Part shown: positions 1 through 64,000 of the stretch, piece by piece
Layout: the number at the start of each line of letters is the position of its first letter
How positions within the stretch are numbered: position 1 is the stretch's first letter
Source of the DNA: Balneolaceae bacterium
GTDB lineage: Bacteria; Bacteroidota; Rhodothermia; Balneolales; Balneolaceae
DNA length: 64,000 nucleotides
Assembly: GCA_007134695.1 (NCBI GenBank)
Contig: SLKI01000008.1
Location: 248,001-312,000 of the forward strand
Direction: 5' to 3'
Translations under genes and position numbers: made by a program
Notes under the pieces: generated by a model
What the model saw: only the letters and a program-made list of their open reading frames with translations
What the model was told of the DNA's origin: nothing
Database searches by the model: none

Positions 1-1
1 C

Positions 2-820
2 TTCTATCTGCTTTTTCTGATCAGCTTTTTCCAGCTTCCGCTTTTTGAAATCTGGATCTATCGCATCACCTGGATCTTTCATGCACTTCGCTCCTTCCCC
101 GTTTTCCTGATCAAGAAAGTTTACAACAAAGATGTTCTCGGGTACTCGGGTGAAGTTTATTTCTATATGTGGGCCCGGAAACACCTGAATCTGGCCGATC
201 GGGAGATTTTTATGATCATTAAAGATAATAATATTATCTCCTCGGTTGCGTCCACACTGGTCGCAATTGTTGTGATCGGCCTTCTTCTCTTCACCAACCA
301 GATCGTCATTCTTGAGTGGATTCTTGATCAGAGTCAGATCTACTTCTGGGCGGGCATCACTCTGACCCTGATTCTGTTCCTTCTGTTCATCCGCTTTCGC
401 CATTTCGTTATCACGATGGAAATTGCCAAAGCCTACAAAATTTTTTCGATCCAGCTCTTCCGGCTTACCCTGTTAAAAGGACTCAATATTCTGATGTATG
501 TCGTCGTCTTGCCGGAGGTCCCACTCCATGTTTGGTTCACCCTTCTGGCGATCGAAATTATTTTGACCCGAATTCCTTTTCTGCCAAATCGTGATCTGAT
601 TTTTGTAGGGCTGAGTGTAGCATTAGCTGAAGGCCTGATGGTTTCGCAAACAGAAATTGCCGGAATCATGGTGGCAAAGGCTGCGCTCGGCAAACTGCTC
701 AACCTGGGTGCATTCGGGCTCGCTTCCCTTGCTAAAAAGAGTGAAGTGGTCTCCGAAATCGACCAGGAAATGAAGGAAGAGAAGATTCAAACCAGCGAGA
801 GTTCCGATAAGGTGGAGTGA
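2..820 (+). CDS. Multi-pass membrane protein of unknown function, 5'-truncated
   Basis: The reading frame is open from the first bases of the window to the TGA at 818-820, so the true start lies upstream; the first internal ATG is at 167. The visible part has several hydrophobic segments (first bases; about 245-320; 340-410; 530-590 and 640-730) and ends in a short charged, glutamate/lysine-rich tail, as in a polytopic inner-membrane protein with a cytoplasmic C-terminus. I do not recognise a family. The next gene is on the opposite strand and converges on it with an 89 bp gap that holds no clear terminator hairpin. Confidence 0.7.
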   Translation, partial: FYLLFLISFFQLPLFEIWIYRITWIFHALRSFPVFLIKKVYNKDVLGYSGEVYFYMWARKHLNLADREIFMIIKDNNIISSVASTLVAIVVIGLLLFTNQIVILEWILDQSQIYFWAGITLTLILFLLFIRFRHFVITMEIAKAYKIFSIQLFRLTLLKGLNILMYVVVLPEVPLHVWFTLLAIEIILTRIPFLPNRDLIFVGLSVALAEGLMVSQTEIAGIMVAKAALGKLLNLGAFGLASLAKKSEVVSEIDQEMKEEKIQTSESSDKVE

Positions 821-909
821 GTTTTCAGAGGATACTTTATCCGGAAGTCTTCAACCAAATATCTGCAGTGAGCCTCAGGACTGCCGGCAGCTGGATAATG
901 GTACCCGGC

Positions 910-1812
910 CTACATTTTCCGGACTCGGTCAACAAGTGTGTTGAACTCCGAATGAGGCTTTCTTTGAAGCAGAGAGTCGATGAGCCGGTTAAAAGGAAAC
1001 CCGACCAGGATGAGTAGATAGATGAAAGGCCCGAATAATATATTCATCGTCAACCACACCCCAACATGCATCGAAACGAGCAAAATGGCAGCGACCCAGC
1101 GAATCTTGACAAACCATAGCAGAAATCCACAGAGTTCTACCAGCAGCCCGAACAACAGTACGAAGGTTGCCATACCGCGATGATCGAACAGGATCTGCTG
1201 AAACAGGCTGAAAGAGAACTCTCCATCTTGTGAGAGTCGGTCGATCGAACGTTCTCCCATCCACAGCCAGAGATGAGCCCCATCTGCCCACAGGGGGCCT
1301 GTGCCTATCAATTTGCTGAAAGCTGCAGATATATATCCCAAACCCGCGAAAAAGAGGGCCAGTCCGAATGCTACTTTTCGGCGATCCTCACCGCGGCCAA
1401 AAAATATGTTGGCCAGAGCAAATGAGAGAAGTATCATCGCAGTCAGGTTGGAACCGTGTGAGATCTCACCCTGAGAAAAACGGGCTACATATTGCAGATG
1501 GAACAACAGCAATGCAACCAGATAGCTGTAACGCCACTTGCCAAAAAGTCCGGCGAAAACCAGGAGGGTAGCCAGAAATGCATTCAAATAGGCGGCCGGG
1601 GCATGAAACATGAATGAGACGTCGAGATAATTGGCGATCCCGAGAGGCAGTATCACTTCACTCAGCCGAGGCATATAAGCAGCCCAGCTCCAGAGATAGA
1701 AAAGCGTCTGGTAGACAACCAACAGTTCGATAAGACGGATATAGAGGTAATCTCCCCTTGTCTCTTCTCTGTCGGCCTGGAATAATTGTCTGTAGAACGT
1801 CTCGAATCGCAT
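910..1812 (-). CDS. HTTM-type (vitamin K-dependent carboxylase-like) integral membrane protein
   Basis: This 300-residue protein is almost entirely membrane-spanning, with about eight hydrophobic helices separated by short loops, including a GRGEDRRK loop near residue 140. Length, the aromatic-rich helices and the partner gene upstream resemble the bacterial HTTM family, a membrane module related to vitamin K-dependent gamma-carboxylase whose bacterial role is mostly unknown. Its ATG overlaps the stop of the upstream gene by one base (TGATG at 1810-1814 read on the minus strand), so the two are translationally coupled. The family call is by overall appearance rather than a diagnostic motif; another polytopic family (DoxX-like) is possible. 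Confidence 0.6.
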   Translation of the reverse strand: MRFETFYRQLFQADREETRGDYLYIRLIELLVVYQTLFYLWSWAAYMPRLSEVILPLGIANYLDVSFMFHAPAAYLNAFLATLLVFAGLFGKWRYSYLVALLLFHLQYVARFSQGEISHGSNLTAMILLSFALANIFFGRGEDRRKVAFGLALFFAGLGYISAAFSKLIGTGPLWADGAHLWLWMGERSIDRLSQDGEFSFSLFQQILFDHRGMATFVLLFGLLVELCGFLLWFVKIRWVAAILLVSMHVGVWLTMNILFGPFIYLLILVGFPFNRLIDSLLQRKPHSEFNTLVDRVRKM

Positions 1813-2351
1813 CAGGGACTCAGTTTTGGATTGACCAGCGAAGTATCCGGCAGAAATTTCAGATAGGGAGTGAATTCCATTACAATATCTCCGGAGTCAT
1901 CCGGTGCAAATTTCCCCCTGACCCGGTATATGACAAGTGCCCGGTCATCTGTATAGTTGCCAAAAAAGTGCCGGACAGACTGAACCCTCCGTGGTGACCA
2001 GTCATCACTTTTTGCAACCAGGTTGGCCAGATCATTCTGATTCAGTCCGATCTGGTCAAGTGCAAACGGCTCCCCCGGTAACTCTTCCCGGTTCAACGGC
2101 CGCCATATCTGTGCATCAATTTCGTCATCAGGGTCGCCTGAAAGGGAATCCCGGACCAGCTTTTGCCCTTCTGCCCAGGCCCCGGCTTCTTCAATCGGTG
2201 ATTGAATTACCAGCGATCTGGACCACTCATTTCCCGCTTGTGAAAACATCGGGTAAATGGAAAATGGCCAGAACTCTCCCAGATGCGTTGCTACGAGCAG
2301 CGCATAGATAAGTAAAACCGTATAAAGGATTCGTACAGCACGCTTTAGCAT
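1812..2351 (-). CDS. Membrane-anchored partner of the HTTM-type protein, unknown function
   Basis: The 179-residue product has one N-terminal hydrophobic segment (residues about 7-22) followed by WPFSIYPMFS, a string I associate with small proteins encoded beside HTTM membrane proteins. The rest is soluble and probably extracytoplasmic, with an acidic middle and no recognisable catalytic motif. It is the first gene of a two-gene operon, and its stop codon overlaps the start of the next gene. Function is unknown; I infer only that the two products act together. Confidence 0.6.
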   Translation of the reverse strand: MLKRAVRILYTVLLIYALLVATHLGEFWPFSIYPMFSQAGNEWSRSLVIQSPIEEAGAWAEGQKLVRDSLSGDPDDEIDAQIWRPLNREELPGEPFALDQIGLNQNDLANLVAKSDDWSPRRVQSVRHFFGNYTDDRALVIYRVRGKFAPDDSGDIVMEFTPYLKFLPDTSLVNPKLSP

Positions 2352-2400
2352 GACCGGATATTGCGTATCTTTCGTTTTAAAATACAGAATATTTTCGGTA

Positions 2401-2408
2401 TACCTTTG
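2401..2408 (+). promoter_or_regulatory. Possible -7 element (TACCTTTG) for the GT4 gene
   Basis: TACCTTTG matches the Bacteroidota -7 consensus TAnnTTTG exactly and lies in the 188 bp divergent gap, 132 bp upstream of the GTG start at 2540. No clear -33 TTG was found at the expected distance. A perfect 6 bp hairpin (CGCTGC/GCAGCG, 2430-2447) follows in the presumed leader, without a T-run. Confidence 0.3.
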
Positions 2409-2539
2409 CTACTTTGAATCCGAACATAACGCTGCCGCATTGCAGCGAAGAATATGATTGCCAAATTGTACCGCAGTATATCAGAGTCGCTTTGCAGCGC
2501 ATCATTATTACAGACGGACAAGGTTTATAACAGATTACC

Positions 2540-3727
2540 GTGCAGATTATACTGACATCCAACTACTCACCCTGGAGCAATTATTGTGGTGGCGGTCAAC
2601 TCTCGACACACCATCTCGCCACCTCTCTCACCCGCCTGGGATATCAGGTGGATGTGGTCTTCACCCGGGCGATTGCCGAAACGATTGAAGTACCGGATAA
2701 CCTTCCGTACAAATTACACTGGACCTGTTTTCCCGGATTAAAAAGCCGGAGAAATTCCAGTTTCCGCAGATTTTCAAGCATAGGTGTCTATTATAAAGTT
2801 AAAAAGCTTATTAATGAGTCGAATAAACCTGTTGTAACTCATGCAAATGGAGAAGAAGCTGCACTTCTTTCAACACTTCATGGGAAGTCCGGTTTCAAAC
2901 TGGTGGTAACACCCAGGTATCCAAATCTGGATCGGGTACAGCATCAGATCCCGAATCCCGTCTCCTCCCTGCTCTCCTTTCGAACTGCCAGGATGAAACT
3001 TCTCGGGCTTACTCTGAACGGAGCTGATGAAATCGTACCAACCAGTTCATATACCAGGAAGCTCGTTAAAAAACATTTTCACTTTTGCAGGGATCGCCAA
3101 ATGAAGGTGATTGCCAATGGTGTATCAGACTCCTTCTTTAAAGCGAGCTGGAAGGGCGATCTCCGGCAAGGCCCAATCCTCTTTTACGGCCGCCTTGAAA
3201 AGGCCAAAGGTGTCGATCTGGTACTGAAAGCTTATAAGCAGCTCTCCGAAAAGATCGACAACCCACTCTGGATTGCAGGACGTGGTACACAAGAGCGTAA
3301 AATCAGATCCTTTATCACAAGATATAATCTGGATCAGAGGGTTCGGTTGCTTCCCTGGCAAAATCAGGATACGATCCGCTCATTCCTCGAACAGAGCTCC
3401 ATGACGGTGCTCCCATCCAGGGAGGAGAGCTTCGGCAACACGGTGGCCGAGTCGATGGCCGCCGGAGTGCCTACCCTCTCTTCAAGGGCCGGCTCCGTCC
3501 CGGAACTGATCACAGATCAGCAGAACGGCTTCCTGGTTGAATCCGATCACACTCAGGTGCTGGCCGATAAAATCCACAACACCCTGGCCTCACCAAAGCA
3601 AACAAAAACCATTGCAGAAAATGCGAAAAAGAGCGCACGCTATCGGTTCGACTGGCTCAAAATTGCCCGTCAGCATGCCGACATTTATGAGACCCTGCTT
3701 GCGGCTGACCGCCAGATTTTAAAATGA
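2540..3727 (+). CDS. Glycosyltransferase family 4 (GT-B fold)
   Basis: The 395-residue cytosolic or membrane-peripheral protein probably transfers a sugar from a nucleotide donor onto an envelope glycan. The N-terminal half begins with a Rossmann strand and a glycine-rich loop (CGGGQLSTHHLA, about 16-27). The C-terminal half has ILFYGRLEKAKG (213-224) and the retaining-GT4 EX7E motif, Glu296 to Glu304, in REESFGNTVAES. The start is GTG at 2540, chosen because it directly precedes the first Rossmann strand and no ATG lies further upstream in this frame. Acceptor and donor cannot be told from the sequence. It converges on the next glycosyltransferase gene, 9 bp away. Confidence 0.85.
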   Translation: MQIILTSNYSPWSNYCGGGQLSTHHLATSLTRLGYQVDVVFTRAIAETIEVPDNLPYKLHWTCFPGLKSRRNSSFRRFSSIGVYYKVKKLINESNKPVVTHANGEEAALLSTLHGKSGFKLVVTPRYPNLDRVQHQIPNPVSSLLSFRTARMKLLGLTLNGADEIVPTSSYTRKLVKKHFHFCRDRQMKVIANGVSDSFFKASWKGDLRQGPILFYGRLEKAKGVDLVLKAYKQLSEKIDNPLWIAGRGTQERKIRSFITRYNLDQRVRLLPWQNQDTIRSFLEQSSMTVLPSREESFGNTVAESMAAGVPTLSSRAGSVPELITDQQNGFLVESDHTQVLADKIHNTLASPKQTKTIAENAKKSARYRFDWLKIARQHADIYETLLAADRQILK

Positions 3728-3736
3728 GGAGTTAAT

Positions 3737-4753
3737 TTACCCGCCGACAGGTTTCGAGCCGGCATCTGACTTGTCAACCTGCTTTTCCCCGGTTAAGCGA
3801 TTCCAGTTACGCTGTGAAAAATGCTCGAAAGGCTGTTTCTGATGTAACCAGCCAAAATGGAGACTGTAGGGAGTCACTTTCAGATAATCACCCTTACCGG
3901 GAAAACGGCGAACTAAATTTCGCAACAGCTTGCGAAGCCATTCCGATCTCAAACCCCGAAAACTGTACACATGCGGGTCACAGTCGAAATGATATGTTAC
4001 CTGGTGAAAATCGGGGTCATATTCCACATAGGATTCAATAAAATCGAGTTGGGGGCTGTGGTGGCCCTGCAGCCAGGGAAAGACGGGGATCTCCAGCCGG
4101 GACATCGCCATTGCCAGACTCCATTCACAAGACTCCTCTTCCCTGCCCCGCTCCTTCTTTCGACTCTGAAAATGGGTTTCTTCGATTTTCGAAAGATATT
4201 CCGATGCTTTTCTGCAGACATTCCTTGTTGTTTCCGGATCGTCAGCATAGATAATCCCCGATTGTATCCGACTCAAATGGGTCAGGCCGAACCGTTTCAG
4301 GGTACGTTTTCTTCGGTGCAGCAAGAGATCCTTGAGAACTCCGATATTTTTTGGCCCGCCGAAAAAATGATCCGAAGTCAGTATACCCGTAATTGTAAAT
4401 GGATAAGCGGACAACTGGCTCCATAGCGGATCCGGATTCTTGCACCAGACAATATCACTGTCCAGGTAAAGATTTCGTCCAAACGGCATATAGCGATCGA
4501 GATTGTGTTTGAACCCGGTAATGGAAGCATGCTCCGGATCCAGCGGCAACAAATCGTCAAAGAGTTTTTCATCAAACTTTGATCTTAAAATCTCTTCATG
4601 ATGCGGGTCACAAACAAGTATGGCAGGCCTCGAACTGTCATATCGCCGAAGAGTTGTGAGACTTGCAACTGCATGAGCCAGGAATTTCTCGGCTCCGTAA
4701 GATACGTAGATATAACCTTCTGACTGCGGATCCTTGCTTTCAGATCTCTTCAT
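3737..4753 (-). CDS. Putative nucleotide-diphospho-sugar transferase (GT-A fold)
   Basis: The 338-residue protein has an N-terminal strand and an extended helix-strand pattern typical of GT-A enzymes, with a DSD motif (Asp98-Asp100 in NLYLDSDIVW) that would bind the metal-nucleotide sugar. Specific donor and acceptor are unknown, and similarity to GT8-like proteins is only general. It is the third gene of a minus-strand unit, 3 bp after the MlaC-like gene and in the same direction as the TolC-like gene, suggesting a cell-envelope role. The 3' end converges with the GT4 gene. The proline-glycine tail ends without a membrane anchor. Confidence 0.65.
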   Translation of the reverse strand: MKRSESKDPQSEGYIYVSYGAEKFLAHAVASLTTLRRYDSSRPAILVCDPHHEEILRSKFDEKLFDDLLPLDPEHASITGFKHNLDRYMPFGRNLYLDSDIVWCKNPDPLWSQLSAYPFTITGILTSDHFFGGPKNIGVLKDLLLHRRKRTLKRFGLTHLSRIQSGIIYADDPETTRNVCRKASEYLSKIEETHFQSRKKERGREEESCEWSLAMAMSRLEIPVFPWLQGHHSPQLDFIESYVEYDPDFHQVTYHFDCDPHVYSFRGLRSEWLRKLLRNLVRRFPGKGDYLKVTPYSLHFGWLHQKQPFEHFSQRNWNRLTGEKQVDKSDAGSKPVGG

Positions 4754-4756
4754 CTA

Positions 4757-5353
4757 TCAGCCTGATCGGGTTTGTCCGGCTCTGCGTCGCAGATTATCAA
4801 GCAGCGCATCAAAGCCTCTTTGCCGTATGATACTCTGAAACTGCCGGTGGTAAGATTCCCGGGTCGAAACACCGTCGACAATCATATCCACGATCATCCA
4901 TTCGGAGTCCTGCTTCTCCATTGTATAGCCAACCGGTGTACGTACATTGTCGAGCTGTGCAGTGGTCTTGACTTCCGCTTTCGAATTTTCCACAAGAATT
5001 TCCTCGTAGGTGACTTCCGCCCGATAAATATCGAGACGGTTAAGCGAATGATCTCTGACGATGGTTGCAAAAAGTGATACGAACTCCTCCTGCAGATCCT
5101 GATCGATCTCCGCCCACGTTGCCCCGAGGGCGTAGGAGGCCATCGAACCAAAGTCTATAATATCATTGATTATATCACGCAACTCATCTCGCTGCTCCTG
5201 TGTATACTCTGAGCCTCTCGGGCCGAGCAGATCTTTGATTTGCTGATCTCTCTCCTCAAGCAGAGTCCGAATCTCCTGTTCACTTTCTTTTTCTATTTCA
5301 CTTTCTGTAAAAGGTGATATCATCAAGAGGGTCGATATGACGAGATAAATCAT
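4757..5353 (-). CDS. mlaC: MlaC/Ttg2D-type phospholipid-binding periplasmic protein
   Basis: MlaC proteins shuttle phospholipids across the periplasm between an outer-membrane complex and an inner-membrane MlaFEDB ABC transporter. This 198-residue product has a short hydrophobic N-terminus (about 1-16) that could be a signal peptide. The family pattern follows: a helical N-terminal half containing FGSMASYALG, then a beta-rich half with VDGVSTRESYHRQFQSI and a terminal RGFDALLDNLRRR segment. No mlaD, mlaE or mlaF is present in the window. It sits 15 bp downstream of a TolC-like gene and 3 bp upstream of a glycosyltransferase gene. The alternative is a toluene-tolerance-like protein used by a different exporter. 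Confidence 0.8.
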   Translation of the reverse strand: MIYLVISTLLMISPFTESEIEKESEQEIRTLLEERDQQIKDLLGPRGSEYTQEQRDELRDIINDIIDFGSMASYALGATWAEIDQDLQEEFVSLFATIVRDHSLNRLDIYRAEVTYEEILVENSKAEVKTTAQLDNVRTPVGYTMEKQDSEWMIVDMIVDGVSTRESYHRQFQSIIRQRGFDALLDNLRRRAGQTRSG

Positions 5354-5368
5354 AACAGTTCTGTTACT

Positions 5369-6745
5369 TTAATACAGGCCCAGCTGCCGAATCGAATGCC
5401 CGGCGGCGTTTGCCAATTTGGCCAGTTTGTTATTAAGATCATAAATACTCTCTTTGAGTTCCACCCGCAACTCAAGCTCCTTTCGTACCGCATCAATCAA
5501 ATCCTCCACTTCTCCGATCCCGAAATCGTAATTGAGCTGTTCGTGCCGCACCCACTCACGTGTAGTTTTAAGTGCCTCTTCAAGCTGGCGGACTCTGGTT
5601 TCTGCAACGACTGCATCCTGATAATTCTCACTAATCTCGAGTATAATCGCATCCGAAAGAGCATGCTTCAGATCTTGCGTACGGTTATACTCGATCTCCT
5701 GACGCTGCACCTGTTTACGAATCGACGAGAAGTTAAGGTTTTGACGTATGCCAAAGCCAACGGCTGCATTCAGATAGTTGGTATTGTTGATGATAAAAGG
5801 ATTACTCTGACGCGGTCGGTTTGGAGTGTTGGCAAAACTGGCGGTCATACCGATATAGAAACTCGGATAATTTTGTGCGCGAATGGCATCGACAGAGTGC
5901 CTTAACGCCTCAATTCCCGTCTCTACAGCTCTTATTTCCGATCTCGATTCAAGTGCCCGTGCCTGATAGGTTTCAAACGGTTCGATTTCGAATGGCAACG
6001 GATCCAGAAAATCCTCTCTGGGCAGATATACCCTCCCCTCACTATCGGCCAGGATATAATTCCAGATATGCTGAATCCTGCGAACACCCTCCTTCACCCT
6101 CGTTCTTTCAATCTCAAACTCCGATCTGTAGATTTCATACTGAAAGATATCTTTCTCTTTGAGATTGGGGTCTCCCTCTTCCCTCATCTCTTCTATCTGC
6201 CTGCCCACCTGCCTGAGTGTCGACTCGGCATCTTCGAGGATCCGTTCAATCTCGGTCGCCAGCAGATAACTGTAATAGAGTTCAAAAAGCTGGAGCTCAG
6301 CACCTTTACGCTTCGCTTCAAACTCTTTTCTTGCCGACTCGGCTCCCAATTCCGCTGCCCGTATCGCTTTATTAACGGCTCCCCATGTGTAGATGGGCTG
6401 AACCGCATTGATCTCAGCTCTTGTAAAAATCGCCCAGTCTTCCCAGTCGTTGGACAAGTTGGGGTCAAGGTAAAACTGCTCTGGAGGAAGATCCGTATCA
6501 CTTTTCACTCCCGGTATCAGGCCATGATTGGTATTAAGGTTGACCGATGGAAGAATTCGACGGCTTCTTGCTTCACCGACCCGATTTTCGGCCAGTTCTA
6601 CAGCGCCATATTCATACTGCACCTGGCCGCTGCGCTCCAGACCTCTATCGATAAACTCTGCCAGACTGATTCGGGTTGTGTCTTGTGCGACAGTACTTTC
6701 CGCAACGAAGGATAGGCTTACAAGCAGTATCAATATTTTTAACAT
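5369..6745 (-). CDS. TolC-family outer membrane efflux protein
   Basis: The product (458 residues) would form a trimeric channel-tunnel through the outer membrane, linking to an inner-membrane exporter. A signal peptide ends near residue 20 (...ESTVAQD). The rest is the OEP pattern of long amphipathic helices with two internal repeats, rich in Glu/Arg/Ala and containing RILPSVNLN at the first strand and NYPSFYIGMTA at the second. Length is normal for the family. It opens a three-gene unit with the MlaC-like and glycosyltransferase genes. The 150 bp upstream (6746-6895, up to the tRNA) contain no feature I can name. The cognate pump is not in the window. Confidence 0.88.
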   Translation of the reverse strand: MLKILILLVSLSFVAESTVAQDTTRISLAEFIDRGLERSGQVQYEYGAVELAENRVGEARSRRILPSVNLNTNHGLIPGVKSDTDLPPEQFYLDPNLSNDWEDWAIFTRAEINAVQPIYTWGAVNKAIRAAELGAESARKEFEAKRKGAELQLFELYYSYLLATEIERILEDAESTLRQVGRQIEEMREEGDPNLKEKDIFQYEIYRSEFEIERTRVKEGVRRIQHIWNYILADSEGRVYLPREDFLDPLPFEIEPFETYQARALESRSEIRAVETGIEALRHSVDAIRAQNYPSFYIGMTASFANTPNRPRQSNPFIINNTNYLNAAVGFGIRQNLNFSSIRKQVQRQEIEYNRTQDLKHALSDAIILEISENYQDAVVAETRVRQLEEALKTTREWVRHEQLNYDFGIGEVEDLIDAVRKELELRVELKESIYDLNNKLAKLANAAGHSIRQLGLY

Positions 6746-6895
6746 GACAAAGCGGGGTTGGTCAGTTCCGGGTCAATAGCTTAACGCATTTCCTTCGAAT
6801 TTATTAATAACGGTGCTGGAAAAGAGGCAAGCCTGCAGATTTTCGCAGATGAACGATTCTGCCATATTTTATCCAATGATGAGATAAGAAAATTG

Positions 6896-6982
6896 CGGAG
6901 GGAGAGGGATTCGAACCCCCGGAGACTGTGAAGCCTCAACGGTTTTCAAGACCGCCGCATTCGACCACTCTGCCATCCCTCC
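6896..6982 (-). tRNA. tRNA-Ser(UGA)
   Basis: Read on the minus strand, the 87 nt sequence folds as a class II tRNA. The acceptor arm GGAGGGA pairs with TCCCTCC. The anticodon loop is CTTGAAA with anticodon TGA. A long variable arm follows (around TGAGGCTTCACAGTCTCC), then the T-arm with GGTTCGAATCC. The discriminator base is G, as in serine tRNAs. CCA is not encoded; the genomic 3' continuation is CAA. It begins 9 bp after the atpG stop codon on the same strand and may be processed from the ATP synthase transcript. Confidence 0.95.
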
Positions 6983-6991
6983 AGTGTGCAG

Positions 6992-7888
6992 TCAGGCGTC
7001 TTTCAGTGCCTGAGCTCCCGAAACAATTTCCGAAATTTCGGTAGTAATTGCACTCTGTCGTGCCTGATTGTACTTCAATCGCAGCTCTTCTTCAAGTTCT
7101 TTCGCATTTTCCGTCGCATTATCCATTGCTGCCATGCGAGCACCCTGTTCCGACGCGTTGGACTCCAGCAGTGCGCTCCAGAGTCTTACATTCAGATAAC
7201 GCGGAAGTAATTTTCTGAGAATCTCATCGGCACCGGGTTCATAAATATAATCGATTGATCCGGATAACTTCTCCTTCTGATCCACTGAGGCCAGCGATTC
7301 CGGTTCAATCGGCAGTATCTTCTCGACGATTCGCCGTTGTGATATAACGGATTTGAATTCATTATATGCCAAGTGGACTTCATCATAATTCTCCTCGACA
7401 AAATCCTGAATCACATGGCCCATAATTTGAACGGCTTCCATGTAGTCGAGATTGTCAAAGAAACCCGGATAGGACTCTTTGACAGAGTAGTTACGTTTCT
7501 TAAAATACGCTTCGGCTTTTTTGCCGATGCAGATCAGATCGAGATTCCCTGACTTCTTATAGGAGGCATACTCTTCTCTGATGCGCTGTTCGATCACCTT
7601 GAACAGGTTATTATTAAAAGCACCGCATAGTCCACGATCCGAACCGACTACGAGAAAGAGTACATTTCCGATTTCATCAGGCTTACGAAGCAAGGGGGAA
7701 GATGTACCGGAACCAGAAACCAGTCGAGAAGCCACTTCCCTGATTTTGGCTGCATACGGCCGGTTGTCCCGCATCCGCATCTGTGCTTTTCGTAATTTGG
7801 CAGCAGCCACCATTTTCATCGCTTTGGTGATCTGCTTGGTGTTATTGATCGATGATATGCGGTTGCGTATGTCGCGAAGGTTCGCCAT
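6992..7888 (-). CDS. atpG: F1F0 ATP synthase subunit gamma
   Basis: Gamma is the central rotor shaft that turns inside the alpha3beta3 head. The 298-residue protein starts with MANLRDIRNRISSINNTKQITKAMKMV-type coiled-coil (residues 1-55) and ends with the matching C-terminal helix (TENAKELEEELRLKYNQAR then SAITTEISEIVSGAQAL), which form the antiparallel shaft; the middle Rossmann-like part contains the expected VGSDRGLCGAFN. It is the last protein gene of the ATP synthase cluster, 3 bp after atpA and 9 bp before the tRNA-Ser. Length is normal. Confidence 0.98.
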   Translation of the reverse strand: MANLRDIRNRISSINNTKQITKAMKMVAAAKLRKAQMRMRDNRPYAAKIREVASRLVSGSGTSSPLLRKPDEIGNVLFLVVGSDRGLCGAFNNNLFKVIEQRIREEYASYKKSGNLDLICIGKKAEAYFKKRNYSVKESYPGFFDNLDYMEAVQIMGHVIQDFVEENYDEVHLAYNEFKSVISQRRIVEKILPIEPESLASVDQKEKLSGSIDYIYEPGADEILRKLLPRYLNVRLWSALLESNASEQGARMAAMDNATENAKELEEELRLKYNQARQSAITTEISEIVSGAQALKDA

Positions 7889-7891
7889 AAA

Positions 7892-9508
7892 TTACGCCTC
7901 TGCTTCAGCCAGCAGTTGATCGATTATTGTTTTTGCCGAATCGGCAAGCTTATCTCCCAGCTCGTCACTGAGTACACCCGAACTGGACACCTCTTTTAAT
8001 TCGTCTGCAAATTTTGCCGTAACAGTCTGCAGAAAATTCTGCTCGAAATCTCTGATCTTGTCAACCGGAAGCCTGTCGAGCAACCCTTCGTTGTTGACTT
8101 TCAACAGGGCGATCTGCTGTTCGACCGGTAACGGTTCATACTCTCCCTGCTTCATAAGCTCTACTGTACGTTCACCCCGCTTGAGCTGCCGTTGAGTTGC
8201 GGCATCCAGATCAGAACCAAATTTGGCGAAAGCCTCCAGTTCCCGGTACTGGGCCAGGTCGAGCTTCAGCGTGCCGGAAAGCTTCTTCATCGATTTGACC
8301 TGAGCCGATCCACCGACCCTCGACACGGAGATTCCAACATCAATTGCAGGTCGAATTCCAGAGTTAAAGAGATCGGTATCGAGAAAGATCTGTCCGTCTG
8401 TAATCGAAATTACATTGGTCGGGATGTAGGCAGAAACGTCTCCTGCCTGGGTTTCAATAATCGGAAGTGCTGTCAATGATCCACCCGCTTTCAGCTTCGG
8501 CCGAAGTGTTTCCGGTACATTATTCATATGTTTGACAACCTCTTCATTCTCAATAATTTTGGCAGCTCTTTCGAGCAATCGGCTGTGAAGATAAAATACA
8601 TCACCGGGATAAGCTTCCCGTCCGGGAGGCCGCCTCAATAAAAGTGAAAGCTCACGATAGGCAACCGCCTGCTTGGACAGATCATCGTATATAACAAGCG
8701 CATGCCGGCCAGTATCGCGGAAATACTCCCCTATAGTGGCGCCTGCAAACGGTGCAACATATCTCATCGGTGCCGTGTCACTGGCAGGAGCCGAAACTAC
8801 GGTCGTATAATCCATCGCACCGTGCTCCTCGAGTTTATTCACAATAGCGGCCACAGTGGAGCCTTTCTGGCCAACAGCAACGTAAATACAGTGGACAGGC
8901 TTGTCGGTATCCTGAGTCTGTTTCTGGTTGATAATCGTATCGATGGCGATGGCTGTTTTTCCGGTCTGCCGGTCACCGATAATCAATTCTCGCTGGCCCC
9001 GGCCAATTGGAATCAGGGAATCGATCGGTTTGATTCCCGTCTGAAGTGGCTCTGAAACCGGCTGCCTGTAAATCACTCCAGGAGCCTTTCTTTCCAGAGG
9101 TAGTGCGATCGTCTCACCGGTCACAGCCCCTTTCCCGTCCATGGGGCGCCCGAGAGGGTCGACAACACGGCCAAGAAGTCCTTCCCCGACCTGCAAGGAG
9201 GCGATCGTCTCGGTACGCTTGACCGAGTGTCCTTCCTGAACCGCACTTGAGGAACCGAAAAGTACCACACCAACATTATCCTCTTCGAGGTTCAATACCA
9301 TACCGCGCAACGGTTTTCCCTCTTCATCTAAAGAATCCGGAAGTTCGACAAGCTCTCCCGCCTGAACTTTGGATAATCCATAGATTCTGGCAATTCCGTC
9401 CCCAACTTCCAGTACGGTTCCGACATCATACACTTCGGCTTCGTTGTCAAAACCGGAAAGTTGCCGTCGCAAAATTGCAGATACTTCGTCTGGTCTTACT
9501 TGACTCAT
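7892..9508 (-). CDS. atpA: F1F0 ATP synthase subunit alpha
   Basis: This is the non-catalytic nucleotide-binding subunit of the F1 head, here 538 residues. The beta-barrel N-domain is followed by the P-loop GDRQTGKT (178-185) and the alpha-subunit signature region with [22 protein letters not shown]-terminal helical domain extends somewhat past the usual 500-513 residues with an acidic tail. It lies between atpH (19 bp gap) and atpG. The catalytic beta subunit gene (atpD) and epsilon (atpC) are not adjacent, so alpha is expressed from a separate transcript from its main partner. Confidence 0.98.
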
Positions 9509-9527
9509 TGTCTATCTACCTCAAATT

Positions 9528-10079
9528 TCAATTTTTTGTAATCGGAGCCTCTTTGAAAATGGTATTCAATTGAGAAATTTTGTGTTTTACTGTGCCGTCG
9601 ATCACCGTATCGTCGATCCGAAGCGTCATCCCGCCCAACAGTTCGGAACGGGTCTCCACATTCATCTCGACGTTCATACGGGTTAATTGTTCCAGCGTCT
9701 TCTGAAGTTTGGACTCGAGATCTTCCGGCAGTTCCATGGCCGTAGCAACCTCCACTTCAAGAATTCCCGCATGCATTTTATACAGCTCCAGAAACGCTGC
9801 AGTGATCTGAGCAATCAGTTTTTCCCGGCCTTTACGGATAATCAGCAGGAGAAACTGCATGGTCATATGCTGCACTTTTTCATCAAAGATGGTCTCAAGC
9901 GCTTTCCGTTTGTCATCAGGCTTGATCACCGGACTTTTCAGAAAAAGCTGGAGCTCTCGGGATCCCTCGAGTGTGTTGTGAATCGTCCCGATATCATTCA
10001 GGACCTCATCGAGTATATCCTCTTCGACAGCCAGCTGTAGCAGTGCATTTGCATATCGCCTGGCAGCTTTTACGATCAT
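9528..10079 (-). CDS. atpH: F1F0 ATP synthase subunit delta
   Basis: Delta forms part of the peripheral stalk and ties subunit b to the top of F1. The 183-residue sequence has the helical N-terminal domain (ARRYANALLQLAVEED, residues 6-21) and the typical C-terminal strand pattern RSELLGGMTLRIDDTVIDGT, the most conserved part of the family. Its start codon directly abuts the stop of atpF, indicating translational coupling. Length is normal. Confidence 0.96.
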   Translation of the reverse strand: MIVKAARRYANALLQLAVEEDILDEVLNDIGTIHNTLEGSRELQLFLKSPVIKPDDKRKALETIFDEKVQHMTMQFLLLIIRKGREKLIAQITAAFLELYKMHAGILEVEVATAMELPEDLESKLQKTLEQLTRMNVEMNVETRSELLGGMTLRIDDTVIDGTVKHKISQLNTIFKEAPITKN

Positions 10080-10619
10080 CTAGACCTCATTTTTCTGAAT
10101 GGTCGACGGTTCTTCCAAATTATCGATGAACCGATTCACCAGTTTCTTGTTCTTCTCTTCATCGAGTTCATGGTCGATAATGACCGATGCGGCCCGAACG
10201 GCGAGATCGGCTACTTCGTTACGCAATTCAATCAAAGCACGTTCCTTCTCTTTTTCAATCGTCTCCTTCGCATCCTGAAGTATTTTAGCCGATTCTTCTC
10301 TGGCCTTCTCCAGTCGTTCTACACGAAGTTTTTCAGCCTCTTCAATGGCCTCTTTACGGATTTTTTGCGCTTTGATCTCCGCATCCCGAAGCGCCTGCTC
10401 GTTCTCTTTGGAGATCTCTTTGGCTTTGGCAAGAGCGTTCTCTGCAGAATCCAGAGATTCTTTAATCCTTTTCTCACGGTCGTCCAGCGCTTTTACAATA
10501 TAGGGCACAGCAAATTTGCCCATACCCCAGATAAAGACCAGCATGGTGATCAATACCCAGATTGCAAAACCGGTGTCGAACGAAAGAATTCCGCCTCCGC
10601 CTTGAAGGAAAAAAGTCAT
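10080..10619 (-). CDS. atpF: F1F0 ATP synthase subunit b
   Basis: Subunit b is the membrane-anchored dimeric stator. The 179-residue protein has one transmembrane helix (about 14-36, FDTGFAIWVLITMLVFIWGM) followed by a long charged alpha-helix rich in Glu/Lys/Ala (about 45-165) that would form the right-handed coiled coil. The extension before the helix is short. It lies 33 bp after atpE and immediately before atpH. No second b' gene is visible, so a homodimeric stalk is likely. Confidence 0.96.
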   Translation of the reverse strand: MTFFLQGGGGILSFDTGFAIWVLITMLVFIWGMGKFAVPYIVKALDDREKRIKESLDSAENALAKAKEISKENEQALRDAEIKAQKIRKEAIEEAEKLRVERLEKAREESAKILQDAKETIEKEKERALIELRNEVADLAVRAASVIIDHELDEEKNKKLVNRFIDNLEEPSTIQKNEV

Positions 10620-10652
10620 GTCAACTCCTCAATATCCGTTAGGTGTAAATAA

Positions 10653-10889
<237 letters not shown>

Positions 10890-10908
10890 TTAATGTTGGG
10901 TTGATAGG

Positions 10909-11970
10909 TTATGTTTTTGCAGTAGCTTCTGCCGTCGTAGTGACGGATGATTCATGATCTTCGTGATGATGTTCCTCTGCCGCCATGCCAATGAATACGG
11001 CAGAGAGCAGTGTAAAGATATAAGCTTGTAACAAAGCGATAAAACCTTTCAGCACATAGAGCAGTGCTGTTAGCAAGACCCAGAAGACAGAAGATCCGAC
11101 TCCAAGCCAAGCGCCGAACATATCTGTAAAAACAAAAATGAGTCCCAGTATCGAAACAATCATGATTTTGCCCGATAGCATATTGGCAAATAGACGAATC
11201 GCCAGGGCAAATGGTTTGGTAAACAGTCCGATAATCTCAACCGGTGTCAAAATGATCCTGACCAGCGGATGCACTCCGGGGAACATAAAAACGTGCTCCC
11301 AATGATCCCGGGTCCCGCTAACCTGGGTGATCAGAAATGTGATTCCGGCAAGTGTGGCTGTAACAGTGAGGTTGGCCGTCGGTGTAATTCCCCAGGGGAA
11401 AAGCCCAAATAGATTCATGAAACTGATTGCCAGGAAGACCGAAAAGAGGTAGTTCACATATTTGTGATATTTCTCTCCGGGGATATACTCCTTGGCAATA
11501 TCGTCACGAACAAATACAAAAAAGACTTCGAACAGATTTTGCAATACACCCCTGGGTTCGGTTTCCGAGCCGACACCTCGTCGATAACGGCGGGCGGCCA
11601 GCCAGGTGATCAGGAACGTCAGGAAAACTCCAAGCCAGAAAAAGATGAGATGAGCCGAAATGGAAAAGTCGATCGTAATCGGTTTACCGTCGGCTCGCAC
11701 GATTCCACCGATTTCCGACTCGACAAATTCGCCGGATTCGAGAGCACTTTGCGTATTGGAGTAGAAATAGAAATTTCCGTCGACATAGAAAATTCTGGGT
11801 AGATAGATCTTTTTCCCGGCGATCTCTACATAATCATGGTCGAGAACTTTCCCCATGACATCGAGTGAACTCTCCGTTTCTTCCACTTCGTTTGCAACCG
11901 CCGGGAGCGGCGTTATCAAACAGAACAACAATATGAACAAGAAGAAGGGACGCAGCGCTTCTGTCGGCAT
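10909..11970 (-). CDS. atpB: F1F0 ATP synthase subunit a
   Basis: Subunit a provides the proton half-channels next to the c-ring. The C-terminal two thirds show five to six membrane helices, with the essential arginine in ALAIRLFANMLSG and the expected C-terminal helix with the LLQAYIFTLLSAVFIGMA pattern. At 353 residues it is about 80 longer than the E. coli protein. The extra part is an N-terminal signal-like helix (about 8-26) plus a periplasmic stretch of about 75 residues, usual in Bacteroidota AtpB. A histidine-rich tail (EEHHHEDHE) precedes the end. Confidence 0.96.
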   Translation of the reverse strand: MPTEALRPFFLFILLFCLITPLPAVANEVEETESSLDVMGKVLDHDYVEIAGKKIYLPRIFYVDGNFYFYSNTQSALESGEFVESEIGGIVRADGKPITIDFSISAHLIFFWLGVFLTFLITWLAARRYRRGVGSETEPRGVLQNLFEVFFVFVRDDIAKEYIPGEKYHKYVNYLFSVFLAISFMNLFGLFPWGITPTANLTVTATLAGITFLITQVSGTRDHWEHVFMFPGVHPLVRIILTPVEIIGLFTKPFALAIRLFANMLSGKIMIVSILGLIFVFTDMFGAWLGVGSSVFWVLLTALLYVLKGFIALLQAYIFTLLSAVFIGMAAEEHHHEDHESSVTTTAEATAKT

Positions 11971-12017
11971 TATAAAGTTAGCTGTTGGTTAATCGCCTTT
12001 GGAAAACTGCCGGTTTT

Positions 12018-12416
12018 TCAAGGGCTTTTATTCGAGTCTGTTGAATACGTTTTGTTCACAATTACAGCATCGATTACAGAATGGAAAAGATAAGAAATTA
12101 TGAACGTTAGAGTAAAGAAGATTTCATCAATTTTTGTCAATAAAATGAAGACGGAAAAGAGGATCAGGACCAAGGCAAACCGAATCACCATCGTCAGGTA
12201 GAAAAGCCTGAAAAAATGGTGATCTCCAACGCGAGACAATGTACTTGAATTGACAAGATGAGAAGTGACGGCAAGCAGGCCAAGCAGATACCCGAAAAAC
12301 AGACCGGACCGCCCCTCTTCCGGCACCAGAAAGCTGAGAAAAAGCACGAAAACGGCAGCCCCTCCCATGACAAGAATCGGTATTCTGAATCGCTGGATAA
12401 AAGGCACCTTAATCAT
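12018..12416 (-). CDS. AtpI-like small membrane protein of the ATP synthase operon
   Basis: The product is about 132 residues with four hydrophobic helices and little else, placed between atpZ and atpB, where ATP synthase protein I (AtpI/UncI, a c-ring assembly helper) is usually encoded. I chose the ATG at 12416 because it gives an 8 bp overlap with the atpZ stop (ATGATTAA); an alternative ATG at 12437 would overlap by 29 bp and add seven residues. Sequence similarity to classical AtpI is weak by eye, so the name rests on position and topology. Confidence 0.7.
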   Translation of the reverse strand: MIKVPFIQRFRIPILVMGGAAVFVLFLSFLVPEEGRSGLFFGYLLGLLAVTSHLVNSSTLSRVGDHHFFRLFYLTMVIRFALVLILFSVFILLTKIDEIFFTLTFIISYLFHSVIDAVIVNKTYSTDSNKSP

Positions 12417-12624
12417 CCTGTCCAAGTTTCCTGGCAAGACGTATTGAGGTAAGAATCAATACCCCGATCCCAAGCAGTGCCCCCAGAAGGAGAAACCAGG
12501 GCGAGGTATCGAGACGTGTATCCAGGTAGTAGCCGATCAGTATCGGTATACTCAGGCCTGCCGCTATTTCAGCACCGAGCGACAGGTATTGCAGATAATC
12601 ACGGCTTTCGGTTCCTTTCAGCAA
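12409..12624 (-). CDS. atpZ: AtpZ-type ATP synthase operon membrane protein
   Basis: AtpZ is a two-helix membrane protein encoded at the head of F-ATPase operons and thought to assist assembly or ion (Mg/Ca) homeostasis. The 71-residue product has the family pattern: a helix with GAEIAAGLSIPILIGYYLD, the short DTSPWFLLLGALLGIG motif, and a second helix followed by basic residues. It starts 2 bp after the bactofilin stop and overlaps the next gene by 8 bp, so it is part of the same message. Confidence 0.88.
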   Translation of the reverse strand: MLKGTESRDYLQYLSLGAEIAAGLSIPILIGYYLDTRLDTSPWFLLLGALLGIGVLILTSIRLARKLGQDD

Positions 12625-12626
12625 AC

Positions 12627-13067
12627 CTAATCGGCTTTAGCTCCTCGTCCTCCGGAATCCGCATACGAATCAGAATATTCGGCCATTTTTGAAGATGAGG
12701 CGGCAGACGCCCCCATTTTACAATTGCCGTTAATCTGGGCTCCTTCCTCTACAAGGAGTTTCTTGGTATGTATATCACCGTCAATAACAGCGGATTTTCT
12801 CAAAATCAACTTTTCGGAGATAAACACCTCACCCTTCAGATTTCCGGCTATGTCGCCATCCATGGCATGAACATTCCCTTCGATCTTGCCGGCCGATGTG
12901 ATCACAATCCGGCCTTTGGAGCGAGCTTCCCCCTTAATCGACCCAGATACACGAAGATCGTTTTCCGAATCGATATCACCATTCAGGTTGGTCCCCTCGC
13001 TGATCATATTGATCGACGGAGTCTTTTTTTCTGTACCGTTCGATTGAGAATTTTCCCGGTTAAACAT
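12627..13067 (-). CDS. Bactofilin family cytoskeletal protein
   Basis: Bactofilins polymerise into nucleotide-free filaments that position wall-modifying enzymes and other envelope proteins. The 146-residue protein has an N-terminal flexible segment (1-20), a central right-handed beta-helix domain (about 22-118) built from G-x-(I/V)-x-G-x-(I/V) rungs such as GTNLNGDIDSENDLRVSGSI, and a disordered serine/alanine/glycine tail. It is 8 bp downstream of an M23 peptidase gene, a pairing seen for bactofilins that guide peptidoglycan hydrolases. It is unusually placed at the head of the ATP synthase genes. Confidence 0.95.
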   Translation of the reverse strand: MFNRENSQSNGTEKKTPSINMISEGTNLNGDIDSENDLRVSGSIKGEARSKGRIVITSAGKIEGNVHAMDGDIAGNLKGEVFISEKLILRKSAVIDGDIHTKKLLVEEGAQINGNCKMGASAASSSKMAEYSDSYADSGGRGAKAD

Positions 13068-13075
13068 AATCCCAA

Positions 13076-13930
13076 TTAATTTATTAGATAGAGTAACGGA
13101 TCCTGAGCAACACCATGTTTCCAGATTTCAAGATGGAGATGAGACCCGAAGCTCAGGGCGCCCCGGTCTCCGACGACACCCAGTAAATCTCCGCTCTGGA
13201 CAATATCACCCTCTTTAACATACAGTTTTGCGCCGTGTTTATAAACAGAAATATACCCGTCGGCATGTTGAAGATAGGTAACATATCCAAATTCCAGGGT
13301 CCACCCGGCCTTTATCACCGTCCCTCCAGCAAGAGCAGTAAACTCCGATTGATCACTGGCTGCGATATCGATCCCGGGATGACCTTCCTCCGGATTAAAA
13401 CCGCGGGTAACACTTCCGTTTACAGGAAAGTGAGTCGGAAATTCTGGTGAGCGGCCGGAAAACTCCGAATGCAACAGCTCATTTCGTGTCAACATTTCGA
13501 AATCGGGTGAAAAATCGATCGATCTGGTAGGGATATCCGGCATTCGCTCTGTTTGCAATACGCCTCTATCCAGCTGGCTGGCAGGAAATGTGGTGTCGGG
13601 TGTTTCAATCAAGATATTTTTTAAATCATGGAGCTGGGAATCCCGTGCATCCAGTGAGTCCTGCAAGGCAAGTACTTGTTCCGTTACCGCAAGTATTTCA
13701 TTACGTAGCTGTGTCTCCTGATATTGGCTGTACATTGAACCGAGCGGGGTGATCAGGAAAATGACCGAAGTCAAAAGGATCGCAACGACGATGATTAGAG
13801 AGGCAAATTTGATCAGGTCGGAAGAACCGAAGCTGAATGTTTCGGCTTGACCCGGATCCTCTTCATCCAGAACAAGAATCGTCAAATCCCGTTTCTTCCC
13901 GGAAAAAATATTTCTTATAAAATCCCACAT
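13076..13930 (-). CDS. Membrane-anchored M23 (LytM) metallopeptidase
   Basis: The protein would cleave or regulate cleavage of peptidoglycan peptide bridges in the periplasm. Residues 1-40 are cytoplasmic and 41-62 form a membrane helix. Residues 65-110 are a predicted coiled coil, and the M23 domain runs from about 165 to 280. Zinc ligands are visible: His184 and Asp188 in HPGIDIA, and the His264-x-His266 pair in GSHLHLEIW, so it looks catalytically intact. It is 8 bp upstream of the bactofilin gene and 4 bp downstream of guaB. I infer that the bactofilin localises this hydrolase. Confidence 0.93.
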   Translation of the reverse strand: MWDFIRNIFSGKKRDLTILVLDEEDPGQAETFSFGSSDLIKFASLIIVVAILLTSVIFLITPLGSMYSQYQETQLRNEILAVTEQVLALQDSLDARDSQLHDLKNILIETPDTTFPASQLDRGVLQTERMPDIPTRSIDFSPDFEMLTRNELLHSEFSGRSPEFPTHFPVNGSVTRGFNPEEGHPGIDIAASDQSEFTALAGGTVIKAGWTLEFGYVTYLQHADGYISVYKHGAKLYVKEGDIVQSGDLLGVVGDRGALSFGSHLHLEIWKHGVAQDPLLYLIN

Positions 13931-13934
13931 TCAT

Positions 13935-15422
13935 CTATACCGAATAGTTCGGTGCTTCCTTGGTAATCTGTACCGAATGGGGGTGGCTTTCTTTATAGGA
14001 TGCCGCAGAAATCTGGACAAATTCGGCCTTTTGAAGATCCGAAATGGTTGCCGAACCTGTATAACCCATAGCTGCCTTTAACCCGCCGGTCATCTGGTGG
14101 ACAACTTCGCTCAGATACCCTTTATACGGCACACGTCCTTCGATCCCTTCCGGCACCAGCTTCTTGATATCTTCTTCGACGTCCTGGAAATAACGATCGC
14201 TGGATCCTTTATACATGGCACCCATACTTCCCATACCACGGTACGACTTGTATTTGCGGGATTCATAAATAATCGTCTCTCCAGGACTTTCGTCTACCCC
14301 GGCAAACATCGACCCCATCATAACCGCATCGGCACCGGCAGCTATCGCTTTCGGAATATCACCGGTTTGTTTAATGCCTCCATCGGCAATCAATCCGATA
14401 TTATTTTTTGATGTAAACTCGGCAACTTCCATAATTGCAGACAATTGCGGAACCCCGACTCCGGTAACCACACGAGTTGTACAGATCGAACCGGGGCCGA
14501 CTCCGACTTTAATAACATTGGCACCGGCATCAGCGAGTGCTTCAGCAGCAGATTTTACTGCAATATTCCCCCCAACCAGGTTCAGGTCCGGATATAAATC
14601 CCGAATTTTACGAATCATCTTTAACACTCCCTCAGAGTGTCCGTGTGCAGTATCAACCGTAATGATATCCACTCCGGAATCGACAAGAGCTTCAACTCGA
14701 TCCATCGTCTCATCAGTAACGCCCACGGCTGCACCTACCCGAAGCCTGCCCATCTCATCTTTGCAGGCGTTCGGAAAGTTCATCTTCTTTTCGATATCCT
14801 TGAATGTGATCAGCCCGACCAAATATCCATCCCGGTCGACTATAGGCAGTTTCTCCACCTTGTTGGCCTGAAGAATCTCCTCAGCCTTTTCCAGTGTTGT
14901 GCCCTCCCGGGCCGTCACCAGGTTCTCCCGTGTCATGATGGTGCCCAGCTTCTTGTCGACATAGCGTTCAAATCGCAAATCGCGATTTGTAACAATTCCG
15001 ATCAGCTTATTGTCCGTCTCGACGATCGGAATCCCTCCGATTTTATGCTTTTGCATCAGTGTCCTGGCTTCTTTGACCGTGGCATTGGGACTCAGGGTCA
15101 CAGGATCAACAATCATGCCACTTTCACTCCTTTTAACCAGCCTTACCTGCTCGGCCTGGTCTTCGATCGACATGTTTTTATGCAACATGGCAATGCCGCC
15201 TTCACGTGCGAGTGCGATCGCCATTCGATATTCCGACACTGTATCCATGGCAGCACTCATGATCGGAGTGTTGAGTGTAAGTGCGGAAGTCAGTTCAGAT
15301 GACAGGTCTGCGTTCCTGGGTAAAACCTCCGAATAGGCAGGCACCAGCAGGACATCATCATAGGTCAAGCCATTTCGGGTGATCTGTTGAAACCCGTAAG
15401 GAGAGGAATTGCTAATCGACAT
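13935..15422 (-). CDS. guaB: Inosine-5'-monophosphate dehydrogenase
   Basis: GuaB oxidises IMP to XMP with NAD+, the first committed step to GMP. The 495 residues show the (beta/alpha)8 barrel interrupted by two CBS domains (about 103-215) that bind regulatory nucleotides. The catalytic Cys314 lies in GPGSICTTR, with NAD-binding DTAHGH (257-262) before it. The flap region RYFQDVEEDIKKLVPEGIEG carries the expected elements. It begins the long minus-strand cluster leading into bactofilin and the ATP synthase genes (4 bp before the M23 gene). A TATCTTA element 31 bp upstream of the start codon may be its promoter. Confidence 0.98.
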   Translation of the reverse strand: MSISNSSPYGFQQITRNGLTYDDVLLVPAYSEVLPRNADLSSELTSALTLNTPIMSAAMDTVSEYRMAIALAREGGIAMLHKNMSIEDQAEQVRLVKRSESGMIVDPVTLSPNATVKEARTLMQKHKIGGIPIVETDNKLIGIVTNRDLRFERYVDKKLGTIMTRENLVTAREGTTLEKAEEILQANKVEKLPIVDRDGYLVGLITFKDIEKKMNFPNACKDEMGRLRVGAAVGVTDETMDRVEALVDSGVDIITVDTAHGHSEGVLKMIRKIRDLYPDLNLVGGNIAVKSAAEALADAGANVIKVGVGPGSICTTRVVTGVGVPQLSAIMEVAEFTSKNNIGLIADGGIKQTGDIPKAIAAGADAVMMGSMFAGVDESPGETIIYESRKYKSYRGMGSMGAMYKGSSDRYFQDVEEDIKKLVPEGIEGRVPYKGYLSEVVHQMTGGLKAAMGYTGSATISDLQKAEFVQISAASYKESHPHSVQITKEAPNYSV

Positions 15423-15452
15423 GGAGGTACATCGTTACGTTCACATTTTAGA

Positions 15453-15459
15453 TAAGATA
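15453..15459 (-). promoter_or_regulatory. Possible -7 element of guaB (TATCTTA)
   Basis: On the minus strand TATCTTA lies 31 bp upstream of the guaB start, resembling the TATCTTG/TATCTTTC elements found upstream of other genes in the window. It deviates from TAnnTTTG in its last bases. No -33 box is evident. Confidence 0.25.
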
Positions 15460-15512
15460 ACGATTTTGACTCCGAACTTCTCCCCTCAATTTATCTGGCA
15501 ACACTTGATTTT

Positions 15513-15836
15513 TTACAGCGATCTCACCCGGAGCGATTGGGCTGCCGTACGTGCCGTGCAGGAGCCGTCGCGAAAAGATTGAATCCAGTAACGGATACTT
15601 CGGCGGCGACGTTTCACATGGGGATCACAGCTCGAATAGAACCCTTCAAGCTCATCTTTGAAGGCTTTAACATCTTCGTTGATCTCAATCTTGATCTCTT
15701 CGGGGAGATCGGACCAGCCCAGCAGATCATACATCTCGGTCAGACGCCGGTGATCGGCTTTCGCTTTAAGATAGACTTTATCAAGAATCGGTTCGACGGT
15801 ACCTCTTTGAGGCTTTGTTTTCTGGATATTCAGCAT
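15513..15836 (-). CDS. Small basic protein of unknown function
   Basis: The 107-residue product is soluble and helix-rich, with an acidic centre (GWSDLPEEIKIEINEDV) and a strongly basic C-terminal half (KRRRRS near residue 77). No signal peptide, membrane segment or known motif is visible. It lies between guaB and purB on the same strand, 90 bp before guaB, and downstream of the purB terminator-like hairpin, so it probably has its own start site. Base composition and codon use look like its neighbours, which supports a real gene, but the function is unknown. Confidence 0.55.
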   Translation of the reverse strand: MLNIQKTKPQRGTVEPILDKVYLKAKADHRRLTEMYDLLGWSDLPEEIKIEINEDVKAFKDELEGFYSSCDPHVKRRRRSIRYWIQSFRDGSCTARTAAQSLRVRSL

Positions 15837-15870
15837 AATTACGAGGGTTTATTATTGATTTACCAGAAGG

Positions 15871-15905
15871 ATAAAACCGAGGGGTGACAACATTTTGTCA
15901 CCCCT
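15871..15905 (-). terminator. Rho-independent-like terminator after purB
   Basis: A perfect 10 bp stem (AGGGGTGACA, 15880-15889, pairing with TGTCACCCCT, 15896-15905) with a 6 nt loop lies 55 bp downstream of the purB stop. Read on the minus strand it is followed by CGGTTTTAT, a short T-rich tract. No T-run follows on the plus strand, so it fits purB termination. Confidence 0.65.
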
Positions 15906-15960
15906 ATCCAGAAAAATTATTATTACCCGATATATTTCTCTCAAACCGCCTAATTCCGAC

Positions 15961-17256
15961 TCAATCCAGCCCGACGCGCCGAAATATGGTATCAACGTGA
16001 CGGGTGTGGTGTTTATAATCGAAGGCTTCTTCAACCGCTTGCTCTCCGAGATGTGCCAATATCTCTTCGTTCGACCGGATTAGTTCTCTGAAATCGGCTC
16101 CCTCCTCCCATGCCTTCATCGCAACGGGTTGTACCATGTCATACGCCTTCTCTCTTGAGAGCCCGGAATCGACCAGCATCAGCAGAAGACGTTGTGAAAA
16201 TACCAATCCGCGGGTTAACTGAAGATTCTTTACCATCGCTTCCGGGTAGACCACAAGATTCTCTATTACATTGGCAAAACGATTCAGCATATAGTCGAGT
16301 AAAATGGTCGAATCTGGAATTATTATTCTCTCCACCGATGAGTGTGAGATATCTCGTTCATGCCAGAGTGCTACATTTTCGTAAGCAGAGACCATATAAC
16401 CCCTTAATACACGAGAACAGCCGGTAATATTTTCGGAACTGACCGGATTCCGTTTATGGGGCATAGCCGATGACCCCTTCTGCCCTTTCCCGAAAAACTC
16501 TTCCGCTTCCCGCAATTCCGTTCTCTGCAGATGCCTCACTTCTACTGCCATTTTCTCGAGTGAAGACCCGATGAGAGCCAATACAGATAGATAGTCGGCG
16601 TGGCGATCCCTCTGAAGCGTTTGTGTAGATACAGGTGCCCGGCTTAACCCAAGTTCACTGCATGTGTACTCCTCAACTTCGGGCGGAATATTGGCAAATG
16701 TACCCACAGCCCCGGAAAGTTTGCCAAACTCCACATTGGCAGCCGCCTGTTCAAACCGTTCCATGTTTCTATTCATTTCGGCATACCAGAGTGCACACTT
16801 CAGCCCGAAGGTCGTCGGTTCGGCATGTACACCGTGCGTTCTGCCCATCATCAATGTATGCTTGTGTTCCCGGGCTTTATCGGCCAGAACATCGATCATT
16901 CTCTCGAGCCCCTCTTTTAAAATCGTGTTGGCCTGCTTAAGCCGCAGTCCAAGTGCTGTGTCAACCACATCCGTAGATGTCAACCCGTAATGGACCCACT
17001 TTTTTTCCGGGCCCAGACTCTCCGATACCGAGCGAGTGAATGCAACTACATCATGACGAGTTTGTAGTTCGATCTCTTTAATCCTCTCTGTGTCGAACGT
17101 CGCTTTTTCATAGAGGGTTTTCACATCTTCCTCCGGAATCTTCCCCAGACGGCTCCATGCTTTACAGGCAGCCAGCTCTACGTCCAGCCAGGCCTGAAAC
17201 TGATTCTGTTCAGACCAGATATCCGACATCGGTTTTCTTGAATAACGTTCGATCAT
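15961..17256 (-). CDS. purB: Adenylosuccinate lyase
   Basis: PurB catalyses two fumarate-releasing steps in purine synthesis: SAICAR to AICAR and adenylosuccinate to AMP. The 431-residue protein carries the superfamily signature [10 protein letters not shown] (261-270), the substrate loop with [13 protein letters not shown] (about 91-103) and the catalytic His region [14 protein letters not shown]. Length and start fit the shorter (Bacillus-like) form. The 98 bp between purB and the M48 gene hold no hairpin with a T-run. It is followed by a strong hairpin terminator. Confidence 0.98.
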
Positions 17257-17354
17257 AATAACAGGTTACGTTGCGTTTCAATTGTTAGTTGTTAGCAGAG
17301 TATATCGGGTTATCCCTGACCCAAAACCAGGAGATTTCCTGCACCAGGCAGTCA

Positions 17355-18854
17355 CTACTGCTGAACCGGAATTTTCAGCCACTCCCCTGCTGTCACCGGA
17401 TCATCCAGTTCCCGCTGATTGATAATCGCCACTTCCTCTGGATCAATTTCCATAGGCAGCTCGGCCGGCAGAAACGAATGAAAGCGGCCATCTCGTGTTG
17501 CACGAAACACATCGAGCTGTACCGGCCGGATCGCCAGGATATCCTCATCAACAAGTGAGTCGAACGATCGGATAATACGATTGAAATCAGATTCAAACCT
17601 CTCAAAATCCTGCGCCCGGGTGTAGCTTAAAAATCTGTAGATTCTTCCGCCATAGGAAACAGCATAGATCTGAAGTGTAACTTCGGTACCATCCTGAAGC
17701 TCAGCCGAAGCCAACGCCTTCCACGCCTCCCACCTGTCGCTGCTCATGGCAGCCGATTCTTCGATCAGCTCAATCCCGTCCTGCTGGAGCAAAGCCTGTA
17801 CTGATTCCCTGGGAGTCTCGGAGCTGGCATCGATTCGAAAAATGGAGATCGCTTCCTCTTCCGGAGATAGTAACACCACCTGGCTGGGCTGGTTGATGAG
17901 ATCCCAGCTTTCAGGCTTTTCAAATTGAAACTCCAGGTCGGGATGATAGAAAAAGCCATCTTTTGCAAACCCCTGCCTGGGGTTTATGCCGAAAATCATC
18001 CCCTCCACCAGCTCCATATATCGATCCTGATTTCTGATCTCTTGCTGTAATCCTCTCTCCCTCCACTCTTCCGCCACGCGGGGAATCGTTTGGTAGCGCT
18101 CACCCGGGTCAGGATGTGTAGATATAAAATTGGGGATCGACCGCCCATACCGTTCGGAAATCCGCTGAAGGGAACGGAAAAGTTCGGCACCTTCTGCAGC
18201 GTCATATCCACTACGGGCGGCATATTCCACACCGAGCCGATCCGACTCACGCTCATTATCCCGGCTGTAACTCAGAAACAGAAGCTGCGCCGTCAGGCTG
18301 CTCAACTCAAGAATCGTCTGGCCCGGTAAACCCAGCAACTCCTGGCCCAGGATCGCTCCACCAACAACGATAATCTGGCCCAGCGTCTGCCTCAAAGCAC
18401 GCTGGGAGGCGTGTCGAGCCGCAACGTGGCCGATTTCGTGACCCATCACTACGGCAAACTGTGCCTCATTATTCAAATGGGCCATCATCCCCCGGGTAAA
18501 ATAGATATATCCGCCAGGCAGGGCAAAGGCGTTCACAACCGGAGTATCCAGTATTCGAAAAGTAAATTCCGTCTCTCTGAACATCCGGTCGGTCTCTTCC
18601 CTTCTCATATGGCTTTCGGCAAGAATCAGCTCGCCGATCTCCACAATATACTCGGCTACTTTTTCATCATCATAGAGGCCGAACTGGGTAACGATCTCCG
18701 GATCGGCGTCGGCTCCGATCTGCAGTTCCTGCTGCCAGGAGTATCCGAAAAAACGGGTTGTTCCTGTAACAGGATTTTTCTGGATGGCACATCCGGCCAC
18801 CAGAAACAGTGAAAAAAATGTAATTGCCGCTAACCGGCTGAATTGTCGTACCAT
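17355..18854 (-). CDS. M48-family metalloprotease, lipoprotein
   Basis: A lipobox (VAGC, Cys22) after a hydrophobic signal predicts a lipid-anchored envelope protease of 499 residues. The M48 core has HEIGH (His139, Glu140, His143) and the third zinc ligand in the NERESDRLG segment (Glu201/Glu203), so it is probably active; relatives such as BepA degrade misassembled outer-membrane proteins. Residues about 290-430 form an extra domain. The C-terminal 60 residues resemble the VRP...LPEGEWLKIP-like tail seen in long M48 proteins. A GTATCTTG element lies about 70 bp upstream, inside the 3' end of murB. Confidence 0.92.
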   Translation of the reverse strand: MVRQFSRLAAITFFSLFLVAGCAIQKNPVTGTTRFFGYSWQQELQIGADADPEIVTQFGLYDDEKVAEYIVEIGELILAESHMRREETDRMFRETEFTFRILDTPVVNAFALPGGYIYFTRGMMAHLNNEAQFAVVMGHEIGHVAARHASQRALRQTLGQIIVVGGAILGQELLGLPGQTILELSSLTAQLLFLSYSRDNERESDRLGVEYAARSGYDAAEGAELFRSLQRISERYGRSIPNFISTHPDPGERYQTIPRVAEEWRERGLQQEIRNQDRYMELVEGMIFGINPRQGFAKDGFFYHPDLEFQFEKPESWDLINQPSQVVLLSPEEEAISIFRIDASSETPRESVQALLQQDGIELIEESAAMSSDRWEAWKALASAELQDGTEVTLQIYAVSYGGRIYRFLSYTRAQDFERFESDFNRIIRSFDSLVDEDILAIRPVQLDVFRATRDGRFHSFLPAELPMEIDPEEVAIINQRELDDPVTAGEWLKIPVQQ

Positions 18855-18919
18855 TCGAACCTCACCTGTTAAGCTTCGACAACTTGTACTCTATAACAAG
18901 TCTCGACAAATATTCAGAT

Positions 18920-19990
18920 CTACAAGATACGTCCTTCTCCTGCGATATTCACTTCCGGAACCAGTTCGATTCCAAACATCTCCTGCACCGACTGCCGGAT
19001 CTTTTCCGCCAGCCGGAGAACTTCAAGGCCTGTTGCATCACCATGATTCACAATCACCAGGGCCTGATTTTCAAAGACCCCGACATTACCGATCCGTTTA
19101 CCCTTCCAGCCGGACATTTCTATAAGCCAACCGGCGGGTACTTTCACATACTCCTCACCGACAGGATAGCAGGGAGCGTTCGGCCAATTTTGCTGCAGCT
19201 CTTTGAGTTCCCTCCGATTGATGATCGGATTTTTAAAAAAGCTCCCGGCATTTCCGAGACTCTTCGGATCAGGAAGTTTGCTGCTACGAATCTCGATCAC
19301 TCCTTCGTAGATATCGGAAATCCCGGGCTCTTCGATTCCATGCCTCTCCAGCCAACTCTTCAGCGAAGGGTAGTTATTGCGAATCTTGTGGGGAGGTTTA
19401 TCGAGCATGAGAGAAACTGAAGTGATGATATATCGACCCGGATTTTCACTCTTAAAAAAACTGTCTCGATATCCGAACCGGCACTCTTCCTTGTCAAACT
19501 TCACTACCTCTCCCGTCTCGGTATCAAATGCCTCGAGGCACTCAAAATGGTCCTTAAGTTCGACCCCATAGGCTCCGATATTCTGAATCGGTGCAGCACC
19601 CACACAACCAGGTATCAAGGCCAGATTTTCCAGTCCGCCCCATCGGTTATTCACGCACCATTCGACCAACTGGTGCCAGTCGTGTCCGGCACCGGCCCGG
19701 ATACTAACCTGGCTCTCCTCTTCCCTGACCAATGTGCGGTGTTCAATCTCAATCTTGACCACCAGCTCCTTGACACGGCCGACGAACAACACATTACTTC
19801 CACCTCCTAAAATCCAGTGACCGTTGTCAAAATATCCTCCTTCATACAAACCCTTAATCTGAGACAGAGAGCTGACAATGACAAACTGTTCTGCAACAGC
19901 CGACACGTTCAATGTATTGAATGGCTTCAGGTCTACATCGTACTGAATATCAAAGTCTGTTCGAGATCTATTTTTTCCCGTGTAGTTCAA
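18920..19990 (-). CDS. murB: UDP-N-acetylenolpyruvoylglucosamine reductase
   Basis: MurB reduces the enolpyruvyl ether with NADPH and FAD to give UDP-MurNAc, the second committed step of peptidoglycan synthesis. The 356-residue protein is a type I (E. coli-like) enzyme. It has the FAD-binding LGGGSNVLF (61-69), the substrate region FGYRDSFFK with Arg175, and catalytic Ser250 in GNAGSFFKNP. A glutamate near the C-terminus (VPEVNIAGEG) completes the active site. Its start overlaps the stop of the CorC-like gene by 4 bp (ATGA). Confidence 0.97.
   Translation of the reverse strand: MNYTGKNRSRTDFDIQYDVDLKPFNTLNVSAVAEQFVIVSSLSQIKGLYEGGYFDNGHWILGGGSNVLFVGRVKELVVKIEIEHRTLVREEESQVSIRAGAGHDWHQLVEWCVNNRWGGLENLALIPGCVGAAPIQNIGAYGVELKDHFECLEAFDTETGEVVKFDKEECRFGYRDSFFKSENPGRYIITSVSLMLDKPPHKIRNNYPSLKSWLERHGIEEPGISDIYEGVIEIRSSKLPDPKSLGNAGSFFKNPIINRRELKELQQNWPNAPCYPVGEEYVKVPAGWLIEMSGWKGKRIGNVGVFENQALVIVNHGDATGLEVLRLAEKIRQSVQEMFGIELVPEVNIAGEGRIL
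18923..18930 (-). promoter_or_regulatory. Possible -7 element of the M48 protease gene (GTATCTTG)
   Basis: The minus-strand octamer GTATCTTG overlaps the 3' end of murB and lies about 70 bp upstream of the M48 start. The same octamer occurs upstream of the bS22-like gene (26051) and the UvrD-like gene (62391). No clear -33 box was found. Confidence 0.35.
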
Positions 19991-21330
19991 ACCCTGTCGA
20001 GGTCTTTGGATTTTTTAGCGGGCGGCAAAAGTTTGACTCTTAACTTTCTTACCCGGTTGTTACGAACAGAATGTACAGTTAGTTCCAGCCCTTTATAAAC
20101 CATTCTTTCACCTACATTCGGAATTCGCTCGGTCAGATGGTAGACCAGTCCACCGAGAGTTTCAAAATCATCCTCCGGAGTTGTAATGTCACGATCGAGG
20201 ATCACTTCCATATCATCGAGATCGATTTTGGCGTCGAAAATGTAAACGCCGCTCTTGAATTGAGTATAGAGCTGCTCTTCACTGTCGTCATACTCATCTC
20301 CAAGTTCACCCACGATCTCTTCCAGGATGTCGTCCAATGTAATCAGACCTTCGGTTCCACCATACTCATCAACCACAATGGCCAGGTGAGTCTTCTCTTG
20401 CTGAAAGTCTCTCAACAGGTCGTCAAGTTTTTTCGTAGACGGGATAAAGAGAGCTTTGCGTGCGATACTTTTCCAGTTGATCGTCATGTGGACCAGGTCC
20501 GAATTGATATAGGGCAATACATCCTTGGCGTAGACTACACCCAGAATCGTATCCAGATCGTTTTCGAAAAGCGGCATTCTTGAGTATCCCTTCTGCTGAA
20601 TCTGCTCCACAACCTCCTTCAGGTTGTCTTCTACAGACACGGCTACAATATTGACCCGGGAGGTCATAATCTCTCGTACAGTTGTGTGGCCGAACTCGAT
20701 CACATTCTCAATAATTTCCCGCTCATCTCCATGTATCGACCCCGACTTTTCACTCACTTCGGCCATCGTTTTCAGATCTTCTGTGGTCATCCTGCTCGAT
20801 GGTTTTGGTAGCCGCCTCTCCAGAGAGAGTGTTCCATCGGCAATCAGTTTAGAGACGGGTTGCAGCAACAGGAAATGAAAATAGATGAAACCTGAGAACC
20901 TCCGCGACATTTTGATCGGATTGTTGATCGAAATAACCTTCGGAGTGATCTCGCTCAGAATCAAAATCATAAACGTCAGAACGATGATTTCGATCATGAA
21001 TACAACAAATTCCGGCCAGCCGTACAGAGCAACTATCTGGCCGGTAAGAATTGCCGCTGTTACCGACGTGATCACATTGGCAAAGGTATTTCCGATAAGT
21101 ATGGTCGCCAGGAGTCTTCGCGGCTTCTCCAGCATTTTGATGATCCGGGAGTCCCTGCCGCCGGGCTTCTGATCCCGGTCGAGCTTGTCCATCTGATTAA
21201 CCATCGAGAAGAATGCAACTTCAGATCCCGAAAACAGTGCGCTCAGAATCAAGCCAAGCAGAATGACGATCAGATAGACCGAAACAGTAGCAGGGTCCAA
21301 AGAACCGTAAATGCTCGAAATATCTGCCAT
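19987..21330 (-). CDS. CNNM/CorC-family (HlyC/GldE-like) membrane protein with CBS domains
   Basis: The protein has an N-terminal DUF21/CNNM membrane domain of three to four helices containing LFSGSEVAFFS. A cytoplasmic CBS pair follows, with IMTSRVNIVAVSVEDN marking the first domain, and then a C-terminal CorC_HlyC FAD-like fold. Family members export magnesium or cobalt; in gliding Bacteroidota the homologue is GldE. I chose the ATG at 21330 rather than a TTG at 21393, because the extra residues would be hydrophilic and unlike the family. It follows ssb, an order I recall for ssb-gldE in Flavobacterium, and overlaps murB by 4 bp. Confidence 0.88.
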   Translation of the reverse strand: MADISSIYGSLDPATVSVYLIVILLGLILSALFSGSEVAFFSMVNQMDKLDRDQKPGGRDSRIIKMLEKPRRLLATILIGNTFANVITSVTAAILTGQIVALYGWPEFVVFMIEIIVLTFMILILSEITPKVISINNPIKMSRRFSGFIYFHFLLLQPVSKLIADGTLSLERRLPKPSSRMTTEDLKTMAEVSEKSGSIHGDEREIIENVIEFGHTTVREIMTSRVNIVAVSVEDNLKEVVEQIQQKGYSRMPLFENDLDTILGVVYAKDVLPYINSDLVHMTINWKSIARKALFIPSTKKLDDLLRDFQQEKTHLAIVVDEYGGTEGLITLDDILEEIVGELGDEYDDSEEQLYTQFKSGVYIFDAKIDLDDMEVILDRDITTPEDDFETLGGLVYHLTERIPNVGERMVYKGLELTVHSVRNNRVRKLRVKLLPPAKKSKDLDRV

Positions 21331-21542
21331 TTCAGCTCCAGTCCGAAGCAAAGTAGCCAGGCTATGGTCCGGAGGTTCCTCTATAAGTTCCAATGACGGT
21401 TCATTAATTAGAAAAACAGCCTTCTTTTATGCAGAGTGCACCAATATCTCGAATGTCGAGCGTTTAAATGAACTGAAAAACTACAAAATTCCGGGATCAT
21501 TTTCTTGGAAACAGCACTGCAAAGCGGGATCTGCCCAACTCC

Positions 21543-21983
21543 CTAAAAGGGCAGGTCATCGTCCATATCGTCGAAGGAGTCGTCCAGTTCAACACCTCCC
21601 GATGAGGACGCCGAGTTATCAGAGGTGCGCTCCATTCCACCTCCGCCGCCGCCACGGGAATCGAGCATTGTCAGTGTGAGCGCCTTGATTTCTGTCGTAT
21701 AGCGTTTTTGACCCTCCTTGTCTTCCCATTCACGAGTCTGGATCGGGCCTTCGATATAGACCTGGGATCCCTTTTTCAGGTATTCCTGACAAATTTCAGC
21801 CGTTCTGCCCCACGCAACTACCCGATGCCATTCTGTACGCTCCTGAAGTTCTCCATTTCTGTCTTTGAAACGTTCATTCGTTGCAACATTCAGTGTGGCG
21901 ACAGCCGTATTGGACTGTGTATATCGCACTTCCGGATCCTGTCCCAGTCTCCCGATGATCATGGCTTTATTGAGTGAACTCAT
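21543..21983 (-). CDS. ssb: Single-stranded DNA-binding protein
   Basis: SSB coats single-stranded DNA in replication, recombination and repair and recruits partners through its acidic tip. The 146-residue protein has an OB-fold (1-108) with [19 protein letters not shown] at the start and [22 protein letters not shown] in the middle. A glycine/serine linker and the conserved tip DDMDDDLPF follow. An AAGGAAGG stretch before the ATG may serve as ribosome binding site. The 205 bp upstream gap contains a 7 bp inverted repeat (CGGTCCG/CGGACCG, 22063-22102) with no T-run beside it. Confidence 0.97.
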
Positions 21984-22188
21984 AATATCAACCTTCCTTT
22001 TTTAAATATTAGTTGGAAATAGCTGTTTGCCGGTTAATCACAAAAAGCCTGCATGCACCCGCCGGTCCGAAATGAAAGCTCCGGAATCGGATAGCCGGAC
22101 CGCCGGGTAGCAGCTGCAACCTCTTCATGATAAAGATTTCTACACACTATATGAACTTTCCGACAGCTGATCCTTACAGATTAATTTT

Positions 22189-22938
22189 TTATCTCAACGC
22201 TTCTTCAAGTTCAAGTGATGCGTCACTTCCTTCATCACGGTATTTTACGATCAGCGGACAGGATACCGACAGGTTTTGTCGTCTGCCCCATACACTGCTG
22301 ACCGGCCGGGTCCCCGGAACCACGACTGCCCTTTCCGGAATGGCTGCACCCTTGCCCAGTACTTTCTTCTGAACACAATCGTAAACGGGAGTTGACCGGG
22401 TCAGAATAACCCCGGGAGCGATCACCGCGCCCTTCTTGACAAGGATACCCTCCACAATCACCGCACCCGCACCAATAAAACAGTCATCCTCGATAACCAC
22501 CGGACGCAAGCCGACCGGTTCCAGAACTCCGCCAAGCTGAACACCGGCTGACAGATGCACATTCTTTCCAACCTGAGCACACGACCCGACCAGTGCATGG
22601 CTGTCGACCATCGAACCCCGGTCCACATAGGCTCCGGTATTTATGTAGGCCGGAGGCATAATAATCACACCTGGAGCAACATACGCTCCACGCCGTACCG
22701 AGCTGCCTCCGGGCACCATTCGAACCTGGTCTCCGGGCTGGAACGTTCTTGGAGGCAGATTCTCTTTGTCTACAAAACCATCGTAAATTCCGTCATAACG
22801 AACATTCTCACCCGCTTTAAACGCATCCAGTATCGACTGCTTGACATCACTGTCGGCTTCCCAGTCTTCTCCTGCCGGGCGGGCAGCTCGAATTTCTCCA
22901 CGCTCCAGCTTATCCAGTATTTCATTCCAATCCATCAT
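22189..22938 (-). CDS. dapD: 2,3,4,5-tetrahydropyridine-2,6-dicarboxylate N-succinyltransferase
   Basis: DapD succinylates tetrahydrodipicolinate with succinyl-CoA in the diaminopimelate/lysine pathway. The 249-residue protein has the helical N-terminal domain and a left-handed beta-helix of hexapeptide repeats (from about 95), with VDSHALVGSCAQVGKNVHLSAGVQLGG-type rungs and the substrate loop EDDCFIGAGAVIVEG. It is the last gene of the lysC-dapB-dapA-dapD unit; its ATG overlaps the dapA stop by 4 bp. The presence of DapD shows that the succinylase branch is used. Confidence 0.96.
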   Translation of the reverse strand: MMDWNEILDKLERGEIRAARPAGEDWEADSDVKQSILDAFKAGENVRYDGIYDGFVDKENLPPRTFQPGDQVRMVPGGSSVRRGAYVAPGVIIMPPAYINTGAYVDRGSMVDSHALVGSCAQVGKNVHLSAGVQLGGVLEPVGLRPVVIEDDCFIGAGAVIVEGILVKKGAVIAPGVILTRSTPVYDCVQKKVLGKGAAIPERAVVVPGTRPVSSVWGRRQNLSVSCPLIVKYRDEGSDASLELEEALR

Positions 22939-23828
22939 TCACCCTGGTTTTCAAGATTTTCAAACCATTCTTCAATTTTACGGTCGGCTTCTGCCAGATC
23001 CTTCCGGCTGAACGATTCTTCCTGTGTCAACGGAAGTCTTACCGCAGCGTGATCAATCCATCCTTTCTCAGCAAGCAATGCTTTTGCCGGAATTGGGTTG
23101 GGGGCGCTGAAGAGCAGTTCTACAGCTCTCGCCCACGGCTCATCATTTTCACTGATCTTTCCCTGTTGACACCCCTCTTCGTAGCGGCCGACCGCCTCGG
23201 GCCAAACATTTGAAGCTACGGATACCAGACCCTGACAGCCTGCACGGGCAAACTGAGGCATCATTTTGTCGTCTCCGCTATAAATATAAAGATCGGGAGA
23301 AGCTCCTCGAAAAGCCACATACTCCTCCAGGTTGCCGCTTGATTCTTTCAGCGCCCACAACCTGGAATGACCTTCCAGGCTCTGGACTACCTCAGGAGGA
23401 ATTTTGACACCCGAACGGCTTGGAATATTATAAATCATACAGGGACGTTCCGAGGCATCGAGCAGCTCCCTGAACCACAACTTCATTCCTTCCGGGCCGG
23501 GTTTTGCGTACAGTGGAGCAACAAGAAGGAATGCGTCGACTTTGCCGCCGGCCCATTCGATCCACCGTTTCTGTTCTTCCAGATTGAAGCCACCAACCCC
23601 GGCCATCACCGGCACATTCGGCCCAAACCGGTTTGCAGCTTCAATCACCGACTTCTTCTCTTCCAGCCCCAGGGCAAGACCCTCTCCGGTACTGCCAAGC
23701 AGAAGCACTCCATTGCCGGCCTCCTGCTGCCTGGCAATCAGCGAAAGCAGGCCATCTGTGTCTACTTTTCCGCTCTGATCCATTGGAGTGACCAGTGCGG
23801 TCCAGATTCTTGTATCACTCGTTTTCAT
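22935..23828 (-). CDS. dapA: 4-hydroxy-tetrahydrodipicolinate synthase
   Basis: DapA condenses pyruvate with aspartate semialdehyde. The 297-residue TIM-barrel keeps the catalytic residues at E. coli numbering: Tyr133 in MIYNIPSRSG and the Schiff-base Lys161 in WALKESSGN, plus GSTGEG (45-50). It lies 75 bp downstream of dapB and overlaps dapD by 4 bp. In the dapB-dapA gap a 6 bp inverted repeat (GTGAAC/GTTCAC, 23865-23892) is present, too weak to call a terminator. Confidence 0.97.
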   Translation of the reverse strand: MKTSDTRIWTALVTPMDQSGKVDTDGLLSLIARQQEAGNGVLLLGSTGEGLALGLEEKKSVIEAANRFGPNVPVMAGVGGFNLEEQKRWIEWAGGKVDAFLLVAPLYAKPGPEGMKLWFRELLDASERPCMIYNIPSRSGVKIPPEVVQSLEGHSRLWALKESSGNLEEYVAFRGASPDLYIYSGDDKMMPQFARAGCQGLVSVASNVWPEAVGRYEEGCQQGKISENDEPWARAVELLFSAPNPIPAKALLAEKGWIDHAAVRLPLTQEESFSRKDLAEADRKIEEWFENLENQGE

Positions 23829-23903
23829 GTCTCATCCTCTGTCTTTTTTACTGTTCCATAGCGTGTGAACTAAATTGATTGTAACTGTTCACCTCTGCAT
23901 CAA

Positions 23904-24593
23904 TCATTCGTGCGGATCCATCAACTCCCGGTCGACCAGAGACTCAAAAGAGTAAACCCCCGACATCAGATTCGGGGTTTCTATCAGATATCGCGCAGCC
24001 CAGAGCGCCCCGCGCGCAAAAACGGCCCGGTCGTGGGCCTCATGTTTTAATGTGATCGTCTCAAAACGGGTCTTCACTTGCAAAGTATGAATCCCCTTTA
24101 CATCCCCTTCTCTTTTTGAAGAGATCTGAACGTCCGGAAGACCCAGCCATTCCTCCCATTTTATTGCCGTACCACTCGGTTTATCCTTTTTATCCTTGTG
24201 GTGCACTTCATGGATCAGAAACGTCGGGTCATCCAGTATGGAGCTCCCTTTGCCAATCAGCTGCAGACAGCGCCGCACCAGGCTCATACCCAGGCTGAAA
24301 TTGGATGCCAGGACCCATCTCGATCCGCTAACCTTGACCCGCTCGGGCAGATCAGCCGGCCAGGCAAATCCTGTTGTTCCCCAGACTGATGGGATTCCGG
24401 CTTTAAGCAGTGGGGCGATCAATTCTTCGGCAGCATCACCGGGTACAAATATGATCGCCGCATCCAGTCCCATTAATGATTTCACGGTAGGTTTGTCGGT
24501 AGATGTAAATTCCTTTACCACTTCATCGGTACGGGTGAGTCTGGATACATGACTGCCGGTTTTCCCGGCACCAATCAGTGCAATTTTTTTCAT
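23904..24593 (-). CDS. dapB: 4-hydroxy-tetrahydrodipicolinate reductase
   Basis: DapB reduces the DapA product with NAD(P)H. The 229-residue enzyme is somewhat shorter than the E. coli protein (273). It has the dinucleotide-binding start KKIALIGAGKTGSH, SNFSLGMSL (97-105) and the active-site motif HHKDKKDKPSGTA, in which His131 and Lys135 match E. coli His159 and Lys163. The shortening is in the loops between the Rossmann strands. Its start overlaps the lysC stop by 4 bp, showing coupling within the lysine operon. Confidence 0.95.
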   Translation of the reverse strand: MKKIALIGAGKTGSHVSRLTRTDEVVKEFTSTDKPTVKSLMGLDAAIIFVPGDAAEELIAPLLKAGIPSVWGTTGFAWPADLPERVKVSGSRWVLASNFSLGMSLVRRCLQLIGKGSSILDDPTFLIHEVHHKDKKDKPSGTAIKWEEWLGLPDVQISSKREGDVKGIHTLQVKTRFETITLKHEAHDRAVFARGALWAARYLIETPNLMSGVYSFESLVDRELMDPHE

Positions 24594-25960
24594 GACAAGG
24601 CGCGATCTTTGTGATGAATAAAATATTCGTGCAATTTGTTGACCACCTCCGTAGCCTGATCATCTTCTACAAGAAAACAGAGATTATGGGAGCTGGCTCC
24701 GTGGCAGACCAGCCTCACATTGGTTTGATCCAGAAGTTTGAAAAGAGGCCCGCTCACTCCCGGCGTTTCCTCCAGCCGGTTCCCGACAAGGGCGATCAGT
24801 GCCAGGTTCCGTTCGACCTCAACCTCGGCAATCGATTCCAGTTCCTTCAAAATTGTCGGCGAGAGTCGCTGACGGATACCCTGATGATCTGTATCAAGTG
24901 TGAGCGAAACATTCACCTCACTGGTTGTAACCAGATCGACGCTGATTTTGTGGTTTGCAAGAATCTGAAACAACCTGGACAGAAAACCGTGTCGGTGAAG
25001 CATATCCAGGCTGTGTACATTCAGAAGAGTCTGACCCCGCCTGAGTGAAACAGCCCGGATCACCGGACGTTCGGAGGGGTTTTTTACAATCCAGGTTCCC
25101 GGCCGGCCGGGCTCGCGGCTCGACCCGACATAGACCCGGATGTTTTTACGTATTGCCGGTTTCAATGTGGCCGGATGGAGTACTTTTGCCCCGAATACAG
25201 ACAACTCAGCCGCTTCACTGAATGAAATTTCTGTAATCGGTTCCGCTACGGGAACAACCCGGGGGTCGGCTGTATAGACCGCATCGACGTCGGTCCAGAT
25301 CTCAAGTACATCCGCATCGACCGCTTCGGCATAGAGCGCCGCCGAAAAGTCGCTCCCTCCCCTGCCCAGTGTCGTTGTCATGCCATCCGCATCAGACCCG
25401 ATAAATCCCTGGGCAACAAATATTTTTCTTTTCAGTTCGGGTAAAAGGCCTTCGCCTGCCCGCTGCCGTATCTGGTCGATGAGAGGCTCCGCATCTCCAT
25501 ATGTACTGTCTGTCTTGATAAACCGGCGAGAGTCAAGCAGTTCTACATTCAACCCCTCCTCAAGCAATAAACCATAAAAGAGGGTTGAGGAGAGTCTTTC
25601 ACCAAATGATAGCAGTTCGTCCCGGCTGCGCAGGTCATACTGTTCCAGGCTTTCGATCGTCGACTTCAGCTCTTTCAGCAGATTTTTTAAGCGCTCCTCG
25701 ACAGCCGAAGGATTTCGCAGGCCGGACAAAATTTCCAGATGTCGTTCTTTAATCTCTTCATAAAGTCTGAGCCTGACCGACTTCTCCCCGGCCTCTGCAA
25801 TCGATGTCAAAAGATTGGTTGTACCGGCAGTTGCACTCAGTACGATCAGGCGCTTGTCGGGGTCCGAACGGATAATTGAGCAGCAGAAATGCATCGCCTC
25901 CAGATCGGCGAGGCTGGTACCGCCAAATTTTGCCACTTTGATCATATCAGGCATATTCAA
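24590..25960 (-). CDS. lysC: Monofunctional aspartate kinase
   Basis: LysC phosphorylates aspartate, the entry to lysine, methionine and threonine synthesis. The 456 residues comprise the amino-acid kinase domain (KFGGTSL, 11-17; GRGGSDFSAALYAEAV around 215-230) and two C-terminal ACT domains, the usual site of lysine feedback inhibition, recognisable by LLNVHSLDML and TSEVNVSLTL. It opens the lysC-dapB-dapA-dapD operon. A TATCTTTC element lies 43 bp upstream; no lysine riboswitch-like structure was seen in the short leader. Confidence 0.95.
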   Translation of the reverse strand: MNMPDMIKVAKFGGTSLADLEAMHFCCSIIRSDPDKRLIVLSATAGTTNLLTSIAEAGEKSVRLRLYEEIKERHLEILSGLRNPSAVEERLKNLLKELKSTIESLEQYDLRSRDELLSFGERLSSTLFYGLLLEEGLNVELLDSRRFIKTDSTYGDAEPLIDQIRQRAGEGLLPELKRKIFVAQGFIGSDADGMTTTLGRGGSDFSAALYAEAVDADVLEIWTDVDAVYTADPRVVPVAEPITEISFSEAAELSVFGAKVLHPATLKPAIRKNIRVYVGSSREPGRPGTWIVKNPSERPVIRAVSLRRGQTLLNVHSLDMLHRHGFLSRLFQILANHKISVDLVTTSEVNVSLTLDTDHQGIRQRLSPTILKELESIAEVEVERNLALIALVGNRLEETPGVSGPLFKLLDQTNVRLVCHGASSHNLCFLVEDDQATEVVNKLHEYFIHHKDRALS

Positions 25961-26002
25961 AATCGATTCAAACCAAAATAGGGAGACGCGATTACAGAAT
26001 CG

Positions 26003-26010
26003 GAAAGATA
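26003..26010 (-). promoter_or_regulatory. Possible -7 element of lysC (TATCTTTC)
   Basis: The minus-strand octamer TATCTTTC differs from the Bacteroidota consensus TAnnTTTG only at the last base, and lies 43 bp upstream of the lysC start in the divergent gap. Confidence 0.35.
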
Positions 26011-26050
26011 CGAAATTGTAGTTCGGATATGTATGAAATCCAACAAATTT

Positions 26051-26058
26051 GTATCTTG
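26051..26058 (+). promoter_or_regulatory. Possible -7 element of the bS22-like gene (GTATCTTG)
   Basis: GTATCTTG, preceded by TTT, lies 46 bp upstream of the small ribosomal protein start. The 11-mer TTTGTATCTTG is repeated exactly upstream of the UvrD-like gene. A GGAGG Shine-Dalgarno (26093-26097) with 7 bp spacing follows it. Confidence 0.4.
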
Positions 26059-26104
26059 TATAGCTGTAGCAGAATCAGAAAAGTGAAACGACGGAGGATC
26101 CCCT

Positions 26105-26197
26105 ATGCCAAGCGGAAAGAAAAGAAAGCGTTCAAAGATCGCCAAACACAAGAGAAAGAAGCGGCTGAGAAAAAACCGGCACAAAAAGAAAAAGTAA
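26105..26197 (+). CDS. AURKAIP1/COX24-domain (bS22/mS38-like) ribosomal small-subunit protein
   Basis: This 30-residue gene is strongly basic: MPSGKKRKRSKIAKHKRKKR followed by a second Arg/Lys/His block. The pattern matches the tiny Bacteroidota proteins with an AURKAIP1/COX24 domain, related to mitochondrial mS38 and mycobacterial bS22, which sit near the decoding region of the small subunit. A clean GGAGG with 7 bp spacing precedes the ATG, unusual for this window, and a promoter-like GTATCTTG lies just upstream. The stop is TAA at 26195-26197, and the gene converges on the next gene with an 18 bp gap. Confidence 0.85.
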   Translation: MPSGKKRKRSKIAKHKRKKRLRKNRHKKKK

Positions 26198-26215
26198 ACC
26201 GATGGCCGGGAGCCG

Positions 26216-26872
26216 TCAGGCTGCCGGCACTTCCACCACTCCATCTACCAGCCGAACAACCCGATTGATCTTGTACAACAAGTGGTGCACTTTGCGCTCC
26301 ACATATTTATGCACATTGTTGAGGCTGTTCAGGTCGGCGAGTGAATACTGGAAGTATGAGATCAGGTTGATCGCCGTCAGGTATTTGCCATTTTCATCCC
26401 CTTCGATCTCGATATGCCAGCGGGTGATAATGTCGTCTGACTGAAGGAGTTCATTGACCTTCCTGCTTGCTTCTTCCATCCAGCGGGACGCTACATTGAC
26501 GCGATAATCCCCCTGGCCGTTGCTGGCCGCCTGACTCGGCTGACACTTCTCCACATCAAAATACCAGACCACCTCAATGTCGATGACAGGTTCAACACTC
26601 GCTTCTATCAGGTGAGGAGATCTGAGCATCGGATGTTTTTCGGTTCCATCGAGCTGCCTGGCGATATTGGTCTCTCTGAAGCGGTCCCAGTCAAAATTGA
26701 TCGAAACGGTCTTCAGATATCGGGTCGAATCGGAGAGGTCGATCCATATCTCAAGTCCGGTTGCGTTGATGCGGGTCTCTTCCCATGTCCTGAATTTGCT
26801 TACCTGTATATTGCTTCTGTTCAGAGAGGCATTGATCTTGTTCACTACGGAGTGAAAAATCGGGTATTGCAT
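26216..26872 (-). CDS. Conserved-looking protein of unknown function
   Basis: The 218-residue product is soluble, with no signal peptide or membrane segment, and has an alternating alpha/beta pattern with many tryptophan and aromatic residues (for example GLEIWIDLSDSTRYLKTVSINFD). The C-terminal third is helical (SLNNVHKYVERKVHHLLY). I do not recognise a family. It is transcribed divergently from the RqcH-like gene and converges on the bS22-like gene. The 142 bp upstream gap contains a perfect 12 bp inverted repeat. Confidence 0.65.
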   Translation of the reverse strand: MQYPIFHSVVNKINASLNRSNIQVSKFRTWEETRINATGLEIWIDLSDSTRYLKTVSINFDWDRFRETNIARQLDGTEKHPMLRSPHLIEASVEPVIDIEVVWYFDVEKCQPSQAASNGQGDYRVNVASRWMEEASRKVNELLQSDDIITRWHIEIEGDENGKYLTAINLISYFQYSLADLNSLNNVHKYVERKVHHLLYKINRVVRLVDGVVEVPAA

Positions 26873-26907
26873 AAATTGTAAATTAGACGTTGCAGTTAGC
26901 CCCGGGA

Positions 26908-26979
26908 GCCTTTGAAAAAACGGGATTCCTGCAAACTTGTGACTCTCTGAAATGTTAGGCTGCCTGCTTTTTCAAAGGC
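26908..26979. repeat. 12 bp inverted repeat in a divergent promoter region
   Basis: GCCTTTGAAAAA (26908-26919) is matched exactly by its reverse complement TTTTTCAAAGGC (26968-26979), with 48 bp between the arms. It lies between the unknown minus-strand gene and the RqcH-like plus-strand gene. It could be an operator pair or a leader hairpin; no T-run follows on either side. Confidence 0.6.
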
Positions 26980-27014
26980 GGTCCCTTGAATTGTTGCCTG
27001 ACTCATTCTGGCTC

Positions 27015-28616
27015 ATGAACAACTATTACACACTAATATATCTATCGAAACATATATATGACAAATTGAAATCGTCAAGATTTCAATTCAGCCTCTCTCC
27101 GCATCGAAATGTCTGGACCGGATACTTTCAGCAAACCGGTCAAAATGAGCCCATGAGACTCATTTTCAGCACACAACCGGGAGAGATCGCACTCTTCACA
27201 GATCGGTATCGGCCACCAAAAAAACAGAATGTTCAATCTTTTTTCCAATCGCTCAAAGAAAAAGAAGTCCAGGACGTTCATCTTGCCGAAGGTGACCGGC
27301 TCCTCACCATTGAACTTTCGAATGATCTGCATCTGTTGTTTCAACTTTTCGGGAACCGGGCCAACCTTTTTCTCGTTGAACAGAATCTGATCGTCGACGC
27401 ATTTAAAAATCCGGAAAAAGTAAAGGGGAAACCCGCACCCACCCCGCGAAAACCGAAACCTGGTAAAGCCCCGCCGGAAGATGCATCGGCAAAAAAATGG
27501 ATGCTCCATAACGAAAATAAACTTCCGAGGCCGCTGATACAGCCGTTGATTGACCAATACAGCCTCGAACACGCAGCACCCGATGAAATTGGCCGGTTCA
27601 CCGATGAAGTCCGAAACGAACTCCTGTCTGCCGGCAAGTTCCGGGTGCTGGCCGATGGTACCATCTGTCCGCTATCTGAATATCGCCTGAAAGCCGACAC
27701 ACTCAAAACATTCGATTCGGTCAATGACGCGATTCGACATGCATACCATTTGCGCTCGGCCCGGCGCAGATTTGGCAACAAGCTCAAGAAGTGGAAACCA
27801 TCGCTGGAAAGAATTCGGGATAAAACCAGACGTACGCTTACGCAGCTCGAAGATGCAGAAAAAGCGCTGGAGAGAGCCGAAATGTATGAAAAGTATGGCC
27901 ACCTGCTGATGACAAAGGCCCATGAAACCCCCAGGCCGGATGAAACAAGAGTCGAGATGAATGATCTTTATGAAGAGGATACACAAATCACGATCGAGAT
28001 CGATCCCCTCCTCTCATTTGCCGAGAATGCCCAAAGCTACTACGACAAGTCTGCCGGCGCTAAAAAAAGAATAGACGAGGCGAAAAAAAGAAAAGCGGAA
28101 TCTGAACATACGCTCGAGATAGTTGAAAATCTGTTGACCTCCCTCGATCAGGCCAACTCCCTGTCCGATCTTGAAAAGTGGGAGAAAAAGCACAGCAGTC
28201 GCCTGGAGAAATTGGGTATAACCCGGACCCATCGTGAAGAGGGGCCCTCTGTGCCCTTCTTGAGGAGGTCGGCAAACGGATTCGAGATCTGGATCGGGAA
28301 GAATGCAAAAAGCAATGACCGGCTGACCTCTGCGGCCCACAAAGAGGATATCTGGATGCATGCACGAGGTACAAGCGGATCTCACGTGGTGGTACGAATG
28401 AATAATCGTCAGGATTATCCGCCTCGTAACGTACTGATTAAAGCCGCCTCATGGGCAGCCTGGTACTCCAAACAGCGTGGCGCCGGACTTGTGCCCGTGA
28501 TTGTGACCAAAAAGAAGTATGTTTCAAAACCCAAAGGAGCGCCACCCGGACTGGTTCGTGTACAGCGCGAAGAGGTTGAGATGGTAAAGCCGAAAAAACC
28601 AGAGCATGACTCGTGA
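27015..28616 (+). CDS. NFACT-family protein, RqcH-like
   Basis: RqcH/NEMF proteins bind stalled 50S-peptidyl-tRNA complexes and add C-terminal alanine tails that mark the chain for degradation. The 533-residue protein has an NFACT-N domain (1-150) with Asp94-Arg95 in AEGDR, matching the DR motif needed for tRNA recruitment in Bacillus RqcH. A charged, helical coiled-coil middle (about 255-380) follows, then the NFACT-R domain with WMHARGTSGSHVVVR and the lysine-rich KKKYVSKPKGAPPG. I chose ATG 27015 because the 21 residues before it are unlike the family. The 3' end overlaps aroK by 11 bp. Confidence 0.88.
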   Translation: MNNYYTLIYLSKHIYDKLKSSRFQFSLSPHRNVWTGYFQQTGQNEPMRLIFSTQPGEIALFTDRYRPPKKQNVQSFFQSLKEKEVQDVHLAEGDRLLTIELSNDLHLLFQLFGNRANLFLVEQNLIVDAFKNPEKVKGKPAPTPRKPKPGKAPPEDASAKKWMLHNENKLPRPLIQPLIDQYSLEHAAPDEIGRFTDEVRNELLSAGKFRVLADGTICPLSEYRLKADTLKTFDSVNDAIRHAYHLRSARRRFGNKLKKWKPSLERIRDKTRRTLTQLEDAEKALERAEMYEKYGHLLMTKAHETPRPDETRVEMNDLYEEDTQITIEIDPLLSFAENAQSYYDKSAGAKKRIDEAKKRKAESEHTLEIVENLLTSLDQANSLSDLEKWEKKHSSRLEKLGITRTHREEGPSVPFLRRSANGFEIWIGKNAKSNDRLTSAAHKEDIWMHARGTSGSHVVVRMNNRQDYPPRNVLIKAASWAAWYSKQRGAGLVPVIVTKKKYVSKPKGAPPGLVRVQREEVEMVKPKKPEHDS

Positions 28617-29160
28617 TCTGAAACCGAATATAAGAATCTATTTATGCGGCATGATGGGGTCCGGAAAATCGACGGTAGGCCGATTACTGGCCAGGCGCCT
28701 GAATCTACCCCATTTCGACCTCGATGAAGAAATAGAAAAGAATGCAGGAAAGACGATCCCCGAAATCTTTCAACATCGGGGAGAATCGGAATTTCGCCGC
28801 TTGGAAAGAGAACTTCTCGATCAGCTGCACCGTACCCACGGTGTTCACTCACTGGGTGGCGGGGCATTGCAAAATCAGCAGATTGTTGATCTTCTCAAAT
28901 CTTCGGGATTCCTCATTTATCTTGAGGCTCCGCTCTCCCAGCTTTCACAGCGTCTCGGCGAATCGAAAAACCGGCCCTTGCTGAACGATAAAAACAGAAA
29001 GCAGAAAAAGCAGACCCTGGAACAGCTCTATATCGAAAGAACCCCCTACTACCACCAGGCTAATCTGTTGATCTCTACAGAGAGTGACAGCCCGGAAGCT
29101 GTCGTTCAAAAGATTTTACTCCACCCCGATTTTAAAAAATTTCTGGCTGATGAAACGTAA
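28606..29160 (+). CDS. aroK: Shikimate kinase
   Basis: AroK phosphorylates shikimate in aromatic amino-acid synthesis. The 184 residues have the Walker A loop GMMGSGKS (15-22), the substrate aspartate in FDLDEEIE, the shikimate-binding GGGAL segment and the LID arginine region NRPLLND. Length is normal. It overlaps the upstream RqcH-like gene by 11 bp and the downstream aroB by 11 bp, so all three are one message. Confidence 0.96.
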   Translation: MTRDLKPNIRIYLCGMMGSGKSTVGRLLARRLNLPHFDLDEEIEKNAGKTIPEIFQHRGESEFRRLERELLDQLHRTHGVHSLGGGALQNQQIVDLLKSSGFLIYLEAPLSQLSQRLGESKNRPLLNDKNRKQKKQTLEQLYIERTPYYHQANLLISTESDSPEAVVQKILLHPDFKKFLADET

Positions 29161-30388
29161 ATTGACCATATCCTCCTCACAACACCGATATCCGGTAAAC
29201 TTTCACCGGTCGGCCACCTCTCTGGTCAGGGCGATTGCAGAAAACCGTACCATGACCGTTGCTCAAAAAAAGAAAAAACCTGGCAACGGGGATGAATCGG
29301 CAATTCTTTTTTTCGCTATCGATCGTCAGGTACACAAACACTATCGAAAAGAGTTTGATGATCTGTCTGGCCTGGCCGGTTCACAGATTCTTCAATTTCT
29401 TGTCCCATCCGGCGAACAGAGCAAGTCGATAGAGATGTGGCAGAAGATCACAGACTACCTGCTCGAACAGGGAGTACGGCGAAACACACCGGTTATTGCA
29501 GTTGGAGGCGGAGTCACAGGTGATCTGGCCGGTTTTGCCGCTTCGACAGTAATGAGAGGCCTCCCTCTGATTCAGGTACCTACGACCCTGCTGGCCATGG
29601 TCGACAGCTCTGTAGGAGGCAAGACCGGCATCAACCATAAATGCGGAAAAAACCTGATCGGAAGTTTCTATCCTCCCCGGTCGATAGAACTGTCTACCGA
29701 ATTTCTGGCTACCCTGCCTCCAAAAGAGTGGATGAACGGGGTCAGTGAAATTCTCAAATATGGTGCAATATCCGATCCGAGGATCTTCCAGGCCTGCCGG
29801 CAACTTTTTATGCCTGATGCGGATGGAGATAGCGGACAGGATACCGCTCACCCCGCCTCTGGCCATAAAGAGCACACCGGGGACGCTTCCGCAGATGGAA
29901 CAGCAAAGTTCGTTCAACCGATTCCGGCTCCGGGTGATCCAAAATTGGTGCAGCTGATCGAGAAATCGATCAGAATCAAGGCAGCAATTGTCGAGCAAGA
30001 TGAGAAAGAGTCGGGAGCCAGAATGTTTCTTAATTTCGGCCATACATTTGCCCACGCACTGGAGAAGCTGGCAGGATATGGAACGATCAGTCATGGCGAA
30101 GCGGTGTTTATCGGGATGATCGCTGCTGTTCACCTCTCAAATCGGCTCGGTGCGTCTGTCGACCCCGCGAACATTGAACGTTTTAGCCCACTCTACCCGA
30201 TGCCCGAACTCCATCTGCCAAACCGTTACGAAGAACTGACCGACCAGATGTATCGTGACAAGAAACGCTCTTCCAGCCGTTTAAAACTGATCCTGTTGCA
30301 AGATTGGGGAGCTCCATACGTTACAGAAACTGACGATCGTGCTGCCGTAATGGATGCATGGCGTTATGCAATGGAGAGAGTTCGATAA
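29150..30388 (+). CDS. aroB: 3-dehydroquinate synthase with an internal insertion
   Basis: AroB converts DAHP to 3-dehydroquinate using NAD+ and a metal. Family motifs are intact: GGGVTGDLAGF, the metal-binding ALEKLAGY-type helix preceded by LNFGHTFAHAL, and KYGAISDP. The start at 29150 gives an 11 bp overlap with aroK and removes an out-of-family extension. Residues about 221-264 form an extra hydrophilic stretch (Asp/Gly/His/Ala-rich) between the KYGAI helix and the LVQLIEKSI helix, not expected in typical AroB. The frame is intact, so this is an insertion loop and not a frameshift. Confidence 0.93.
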   Translation: MKRKLTISSSQHRYPVNFHRSATSLVRAIAENRTMTVAQKKKKPGNGDESAILFFAIDRQVHKHYRKEFDDLSGLAGSQILQFLVPSGEQSKSIEMWQKITDYLLEQGVRRNTPVIAVGGGVTGDLAGFAASTVMRGLPLIQVPTTLLAMVDSSVGGKTGINHKCGKNLIGSFYPPRSIELSTEFLATLPPKEWMNGVSEILKYGAISDPRIFQACRQLFMPDADGDSGQDTAHPASGHKEHTGDASADGTAKFVQPIPAPGDPKLVQLIEKSIRIKAAIVEQDEKESGARMFLNFGHTFAHALEKLAGYGTISHGEAVFIGMIAAVHLSNRLGASVDPANIERFSPLYPMPELHLPNRYEELTDQMYRDKKRSSSRLKLILLQDWGAPYVTETDDRAAVMDAWRYAMERVR

Positions 30389-30480
30389 TTGAATTTATTA
30401 TATTTCTGCGTTGTCCTGCTCTATACCGGCATATACCGGAGCAACCGGTCAGATGTTAAGATGCACCAAATTGTGATCTG

Positions 30481-33400
30481 TTGATTCTAAAATGGATATA
30501 TAAAATCTGGAAATTTTTCCTGGCAACGTTCTTTTTCCTGTTGACGGGAATCGCCCTCGGTACGCTTATTCTATTCGGCTCACTGCAGCTCGACAGAACC
30601 CAGGAGTACCTGGCCGATCTTTTAACTGAGCAGTTTGACGAATCATTTGAGGGCCAGATGACGGTCGAACGTATTGACGGTTTATTGCCTTTTAACACCA
30701 GGCTGCATAACGTTCGGTTATACACCCCCGACAAAGACAGAGAGGCCGACTTTACAATTGAAGAGGTCATCCTGACCATTCAGCCATGGGATCTTCTTCG
30801 GGAAACGATATCCATACGCTCTTTTGAACTTCATCAGCCCCAACTGCTGCTCTATCAGCTTGACGAAGAGAGAACCAACTTTGATGCTATTTTTTCCCGA
30901 ACTGTTGAGCAGGAGCGATCCGGCAGATATATCGATATTTTCGACAAGTTTGGAATTTATGCACCGCAACTCTCCATTTTCAACGGTTCATTGATACTGG
31001 ATGGATATGAACGCTCTGCCCCACTGCCCCTGCCCTCTCCATTACTGGTCGACAATATTCAAACCGGTTTTCATCTGGATCTTGCCGAGCGACACCGGCA
31101 GCTCGATATCGACCGGTTCAGTTTCGACATCCATCTGGAAGAGACACTCTCGCTGAGAGGACAAGGACAGCTATTCAGCGATGACGAAGTTCTGGAAATG
31201 AACGCGATCCAGCTGGAATCCGGCGACTCCCGATTCAGATTCTCCGCTTATGCCACTCCAATCGATTTCACACAACCCAATCTGCCGGGCCAGTTTTCTG
31301 AAGCGAGTTACTGGCTGGAAACCTCAGCTTCGGTTGTCTCCTCTACGCTTCTCGGTTCACTTTATCCCGGTTTCCCGATAGAGAATGAACTCATTGATTT
31401 TGAATTGTCGGCAGAAGGAACCCTGGACAGTCTCAACATTGATCGACTCAGGGCCGGCATCGGGAACTCACTCTTCCAGGCACAGGGCCAGGTTACCGAC
31501 ATTGAAAATGAGATCCATTACAACGGAAACTTCGAGCTGGAGAACCTCGACCCGGAGCAGCCGGATCAATGGCTGGGAAGCCTGTTGAAGCTCGACAGCC
31601 GGCAGACGGAATTTCTGGGGGGAATACGGGCGGCTGGACAGGTAACCGGCGATCGAAACAGGCTGGAAAGCAACCTGATTTTTCAATCTCCAAACGGATC
31701 ACTACAGCTGGAGGGATCGGTGAGCTGGGATGAAAACCTGGTGTACCAGGCAACACTCGAAGTCGATTCTCTCGATCTCGGCCCGCTCTTCGCCGATCAT
31801 ATCGACAACAATCTGATACACGGATCTGTCCATATTTCCGGAACCGGATCAACGCTCGACGAGCTGCAGGGTACTCTCAGTGCCGACCTTTACGCTGCAA
31901 ATTTCAACCATATCGAGATCGATCGAAGTATAATCGAAGCCCGGCTGGAAGAGAACCGCCTGACTCATCAAATGACACTTCACGCCGGCCCCTCCTTTCT
32001 TCAGTCGGAGGGAACTGTTCTAAGGAACCCGGGAAACAGCTGGAATATCCGCATCGGCGGATCTATGGCCGAGCTGAGCCTTTCTCAACTTTTCCAGGAT
32101 GATAACCTGCCGGAACTGGTTACGGCTGAGTTTCAGACCGATCTCAACTGGAGCCATCTCGACGATCTTTATGGCCGAATAAGTCTGGATGTCGATCAAT
32201 CAGTAGTTAGCGGTGACACCCTCGCCTCACATCAATTTTATGCCGATCTCGATTCGCCCTCCGAACCTGGCGATCCCAGAAACCTTCGAATCACCAGCAG
32301 CTTTCTGGATGCCAGCCTGCAAGGCGATCTCTACCCGGAGCAGCTTTTCCGGCTTTCCCGTTACTGGACAGACTATTTTCAGCGACAAATTGCAGAAGAG
32401 CTGCGCCTGACAGATTCTGCAGAGAGATTCCCGGACCTTGAATTGACAGAACCCGGGCCGGCTCAAATCTCGATGGAACTGAACGTTAAGGACCTTGCGA
32501 AACTGGAATCCTACCTGGGCGGGTTCGGACAGATTCGCAGCCGGGCCTCGGTTACATTGAATCTGGATATCGGCCCGGATCAACTTTTGCTTACAGGGCG
32601 ATTCTCTGATGCCGGAATGCGAATAACTCAGATCACAGGAGAGGAACTGCAGGGCAGCCTGACCGCCAATTTCTTCCATGACACTCCATTTCGGGAGCAA
32701 TCGACACTCGATCTCCAGCTGCAGGCCGACAGAATCGCCTACAAAGATTTTGAGCTGGAAAGTGGCCTCCTTTCCCTTTCCATGCTGGACGATTCTCTAT
32801 CCACCGACTTGACAGCCGGCATCAACGGAGATGATCTCAACCTGAACCTTGGGCTCACAACGCGGCTCTACCCCGGGCGGGTCCATACCCGAATCGATCG
32901 ATTCGAAGCCGGAGATGAGGAGTATCGATGGAGCGTCGATGGAACACCCAATATCTACTGGTCCGAAGACCGTTCAGTTGTCGCCGACCGATTATATTTT
33001 GTCCACAACGACTCACGGGTCGAAATCGACGGTATTTTCAGTGACCAACCTGAACATTATGTCGATTACCGATTCCGTAATCTCGACCTGGAACTGCTCT
33101 CCGACATCGTTGGCGGGCGTGTCACCTTCTCTGGGAGCCTCGATGGTGACCTGACGACACGAACTCTGTTTCAGCAACCCTCCTTCGAAGGCACCCTCCA
33201 GGTGAATAGCGGACAGTTAGTCGGCAGGCAGATCGGAGATATTTCGATTTCGAGCTTATATACTGCTGATGAAGACCGGTTTCAAACTTCAATCGCCATC
33301 TACACCGATCCGGAGCGGTATCCGGAATACCTGGAAGCGAATGACGGCATCGGCCAGAACCTGCACCTGGAAGGCTGGTTCAAGGCACCCGACCTTGACA

Positions 33401-35181
33401 ACCCGGAAGAACAGTTCTTCCATTTTGATGCGGACCTGAGAGAGATCGATCTGTGGATCGCGACGGTTATCGTACCCGACATTCTGGAACAGGTGGAAGG
33501 TCGGGCAGAAGGTTACGGATCGATCCAGGGCTCCCTCCGTGATTTTGATTTTAATGCTCATTTCGACATCGACGGGGTGATAGGTGAACCCGCCTTTGTC
33601 AATACCCGGTACCGGCTCGACGGCCAGCTTGAATTTGACCGTCATACGGGCCTCACTTTTCACAATCTGAACCTGCGCGATGATCAGGGCGGCCGTGGAT
33701 TTCTTACCGGGACGATCGATCTGGATGACTTTTCTGACTACACCTACCTTGACCTGGCTCTGGAGATGGACGGACTGAGATTTATGAACAATCCGTATGA
33801 TCCGGACATCCCGTTTTACGCCAATGCCAGAGGTACGGGACAGGTCCAATTGACAGGCAGCAATTTTGAACCCTACCTGAGAACCACGGGACCGGTCAGA
33901 ATATTACCCGGTTCAAGGATTTCCGTCCCCGTACTTGATGAAGCCGAACTGCAACATCAGCGCCACAGTTTTATCCAGTTTGTCGACAGTTTCGACCTGG
34001 AACCGCTGATTGGACAGCCGGGTACAGAAACCGGCAGCAGAGATTCACCGTTTCAGTTCAATCCCGAAAGCCAGACTTTTATCGAAAGATTCAGGCTCGA
34101 TTTGCAGTTCACTGCTGACGATCCGGTCGCCTTTCAGCTCATTTTCGACCGCGTCACCAATGAGATTCTGACTGCCAACAGTACCGGCCAGCTCCGGCTG
34201 ACTCTGGAAGACCAGAATGTCAACCTATTCGGCCGTGCTCATATAAATAATGGCGATTACCAGTTCGTAGTCGGTGACATCATCTCAAGGCGGTTCCAGC
34301 TGGTCGAAGGAGGCTCGATCACCTGGGAAGGCGACCCTGCCAATGCCAGATTAAATGTTGACGCCACCTACCGTGCCCGGCCCGATTTGACAGCTTTAAT
34401 GACAACCGGGATGCCCGACGGGCTTGAAGGCTCCCAGAGAATTCCCGTCGACCTTATACTGAATATCGGCGGTACGATCAGCGAGCTGGAGAACGAATTC
34501 TATTTTGATATTCCATCCAATATCGAGGGTACGCTCGATCCTGCAATCGTTGCACAGCTGAACACCCTGAACAGCAATGAGGATGAAAAAATTGTACAGG
34601 CGACCAGCCTGCTGCTTTCTGGCAACTTTATTCCGATGGCAACAGCAACGGCAGAGGGCGGCTCCGGAATGGCCCTGATGGAGACACTCACCGGAGGTAC
34701 GGTCGTATCTCCTTTGATCACGGGCCAGGTGATCAATCCGCTGCTTTCCGATCAGATCAACTCACTGCTTCGAAGCGATATGGCACTCGATATCGATTTC
34801 AACCTCACCTATCTGAATCAGATCGACCTGGGGGTGGCTTTACGACTCTATGATGACCGCCTGATTCTCCGCCGGGACGGTGAAATTACAGGCCCGTACA
34901 GTGATATCGGAGATCTCGGAGCAACCTACCGCATCAACCGTACATTTGCTGTCACGGCATTTCATCGTCAAGACCCCACCCTTTCCAATACCAGTGCCAC
35001 CGAACCTCGTCAGGTTCAGGAAATGAACGGAGTCGGGCTGGAAGCCCAGGTACAGTTCAACACCTGGCGAGAATTCAGACAGCGATTTACAAATGCTATC
35101 GCCCGTCTGTTCGGACTGCGTAATGATGATGAGGAGGAGGATGGAACGGACGAGGAGGCAGAATTGATTGCATTTGATTGA
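30481..35181 (+). CDS. tamB: TamB/DUF490-type translocation and assembly module protein
   Basis: TamB-like proteins span from the inner membrane to the outer membrane and act in lipid transport or outer-membrane protein assembly. The 1566-residue product has one N-terminal membrane anchor (about 8-33). A very long beta-taco series follows, made of alternating hydrophobic strands such as SLDLGPLFADHIDNNLIHGS, and it ends in the conserved DUF490 region near residues 1150-1500. The start is TTG at 30481; the frame is closed by TAA 24 bp upstream and no ATG lies between. It follows aroB after 92 bp. TamA is not in the window. Confidence 0.9.
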   Translation: MILKWIYKIWKFFLATFFFLLTGIALGTLILFGSLQLDRTQEYLADLLTEQFDESFEGQMTVERIDGLLPFNTRLHNVRLYTPDKDREADFTIEEVILTIQPWDLLRETISIRSFELHQPQLLLYQLDEERTNFDAIFSRTVEQERSGRYIDIFDKFGIYAPQLSIFNGSLILDGYERSAPLPLPSPLLVDNIQTGFHLDLAERHRQLDIDRFSFDIHLEETLSLRGQGQLFSDDEVLEMNAIQLESGDSRFRFSAYATPIDFTQPNLPGQFSEASYWLETSASVVSSTLLGSLYPGFPIENELIDFELSAEGTLDSLNIDRLRAGIGNSLFQAQGQVTDIENEIHYNGNFELENLDPEQPDQWLGSLLKLDSRQTEFLGGIRAAGQVTGDRNRLESNLIFQSPNGSLQLEGSVSWDENLVYQATLEVDSLDLGPLFADHIDNNLIHGSVHISGTGSTLDELQGTLSADLYAANFNHIEIDRSIIEARLEENRLTHQMTLHAGPSFLQSEGTVLRNPGNSWNIRIGGSMAELSLSQLFQDDNLPELVTAEFQTDLNWSHLDDLYGRISLDVDQSVVSGDTLASHQFYADLDSPSEPGDPRNLRITSSFLDASLQGDLYPEQLFRLSRYWTDYFQRQIAEELRLTDSAERFPDLELTEPGPAQISMELNVKDLAKLESYLGGFGQIRSRASVTLNLDIGPDQLLLTGRFSDAGMRITQITGEELQGSLTANFFHDTPFREQSTLDLQLQADRIAYKDFELESGLLSLSMLDDSLSTDLTAGINGDDLNLNLGLTTRLYPGRVHTRIDRFEAGDEEYRWSVDGTPNIYWSEDRSVVADRLYFVHNDSRVEIDGIFSDQPEHYVDYRFRNLDLELLSDIVGGRVTFSGSLDGDLTTRTLFQQPSFEGTLQVNSGQLVGRQIGDISISSLYTADEDRFQTSIAIYTDPERYPEYLEANDGIGQNLHLEGWFKAPDLDNPEEQFFHFDADLREIDLWIATVIVPDILEQVEGRAEGYGSIQGSLRDFDFNAHFDIDGVIGEPAFVNTRYRLDGQLEFDRHTGLTFHNLNLRDDQGGRGFLTGTIDLDDFSDYTYLDLALEMDGLRFMNNPYDPDIPFYANARGTGQVQLTGSNFEPYLRTTGPVRILPGSRISVPVLDEAELQHQRHSFIQFVDSFDLEPLIGQPGTETGSRDSPFQFNPESQTFIERFRLDLQFTADDPVAFQLIFDRVTNEILTANSTGQLRLTLEDQNVNLFGRAHINNGDYQFVVGDIISRRFQLVEGGSITWEGDPANARLNVDATYRARPDLTALMTTGMPDGLEGSQRIPVDLILNIGGTISELENEFYFDIPSNIEGTLDPAIVAQLNTLNSNEDEKIVQATSLLLSGNFIPMATATAEGGSGMALMETLTGGTVVSPLITGQVINPLLSDQINSLLRSDMALDIDFNLTYLNQIDLGVALRLYDDRLILRRDGEITGPYSDIGDLGATYRINRTFAVTAFHRQDPTLSNTSATEPRQVQEMNGVGLEAQVQFNTWREFRQRFTNAIARLFGLRNDDEEEDGTDEEAELIAFD

Positions 35182-35259
35182 AAGGCTCTTTTCCTTTCCT
35201 GCCTGTTCTCCGGCAGAAAACAATTCTTCTGCTAACCTGTACTGGAGTTCAGAAATCCA

Positions 35260-35266
35260 TACCTTG
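35260..35266 (+). promoter_or_regulatory. Possible -7 element of rnr (TACCTTG)
   Basis: TACCTTG lies 35 bp upstream of the RNase R start, in the 119 bp gap after tamB. It resembles the TACCTTCG and TATCTTG elements before other genes of the window. Confidence 0.3.
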
Positions 35267-35300
35267 AAGAAACGATATTAAGAAGTGTACAAAAAATAAT

Positions 35301-37469
35301 ATGGCTAGAAAAAACAAGAAGAAACGACTTACCTCTCTCGAAAAGGAGATTCTGAAAATACTCAAATCGTGGCCTGACGCTGCAATTCCGGCTCCTGTTC
35401 TGCAGGATGCCCTCGGCCTGAAAGGGAAAAAGGGAGATGAAAAACTGAACAAATCTCTTCAAACCCTGATCAACAAAGACCAGATTCGGATGACCAAGGG
35501 GAAACTGATCAGTTTCAACGAAGTGTATGCCGAAGAAGAGCCCCTTTACGAAGGAATTCTCGATGTCAACAAATATGGCGACGGTTATGTTGTAACCGAA
35601 GGCAGAGACCAGGATATCAAAATTCCGGCCCGTTACCTTGATACGGCGCTGGATCGAGACCGGGTAAAGGCCAAAATCACCCACTATCACAAGAAGAGCG
35701 GCAAACCGATCGGGCGGGTTGAGGAGATCATCGAACGCGGTAAAACACTATTTGTCGGGACACTCGATTCACCGGCCAAAAACAGCTGGTTCATCCGGCC
35801 CGATGAACACTCCTCTCGAACAGACTTTTTTGTAGATCAAAAGGATATCAAAGGAGCCAAACCGGGCCAGAAAGTGACATTCCGGCTGGTCGAATGGGAT
35901 AACGTCCGGGGATTGCCTCGTGCAAAAGTCGAACAGATTCTGGGAGACCCCGAAACAAGCGAGGCCAAAATATTGTCGATTCTGGCCGAAAAACAGTTCA
36001 GCGCAGAGTTTCCGAATGAGGTCGAAGCATTTGCCAGGTCAATTGACGATCGTATACCCCAATCTGAAATCAGCAGGCGCCGAGACCTGAGAGATGAAAT
36101 CACTTTTACTATCGACCCAGCGGATGCCAAAGATTTTGACGATGCACTCAGTATCCGAATGCTGGATAACGGCAATTATGAACTTGGGGTACACATCGCC
36201 GATGTTACCCATTACATGCCTCGCGGCTCCGATCTCGACAAGGAGGCCTTTCAAAGAGGAACCAGTGTCTATCTTGTCGACCGTGTGATTCCCATGCTTC
36301 CGGAGAGGCTGAGTAACGGGGTCTGCAGTTTAAGACCTCGTGAAGAGAAGCTGGTTTTCAGCTGTTTTATGGAAATCCATCCTTCCGGTAAACTGGTCGA
36401 TTACTCCGTTGATGAGTGTGTAATCAACTCCAATCAGAGGTTTACCTACGAAGAGGTTCAAAAGATTCTCGACGGTAAAGATCACAAACTGAAACCACAG
36501 CTGAAAACGGCCGAAAAGCTGGCCAGGACACTTCTCGACCGACGTTTTAAAGCCGGCTCGATCAACTTCGAAACACCGGAACCCAAATTTGTCCTGGACG
36601 ATAATGGAAAGCCGGTAGATGTCATCGTCAAAAAACGGCTCTTTGCACACCGCCTGATCGAAGAGTGTATGCTGATGGCAAATAAAACTGTTGCACAGCA
36701 TATTGACAAAATCAGGAGGGGGAGCGGAAAAAAAGGAAAAGAGAATCATCCGTTTCTTTACAGGGTGCACGATCAGCCCGACCTCGAAAAGCTCTACAAT
36801 ATCCGTGAGAACGTTAAACCGCTGGGCATCCAATTTGAAGTAAAAAACCGCATCTCTCCTGGTGAAATCAACTCCCTGCTTAAGAAAGTAGAGGATACCA
36901 AGATGGAATCGATCATCAACGATCTGATGTTGCGAGCGATGTCCAAGGCAGAATACAGCCCGAAGAATATTGGGCATTTCGGACTTGGTTTTACTCATTA
37001 TGCACACTTCACCAGCCCTATTCGCCGTTACCCCGATGTGATTGTTCACCGGCTGCTCAAGCGTTACAACGCCGGCAACCGGGAATACACCTATACAGAA
37101 CTTGAGGAAGCCGGACAACAGTGCAGCGAGCAGGAACGATATGCCGTGGAAGCTGAAAGGGATTCGGTCAAACTCAAGCAGGTGGAATATCTCTCCGAAA
37201 GACTCGGCGAGACGTACGACGGAGTCATCAGCGGAGTCACGGAGAACGGTTTATACGTAATTTTAAATGATGTGTACTGCGAAGGCATGATTCACGTTAG
37301 GGATTTGAAAGATGACTATTACGTCTTCGATCAGAAGCGCCACTGTCTGCTGGGCCGTTCAAGGGGCAAGCAGTACAGACTCGGAGACGACATCAAAGTG
37401 AAAGTCGCGAAAACCGATCTCGAACGGAGGTTGATTGACTTTGTTATACCCGACAACCAGACACAATAA
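35301..37469 (+). CDS. rnr: Ribonuclease R
   Basis: RNase R is a processive 3'-5' exoribonuclease that degrades structured RNA and takes part in ribosomal RNA quality control. The 722 residues show an N-terminal winged-helix region (about 8-70), two cold-shock domains (75-235), the RNB catalytic domain and a C-terminal S1 domain (GETYDGVISGVTENGLYV). The metal-binding aspartates in IDPADAKDFDDAL fall at 272, 278, 280 and 281, the same numbers as in E. coli RNase R. The gene has a 9 bp gap to the next gene. Confidence 0.97.
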   Translation: MARKNKKKRLTSLEKEILKILKSWPDAAIPAPVLQDALGLKGKKGDEKLNKSLQTLINKDQIRMTKGKLISFNEVYAEEEPLYEGILDVNKYGDGYVVTEGRDQDIKIPARYLDTALDRDRVKAKITHYHKKSGKPIGRVEEIIERGKTLFVGTLDSPAKNSWFIRPDEHSSRTDFFVDQKDIKGAKPGQKVTFRLVEWDNVRGLPRAKVEQILGDPETSEAKILSILAEKQFSAEFPNEVEAFARSIDDRIPQSEISRRRDLRDEITFTIDPADAKDFDDALSIRMLDNGNYELGVHIADVTHYMPRGSDLDKEAFQRGTSVYLVDRVIPMLPERLSNGVCSLRPREEKLVFSCFMEIHPSGKLVDYSVDECVINSNQRFTYEEVQKILDGKDHKLKPQLKTAEKLARTLLDRRFKAGSINFETPEPKFVLDDNGKPVDVIVKKRLFAHRLIEECMLMANKTVAQHIDKIRRGSGKKGKENHPFLYRVHDQPDLEKLYNIRENVKPLGIQFEVKNRISPGEINSLLKKVEDTKMESIINDLMLRAMSKAEYSPKNIGHFGLGFTHYAHFTSPIRRYPDVIVHRLLKRYNAGNREYTYTELEEAGQQCSEQERYAVEAERDSVKLKQVEYLSERLGETYDGVISGVTENGLYVILNDVYCEGMIHVRDLKDDYYVFDQKRHCLLGRSRGKQYRLGDDIKVKVAKTDLERRLIDFVIPDNQTQ

Positions 37470-37478
37470 CCCGATTCG

Positions 37479-40400
37479 ATGAAGCTGGCAAAAAAACTAT
37501 CCATCCTGAGTATTCTCCTGCTTTTCAGCGTAACGGCTCTTGCGGAATATGCGATGGCTCAATTTTTTACATTCGGCAAGAATCGTGTACAGTACGAAGC
37601 TTTTGACTGGCGATATATCGAAACCGATCACTTCGATATCTACTATTATGATTCAAAAAATTATCATCTGGCCCAGTTTACAGCCGAAGTGGTTGAGTCA
37701 TCACTTAAACAGTATATGGAGGAGTTCAACCATACGCTGAGCGAAAGAATCCCCGTCATCATCTACGATTCTCACAGCGACTTCTCCCAGACCAACGTAG
37801 TTCCCCTGCCGATCGACGCCCAGGGCATTCTGGGTGTAACCGACAAGTTCAAAAACCGGATGACACAGCCCTTCATGGGCGACTATATGGCTTTCCGCCA
37901 TACTCTCCAGCACGAGTTACTGCACGCTGTGATCAATGATAAATACTACGGCGGCAGTGTACAGTCGATCATGAGGCACAATATCCAACTTCAGTTTCCT
38001 CTCTGGTTTGAAGAGGGACTTGCCGAATATCTGTCCCAGGGATGGGACACCCAGACCGACATGTATATGAGAGATGCGGTGATCAATAACTATCTGCCTC
38101 CCCTTCAAAACCTTGGAGGTATTTTCGCTTATCGAGGCGGGCAGTCTTTCTGGTATTTCATTGCCGAGGAGTATGGACGATCCAAAATCACCGAAATTCT
38201 TCAACGGGTTATGCTGACCCGTAATATTCAGCAGGCCCTTGTCCAGTCAACCGGACTCAGTCTTGAAGAACTGAGCAATCGCTGGAAAGACAGTCTTCAG
38301 AGAAGATATTTTCCAGAAGTTGCCGAAAGAGAGCAACTTCGAGATTTTTCCACCCGGATCAGTGAGCGCGGCCGGTTCGGCTCTTATAACACCAGCCCGA
38401 CTGTTTCTCCCCAGGGAGATCGAATCGCTTTCATTTCAAATCGTCGCGGTGTCTTTGATGTGATTATCGTTAATGCCATAACCGGCGAACTTGAACAGAC
38501 CGTGATACGAGGTGAAGAGAGTGCCATGTTCGAAGAATTGAACGTACTCAACCCCAACCTGTCCTGGTCGCCGGACGGCCGCAGACTTACCCTGGCCACC
38601 AAATCGGATGGCACGTACAATCTTGGTATTATTGAAATTGCCAGCGGTGATGTTCAGCTTGTAAGGTTCTCCAATATAGATGCTCTCAATTCGGTTGCCT
38701 GGTCTCCGGACGGGAGAAAAATTGCATTTGACGGTAATATCGGCGGATACCAGAGTATTTTTGTCTATGATCTGGAAAAGGAGGAGCTGACCAGTTTGAC
38801 CCGGGATGTATTTACCGACAAGCAGCCCGCCTGGGGCCCCGATTCCGAAACGATCTACTTTGTCTCAAACCGGGGTGACAAGCTTAGAGCGGGTCAGTAT
38901 CTCTCCGGTTACTCGATTCTGCAGCACGATTTTGTCTACGAAACCGACATTTACGCCATCCGACCCGGCTCCAACACGATTCAAAGAATCACCCACTCCC
39001 CGCAGTGGTCGAACACGCAGCCGGCAATAACACGGGATGGCAGAATGGTCTATATCTCCGACAGGAACGGGGTATCCAATATTTATGAATTTGATTTTGA
39101 AAATCAGCGATCTTACCCGCTGACAAACGTCAGAACCGGTATCAACCAGATCTCTATCTCGGACGATGGCAGCAGAATTGCGTACAACGGTTTGAGTGAA
39201 GGATTTCTGGATGTTTACCTGATGAGAAACCCGTTCGACAGGCGAATGAGCCAACCCCTGACACCCAACAGATGGGCAGAAAGAAGAGCCTCCGAGTCGA
39301 TATCCGACCGAATCCCGGCTGCGGGATATGCGATGGAGATGATCGCCAGAAGACAACAAGGCAACGTTGTCCGCCATTTTGACCCGGTTGAACCGGATCT
39401 CCCCGAAATAGCAGAGGTCACAGAAGAAGAGGAGCGTACAGACCGAGTCGATTTCCGCAACTATGTGTTTGGAGAGGAGGTAATCCGGGATACTGAGCTC
39501 ACCTTGCGAGACGATCCCCGGCAATTTGAGCCCGGCGGAAATATAACTGAAGATGGGTACTATCAGCCCAAAAATTACAGACTCTCCTTCTCTTCCGATA
39601 TCACCTATGCAGCCGGACAGATCGACACCTATTTTGGCGGCTCGGCTTTTGTTATGGTCAGTCTTAGTGATCTATTTGGTGATCACCGGATCGGACTGGG
39701 TTCCAACTTGCAGTTTGATCTCAGAGAGAGTGATTATGTAATCCAATACGGTTACTTCAAACAAAGAACCAACTTCGTCGCCAATATCTTTCATCAGTCC
39801 AGGAATTTCCAAACTTTTTTCGGAGAGTTGCTCCGGTACCGTACTTATGGTCTGGGCCTGGAATTTCAGTACCCATTCAATCGCTTTGAACGAATCGACT
39901 ACGGTGCCTCCTGGATCGGTATTTCACGGGACTTCAGCTCAGTACGGGGCGTCGGTGAAGCGGACAGAGTCAGTGATACATCGACATTTTTCTATCCACA
40001 AATCACCTATACGGCAGATTATTCCCGCTTTGGCCCGATGTCTTTAACACCGGTTGGCGGCAGCCGATATTCGCTTCGACTGGCAGGGAGTCCCTCATTT
40101 CTCAGGGATGCTCCGCAATTCGCAACACTCCTCGGTGATTACCGTCGGTATATTGATCTGGGTACCCGATACTCATTTGCGCTTCGCGGGACCGGAGCAG
40201 CATCGTTTGGCCCAGACTCACAAACCTTCTTTATGGGCGGAATGCTCGGCTGGATCAATCAGCGCTGGTCTGATAACGAAATTCCGCTGGAAAACCTCGC
40301 AGATATCTTCTTTACGCAACCGGCAACTCCCCTGAGAGGACATGAGTTTAATACTCTGTTTGGCGATCGATTTACTCTGCTTAACGCTGAATTCAGGTTC

Positions 40401-40823
40401 CCGCTGTTTGGAGCTGTCATACCGGGACCGCTGCCGATTCTCCCCTTCTATAACATAACCGGTGTTGCATTTCTCGATGCAGGGGCTGCATGGGGCATGG
40501 AAATCGAATATGCAGCCTTTACCGATGCTATGACCGGGGAACCGATCGTATACCACCGGAAACCGTCCGATCTGGAATTCAGGGTCGCTCAAAGAGAGGA
40601 AGTTTTCCTCAATCCCGAAACCGGTTTACCGCGTGAAGGACCCGCCAGAGAAGGTGATATTCGGGCACACTATCTCGACGGAGATATTTTGATTGGTGCC
40701 GGATTCGGACTCCGTACGATCCTGCTCGGACTGCCATTCAGATATGATATCGGATGGGCGTACGACAGAGACGGATTTCGGAGCAACCCGATTCATTATT
40801 TCTCTCTCGGAATCGACTTTTAA
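37479..40823 (+). CDS. Fused zinc metallopeptidase / beta-propeller / outer-membrane barrel protein (paralogue 1)
   Basis: The 1114-residue protein has a signal peptide (cleaved near Gln28) and a gluzincin-type peptidase domain with HELLH (145-149) and the glutamate of EEGLAEY (178-184). About six TolB/PD40-type propeller blades follow (300-560; each with a WSPDGR or SPQGDR turn), then a C-terminal barrel of about 380 residues ending in FSLGIDF. The barrel shows Omp85-like signatures (LNAEFRFPLF and VAFLDAGAAWG). It is thus a surface or periplasmic protease fused to its own outer-membrane anchor. A second copy of the same architecture is encoded at 50195. Substrate is unknown. Confidence 0.82.
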   Translation: MKLAKKLSILSILLLFSVTALAEYAMAQFFTFGKNRVQYEAFDWRYIETDHFDIYYYDSKNYHLAQFTAEVVESSLKQYMEEFNHTLSERIPVIIYDSHSDFSQTNVVPLPIDAQGILGVTDKFKNRMTQPFMGDYMAFRHTLQHELLHAVINDKYYGGSVQSIMRHNIQLQFPLWFEEGLAEYLSQGWDTQTDMYMRDAVINNYLPPLQNLGGIFAYRGGQSFWYFIAEEYGRSKITEILQRVMLTRNIQQALVQSTGLSLEELSNRWKDSLQRRYFPEVAEREQLRDFSTRISERGRFGSYNTSPTVSPQGDRIAFISNRRGVFDVIIVNAITGELEQTVIRGEESAMFEELNVLNPNLSWSPDGRRLTLATKSDGTYNLGIIEIASGDVQLVRFSNIDALNSVAWSPDGRKIAFDGNIGGYQSIFVYDLEKEELTSLTRDVFTDKQPAWGPDSETIYFVSNRGDKLRAGQYLSGYSILQHDFVYETDIYAIRPGSNTIQRITHSPQWSNTQPAITRDGRMVYISDRNGVSNIYEFDFENQRSYPLTNVRTGINQISISDDGSRIAYNGLSEGFLDVYLMRNPFDRRMSQPLTPNRWAERRASESISDRIPAAGYAMEMIARRQQGNVVRHFDPVEPDLPEIAEVTEEEERTDRVDFRNYVFGEEVIRDTELTLRDDPRQFEPGGNITEDGYYQPKNYRLSFSSDITYAAGQIDTYFGGSAFVMVSLSDLFGDHRIGLGSNLQFDLRESDYVIQYGYFKQRTNFVANIFHQSRNFQTFFGELLRYRTYGLGLEFQYPFNRFERIDYGASWIGISRDFSSVRGVGEADRVSDTSTFFYPQITYTADYSRFGPMSLTPVGGSRYSLRLAGSPSFLRDAPQFATLLGDYRRYIDLGTRYSFALRGTGAASFGPDSQTFFMGGMLGWINQRWSDNEIPLENLADIFFTQPATPLRGHEFNTLFGDRFTLLNAEFRFPLFGAVIPGPLPILPFYNITGVAFLDAGAAWGMEIEYAAFTDAMTGEPIVYHRKPSDLEFRVAQREEVFLNPETGLPREGPAREGDIRAHYLDGDILIGAGFGLRTILLGLPFRYDIGWAYDRDGFRSNPIHYFSLGIDF

Positions 40824-40916
40824 AGCGTCAAACTTGAAGGCCGAACGAACTGAGTAAAGAAGATCTTTGCAGGGAGTTGTACTTTTTCAACTGGGTTAAC
40901 TCCCGATTCTGTACCG

Positions 40917-41204
40917 CTACTTCTGCATCGACTTGTTCACAGACAGCTTGAACTCTTTGGAAACTTTCAGGGTCGGTACAAATTGCTCGGGAACGATCAC
41001 CTCCTCGTTGGTCTTCGGATTCCGGGCAACCCGCTGAGCTCTTTTAACCACTTTAAAGGTTCCGAAACCTCTCAATTCGATCGTTTCCCCCTTCTTCATA
41101 GCGTCAATCACAGTTTCCAGAAAACCTTTCACAACCGCCTCGGTTTCCACTTTTGTCAAACCTGTTGACGATGAAATAATATCTACAATGTCGGCTTTCG
41201 TCAT
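40917..41204 (-). CDS. HU/IHF-family nucleoid protein
   Basis: The 95-residue protein compacts and bends DNA. It has the family fold: helical N-terminus (TKADIVDIISSSTGLTKVE), the strand ELRGFGTFKVVKRAQRVARNP with the DNA-intercalating-arm signature, and a basic end. It is transcribed divergently from the AGCS gene. The gap has a CAAACTA sequence (41282-41288, TAGTTTG on its strand), a weak -7 candidate. Downstream a 7 bp inverted repeat (GGGAGTT/AACTCCC, 40872-40904) lies just past the stop, without a T-run. Confidence 0.95.
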   Translation of the reverse strand: MTKADIVDIISSSTGLTKVETEAVVKGFLETVIDAMKKGETIELRGFGTFKVVKRAQRVARNPKTNEEVIVPEQFVPTLKVSKEFKLSVNKSMQK

Positions 41205-41336
41205 AGCTCGATTCTTTTTGAATTGCTGTTGTTTGAACCGATTTCTGCTCTCGGTTTTGTTAACTGCCTGTGCTACAATAACAAACTACAAAGAAATTAG
41301 GTTCAGATCGGATCGAAAAAAAATCTGATTTTTTTA

Positions 41337-41344
41337 TACCTTCG
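41337..41344 (+). promoter_or_regulatory. Possible -7 element of the AGCS symporter gene (TACCTTCG)
   Basis: TACCTTCG lies 37 bp upstream of the symporter start. The identical octamer recurs at 48051, 74 bp upstream of the repeat-protein gene. Confidence 0.3.
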
Positions 41345-41380
41345 AAGCTGAATGAAATTACTGACAAACCCTCTTGTTAA

Positions 41381-43015
41381 ATGGATACCTTTGAACGCGT
41401 CATTGCATGGCTTGAAGATTTGATCTGGAATACTCCCGAAGCTCTTCCCGCCATGGTAGTCATTCTGCTGGCCTACGGAATCTTTATAACATTTCGACTT
41501 GGATTTATTCAAGTCACCCAGTTCAGGCACGGTTTAAAAGTTGTTACCGGTCATTATGACGATCCCGATGATGAAGGGGATATCAACCATTTTCAGGCGC
41601 TCAGTACCGCTCTCTCGGCAACAGTCGGGATTGGAAACATTGCGGGTGTAGCGCTCGCCATCCATTTTGGCGGCCCCGGGGCACTCTTCTGGATGTGGGT
41701 TACCGCAGTTTTCGGAATGGCGATCAAATATACCGAAGTAACACTTGCCCAGCACTACCGCAAAAAAAATCCGGACGGCACGGTATCCGGCGGCCCGATG
41801 TATTATATCGAAGAGGGACTTGGACCCAACTGGAAGTGGCTGGCCGTTGCTTTCTCAATTGCGGCGGCGATTTGCGCTTTTTTAACAGGCAACGCAGTAC
41901 AAGCCAACACGGTCGCTGACATGATGCAAAGCGATTTTGAAATCCCCAAAGCTATCACAGGCTTCATCACAGCAAGTCTGGTTGCGCTTGTTATTCTGGG
42001 TGGAATCAAGAGAATCGGTTATGTCACCGCCAGGCTGGTTCCCTTCATGGCTACAATATATGTATTGGCCGGATTGATCATACTGTTGATCCATTATGAT
42101 CAGGTGATTCCATCTCTTGTAACGATATTCACCTATGCCTTCAATCCACAGGCTGGAGTGCTCGGTGTAGGGTCCGGAGCGTTCATCTTCACACTTAGTT
42201 ATGGAGTTCAGCGTGGTATTTTCTCCAATGAAGCCGGACAAGGATCGGCACCGATCGCTCACTCTGCAGCCAAAACCGATCAGCCGGTCCGGGAAGGTGT
42301 TGTTGCACTTCTCGAACCCTTTATCGATACGCTGATCGTTTGCTCGATCACCGGTCTTGTCATTGTCTCGACGGGAGCCTGGGATATGCACCATACTGCA
42401 ACTGTCGATCCCGATTCCGGAACCGTCAGTTACGTAGTTGATGCACCACTTGAAGAGGATCCCAATATACTTCTATTTGAAAATGGAGTGCCGGTTAATG
42501 GCCAGATGCTGCGCTACAGCACCCCGGTTGATACGATGTATGCCGATAGAGATTTGACCACACCATTTACCGGCCGCATTACAGGACTGGACAACACAGC
42601 GACTGCCATAACAGAGGATGATCAAGTGCTGAGCAGGGTTTATGGCGGAGTGGTAGAAACCGGTGCTCCGCTCACTTCCCGAGCTTTTGACCTCGGGCTT
42701 GGGCCTCTCATCCCTGGCGGCGGGTATATCGTAACATTGGCCGTTCTCCTGTTTGCCATATCCACTTCTATCAGCTGGAGTTATTACGGCGATCGGGCAG
42801 CTCAATACCTGTTCGGTTTCAAGTCGATCTTCTGGTATCGAATTGCCTTTGTGGGGATGCACTTTTTCGGAGCTGTCGTAACCCTGACTACGATCTGGGC
42901 ATTTGGGGATGTAATGCTCGGGTTGATGGCTTTCTTTAATATCATCGCACTTTTTGCACTCTCAGGTGTTGCGCTGAAATTGACCCGCAAATACTTTGAG
43001 AATCCTGACGTCTGA
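41381..43015 (+). CDS. AGCS-family sodium:alanine/glycine symporter
   Basis: The protein imports alanine or glycine with Na+. The 544 residues carry about eleven hydrophobic helices and the family signatures SATVGIGNIAGVALAI (79-94) and NEAGQGSAPIAHSAAKTD (283-300). Between the helix ending near 335 and the next at 440 lies an extra hydrophilic stretch (about 338-428, Asp/Thr-rich), longer than in typical family members and probably extracytoplasmic. It is followed after 9 bp by upp, on the same strand. Confidence 0.93.
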   Translation: MDTFERVIAWLEDLIWNTPEALPAMVVILLAYGIFITFRLGFIQVTQFRHGLKVVTGHYDDPDDEGDINHFQALSTALSATVGIGNIAGVALAIHFGGPGALFWMWVTAVFGMAIKYTEVTLAQHYRKKNPDGTVSGGPMYYIEEGLGPNWKWLAVAFSIAAAICAFLTGNAVQANTVADMMQSDFEIPKAITGFITASLVALVILGGIKRIGYVTARLVPFMATIYVLAGLIILLIHYDQVIPSLVTIFTYAFNPQAGVLGVGSGAFIFTLSYGVQRGIFSNEAGQGSAPIAHSAAKTDQPVREGVVALLEPFIDTLIVCSITGLVIVSTGAWDMHHTATVDPDSGTVSYVVDAPLEEDPNILLFENGVPVNGQMLRYSTPVDTMYADRDLTTPFTGRITGLDNTATAITEDDQVLSRVYGGVVETGAPLTSRAFDLGLGPLIPGGGYIVTLAVLLFAISTSISWSYYGDRAAQYLFGFKSIFWYRIAFVGMHFFGAVVTLTTIWAFGDVMLGLMAFFNIIALFALSGVALKLTRKYFENPDV

Positions 43016-43024
43016 TCAGTGATT

Positions 43025-43669
43025 ATGAAGAATGAGGAGCAATTCCCCCAGGTAAACCTGATCGAGCACCCGCTTATTTCGGCTGATCTGAGTATTATTC
43101 GAGACAAGCGAACCGGCATAGCAGATTTCAGGAGTGCTATCTCGAGAGTTGCGACCCTGCTGGCCCATCACAGCCTGCGTGATCTGCCGCTGCGTCGTTC
43201 GGTGATAGAGACTCCCATGACCGAAACCGAAGGGTTTCAAATTGACACCGAAGTGGTCGTGGTGCCCATACTCAGAGCCGGGCTGAGCCTGGTGGATGCA
43301 ATCATCCGATTTGTTCCGGATGCTAAAGTCGGCCACATCGGGATTTACAGAGACGAAAAAACCCATCAGCCCGTTGACTATTATTCAAACCTGCCCGACG
43401 GAATTGATCAGGCAATGGTCCTGGTCGTGGATCCGATGCTGGCAACCGGTGGCAGCGCCGATGATGCAATCAGTTTTTTGAAACAGAAAGGTGCCCGCAA
43501 TATCAGGTTCATCAGCCTGATATCTGCGCCGGAAGGCCTGAAACGGGTAACGGGAAACCACCCGGAAGTTCCGATACTCACTGCGTCGATCGATGAAAAG
43601 CTGAATGATCATGCATTTATCGTACCCGGACTCGGAGACGCGGGAGACCGGTATTTTGGTACCGAATAG
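43025..43669 (+). CDS. upp: Uracil phosphoribosyltransferase
   Basis: Upp salvages uracil to UMP with PRPP. The 214-residue protein has the PRPP-binding loop VVDPMLATGGS (134-144) and the uracil-binding C-terminal region (GDAGDRYFGTE). ATG 43025 is preferred over the GTG at 43019 because it agrees with the family N-terminus. The last 14 bases overlap the presumed start of the LptC-like gene. Confidence 0.96.
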   Translation: MKNEEQFPQVNLIEHPLISADLSIIRDKRTGIADFRSAISRVATLLAHHSLRDLPLRRSVIETPMTETEGFQIDTEVVVVPILRAGLSLVDAIIRFVPDAKVGHIGIYRDEKTHQPVDYYSNLPDGIDQAMVLVVDPMLATGGSADDAISFLKQKGARNIRFISLISAPEGLKRVTGNHPEVPILTASIDEKLNDHAFIVPGLGDAGDRYFGTE

Positions 43670-44216
43670 CCCGGCTCTGTCCATTCTTATTCTCTTCCTG
43701 CTGCTATTTGCGGCAGCGTGCGGTGATCTCTCCGAATATGACAGTGAGCAGATTCGCACAGCCATGCACGACTCCCTCATCACTACGACTGAAAGCTGGG
43801 ATGTTGACATGACCCTTCTTGAAGCAGGCCAGCGCCGAATTACATTGCAGGGAAGCTATGCGCTTAACTTCAATGAGCCTGATCGAAAAGAGACTCGAAT
43901 TCGCGGGCCGGTCTATGTACAGATCTTTGATTCGACAGGCACACTTGAATCTGAAGCCTGGAGCCGCCGGGCAATCTACTATGCAAATGAACGTGAGTTT
44001 GAACTCTTCGACTCCGTGCGTGTGGAGACTGTGAGAAATCGGAAACTCTTTAGTGACTACCTTAAATGGTCGGAAAGAACCGACCGAATCACCTCAGACC
44101 GGCACGTCACAATAGTTACACCGGCCGACAGCCTCACTGGCAGCGGGTTTACAAGCAAAACGGACCTGACCGACTACGTCATTACCGAGATTCGAGGGAG
44201 GTTCATCGTTGATTGA
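43656..44216 (+). CDS. lptC: LptC-like LPS-export lipoprotein
   Basis: LptC helps hand lipopolysaccharide from the inner-membrane LptBFG transporter to the periplasmic LptA bridge. From the proposed TTG start at 43656 the product is 186 residues: a hydrophobic segment ending in a lipobox-like FAAAC, then a beta-rich jelly-roll domain (ITLQGSYALNF to the end, about 145 residues). The start is uncertain: no ATG gives a good leader, and an ATG at 43605 would add 17 hydrophilic residues. The LptC name rests on fold pattern and position directly before an LptA-like gene, overlapped by 8 bp. Confidence 0.72.
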   Translation: MVPNSPALSILILFLLLFAAACGDLSEYDSEQIRTAMHDSLITTTESWDVDMTLLEAGQRRITLQGSYALNFNEPDRKETRIRGPVYVQIFDSTGTLESEAWSRRAIYYANEREFELFDSVRVETVRNRKLFSDYLKWSERTDRITSDRHVTIVTPADSLTGSGFTSKTDLTDYVITEIRGRFIVD

Positions 44217-45663
44217 AACCCGAAAACTTTTATATACGCTATTACTGCTGTTCATCTCCCTCCACACCTTAGCCTTGCCCAATAAAATATATGCCCAGGA
44301 ACAGGTAACAATAGTCCAGGCCGACCGGGGAGAAGGCGGAATTATCGACGGTGAACCCATTCGAAGACTCCTGGGTAATGTAGAACTTCAATCCGACCGG
44401 ATGTATATGTACGCCGACAGTGCTTACCAGTTCGAGGAGAGAAATCTGATACAGGCGTTCAATATCCAGATTGAAACAGATACTGATATCATCTGGGCCG
44501 ACACGCTTTTTCACGATACCGAACGTGAATACAGCCGTTTCCGGGGGCGGGTGATCCTGCTTTCAGAACTTAACCTGCTCTTAAGTGAATCGGTCGACTA
44601 CGATCGAATACTCGATATGGCTCATTTCAACAGTCCGGTTCGTTTTGAAGATGAGGATGGAATTTTGCTGGCTGAAGGCGGTTATTACATACAGGATGCG
44701 GACGTCGCTTTTTTTACCGGCGATGTTCAGCTCGCCGATTCGACGCAATATCTGGAAGCTGACTCGCTCTTCATGAATCGTTCGGCACAATACTACCGCC
44801 TTCACAACCGGGTTTATGCATTTGATATGGAGGAGAATGTCACCTTTTCCGGCCATTATCTGGAGGCTGACTCCGCCGGAAATCGAACGCTGGCAAACGA
44901 CGCCTGGATGATGCAGATCAATGAGGCCGGCACCGACACCTCACATCTGAACGCTCAGCTGATCCACCTTACCGAGACCGACACTTCCGACTTTGTAGAT
45001 GCCTACAAAGAAGTGCGCATATGGTCCGAGTCTTTTTCAGCCGTAGCAGATACCTCCCATTACCGGAGCGATATCGAACAATTTCGACTCCTTTCCAATC
45101 CGGTCGTCTGGCAAAACCGGATACAGCTGACCGGTCCCTACATTGAAGCTCATCTGTCCGACGATCAGATCGAATTTCTCACCTCTTATCCCGATCCTTT
45201 TGCCGTACAGCAAGACAGTTTGACCGGACGACTCAACCAGATGAAAGGCGATACGCTCGAAGCTCACTTCAAAGAAGGTGAAATCGATCGAATTGTAGTA
45301 TTTGACAACAGTGAACTGATATTCCACCTTAAAGATGAGAACGATCAGCCAGATGGATTGATCGAACTGATCGCCCAGGGAGCCAGTATAATCACATTTC
45401 TCAATGGTGAGCTCGACAACTTCAAAGCTGAACAGAATATTGATGGCTCTCACCTGCCGGAAGATCCGGACTATATCGACCGTCGCCTGTCCGGATTTCG
45501 ATGGGATCCTGATATGAGGCCCGAACGCCCCGATATCCGACAACCGAGATTGCCACCTGTAACAGAAGAGAGGCCGTTTGAGCTCCCTGAACGCTTCTTG
45601 CGTTACATTTCGGATCACGACAATCTATCGGATTTTGAACATCTTCGGCTGATTCCTGAATAA
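44209..45663 (+). CDS. LptA/OstA-like LPS transport protein
   Basis: The protein starts with a signal peptide (residues 1-30, ...ALPNKIYAQ) and is otherwise a long beta-rich OstA/jelly-roll protein of 484 residues, over twice the length of E. coli LptA and typical of Bacteroidota OstA-like proteins. Repeated segments such as ADSAYQFEERNLIQAFNIQIE and YLEADSAGNRTLANDAWMM reflect the OstA repeats. The start is TTG at 44209, overlapping the upstream gene by 8 bp. It probably bridges LPS across the periplasm. LptD and the ABC genes are not nearby. Confidence 0.82.
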   Translation: MIETRKLLYTLLLLFISLHTLALPNKIYAQEQVTIVQADRGEGGIIDGEPIRRLLGNVELQSDRMYMYADSAYQFEERNLIQAFNIQIETDTDIIWADTLFHDTEREYSRFRGRVILLSELNLLLSESVDYDRILDMAHFNSPVRFEDEDGILLAEGGYYIQDADVAFFTGDVQLADSTQYLEADSLFMNRSAQYYRLHNRVYAFDMEENVTFSGHYLEADSAGNRTLANDAWMMQINEAGTDTSHLNAQLIHLTETDTSDFVDAYKEVRIWSESFSAVADTSHYRSDIEQFRLLSNPVVWQNRIQLTGPYIEAHLSDDQIEFLTSYPDPFAVQQDSLTGRLNQMKGDTLEAHFKEGEIDRIVVFDNSELIFHLKDENDQPDGLIELIAQGASIITFLNGELDNFKAEQNIDGSHLPEDPDYIDRRLSGFRWDPDMRPERPDIRQPRLPPVTEERPFELPERFLRYISDHDNLSDFEHLRLIPE

Positions 45664-45735
45664 TCCTGATTTCTGCCATTCATCTTACATATCGTTTCAA
45701 TAAAGCAATCAGAACCATTTACAGATTCTGATAAA

Positions 45736-45742
45736 TATCTTA
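45736..45742 (+). promoter_or_regulatory. Weak -7 candidate (TATCTTA) in the 231 bp gap before the GAF-PP2C gene
   Basis: The gap 45664-45894 is AT-rich in its first half and contains TATCTTA at 45736-45742, similar to the elements seen elsewhere, but 152 bp from the start codon. No terminator hairpin, repeat or small open reading frame was identified in it. A purine-rich GAAGAGGGG precedes the ATG and may be the ribosome binding site. Confidence 0.2.
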
Positions 45743-45894
45743 CAATTTAGTATGTTATAAATATGGCTGATGTAGCAGTGGATCAGATTTTTTCAACTTT
45801 ATTAGCATTCTGAACATCAGTTAAACTGTCCATGTTGGGGTAAACCGTACCTCCCGCACGGGGATATATTCGGATGAACTGAAGAGGGGTATTC

Positions 45895-47172
45895 ATGCAT
45901 AAGAGCAGAAACGTTTCGGCTGACGAGTCGGCTAGCGAATATATTGAGCAGCTTGAAAAGCTGGTTGAAGCATCCAAGATCGTACACTCCACACTCGACC
46001 TGGATGAACTTCTGGAATTGATTCTCGACACAGCCCTTCAGGGAGTCAATGGAGATCGCGGTACAATCTATCTGATCGACAGAGAGAAAAATCGCCTCTG
46101 GTCCAAAGTATTAAAAGGAGAAGAGGAAGTAGTCATTGAGCTACCTGTCGGTGAAGGTATCGCAGGCCATGTAGCTGAAACGGGTGAGACTCTCAATATC
46201 GCTGATGCCTCCAAAGACAAGAGATTTAACCCCGATTTTGACAAGAAAACCGGATATAAGACCCGTACGATTCTATGTATGCCGCTGAGAAATCGAGACG
46301 GTAAAATGATCGGTGTGTTTCAGCTCCTCAACAAAAAGAAGGGTACATTCACTTCTCAGGACGAATCATTTATTGAGGACCTCTCCATTCATGCTGCATC
46401 TGCTATCGAAAATGCACGACTGTATGAACAAGAGAGGCAAAAGATTGCGATGGAGAAAGAGATGAGTGCTGCCTGGGAAGTGCAGAAACTTCTTTTCCCG
46501 GAGAAGACACCACAACGAGACAATTACAAAATTGCCGCTCTGAACATTCCGGCCAGGCAAACTTCGGGGGACCTCTACGACTTTGTTGAGCTTGACGGCG
46601 GACGAGTGGTTACTGCACTTGGCGATGTATCCGGAAAAGGGCTTCCGGCCTCCATTTTAATGGCCAATCTGCAATCTGTTATGCGGGACCTGCCCTATCA
46701 CAACGCATCTCCATCCTACTGCGTAAGCCGCTTTAACAACATCATCCATCGATCCAGCAGCTCCGGTAAGTTTATCACCCTGTTCTTTGGGGTTCTCGAT
46801 CCTGAAAAAAACAGTTATTCATACTCCAATGCGGGCCATGAACACCCTTACCTGTTTCGCGACGACCGCACCGATCGGCTCTCAAGCGGCGGACTGCCGC
46901 TGGGAGTCATGCCGGAGAGTCCGTATGACGAAGATGAAGTCAGCCTGAACCCGGGAGATACACTCCTATTGTTCACCGACGGAATTTCTGATGCGATCAA
47001 TAAAAACGATGAAAACTATTCAGAGAAAAGACTGGTCGAACGGGTATCGGAGCTGAAAGACCAGGAGCCAAAGCAGATTATCGACCAGGTCCTTGAAGAA
47101 GTACAAAATTTTATTGGTGAAGCACCCCAATTTGACGACCTGACGATGATGATTATTCAAAGAAACCGGTAA
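45895..47172 (+). CDS. GAF domain-PP2C (SpoIIE/RsbU-type) phosphatase
   Basis: The 425-residue cytosolic protein has a coiled-coil-like lead (15-30), a GAF sensor domain (30-175) and a PP2C/SpoIIE domain (190-425). Metal-binding aspartates appear in SGDLYDF (Asp226), GDVSGKG (Asp244), LLFTDGISDA and the terminal FDDLTMMII. Such proteins dephosphorylate a STAS antagonist in partner-switching control of sigma factors. A STAS gene follows 37 bp downstream and an ECF sigma factor gene after that. No RsbW-type kinase is visible in the window. The GAF ligand is unknown. Confidence 0.92.
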   Translation: MHKSRNVSADESASEYIEQLEKLVEASKIVHSTLDLDELLELILDTALQGVNGDRGTIYLIDREKNRLWSKVLKGEEEVVIELPVGEGIAGHVAETGETLNIADASKDKRFNPDFDKKTGYKTRTILCMPLRNRDGKMIGVFQLLNKKKGTFTSQDESFIEDLSIHAASAIENARLYEQERQKIAMEKEMSAAWEVQKLLFPEKTPQRDNYKIAALNIPARQTSGDLYDFVELDGGRVVTALGDVSGKGLPASILMANLQSVMRDLPYHNASPSYCVSRFNNIIHRSSSSGKFITLFFGVLDPEKNSYSYSNAGHEHPYLFRDDRTDRLSSGGLPLGVMPESPYDEDEVSLNPGDTLLLFTDGISDAINKNDENYSEKRLVERVSELKDQEPKQIIDQVLEEVQNFIGEAPQFDDLTMMIIQRNR

Positions 47173-47209
47173 TTATGTTACTTGATATTGAATTTTGGTT
47201 AGAGTCGTC

Positions 47210-47494
47210 ATGTTAAAGATTGAGAAAAACCATAACGGACATTACCGACTGAGCGGTCGGTTCGACGCCGCTCAGGCAGAAGAAGCAGAGCAGATTCTGG
47301 GAGATCTCGACAATTCCGTCACATTGGACTTTTCAGACCTGGACTATATTTCCAGTTCCGGGCTCACCATATTGATTCAAACACATAAACGGCTGGATAA
47401 AAGCGGGCATCAGCTGAAACTGGTAAACCTGAACGATCATATACGCGACGTATTTATGTACACACGCCTCGATCAGGTTTTTGATATCGAATAA
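47210..47494 (+). CDS. STAS-domain anti-sigma factor antagonist
   Basis: This 94-residue protein has the SpoIIAA fold: VTLDFSDLDYISSSGLTILIQTHKRL contains the serine cluster (48-50) where antagonists are phosphorylated. It would be the substrate of the GAF-PP2C enzyme encoded just upstream. I chose ATG 47210 over a TTG at 47195. The ECF sigma gene follows 10 bp later. The matching anti-sigma kinase is absent from the window. Confidence 0.9.
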   Translation: MLKIEKNHNGHYRLSGRFDAAQAEEAEQILGDLDNSVTLDFSDLDYISSSGLTILIQTHKRLDKSGHQLKLVNLNDHIRDVFMYTRLDQVFDIE

Positions 47495-47504
47495 TCTCTT
47501 ACTG

Positions 47505-48038
47505 ATGAAGAGCAAACCCAGCGATCTCCAGATCATTGAACGTTGCCTTGATGGCCGATCAGGTGATTTTCGCTTGCTGATTGAGCGTTATCAGCAGCCG
47601 ATGTATCGGACGGCACTCGGGATTACCGGAGACCCGGAACGAGCCAAAGATATCACGCAGAATGGTTTCATTAAAGCCTGGGAGAAGCTCGATACGTTTG
47701 ATCCAAATCACCGTTTTTTCAGTTGGCTTTATAGAATAATCGTTCACGAAGCGCTCAACTCAAACCGGGCAGAAGAGAAATTCACTTCTTTGAACAGGAT
47801 GCCGCCGGATTCCGAAACACCTCATCTGCAAGTTGTTAAAGAAGAGAGCAAACAGAAACTTCGGCAGGCATTGAAGACTCTCAAGCCAAACTATCGTACG
47901 ATCATACATCTGAGACATTTCGAAGAGCTCAGTTACCGGGAGATTGCCGAAATTTTGGATATCGAAGAGAAAACAGTCAAATCCAGGCTCTATACCGCAC
48001 GGATGAATCTGCGAGACGCCCTCAATGCAAAAAGCTGA
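47505..48038 (+). CDS. ECF-type RNA polymerase sigma factor
   Basis: The protein is 177 residues with sigma-70 region 2 (LIERYQQPMYRTALGITG through WLYRIIVHEALNSNR) and region 4 (YRTIIHLRHFEELSYREIAEILDIEEKTVKSRL, a helix-turn-helix), and no regions 1 or 3, as in the extracytoplasmic-function group. ATG 47505 is the first in-frame start that keeps the family N-terminus. It lies 10 bp after the STAS gene and 94 bp before the membrane-bound repeat protein, which has an anti-sigma-like cytoplasmic domain. I infer that the two form a sigma/anti-sigma pair. Confidence 0.92.
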   Translation: MKSKPSDLQIIERCLDGRSGDFRLLIERYQQPMYRTALGITGDPERAKDITQNGFIKAWEKLDTFDPNHRFFSWLYRIIVHEALNSNRAEEKFTSLNRMPPDSETPHLQVVKEESKQKLRQALKTLKPNYRTIIHLRHFEELSYREIAEILDIEEKTVKSRLYTARMNLRDALNAKS

Positions 48039-48050
48039 ATATTATCATCT

Positions 48051-48058
48051 TACCTTCG
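48051..48058 (+). promoter_or_regulatory. Possible -7 element of the repeat-protein gene (TACCTTCG)
   Basis: TACCTTCG is identical to the octamer before the AGCS gene and lies 74 bp upstream of the start at 48133, in the 94 bp gap after the sigma factor gene. Confidence 0.3.
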
Positions 48059-48132
48059 ATTTATATTAAGTGAAGAGATGATTCGCAAAAAATTTACCAA
48101 CTTTTTCCAACCTCAAGTGTAATTCGGGTAGA

Positions 48133-49992
48133 ATGAAGAAAGAAATCGAAATATTAATTCAGCGCGAACTTGACGGGGTTAACAGCCCGGAAGAGAGCCG
48201 AAAGCTTCAGGTCATTCTGAAAGAGAATGAAGAAGCACGCGAACTCTACGAAGAACTCTCTGAAATTTCCGATCAATTAAGCGATCTGAAAAAGGAAATG
48301 TCCGGAAAAATCCCCGAGGATCTCAGCGAAGAAGTTATCCAGCAATTAACTCCTCGACATACTGCATCGACGCGTAACGATGCAGGTGCAGATACCGAAA
48401 AAGGATCTAATATCATACATCATAAAACAACGGAGGTTAACATGCCTGACAACCCAACATTTTCAGGTAAATTTATCGCTACCGTAGCGGCAGTAGCCGT
48501 AATTGCGGTAGCCATCGCACTCTTCACAGCAGACTTTTCACAGCCTGGCGAAGAGGAAGTTGCAGGCACGATCGGGGCAGATGGAATTGAAGGCGTCGAA
48601 CGTGCCGAGCGGCACAGAGCAGAACAGATCACAAGCGCAGATGTCATCCTGGAGGATGCACATTACCAGGATATCCTGCAGAGTGATCTTTTCCAGCGTC
48701 TGGTCGCATCAGGTGAGCTACAAGAGCTGGCCAATAACGCAACCTTTGTGGAACTGGCGAGACAAGAGGCTTTTCTTGAACTTGCAAATAACCCGGCAAT
48801 GTTCGAGTTGGCAGCTAATCCCGCATTTCTGGATCTGGCAAGCAGTCCGGAATTTGTTGAACTGGCATCCAATCCGGCTTTCGAAGAACTTGCATCACAA
48901 GCAGCATTTATGGAGCTGGCAGGCAGCCCGGCATTCGCCGAACTGGCCAACAGCCCGGAGTTTGCAGAGCTAGCACGATCAGCCGATCTAAGAGAGCTGG
49001 CCAATAACGCTTCCTTTGTCGAGCTTGCCAACAGTCATGGACTGACCGAACTTGCCAATAACCCGGCGTTTCTCGAGCTGGCCGCCAATCCTGGTGTACT
49101 GGAACTGGCCAATAACCCGGCTTTTGCCGAACTGGCTGAAAACCCGTCTTTCACCGAACTGGCCTATAGTATGTTTCCCAGCGATACGTTTGATGCGGGC
49201 GATCTTCGCTTTCCCAGCGATACATTTTTCCCAAGCGATACATTTATGGAGTTGGCCAACAATCCTGCATTCATCGAGCTGGCCAACAATCCGGAATTTG
49301 TTGAACTGGCACGCTCGGCCGACATCGCCGAACTGGCCAATAATGCGTCCTTTGTTGAGCTGGCTAACAGTCACGGACTGACCGAACTGGCGAGCAACCC
49401 GGCTTTCATGGAACTCGCTGCTAACGAAACGTTTGTCGAACTGGCAGCCAGTGAAACACTGGTTGAGCTGGCCAATAATCCGGCATTTATCGAGCTTGCG
49501 GCTAATGAATCGTTTGTTCAGCTCGCGTCCAATCCTGTTTTTGCCCAGCTTGCAGCCAATGAAGCGTTTCTGGAACTTGCCGGCAATCCGGCATTTGTCG
49601 AACTGGCAAGTAACCCTGCCTTGGTTGAAATGGCGGCAAACCCGATGTTTATGGAACTGGCTGCCTATCCGGCATATCTTGAACTGGCCATGAATCCTTC
49701 TATGGTTGAGTTAGCTGGAAGCGCGTCTTTTACTGAACTGGCTGCCAATGAAACATTCCTGGAACTGGCTGGAAATCCGGCCTTTGCCGAACTTGCGGCT
49801 TCTCCCGCCTTTGTCGAGCTGGCCGCTAACGAAACCTTTGTTCAGCTGGCTGCCAATGAGTCCTTTGTAGAACTGGCCTCAAATCCGGCATTTCTCGAGC
49901 TGTCTAACAATGCCAGATTCCTTGAACTGATGAACTCAGCCGGTTTCTACGACATGATGCGCCAGGATCAATTCCAGCTTCAACTTGACTGA
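48133..49992 (+). CDS. Transmembrane anti-sigma-like protein with 44 tandem 9-residue repeats
   Basis: The 619-residue product has three parts. Residues 1-72 form a helical cytoplasmic domain (IQRELDGVNSPEESRKLQVI) with the pattern of anti-sigma N-terminal domains but without the zinc-binding His/Cys residues. Residues 112-131 are a single membrane helix. From about 196 to 610 the chain is a repeat array with unit [FL]-x-E-L-A-x-N-P-x, of which 17 copies lie in register at 198-344 and 27 at 373-609. A linker with three FPSDTF copies (348-371) separates them. The array probably forms a solenoid outside the cytoplasm, but no solved fold is assigned. The gene follows the ECF sigma gene; a terminator follows its stop. 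Confidence 0.85.
   Translation: MKKEIEILIQRELDGVNSPEESRKLQVILKENEEARELYEELSEISDQLSDLKKEMSGKIPEDLSEEVIQQLTPRHTASTRNDAGADTEKGSNIIHHKTTEVNMPDNPTFSGKFIATVAAVAVIAVAIALFTADFSQPGEEEVAGTIGADGIEGVERAERHRAEQITSADVILEDAHYQDILQSDLFQRLVASGELQELANNATFVELARQEAFLELANNPAMFELAANPAFLDLASSPEFVELASNPAFEELASQAAFMELAGSPAFAELANSPEFAELARSADLRELANNASFVELANSHGLTELANNPAFLELAANPGVLELANNPAFAELAENPSFTELAYSMFPSDTFDAGDLRFPSDTFFPSDTFMELANNPAFIELANNPEFVELARSADIAELANNASFVELANSHGLTELASNPAFMELAANETFVELAASETLVELANNPAFIELAANESFVQLASNPVFAQLAANEAFLELAGNPAFVELASNPALVEMAANPMFMELAAYPAYLELAMNPSMVELAGSASFTELAANETFLELAGNPAFAELAASPAFVELAANETFVQLAANESFVELASNPAFLELSNNARFLELMNSAGFYDMMRQDQFQLQLD
48718..49176 (+). repeat. Tandem 27 bp coding repeats, block 1 (17 units)
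   Basis: Seventeen consecutive 9-residue units, with their ELA cores at residues 198, 207, 216 and onward to 342 without a register slip. At DNA level the 27 bp units are diverged, so the repeat is old or selected at protein level. Confidence 0.9.
49243..49962 (+). repeat. Tandem 27 bp coding repeats, block 2 (27 units)
   Basis: Twenty-seven further units with ELA or related cores at residue 373 and every 9 residues to 607. The last few units decay (ELS, ELM, DMM), which looks like a capping end. Confidence 0.9.
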
Positions 49993-50097
49993 ATTTGAAC
50001 ATCATTCTGATAAAAGATGAAGGACGTAAAGTCAGGAATCGACCTCACATGACCAGATAAAGAGAACCGGTATACCGAAGTCTGTAAATCGCACTCT

Positions 50098-50124
50098 AAA
50101 ATGCCCCGTGACCCGGGGCATTTT
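50098..50124 (+). terminator. Rho-independent terminator of the repeat-protein gene
   Basis: An 8 bp stem ATGCCCCG/CGGGGCAT (50101-50108 and 50114-50121) with a 5 nt loop is extended by A/T pairs and followed by TTTTTGTTTTTG. It lies about 110 bp after the stop at 49992. Confidence 0.85.
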
Positions 50125-50131
50125 TGTTTTT

Positions 50132-50152
50132 GTACTCAAGAGTACGTTTTTT
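50132..50152 (+). terminator. Second, weaker terminator-like hairpin
   Basis: GTACT/AGTAC (50132-50136 and 50141-50145) with a 4 nt loop is followed by a GTTTTTT tract (to 50152). It directly follows the first terminator, giving a tandem pair upstream of the next gene. Confidence 0.45.
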
Positions 50153-50194
50153 AAGTCAGCAATGGGGTATCTCTTCAGAATAAACTGGTGATCT

Positions 50195-53170
50195 ATGTTG
50201 GCAAACTACAAGGTTGGGAGATTCATTTCGGCAATCATCCTGTTTCTCGCAGGCTCTCTGATTATCGAAAGCCTGCACACTGTAAACGGTCAGTTCAGAT
50301 CGATCAAGACCGACGATCTGAACCTGATCTATTATGATTTCGGGCACGAGATGCTGCTGGGTCATACGATCAGAAGCTACACCAACGCTCTGAACTATCA
50401 CCGTAACAAGTTTAATTATGAACTCTCCGAACCGGTTACCGTGATCGTTCAGGATTTTGGTGACTTTGGCAATGCGGGTGCGTCCTCCGTACCGGAGAAT
50501 GTGATCCTGATGGGTATCTCCCCTTTTCACTACGCTTTTGAAGCCAATCCGGCCAATGAGCGGATTAACGTATTGATGAATCACGAGCTGGTTCACATCG
50601 CCGCACTGGACAACACGTCACGGTCGGACCGTTTCTTCCGCTCCCTCTTTATGGGCAAAGTCGATCCGGTGCAGGCCGATCCCGTATCGATGTTTTACGG
50701 ATATCTCACTACACCCCGCCGCTTTTCCCCGCGGTGGTATCACGAAGGGATCGCTGAATTTATGACCACCTGGATGTCGGGAGGTATCGGCCGGGTGATG
50801 GGTGCGTACGACGAGATGATGTTTCGTACAATGGTACTCGATGATGCTCATATCTACGATGCGATCGGCCTGGAGTCGGAAGGAACCACAATCGATTTTG
50901 AAGTCGGGGGTCACTCTTACATGTACGGAACCCGATTTATGTCCTATCTGGCGCTGCAGTATGGACCTGAAGCGCTATTGGAATGGACCGCCCGAACCGA
51001 CAGAACCAAACGATACTTTTCAAGACAGTTCAAAGAGGTTTATGACGTCTCACTCGATGAAGAGTGGTCGCGCTGGATCGAATGGGAGAAAGAGTGGCAG
51101 CGACAAAATCTGGACAGAATCCGGCAAAATCCGGTAACAGAAGCCAGGCCCCTCTCCCGAGAGCCCCTCGGTGGAGTCTCCAATGCGATCTACGACCCGG
51201 AGCGGGATCAAGTATATGTTGCGGTTGCAAAACCCGGCGAAGTCTCCCATATCACAATTCTCGACCCGGAAACCGGTAATCAAAGGCGTTTGACAGACAT
51301 TCAGAGCCCCGCACTGAACTTTGTGAGTTCCCTGGCGTTCGACCCGGCAACATCCACCCTCTTCTATACCGATGACAACAACAGCTGGCGGGATCTCTAT
51401 TCTGTAGACGTAGAAACTGGAAACAGGGAAAGATTGATCCGGAATGTACGAACCGGCGACCTGGTCTTTAATACTACCGACCGGTCGATTTGGGGTGTCC
51501 GGCATTACAATGGCATAACCTCCCTGGTACGCATCCCCTACCCTTACGAGGAGTGGAATCTCATCTATTCACTCTCTTACGGAGATGACATATTCGATAT
51601 CGACATTTCACCAGACGGAACCTATCTGAGTGCAGCTGTGGCTGATGTGAGCGGTAATCAGAAACTTGTAATGCTGGAAATTAACGACCTGATAGAGGGT
51701 GATTTTAATCCCGATGAGATCTTTGACTTTGAGGTTAGCTCGCCTGCCAGCTTCAAATTTTCTCCAGACGGCCGATTTCTTTACGGTTCAACGTATTACA
51801 GTGGTGTTTCCAACATCGTACGGTACGACAGAGAGAACGAATCGATCCGGTGGCTGACCAACGCTGAAAGAGGATACTTTCGGCCGGTACCTGTATGGGA
51901 AGACTCCCTGTTGGCTTATGAGTATACCGGGCAAGGTTTCCGGCCCGTCAAACTGGCCGACGAACCGGTAAGCAATGTGAGTGCAATTCAATTTCTGGGT
52001 CAGGAGATTGTCAATTCTCACCCTCAGGTTATTGATTGGATGATTGAACCACCCAATCCGGAGTCTGTCGACATCGACACCATGATTATCGAGCGCAGTG
52101 ATTACTCCTCAGCCCGGAATTTATCACTGAGCGCTGCCTACCCAATTGTTGAAGGCTATAAACACTATGCGGCCGGAGGATACCGAATCGACTTTCACGA
52201 CTCCATGCGGCTTCACCATCTCGGGATTACCGCTTCATATTCTCCGCACCCCGCTTTGCCCGACTCGGAACGATTCCACGGTTCTATCAGCTACGATATG
52301 CCATCGTGGTATTTCTATGCCAATTACAACAACGCAAACTTCTATGACCTCTTTGGACCCACCCGAACCAGCCGCAAAGGATACTCGATCGGGCTCCGGC
52401 ACAACAGGAATCTGATTCACGATCGCCCGAGAACGCTCGATTTTTCGGTTGGAGGAGCCTATCACGGCGGGATGGAGACTCTTCCCGATTTCCAGAACAT
52501 TATTACCTCCTTCGAAAATTTCTGGAGCATATCAGCTAACTTGAGTTACAGCAATGTACTCTTCTCACTTGGAGCGGTGGATCATGAGAAGGGATTACGG
52601 TGGGATCTCGGGCTCAATTCCAACTATGTCGAGGGGCGATTCTTCCCTCGAATACACCAGAACCTCGACTATGGTTTCGAACTGCCATTTAACCACTCCT
52701 CACTCTGGCTGCGATCTTCGGTAGGCTACTCCTTTTCTCCCAAACGGGAACCGCTCGGAAACTTCTATTTCGGCGGCTTTGGAAACAACTGGATCGATCA
52801 TCAGCCGAGCAGGCGATACCGGCAATACTACTCATTCCCTGGTACAGAGCTGAACCAGATAGGAGGTACAAGCTACGGAAAACTGCTTGCAGAATGGACG
52901 ACACCACCTCTGAGATTTCGCAGATTCGGATTTCTCAACCTCTACGCCAATTGGGCGCAGATCAACTTCTTCTCCTCCGGTATTGTAACCAATGTAGATG
53001 ACCACGACTGGATGCAGCGATACTACAATGTAGGGGCTCAAATTGATATTCGCCTGGTCATTTTTTCTATCCTCGACTCTACTCTTTCGGCGGGTTACGC
53101 CTCGGCCTGGAATCATGAGCTCGGAATTCGTAGCGACGAGTGGATGATCTCACTGCGAATAATGAGGTAG
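50195..53170 (+). CDS. Fused zinc metallopeptidase / beta-propeller / outer-membrane barrel protein (paralogue 2)
   Basis: The 991-residue protein repeats the layout of the 37479 product. It has an N-terminal signal segment (to about 33) and a peptidase domain with HELVH (130-134) and the glutamate of HEGIAEF (183-189). Propeller blades with FSPDGR or ISPDGT turns follow (about 310-610), and a C-terminal aromatic-rich strand series of about 330 residues would insert into the outer membrane. The N-terminal pieces (IYYDFGHEMLLG versus IYYYDSKNYHLA) are similar enough to call it a paralogue. It lies downstream of the tandem terminators and 4 bp before the PrsW-like gene, so these two are one transcript. 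Confidence 0.8.
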   Translation: MLANYKVGRFISAIILFLAGSLIIESLHTVNGQFRSIKTDDLNLIYYDFGHEMLLGHTIRSYTNALNYHRNKFNYELSEPVTVIVQDFGDFGNAGASSVPENVILMGISPFHYAFEANPANERINVLMNHELVHIAALDNTSRSDRFFRSLFMGKVDPVQADPVSMFYGYLTTPRRFSPRWYHEGIAEFMTTWMSGGIGRVMGAYDEMMFRTMVLDDAHIYDAIGLESEGTTIDFEVGGHSYMYGTRFMSYLALQYGPEALLEWTARTDRTKRYFSRQFKEVYDVSLDEEWSRWIEWEKEWQRQNLDRIRQNPVTEARPLSREPLGGVSNAIYDPERDQVYVAVAKPGEVSHITILDPETGNQRRLTDIQSPALNFVSSLAFDPATSTLFYTDDNNSWRDLYSVDVETGNRERLIRNVRTGDLVFNTTDRSIWGVRHYNGITSLVRIPYPYEEWNLIYSLSYGDDIFDIDISPDGTYLSAAVADVSGNQKLVMLEINDLIEGDFNPDEIFDFEVSSPASFKFSPDGRFLYGSTYYSGVSNIVRYDRENESIRWLTNAERGYFRPVPVWEDSLLAYEYTGQGFRPVKLADEPVSNVSAIQFLGQEIVNSHPQVIDWMIEPPNPESVDIDTMIIERSDYSSARNLSLSAAYPIVEGYKHYAAGGYRIDFHDSMRLHHLGITASYSPHPALPDSERFHGSISYDMPSWYFYANYNNANFYDLFGPTRTSRKGYSIGLRHNRNLIHDRPRTLDFSVGGAYHGGMETLPDFQNIITSFENFWSISANLSYSNVLFSLGAVDHEKGLRWDLGLNSNYVEGRFFPRIHQNLDYGFELPFNHSSLWLRSSVGYSFSPKREPLGNFYFGGFGNNWIDHQPSRRYRQYYSFPGTELNQIGGTSYGKLLAEWTTPPLRFRRFGFLNLYANWAQINFFSSGIVTNVDDHDWMQRYYNVGAQIDIRLVIFSILDSTLSAGYASAWNHELGIRSDEWMISLRIMR

Positions 53171-53174
53171 TTCG

Positions 53175-54200
53175 ATGGTGCTTGAAATAGCGGTTGCCTT
53201 TGCTCCCGTTTTACTGTTTTTGCTCGTTCTGATCCTGTTCGACAGCTTCAAACTGGTAAGCTGGCGCTCTCTTGGCTTTGCTATCCTGTACGGGGCTGCG
53301 GCGGCACTGGCTGCCATGCTGATCAATTCCAACCTGATCGATTGGACCGGGCTTACTCTCCGGGAATTCTCCCGTTTTATCGCTCCGTTCAGCGAAGAGG
53401 TGATTAAATTTTTATTCATTATCTATTTGATTCAAAGCAGCAGAACGGGATTTCTCGTCGATGCAGCGATCTACGGAGTTGCGGTCGGAACCGGTTTTGC
53501 CATTATCGAGAACATCTACTACATGAGCTCACTCTCTGACGCCGCTCTGACAACCTGGTTTGTCCGCGGATTCGGAACCGCGCTGATGCACAGCGGAGTT
53601 GTTGCAACAGGAGCTATCCTGTGTAAAGACCTGGCAGACCGGAAAAGTTGGCCTGTCCTCCCCACCTTTCTCTCCGGCCTGGCCACCTCTATTCTGCTGC
53701 ATCTGCTCTATAACCAGTTCCTTCTCCCGCCCCTCACCCTCACGCTCATCATTCTGGTTACCCTGCCTCCAATCGTCTATGGAGTCTACAAAATCAGCGA
53801 AAACCAGACTCGCAACTGGCTCGACAGCGGCCTGGAACACGAAACCGAACTTCTTCGAACACTCAAAGCAGGCAACATTTCCGACACTCCGGTCGGACGC
53901 TATCTGCAAACTGTTCAGGAGAGCTTTCCGGGAATTTTGATGGCTGATATCATCGGATATCTGCGCACCTATCTGGAACTCTCCATCAAAGCCAAGGGGT
54001 GGATTGTGATGAAAGAAAGCGGTGTCTCCGTGCCGCTTGACAACGAGACGAAAGCACAATTCCGTGAGTTGAAATTCCTGGAAAAGAGCATCGGAACTAC
54101 CGGCAAACTTGCACTGCAGCCTCTGCTCAAGATGAAAACCCGTGAACTTTGGCAACTCTACAAAATGCAGGAAGACTATAATTTGAGAGCTGGTAGCTGA
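53175..54200 (+). CDS. PrsW-family intramembrane metalloprotease
   Basis: PrsW in Bacillus makes the first cut in the anti-sigma factor RsiW. The 341-residue protein has about seven membrane helices and the three family motifs: EEVIK (Glu74-Lys78), FAIIEN (108-113, with Glu112) and His139 in ALMHSGVVATGA. A later His176 lies in LLHLLYN. The C-terminal 130 residues form a soluble charged domain. It is encoded 4 bp after the metallopeptidase-barrel gene and one transcript away from the anti-sigma-like repeat protein, a natural candidate substrate; this link is inferred from position only. Confidence 0.85.
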   Translation: MVLEIAVAFAPVLLFLLVLILFDSFKLVSWRSLGFAILYGAAAALAAMLINSNLIDWTGLTLREFSRFIAPFSEEVIKFLFIIYLIQSSRTGFLVDAAIYGVAVGTGFAIIENIYYMSSLSDAALTTWFVRGFGTALMHSGVVATGAILCKDLADRKSWPVLPTFLSGLATSILLHLLYNQFLLPPLTLTLIILVTLPPIVYGVYKISENQTRNWLDSGLEHETELLRTLKAGNISDTPVGRYLQTVQESFPGILMADIIGYLRTYLELSIKAKGWIVMKESGVSVPLDNETKAQFRELKFLEKSIGTTGKLALQPLLKMKTRELWQLYKMQEDYNLRAGS

Positions 54201-54433
54201 AAGGTGAAAGCTCAAAGGGTAAAACTAAATACTGAAAGTCCGTCCGTTTCCTGTGATTGGAATTTCTTGTCTGTCAGACTTGATTTGAACTTGTCAAATG
54301 CTTTGAGCTCACAACCCCGATTTTGGCCTTCAGTTTCGAGAAAACAGGCTTGCTCAACCAAAATGTTACATGTCAACTAAAAACGTCAACGCTATTCAGG
54401 CATCAACAAGCTTTCAGCTTTCACCTTTCAGCT
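54195..54433. repeat. 18 bp inverted repeat flanking the convergent gap
   Basis: AGCTGAAAGGTGAAAGCT (54195-54212) overlaps the stop of the PrsW gene and is matched exactly by its reverse complement AGCTTTCACCTTTCAGCT (54416-54433), 203 bp away. The gap sits between two convergent genes, so the arms could form a bidirectional hairpin. The 314 bp gap contains no gene that I can support. Confidence 0.75.
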
Positions 54434-54516
54434 TTCAGCTATTTGCTTTCAGCTTTGATCTACTTTCAGCTTTCAGCTTTCAGCTATTTGCTTTCAGCTA
54501 TTTGCTTTCAGCTATT
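54432..54516. repeat. Tandem CTTTCAG/CTATTTG heptamer repeat array
   Basis: The 14-mer CTTTCAGCTATTTG occurs at 54432-54445, 54477-54490 and 54491-54504, plus a truncated copy from 54505, with extra CTTTCAG heptamers between them. The array ends at the stop codon of the mutase gene. Spacer lengths and lack of unique spacers exclude CRISPR. Confidence 0.75.
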
Positions 54517-57500
54517 ACATATTCCGGCGATATTGACCACCCACTTCATAAAGGGCACTTGATATCTGCCCCAGCGAAGCACATTTCACTGTCTCCATAA
54601 TCGTCTCAAACAGATTGCCATTCTCCCGTGCAACCCGCTTGAGTTCATCGATCGCCATTTCCGCCTCTTCCCGGTTACGCCGATGGAACATCTCCAGATT
54701 CCGGATCTGCTGCTCTTTCTCCTCCTTGGTCGAACGGATCAGTTCAATCTCTCGTTCCTCTTCTTCAGAAGCACCGTCACTTCGGAACGTGTTAACTCCG
54801 ATAATCGGAAGCTCACCGGAGTGCTTAAGCGACTCGTAATAGAGGCTCTCATCCTGAATCTTGCCACGCTGATACATATGCTCCATTGCGCCCAGCACCC
54901 CGCCTCGACGAGTAAGCCGGTCAAATTCGGCCAGGATCGCCTCTTCCACCAGGTCCGTCAGCTCTTCGATAAAGTAGGAACCCTGATTGATATTCTCGTT
55001 TTTGGCAGTTCCAAGCTCTTTGTTGATGATCAGCTGGATCGCCAGCGCCCTTCGGACAGACTCTTCGGTCGGGGTTGTGATAGCCTCGTCATAAGCATTG
55101 GTGTGCAATGAGTTACAGTTATCATAGATAGCCAGGAGCGCCTGCAGGGTAGTACGTATATCGTTGAACTGAATCTCCTGGGCATGGAGAGAACGGCCGC
55201 TGGTCTGAATATGATACTTGAGCTTTTGTGATCGCTCGTTAGCGCCATACTTGTGCTTCATTGCCACCGACCAGATTCTCCGTGCAACCCGTCCGATGAC
55301 AGCATATTCCGGGTCGAGCCCGTTACTGAAGAAAAATGACAGGTTGTGGGCAAAATCATCGATATCGAGACCCCTGGAGAGGTAGTATTCAACGTAAGTA
55401 AAACCGTTTGCAAGCGTAAATGCCGCCTGCGTGATCGGATTGGCTCCAGCTTCGGCAATATGATACCCGGAGATTGAAACCGAATAGTAGTTGCGGACTC
55501 TGTTTTGAGTAAAATATTTCTGGATATCCCCCATCATTTTGAGGGCGAATTCGGTCGAGAAAATACAGGTGTTTTGAGCCTGATCCTCCTTGAGGATGTC
55601 GGCCTGCACCGTCCCTCGCACAACATGCAATGTATCGGCCTTGATCTTTTCATAGGTTTCCCGGTCAACAAGCCGATCACCGGTAATACCCAGCAGAGCC
55701 AGTCCAAAACCATCATGAGTTTCAGGCTTCTCAAGACTGTATTCAGGTGCCGGAAGCTCTTTTTTATCAAACCAGGATTTGATCTTTTTCTCCGCTTCCT
55801 TCCAGCGTCCCTGCTCTCTAAGGTACTTTTCGACCTCCTGATCAATCGCTGTATTCATAAACATGGCCAGAATCATCGGGGCCGGACCATTGATAGTCAT
55901 CGATACCGAAGTGGTCGGATCGGTCAGTGCAAATCCCGAATAAAGCTTCTTCATATCGTCGAGCGTGCAGATGCTGACGCCGGAATTACCGATCTTTCCA
56001 TAAATATCGGGACGATAATCGGGATCCTCACCGTAAAGCGTCACCGAATCGAAAGCTGTCGAAAGTCGGGCAGCCGGCATCCCGGCACTCAGGTAGTGAA
56101 ACCGCTTGTTCGTTCGCTCAGGTGTCCCTTCACCGGCAAACATACGTGTAGGATCTTCTCCCTCCCTCTTGAACGGATAGACACCCGCAGTGTAGGGAAA
56201 ATATCCGGGCAGATTCTCTTTCAGGGCGAACTGAAGACGATCTCCCAAATTTTTGGTCTTTGGCAGCGAGACTCTTGGAATCCGGGTACCGCTGATCGAC
56301 TCCCGAAACAGTTTCGTCTCGATCACCTTGTCACGAATCTTGACCCTGAAGATATCCTCATTATACTTTTCATACAGTTCATCCCAACCCTCCAGAATGT
56401 TCAGTGATAGACTGTCCAGTTTGTTTTTCCAGTGTTCCCGCATCTGTTCGAGCCGGCCTTCCATCTGCTTACGATCTTTCGGATCCCACTTCTCGAGCTG
56501 ATCAAGGGTGCCGGCTACCTGATCGAGCCTTCTGGCGAACTCAACCTGTTCATCGGCCCACTGGTGGTAATCACGCAAGGTTTCACTGATCTCGGAAAGA
56601 TATCGCTGTCGGTTGCCCGATATGATCGTCTGCGTATGCAGGTCATCGGCAGGAGCCGATTCGGTATAAATTTTTGTTTTCCAGGAGTGATCGTACCGCT
56701 CATTCACAAGGTCCACCACCGCTTTGAAGAGCCGGTTCACCCCTTCATCATTGAACTGTGCGGCAATCGTTGGATAGACCGGCATCTCTTCGGGCCGGCT
56801 GTGCCATTCGCCCCGATTTCTCTTGATCTGCTTTCGGATATCCCGCAGTGCATCCAGTGATCCCTTCTTTTCAAACTTGTTCAGAACCACCAGGTCGGCC
56901 AGTTCCAGCATATTGATCTTTTCAAGCTGGGTAGCCGCACCATACTCATGTGTCATCACATAGATCGGAATGTCTGCAATTTCGGCAATTTCGGTACCAC
57001 TCTGCCCGATCCCACTTGTCTCCACAATAACCAAATCGAACCCGAACGCCTTAAAAGCAGTAACTGCCGCCTTAACGGAGCGGCTGATGGCAAGATTGGA
57101 AGTCCTGGTTGCCATACTCCTCATGAAGACCCGCTCGTTGTCGATGCTGTTCATCCGGATGCGATCGCCAAGCAGTGCACCGCCCGTTTTTACCTTGGAC
57201 GGGTCGATGGAGATGATGCCGATCTGCAGATCCTCAAACTCGGTCAGAAATCTTCGAACCAATTCATCAGTCAAAGAGCTTTTCCCGGCCCCTCCTGTTC
57301 CAGTTATCCCGACCAGCGGGATCGCTGCTCCCTGCTTTTCGTTCCAAAGTTCGCCGCCGCTGCCAAACAGACTGCCATCTTCAAATTTCAACAGCTCTTC
57401 ATGTCCATTTTCCAGAACAGTTATCGCCCTTGAGAGTGCCAGACGATCTCCATCCAAAAGTGCCTCGGGTTTCAGCGCCTTCTCTTCCGCCGGGTCATAG

Positions 57501-58018
57501 TCGCACTCCTTCATCATCAGGTTAATCATTCCCTGTAAACCCATCTCGCTGCCGTCGTCAACCGAAAAGATACGACTGACACCATATTCATGAAGTTCGG
57601 CGATCTCATCTTCAACGATAACCCCGCCTCCTCCGCCATACACCCGGATTCTGGGTGCATCCTTCTTTTTTAGCAGATCGACCATGTATTTGAAATACTC
57701 CATATGGCCGCCCTGATAGGAACTGACGGCGATCCCCTGAACATCCTCCTGAATGGCACAGTCAACAATTTCGTGAACCGAACGATTGTGGCCCAGGTGA
57801 ATCACTTCGGCTCCGGTACTCTGGAGAATTCGGCGCATAATATTGATACTCGCATCATGGCCGTCAAAGAGACTGGCTGCTGTAACAAAACGAACCTTAT
57901 GCTTTGGTTTGTAAGGCTGCGGCTGCGGCCTGCCGTTGCCGGAAGGCTGGCGAACCTTTTGGTCACTATTTTTGTCGGTTTTTACGGTCTTGCCAGTAAT
58001 GGTTTTTGATTCGGACAT
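54515..58018 (-). CDS. icmF: Fused acyl-CoA mutase (IcmF type)
   Basis: IcmF interconverts isobutyryl-CoA and butyryl-CoA with adenosylcobalamin and carries its own G-protein chaperone. The 1167-residue protein has a B12-binding domain (40-170, FDGHDASI with axial His54), a MeaB-like GTPase (230-440; P-loop GTGGAGKS, 240-247) and the large mutase domain (590-1167). At the substrate-specificity pair, Gln815 (AQN) agrees with isobutyryl-CoA mutase rather than methylmalonyl-CoA mutase. Position 614 is Tyr (AGVYPFK), where IcmF usually has Phe, as far as I recall. It converges on the PrsW gene across the repeat-filled gap. Confidence 0.93.
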
Positions 58019-58431
58019 GGTCTCTTCAGGTCGGGTGTGATTCGTCAGTTCGTTGCTGAAACCGATCTTGATACCGATGACCGGGCGATGTATCCATTAC
58101 AACGCACCGATTCAACGAGGAATTTCACCGGCCGTCGCCGATTTTTTCATGCTCAGGGCCGATCGCAACCGGCAAGTTGCCGGTTTGGAAGCGATTCCAC
58201 AAAATAAGGAAAATGCTGCACATTCGAGAAGTGCTGAATCCGCTCAGGTCAACCCGAACTCCAGCCAATGCAACCTGAGTATCAACCGGATCAGGCCGAA
58301 CTCCTGTCAGACCATACCAAATCCGAACTCCTGTCAGACCTTAGCGAAATCAGTCAAATCTGCCCGAATTCCAGCAAGAACTGACCTTAAAAGCGGCTTT
58401 GGCTCAATGAGTTCTCCTCAACCGGGCCGGC
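58019..58431. other. 413 bp gap between icmF and the EF-G-like gene, with hairpin and degenerate repeats
   Basis: No convincing gene is present; an open frame on the plus strand here is low-complexity and runs into the next gene. A perfect 8 bp stem with 3 nt loop (AACCGGCA/TGCCGGTT, 58167-58185) has no T-run. Copies of a CCGAACTCC core occur at 58254, 58296, 58323 and (CCGAATTCC) 58364. Two of them belong to an exact 18-mer CCGAACTCCTGTCAGACC repeated 27 bp apart. Confidence 0.6.
58296..58340. repeat. 18 bp direct repeat with 27 bp period
   Basis: CCGAACTCCTGTCAGACC occurs at 58296-58313 and again at 58323-58340. Flanking partial copies are imperfect. Two units are not enough to call a CRISPR array. 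Confidence 0.7.
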
Positions 58432-60558
58432 TTATGCAGCCTCCTCCTCCAAATTCTCTTGTACCACTTTCTCCTGAATATCGTGAGGCACCGGGGCATA
58501 GTGACTGAATTCCCTTGTGTAGGAGGCACTTCCCTGAGTCATCGACTTGAGCTTGGTCGAATATTGATCAAGTTCCTCGAGAGGCACATGAGCCTTAATC
58601 TTCTGGATCGACCCTTCGGCATCCATACCCTGAATCTGACCGCGACGGGAACTTAGGTCACTCATTACATCCCCCATATAGGTGGCCGGAACGGTGATCT
58701 CCACCGAGTAGATCGGCTCGAGAAGCTGCGGCCCCGCCTTCATAAATCCGTCGCGAAATGCCATCAGTGCTGCCGTTTTGAAAGCCGCTTCGTTGGAATC
58801 GACCGAATGCATGGAACCGTCGTAGACCGAAATGCGGATATCCCGCGATCGGCAGCCGCTCATCGGGCCGTTTTCCATCTTCTCCATAATCCCCTTGAGG
58901 ATAGCCGGCATAAACCGGTTATCGATCACTCCTCCAACGATGCAATTCTGAAATACCAGCTTGCCACCCCACGGCAGATCTCGCTCATCTACATCCCTTA
59001 CCGACAGATCGTCGGGAGTCGGCATCCCCTCCTGCCATGGCTCGATCAACATATAAACTTCGGCAAACTGTCCAGCTCCACCCGACTGCTTTTTATGTTT
59101 GTAGTGCGCCTTGTAGGAGCGGGTTATGGTTTCCCGGTAGGGAATTTTCGGGGTGATGAATTCCACATCCAGGCCAAAGCGGTTGTTGATCTGGTCAAAG
59201 ATCACCATCAGGTGTTCTTCACCCTGGCCGTGCAAAATTGTCTGTTTAAGCTCTTTGCTGAACTCGACCTGCAGTGCCGGATCCTCACGCTGGAGCTGGT
59301 TCAGGGCAGCTCCGAGCTTGTCCTCCTCGCCCTCCTTCTTCAGCTGAATCGCTTTACGAATATTGGGTGCAGGCAATTGGGGAGGGCGAATCACCACATC
59401 CTCTCCTTTTTCCGTCAGGGTATCTCCAGAGTAGACATCCTTCAGTTTGACAGCTACAGCCAAATCGCCGCATTTTGCCTCCTGAACATCCGTTCGCTTA
59501 TTACCCTGATTGATTGAGAGTGTTCCCAAACGCTGGGAGCTGTCATCGCGTTTATTTTCCAGTTCCTGGCCCTGGGAAACTGTTCCGCTCAACACTTTCA
59601 GGTAGTTCAGGCTTCCGACATGAGACTCCGAATAGGTTTTAAAGCTGTAGAGCACCGTCTTGCCATCCTCATCCAGTTCGAACGGCTCGCCCTCCTCAGT
59701 CAACGGCTGAGTGGCGTCCAGCGGTGACGGGAGTACGTTACCGATAAAACCCATCACTCGCCCCGATCCCATATTTCGCTCAGAAGAGATACAGAAAAGC
59801 GGGAATATATTTCGTTCAGCCACCGCTTTCTGGAGCCCTTCCCGCATCTGATATTCGTCAAGTTCACCATGCTCAAAATAGAGATCCATCAGCGATTCGT
59901 CATTTTCGGCAATCGACTCGACCAGCTCATTATGAAGCAGCTCTGCCTGCGACTTGTGCGATTCCGGAATCGGAAGTTTATCAGGCCTGCCGCCCGATTC
60001 GGGGAACTCATACATTGTCATCTTCAGCACATCTATAATCGCGTGAAAATCCTCCCCTTCGCTGTATGGATACTGTACCACGACCACTTCACGCCCGAAA
60101 CGCTCCTTGGCCATATCTACCGTATTCTGAAAGTCCGATTGTTCACCATCCACTTTATTAGCCGCCAGGATGGTCGGTAATCCCATCTTTTCTGCATGAC
60201 GCCAGAAAAATTCTGTGCCAACTTCTACACCATGTTCCGCATTTAGAAGAAACAGGGCTGCATCAGCCACATTCATGCCGCTGATCACTTCTCCAACATA
60301 GTCGGTCGTGCCCGGAGTATCGAGCAGATTGATCTTGGTGCCCCTCCAATCGAGGTTCAACAGCGACGTAAAAACCGACTTGCCTTTCTCTTTTTCTATG
60401 CGATGATAGTCGGAAGTTGTATTTTTTTCCGTCACGTTTCCTCTCCGGCTGATGGTTCCGGATTCGAAGAGCATGGTTTCGGCAAGGGTGGTTTTACCCG
60501 ACCCTGAATGACCTGCCAGTACCAGGTTGCGTATCGACGAAGAGTTATAGACTTTCAT
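58432..60558 (-). CDS. Elongation factor G-like translational GTPase
   Basis: The 708-residue protein has the EF-G domain order: G domain with P-loop GHSGSGKTT (16-24), DTPG (80-83) and NKVD (134-137), then a beta-barrel domain 2, domains III to V, with the domain IV region near SGGAGQFAEV (about 495-505) and ribosome-binding C-terminus. The effector region and several domain IV residues differ from classical FusA. It therefore fits the EF-G-like group, which in Bacteroidota and other phyla is encoded separately from str-operon fusA and may act in recycling or stress. It is alone on the minus strand, divergent from ansA. Confidence 0.88.
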   Translation of the reverse strand: MKVYNSSSIRNLVLAGHSGSGKTTLAETMLFESGTISRRGNVTEKNTTSDYHRIEKEKGKSVFTSLLNLDWRGTKINLLDTPGTTDYVGEVISGMNVADAALFLLNAEHGVEVGTEFFWRHAEKMGLPTILAANKVDGEQSDFQNTVDMAKERFGREVVVVQYPYSEGEDFHAIIDVLKMTMYEFPESGGRPDKLPIPESHKSQAELLHNELVESIAENDESLMDLYFEHGELDEYQMREGLQKAVAERNIFPLFCISSERNMGSGRVMGFIGNVLPSPLDATQPLTEEGEPFELDEDGKTVLYSFKTYSESHVGSLNYLKVLSGTVSQGQELENKRDDSSQRLGTLSINQGNKRTDVQEAKCGDLAVAVKLKDVYSGDTLTEKGEDVVIRPPQLPAPNIRKAIQLKKEGEEDKLGAALNQLQREDPALQVEFSKELKQTILHGQGEEHLMVIFDQINNRFGLDVEFITPKIPYRETITRSYKAHYKHKKQSGGAGQFAEVYMLIEPWQEGMPTPDDLSVRDVDERDLPWGGKLVFQNCIVGGVIDNRFMPAILKGIMEKMENGPMSGCRSRDIRISVYDGSMHSVDSNEAAFKTAALMAFRDGFMKAGPQLLEPIYSVEITVPATYMGDVMSDLSSRRGQIQGMDAEGSIQKIKAHVPLEELDQYSTKLKSMTQGSASYTREFSHYAPVPHDIQEKVVQENLEEEAA

Positions 60559-60618
60559 ATCGAGTTATTTGAGTTGGATGGGGACTGTTAATTTATCACC
60601 CTCTCAGAATATTTCAAG

Positions 60619-61638
60619 ATGAAAAAAATAAATCTGGTTCAGACCGGCGGAACGATCGCCATGGATATCGGCGGAGGCCGGCCGGAGCTTAATGCAGACC
60701 GCTGGACGGAACTTCTCCACACCCAGATTCCTGAACTCTCCCAGCTGGCCGAAATCCACGTCGATAAACTCTTTTTCGAAGACAGTTCCGATATTAACGC
60801 CGGCCACTGGACGATGCTGATAAAGCACCTTTCCGAACATCTGGATGATTATGACGGATTTGTCGTTCTGCACGGTACCGACACGATGGCCTATTCGGCA
60901 TCGGCAGTATCATTCGGGCTGCGGAATCCGGGAAAACCGATCATATTCACCGGCAGCCAGGTACCTTTACGGAAACTGAGAAGCGATGCCAGGCGAAATC
61001 TGGTCAACGCAGTCGAACTGGCCGCCGGTCCCTGCAGAGAGGTTTCCATCTGTTTCAACGACCATCTCTACCGCGCCAACCGTGCAACTAAAATGAGTAT
61101 TGGCGATTTCGACGCCTTTGATTCACCCAATTTTCCGCCGCTTGCCCGGATCGGGCTCGACATCGACTACCATCTGCCCGAATCCGGGGCCGGCCCGCGT
61201 CAACTTTGTACAAAGTTTGGCGATCAGCTCATACTGCTCAAACTATACCCCAATCTCCGGCCTGAACGGATCGAAGCGCTCATCACTGATGGTCTGCAGG
61301 TTGTGATACTCGAAGCATTTGGCAGCGGAAACTTCCCGATGCGGGGCGAATACAATCTTCTGCCGCTGATCCGGCGATGCCGCAATTCCGGAATCCAGAT
61401 TGTGATTACTTCCCAGGCGCCCTACGATTCAGTCGACCTCGACTTGTATGAGAGCGGCCGGGCTGCCCTTGAAGCCGGTGCCGTAAGTGCCGGAGATATG
61501 ACCGCAGAAGCTGCATTAACCAAATCGATGCACCTTTTGGGAAAAGGAGTTGCAGATGAACGTTTTAAAACCCAATTTGAGGCGAATCTCGCCGGGGAAC
61601 GCACCGCTCCCCCAGAACCTGAATCCAGTCGACCGTAA
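60619..61638 (+). CDS. ansA: Type I L-asparaginase
   Basis: The enzyme hydrolyses asparagine to aspartate and ammonia. The 339 residues have the two conserved threonine motifs: TGGTIA with Thr12 (9-14) and HGTDTM with Thr87-Asp88 (85-90), plus the conserved PLRKLRSDARRN lysine region and FGSGNFP. There is no signal peptide, so it is the cytoplasmic (type I) form. It is followed by the exonuclease gene after 15 bp. The proline/glutamate-rich last residues (PPEPESSRP) are an unstructured tail. Confidence 0.95.
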   Translation: MKKINLVQTGGTIAMDIGGGRPELNADRWTELLHTQIPELSQLAEIHVDKLFFEDSSDINAGHWTMLIKHLSEHLDDYDGFVVLHGTDTMAYSASAVSFGLRNPGKPIIFTGSQVPLRKLRSDARRNLVNAVELAAGPCREVSICFNDHLYRANRATKMSIGDFDAFDSPNFPPLARIGLDIDYHLPESGAGPRQLCTKFGDQLILLKLYPNLRPERIEALITDGLQVVILEAFGSGNFPMRGEYNLLPLIRRCRNSGIQIVITSQAPYDSVDLDLYESGRAALEAGAVSAGDMTAEAALTKSMHLLGKGVADERFKTQFEANLAGERTAPPEPESSRP

Positions 61639-61653
61639 ATCAATAATCCCGCC

Positions 61654-62361
61654 ATGTATTTTGTCTTCGATGTGGAGACCATTCCCGACCTCGACCTGTT
61701 GCGATCCATTTTCGGCGAGGAAGAACTGGAAGATGAAGACCTTTTAAACAGAGCTTCAGAAGAGCTGACATATGGCAATTCCAGCTTTCTGCCGCCCATG
61801 TACCACCGGATCATCTCCTGGGTCGGTCTCTGGATTGAAAACGACGGAAAACCCCGTCAAAAGGCGGGCTGGTACGGCCAGGATGAAAAAGAGGGGCTGT
61901 CCGAGCTGTTCGACACACTACTTACATTCAAAGACTATGGTCTGATCCATCATAACGGCCGGGGTTTCGACCTTCCTCTGATCACCTATCGAGCCATGAA
62001 ATATGGACTTCAGATGCCGTTGCGACTGAGCCATCACGATATCCGATATCGATACAGCGGACACAACATCGACCTGATGGACCAGTTCAGCAACTTCGGT
62101 GCCAGTCCCTATCCCAGGCTCAAACATCTGGGAATCCTGATCGACATTCCGTTCAAACAGACCGGCGAGGGCAGTAACGTACTGCAGATGTACCGCGACG
62201 GCGAACTCGAGGCGATAGAACGTTATTGCCACGAAGATGTGATGGCCACCTATATCGTCTGGCTCCACATGAAATACACGGCGGGAGACATCCCTGCAGA
62301 TCGGTTTGAGAATCTGAAAGAGCGGGCGCTGAACAAGCTTCTGGAGATACAAAAAGGGTGA
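61654..62361 (+). CDS. Predicted 3'-5' exonuclease (PolB exonuclease-like)
   Basis: The 235-residue protein resembles the DNA polymerase B-type exonuclease fold found alone in bacteria. The first metal-binding pair is Asp6 and Glu8 in FVFDVETIPD. The second aspartate motif appears in HHNGRGFDLPLI, and YCHEDVMATY supplies the third. No polymerase domain follows. It follows ansA on the same strand. The biological role, possibly DNA repair trimming, is not known from the sequence. Confidence 0.85.
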   Translation: MYFVFDVETIPDLDLLRSIFGEEELEDEDLLNRASEELTYGNSSFLPPMYHRIISWVGLWIENDGKPRQKAGWYGQDEKEGLSELFDTLLTFKDYGLIHHNGRGFDLPLITYRAMKYGLQMPLRLSHHDIRYRYSGHNIDLMDQFSNFGASPYPRLKHLGILIDIPFKQTGEGSNVLQMYRDGELEAIERYCHEDVMATYIVWLHMKYTAGDIPADRFENLKERALNKLLEIQKG

Positions 62362-62390
62362 TTCCTGTAACATTCTCGTCCGGATTTTTT

Positions 62391-62398
62391 GTATCTTG
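62391..62398 (+). promoter_or_regulatory. Possible -7 element of the UvrD-like gene (GTATCTTG)
   Basis: GTATCTTG, preceded by TTTTTT, lies 44 bp upstream of the ATG at 62443. The same 11-mer TTTGTATCTTG precedes the bS22-like gene. The 81 bp gap after the exonuclease gene holds it and nothing else I can name. Confidence 0.35.
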
Positions 62399-62442
62399 AG
62401 TAAATCTACAGATGAATCCAATTATTGAGCCTCAGTCGCTGC

Positions 62443-64000
62443 ATGTCTACCCAAGAATCAATCGACAATCACCCTTCACGACCCGGCCCGCCCTCTTTTC
62501 TTAAAGATCTCAATGACCAGCAACGCAAAGCTGTTACAACCATCGACGGGCCGTTGCTGATCGTTGCCGGAGCAGGCAGCGGCAAAACGCGGGTACTCAC
62601 TTACAGAATTGCTTACCTGCTTCAACAGAAGAGGGCAAATCCAGGTGAGATCCTGGCGTTGACGTTTACCAACAAGGCGGCCCGCGAGATGCAGCAGCGG
62701 ATCACTCGATTGATTGATCACCGCGCTTCCAGATTGTGGATGGGAACCTTTCACTCCATCTTTGCAAAAATACTTCGGATCGAATGTGAGAAAATCGGAT
62801 TCTCCAGCAATTTTACAATTTACGACACCGGCGACTCCGAACAGATGATCAAACTCATTCTGGGCGAGCTGGGCTACGACCCGAAAGAGATCCGGCCCAG
62901 AACCCTCCAGCGCAAGATCAGTGATGCAAAAAACGAACTGGTCAACCCGGATACATACAAGGAGAAATTTATCTCGGGAACGCTCGACGAAATCACTTCA
63001 CGCGTCTACGCTGTCTATCAAAATCGGCTCAAAGAAGCAAACGCAATGGATTTCGACGACCTTCTGGTCCGGCCGATCGAACTCTTCGAAACCTGGCCCG
63101 AGGTGCTGCACAGCTGGCAGCAGAAATTCCGGTATATCCTGATCGACGAATACCAGGACACCAACCATGCCCAGTACAAGGTTACCAATCTCCTTGCCGG
63201 TGAACATCAGAATATCTGCGTAGTGGGAGATGACGCACAAAGCATCTACTCTTTTCGGGGGGCCGATATCCGCAACATACTCGACTTCAAAAACGACTAT
63301 GAGGATGCCGTCGAGATTCCGCTTGAACAAAACTACCGTTCCACCCGATATATCCTCCAGGTTGCAGATTCGGTGATCAAAAACAACGAACGTCAGCTCC
63401 AAAAAACACTCTGGACTGAGAACAGGGAGGGCGAAGTGATCACCCTTCTTGAAAACCTGAATGAGCGGGATGAGGCCAACCGGGTTGCCAACTATATCGA
63501 GAATCTCAAGCTTCGGAACGGATACGACCTCAACGACTTTGCAATTCTTTACCGCACCAACTACCAGAGCCGGGTGTTCGAGGAGATTCTCCGGCGCAAA
63601 CAGATCCCTTATCAGCTTGTCGGAGGCCTCTCCTTCTATCAGCGCCAGGAGGTCAAAGATGTGTTAGCTTATCTGACGCTGCTGGTCAATCCTCACGATG
63701 AGCAGAACCTGCTTCGCATCATCAACAAACCATCGCGGGGCATCGGTAAAAAAACGTTGAGCGACCTGATTGCAAAAGCACGCAGCGAAGGCAAAACGAT
63801 CTGGAGCATGATCGAAGAGGTGGATCGGCTGGATCTCTACAAACCAGCCAAAGCCCGAATCCGTGAATTTGTCGAGATGATCCATTCCCTTCGAATGGAG
63901 CTCGATAAAGGCGGCTCGATCCTTGAGGTGACCCGGACCATGCTAGAGGCCACCGGCTATATCAAAGCGCTGATCGAAGATCGTGACCCCAAATCCCTGA
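62443..64000 (+). CDS. UvrD/PcrA-family SF1 DNA helicase, 3'-truncated
   Basis: The gene starts at ATG 62443 and stays open to the end of the window (519 codons), so its C-terminus is missing. It unwinds DNA in repair and removes proteins from it. SF1A motifs are clear: Q-motif LNDQQRKAV, Walker A AGAGSGKT (42-49), motif Ia LTFTNKAAREM, Walker B/DExx LIDEYQDTN, motif III VGDDAQSIYSFRGAD and motif IV LEQNYRST. Domain 2B follows. Motifs V and VI would lie beyond the window. Whether it is PcrA, UvrD or Rep cannot be settled from this part. Confidence 0.95.
   Translation, partial: MSTQESIDNHPSRPGPPSFLKDLNDQQRKAVTTIDGPLLIVAGAGSGKTRVLTYRIAYLLQQKRANPGEILALTFTNKAAREMQQRITRLIDHRASRLWMGTFHSIFAKILRIECEKIGFSSNFTIYDTGDSEQMIKLILGELGYDPKEIRPRTLQRKISDAKNELVNPDTYKEKFISGTLDEITSRVYAVYQNRLKEANAMDFDDLLVRPIELFETWPEVLHSWQQKFRYILIDEYQDTNHAQYKVTNLLAGEHQNICVVGDDAQSIYSFRGADIRNILDFKNDYEDAVEIPLEQNYRSTRYILQVADSVIKNNERQLQKTLWTENREGEVITLLENLNERDEANRVANYIENLKLRNGYDLNDFAILYRTNYQSRVFEEILRRKQIPYQLVGGLSFYQRQEVKDVLAYLTLLVNPHDEQNLLRIINKPSRGIGKKTLSDLIAKARSEGKTIWSMIEEVDRLDLYKPAKARIREFVEMIHSLRMELDKGGSILEVTRTMLEATGYIKALIEDRDPKSL

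Follow-up and report, generated by a model that had tools for sequence, protein, structure and literature searches.

What is the role of a protein that joins an anti-sigma-like domain, through a membrane helix, to a long array of nine-residue repeats, and that is encoded directly downstream of an ECF Sigma factor gene? The gene lies in the window, the 64,000-nucleotide stretch of Balneolaceae DNA analyzed here (Table 1), and its product contains the one membrane helix that an earlier note on this DNA had claimed, at about residues 113-134. We propose, with a probability of about one half, that the protein belongs to an ECF sigma switch of the RsiW/PrsW type, in which a periplasmic helical arm is coupled to an outer-membrane partner encoded by the next gene.

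Table 1. Features of the sigma factor cluster, in coordinates of the window
Feature	Position	Strand	Evidence or remark
GAF-SpoIIE phosphatase (partner-switching module)	45895..47172	+	Pfam SpoIIE 173.5 bits, GAF 75.6 bits
STAS anti-anti-sigma-like protein	47210..47494	+	Pfam STAS 48.6 bits; ORF also open from TTG 47195
ECF sigma factor	47505..48038	+	Sigma70_r2 58.1 bits, Sigma70_r4_2 58.8 bits; TIGR02937 111 bits; ATG at 47505, ORF open from TTG 47481
Full-length fused protein (putative anti-sigma domain, membrane helix, juxtamembrane domain, nine-residue repeat array)	48133..49992	+	619 aa; ~25 Balneolales homologues
Putative anti-sigma domain on the cytoplasmic side (residues 1-76), lacking zinc ligands	48133..48360	+	Foldseek, hmmsearch, AF2
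Internal Shine-Dalgarno sequence GGAGGT	48432..48437	+	conserved in homologous fused genes
Shorter product predicted to start at the internal ATG (Met104): 516 aa, membrane-anchored, with repeats but no anti-sigma domain	48442..49992	+	
Transmembrane helix, residues 113-134	48469..48534	+	sequence; AF2 helix 113-133
Conserved juxtamembrane domain GTIG...VERAERYRxTQ...D, residues 137-199	48541..48729	+	two alignments; also in separate-gene versions
Repeat array 1, residues 193-348	48709..49176	+	lag-9 identity, anchor spacing
FPSDTF-rich insert, residues 349-370	49177..49242	+	sequence
Repeat array 2, residues 371-613, 27 units	49243..49971	+	anchor spacing; repeat-only AF2 model
Intrinsic-terminator-like hairpin in the spacer between repeat gene and outer-membrane gene	50098..50133	+	inverted repeat and T-run
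Outer-membrane partner: N-terminal zincin motif, beta-propeller, C-terminal barrel	50195..53170	+	HELVH 50582-50596
PrsW-family intramembrane protease	53175..54200	+	Pfam PF13367 74.2 bits, cutoff 23.5

The nine-residue period is exact. Between residues 191 and 619, residues nine positions apart are identical with a frequency of 0.48, compared with 0.107 +/- 0.014 (maximum 0.15) in 2,000 shuffles, and with 0.05-0.07 at lags of 7, 8, 10 and 11. Anchor residues recur at this spacing in two blocks, one of 19 units (178 to 340) and one of 27 (371 to 605); a single 31-residue step between them spans the FPSDTF-rich insert. The register and the 44 units (17 plus 27) claimed by the earlier note are thereby confirmed, our higher count for the first array arising from two degenerate units at its start. 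The register recurs in over 20 distinct homologues, whose arrays have 26-43 units; it is unbroken in most of these arrays, and the remainder have one or two steps of 7, 13 or 14 residues. The sequence of the unit varies by lineage (FVELANNPA, FNRLMASPD, FVSLMREPA, FRNMLAVED, RDDNIVAAF), yet the hydrophobic pattern and the period are constant.

These relatives, which include full-length proteins in about 25 genomes of Balneolales, were found by searching genome contigs with an alignment; a single-protein query gave none. The names given by submitters include a few “Ignavibacteriales” and “Bacteroidetes” metagenome-assembled genomes and many sediment-type isolate names. The array matches no sequence in the PDB, no Pfam or NCBIfam family describes it, no Pfam repeat family scores above its cutoff, and searches of the literature collection covered here found no description of the repeat or of the system. 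Hence, the suspicion that the repeat belongs to no named family is borne out. Matches to Pfam UPA_2 and DUF4144 were rejected as short stretches multiplied by repetition. TIGR04519 (49 bits) and NF047558 (36 bits) exceed their cutoffs, and were rejected as artefacts of the same kind, since their best single stretches cover only 22-27 residues within the array.

Could the array simply have arisen by recent and neutral expansion of a tandem repeat of 27 bases, with no special function? Tandem Repeats Finder does report short stretches with periods of 27 and 54 bases. However, where the window's protein has the same residue nine positions apart, the codons are shared at a frequency of 0.44, compared with 0.43 expected from codon usage, and nearly all other arrays are similar. 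Codon sharing at the level of usage indicates that the units are old and that selection on the protein keeps them alike, and on this ground we rejected a recent origin of the nine-residue units by tandem duplication or gene conversion. Many homologues also keep the register intact through 30-43 units, and together these observations make a neutral expansion extremely improbable. That units remain so uniform with unrelated codons is an evolutionary puzzle in itself. In one pair of relatives (L031 and L033), the arrays differ by Ala versus Pro or Val at one position of the unit in ~30 of 33 units, although the codons show no recent exchange between units.

The array is predicted to be helical. 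With the full alignment, AlphaFold2 placed seven-residue helices separated by two-residue gaps throughout both arrays, with pLDDT mostly 45-70, and modeled residues 1-50 as helical with pLDDT 75-89. With an alignment of the repeats alone, from 19 arrays, the best model reached a mean pLDDT of 83 (58-71 for the other four; pTM 0.39). The short helix that the earlier note had guessed for each unit is thus what AlphaFold2 predicts, one seven-residue helix per unit. AlphaFold2 can be over-confident on repeats, and for this reason we treat the helical solenoid as a prediction only, albeit a good one. Such a rod would resemble HEAT, TPR and TALE-type alpha-solenoids in its head-to-tail helical units, but it would differ in having nine residues and one helix per unit, rather than 30-40 residues and two helices; the repeat-only model has no fold match in the PDB by Foldseek (best E = 5). 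To our knowledge, nine residues would be the shortest unit of any natural alpha-solenoid. RTX proteins also have a nine-residue period; in contrast to their beta-roll, the array lacks the GGxGxDxUx motif and is predicted to be helical.

The N-terminal domain (residues 1-76) is likely to be an ECF anti-sigma domain of the ASD class, judging from sequence profiles and a modeled fold. In a Foldseek search with the full model, its first 72 columns matched RsiW from the complex with SigW (5wuq_D; TM-score 0.65 by target, probability 0.92), a match that stands low in the list because most of the query is array. A profile of the domain, searched against PDB sequences, matched RsiW over 73 positions (E = 0.0023), and in the only PDB sequence that scored higher, no individual stretch passes by itself. 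The same profile weakly matches other anti-sigma-like proteins that are encoded directly after ECF genes. Hence, the anti-sigma-like character claimed for this region is supported by both fold and profile, but only as a resemblance to RsiW: for residues 1-76 no Pfam anti-sigma model exceeds its cutoff, and NF052375 reaches 20.3 bits against a cutoff of 100. The domain has no Cys, and so lacks the HxxxCxxC zinc ligands that define ZAS/zf-HC2 proteins; it is therefore not the zinc form.

The surrounding genes are consistent with a role in sigma factor control. An ECF sigma gene is directly upstream of the fused gene in the window, as had been claimed, and in every Balneolales locus with enough upstream sequence, and a STAS orthologue adjoins the ECF gene in nearly all loci. 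The typical order at homologous loci is an RsbW-like ATPase, STAS, ECF, the fused gene, the outer-membrane protein and PrsW. The window's cluster has no RsbW-like gene, and the nearest relatives of that gene are elsewhere in the genome. The PrsW gene follows the partner gene at every locus with an anti-sigma gene and enough sequence, except L146, and does so after a 1.7-kb gap in L036; where sigma genes are absent, PrsW was not detected, save for a weak match (E = 6e-5) in L147. The window's PrsW protein scores 38.5 bits against NCBIfam NF033739, under the 225-bit cutoff for equivalogs. The host genome also encodes M50 site-2 protease candidates.

The gene between the array gene and PrsW encodes an outer-membrane protein of ~990 residues. 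Its HExxH motif and a downstream Glu are kept in 44 of 44 homologues, and its propeller and barrel give only sub-cutoff matches to TolB, Omp85_2 and Porin_4. Hairpins similar to that in Table 1 are found in the same spacer at many homologous loci, so co-transcription of the array and partner genes is not required. Simple dyad counts in the spacer revealed no convincing ECF promoter motif shared before the outer-membrane gene. The two genes occur together: among 129 Balneolales genomes, 24 have both and 101 have neither, while two have only the array gene and two only the outer-membrane gene (Fisher p = 1.4e-21, uncorrected for shared ancestry). Three of the four discordant cases are at contig edges (outer-membrane gene only in G028 and G091, array gene only in G053). 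The fourth genome, G056, encodes a degenerate 277-residue protein with 10 weak units, and the outer-membrane gene was not found there at the threshold used. A separate relative (L013:1495-1749; genome G018) has an 84-residue anti-sigma stub, without membrane helix or array, in a sigma cluster of the same kind; the partner gene is absent.

Is the array in essence part of an anti-sigma factor? The earlier note implied that it is; outside Balneolales, however, the array is mostly a separate gene beside the outer-membrane protein. In distant members of the class and phylum (L086, L087, L088, L122, L124, L143 and L144), the anti-sigma and membrane-repeat genes are separate neighbors, followed by the outer-membrane gene and PrsW. 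Fused and separate versions have in common the membrane helix and the motif GTxG...A.RYRxxQ...D, and across Bacteroidota the gene just before the partner gene encodes a protein with the juxtamembrane motif, irrespective of the repeat that this protein carries. This slot holds nine-residue arrays in L088, L143, L144 and L147, a 12-residue array in L124, a 5/10-residue array in L087, a four-residue array in L122 (a GREV/GKEV tandem repeat at L122:3129-3713), and no clear repeat in L086, L123, L145, L148 and L149. In L147, the nine-residue array and the outer-membrane gene have no sigma genes nearby. Hence, the expectation that homologues follow ECF genes is true of all Balneolales loci with enough sequence but fails for L147, and the repeats are not always linked to sigma factors, an outcome that the earlier note had itself listed as counting against its reading. 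The separate genes and L147 together indicate that it is the outer-membrane protein, rather than the sigma factor, that constantly neighbors the repeat protein.

L147 also fits a different view of the array, as a structural strut or tether from the inner membrane to the outer-membrane partner that serves spacing or recognition, with sigma control secondary and kept only where the genes are fused or adjacent. We consider this rather doubtful, since most lineages with nine-residue arrays have retained the genes for the sigma factor, the anti-sigma factor and PrsW. A sigma switch with a periplasmic arm is our preferred reading, and because in related bacteria the arm is a separate gene beside one outer-membrane protein, it probably connects that protein to the regulator.

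In four Ignavibacteria-like relatives (L151, L154, L155 and L158), with no sigma or PrsW-like genes detected at the loci, the slot directly upstream of a distant outer-membrane homologue is occupied by signal-peptide proteins with units of 15 or 16 residues (L151:4244-5203, L154:4968-5819, L155:5262-5738, L158:4515-5000). The units, SGSQLDELGSKYGWVR and similar, are nearly perfect. Lag-48 DNA identity of the 16-residue units in L151 is 0.996, and we accept recent duplication or conversion for this array. On our reading of a short sequence match, VQEATRYRVNQD, these proteins may be related to the juxtamembrane motif. Their near-perfect units at the DNA level, and the intact HExxH...E of all partner homologues, would suit an array that is a substrate, or a precursor of many peptide copies, whose units are cut by the zincin and leave through the barrel as signals, the anti-sigma domain only regulating production. 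For the nine-residue arrays this seems unlikely: the units vary at several positions, an obvious cut site is lacking, AlphaFold2 gives a regular helical solenoid, and the protein is membrane-anchored and fused to the anti-sigma domain.

Comparison of gene boundaries indicates that the Balneolales gene arose by fusion of an anti-sigma gene to a once-separate membrane-repeat gene. In L146, a second fusion seems to have occurred independently. What remains of the old boundary? Just ahead of the membrane helix is a conserved Met, with a GGAGG-type sequence at -9 to -12. Such a Shine-Dalgarno sequence precedes this Met in 21 of 23 non-redundant fused genes. Of the 414 other Met codons in frame, only 15 have one (p = 4e-24), as do only 3 of 19 ordinary starts of the long protein. 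The internal start corresponds to the point at which the membrane-repeat gene begins where it is separate (L086-L088, L122, L123, L143 and L144), and the separate-gene relatives mostly carry the same site at their true start. The site is read as GGA GAC in L043-L047 and as cGG AGG or GAG GTN in others; since the reading frame varies, the conserved element is DNA, not peptide. Retention of the site and the ATG at the old gene boundary makes two products likely. Hence, on the strength of sequence conservation, the 516-residue membrane-repeat protein is probably made alongside the full-length protein. A product without the anti-sigma domain would also suit a strut. Neither this start nor the outer-membrane partner and the PrsW gene had figured in the earlier note.

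One further pair of loci bears on the strut. In L072 and L073, DNA identity drops sharply to 0.76-0.85 over the array, while the flanks are mostly 0.95-1.00 identical, and the differences are in register and mostly at third codon positions. Raised divergence of the array between near-identical flanks is a point in favor of the strut. The pattern looks like replacement of an allele. A diversity-generating retroelement was rejected as its cause, since the spectrum is not adenine-specific and the changes are mostly at third positions.

How might the switch work? We propose that the cytoplasmic domain (residues 1-76) holds the sigma factor, and that an elongated solenoid of ~44 nine-residue units, anchored by the membrane helix, extends across the periplasm, where it would act together with, and perhaps touch, the neighboring zincin-propeller-barrel protein. 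If that contact changed, or if the zincin domain cut the arm, PrsW and subsequently a site-2 protease would gain access to the anti-sigma factor, freeing the sigma factor; the signal would run inward. The domain architecture, the gene order, the co-occurrence, the fusion and the conserved internal start are seen in the sequences, whereas sigma binding, physical contact with the partner, PrsW cleavage and the direction of the signal are what we propose from them. The zincin may, however, have an unrelated substrate. The short product could share or compete for the partner. In B. subtilis, PrsW and RasP cleave RsiW, and the regulon responds to alkaline and salt shock (PMC3498285). The two systems are alike in their RsiW-like cytoplasmic domain, single membrane helix and upstream ECF gene, and in having a PrsW-family protease, which here is in the same cluster and linked across loci. 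They differ in that the Balneolales system has no zinc ligands, a helical array of ~420 residues outside the membrane, an outer-membrane zincin-propeller-barrel neighbor, SpoIIE and STAS genes alongside, and a fused gene that contains an internal start. The core of the switch is of a familiar type, whereas arm, partner and dual-start fusion are unfamiliar. If it operates as proposed, it links the outer membrane of Bacteroidota directly to an ECF sigma factor.

More tentatively, a broader envelope signaling system is possible, in which a zincin-propeller-barrel receptor of the outer membrane is paired across the phylum with a partner whose array is interchangeable in length and repeat (9, 12, 15/16, 10/5 or 4 residues, or none), and is wired to an ECF sigma factor through the dual-start gene in Balneolales; the nine-residue alpha-solenoid would be kept uniform by selection on the protein, not by DNA exchange. 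If so, one slot with different repeats offers a natural series for length and type of arm, and the nine-residue unit is a very short helical repeat that could be useful in protein design. Another protein of the window (37479-40823; PD40 80 bits) combines peptidase-MA, PD40-propeller and barrel-like regions in an apparently similar domain order to that of the partner, whose own family is tied to the juxtamembrane-repeat neighbor.
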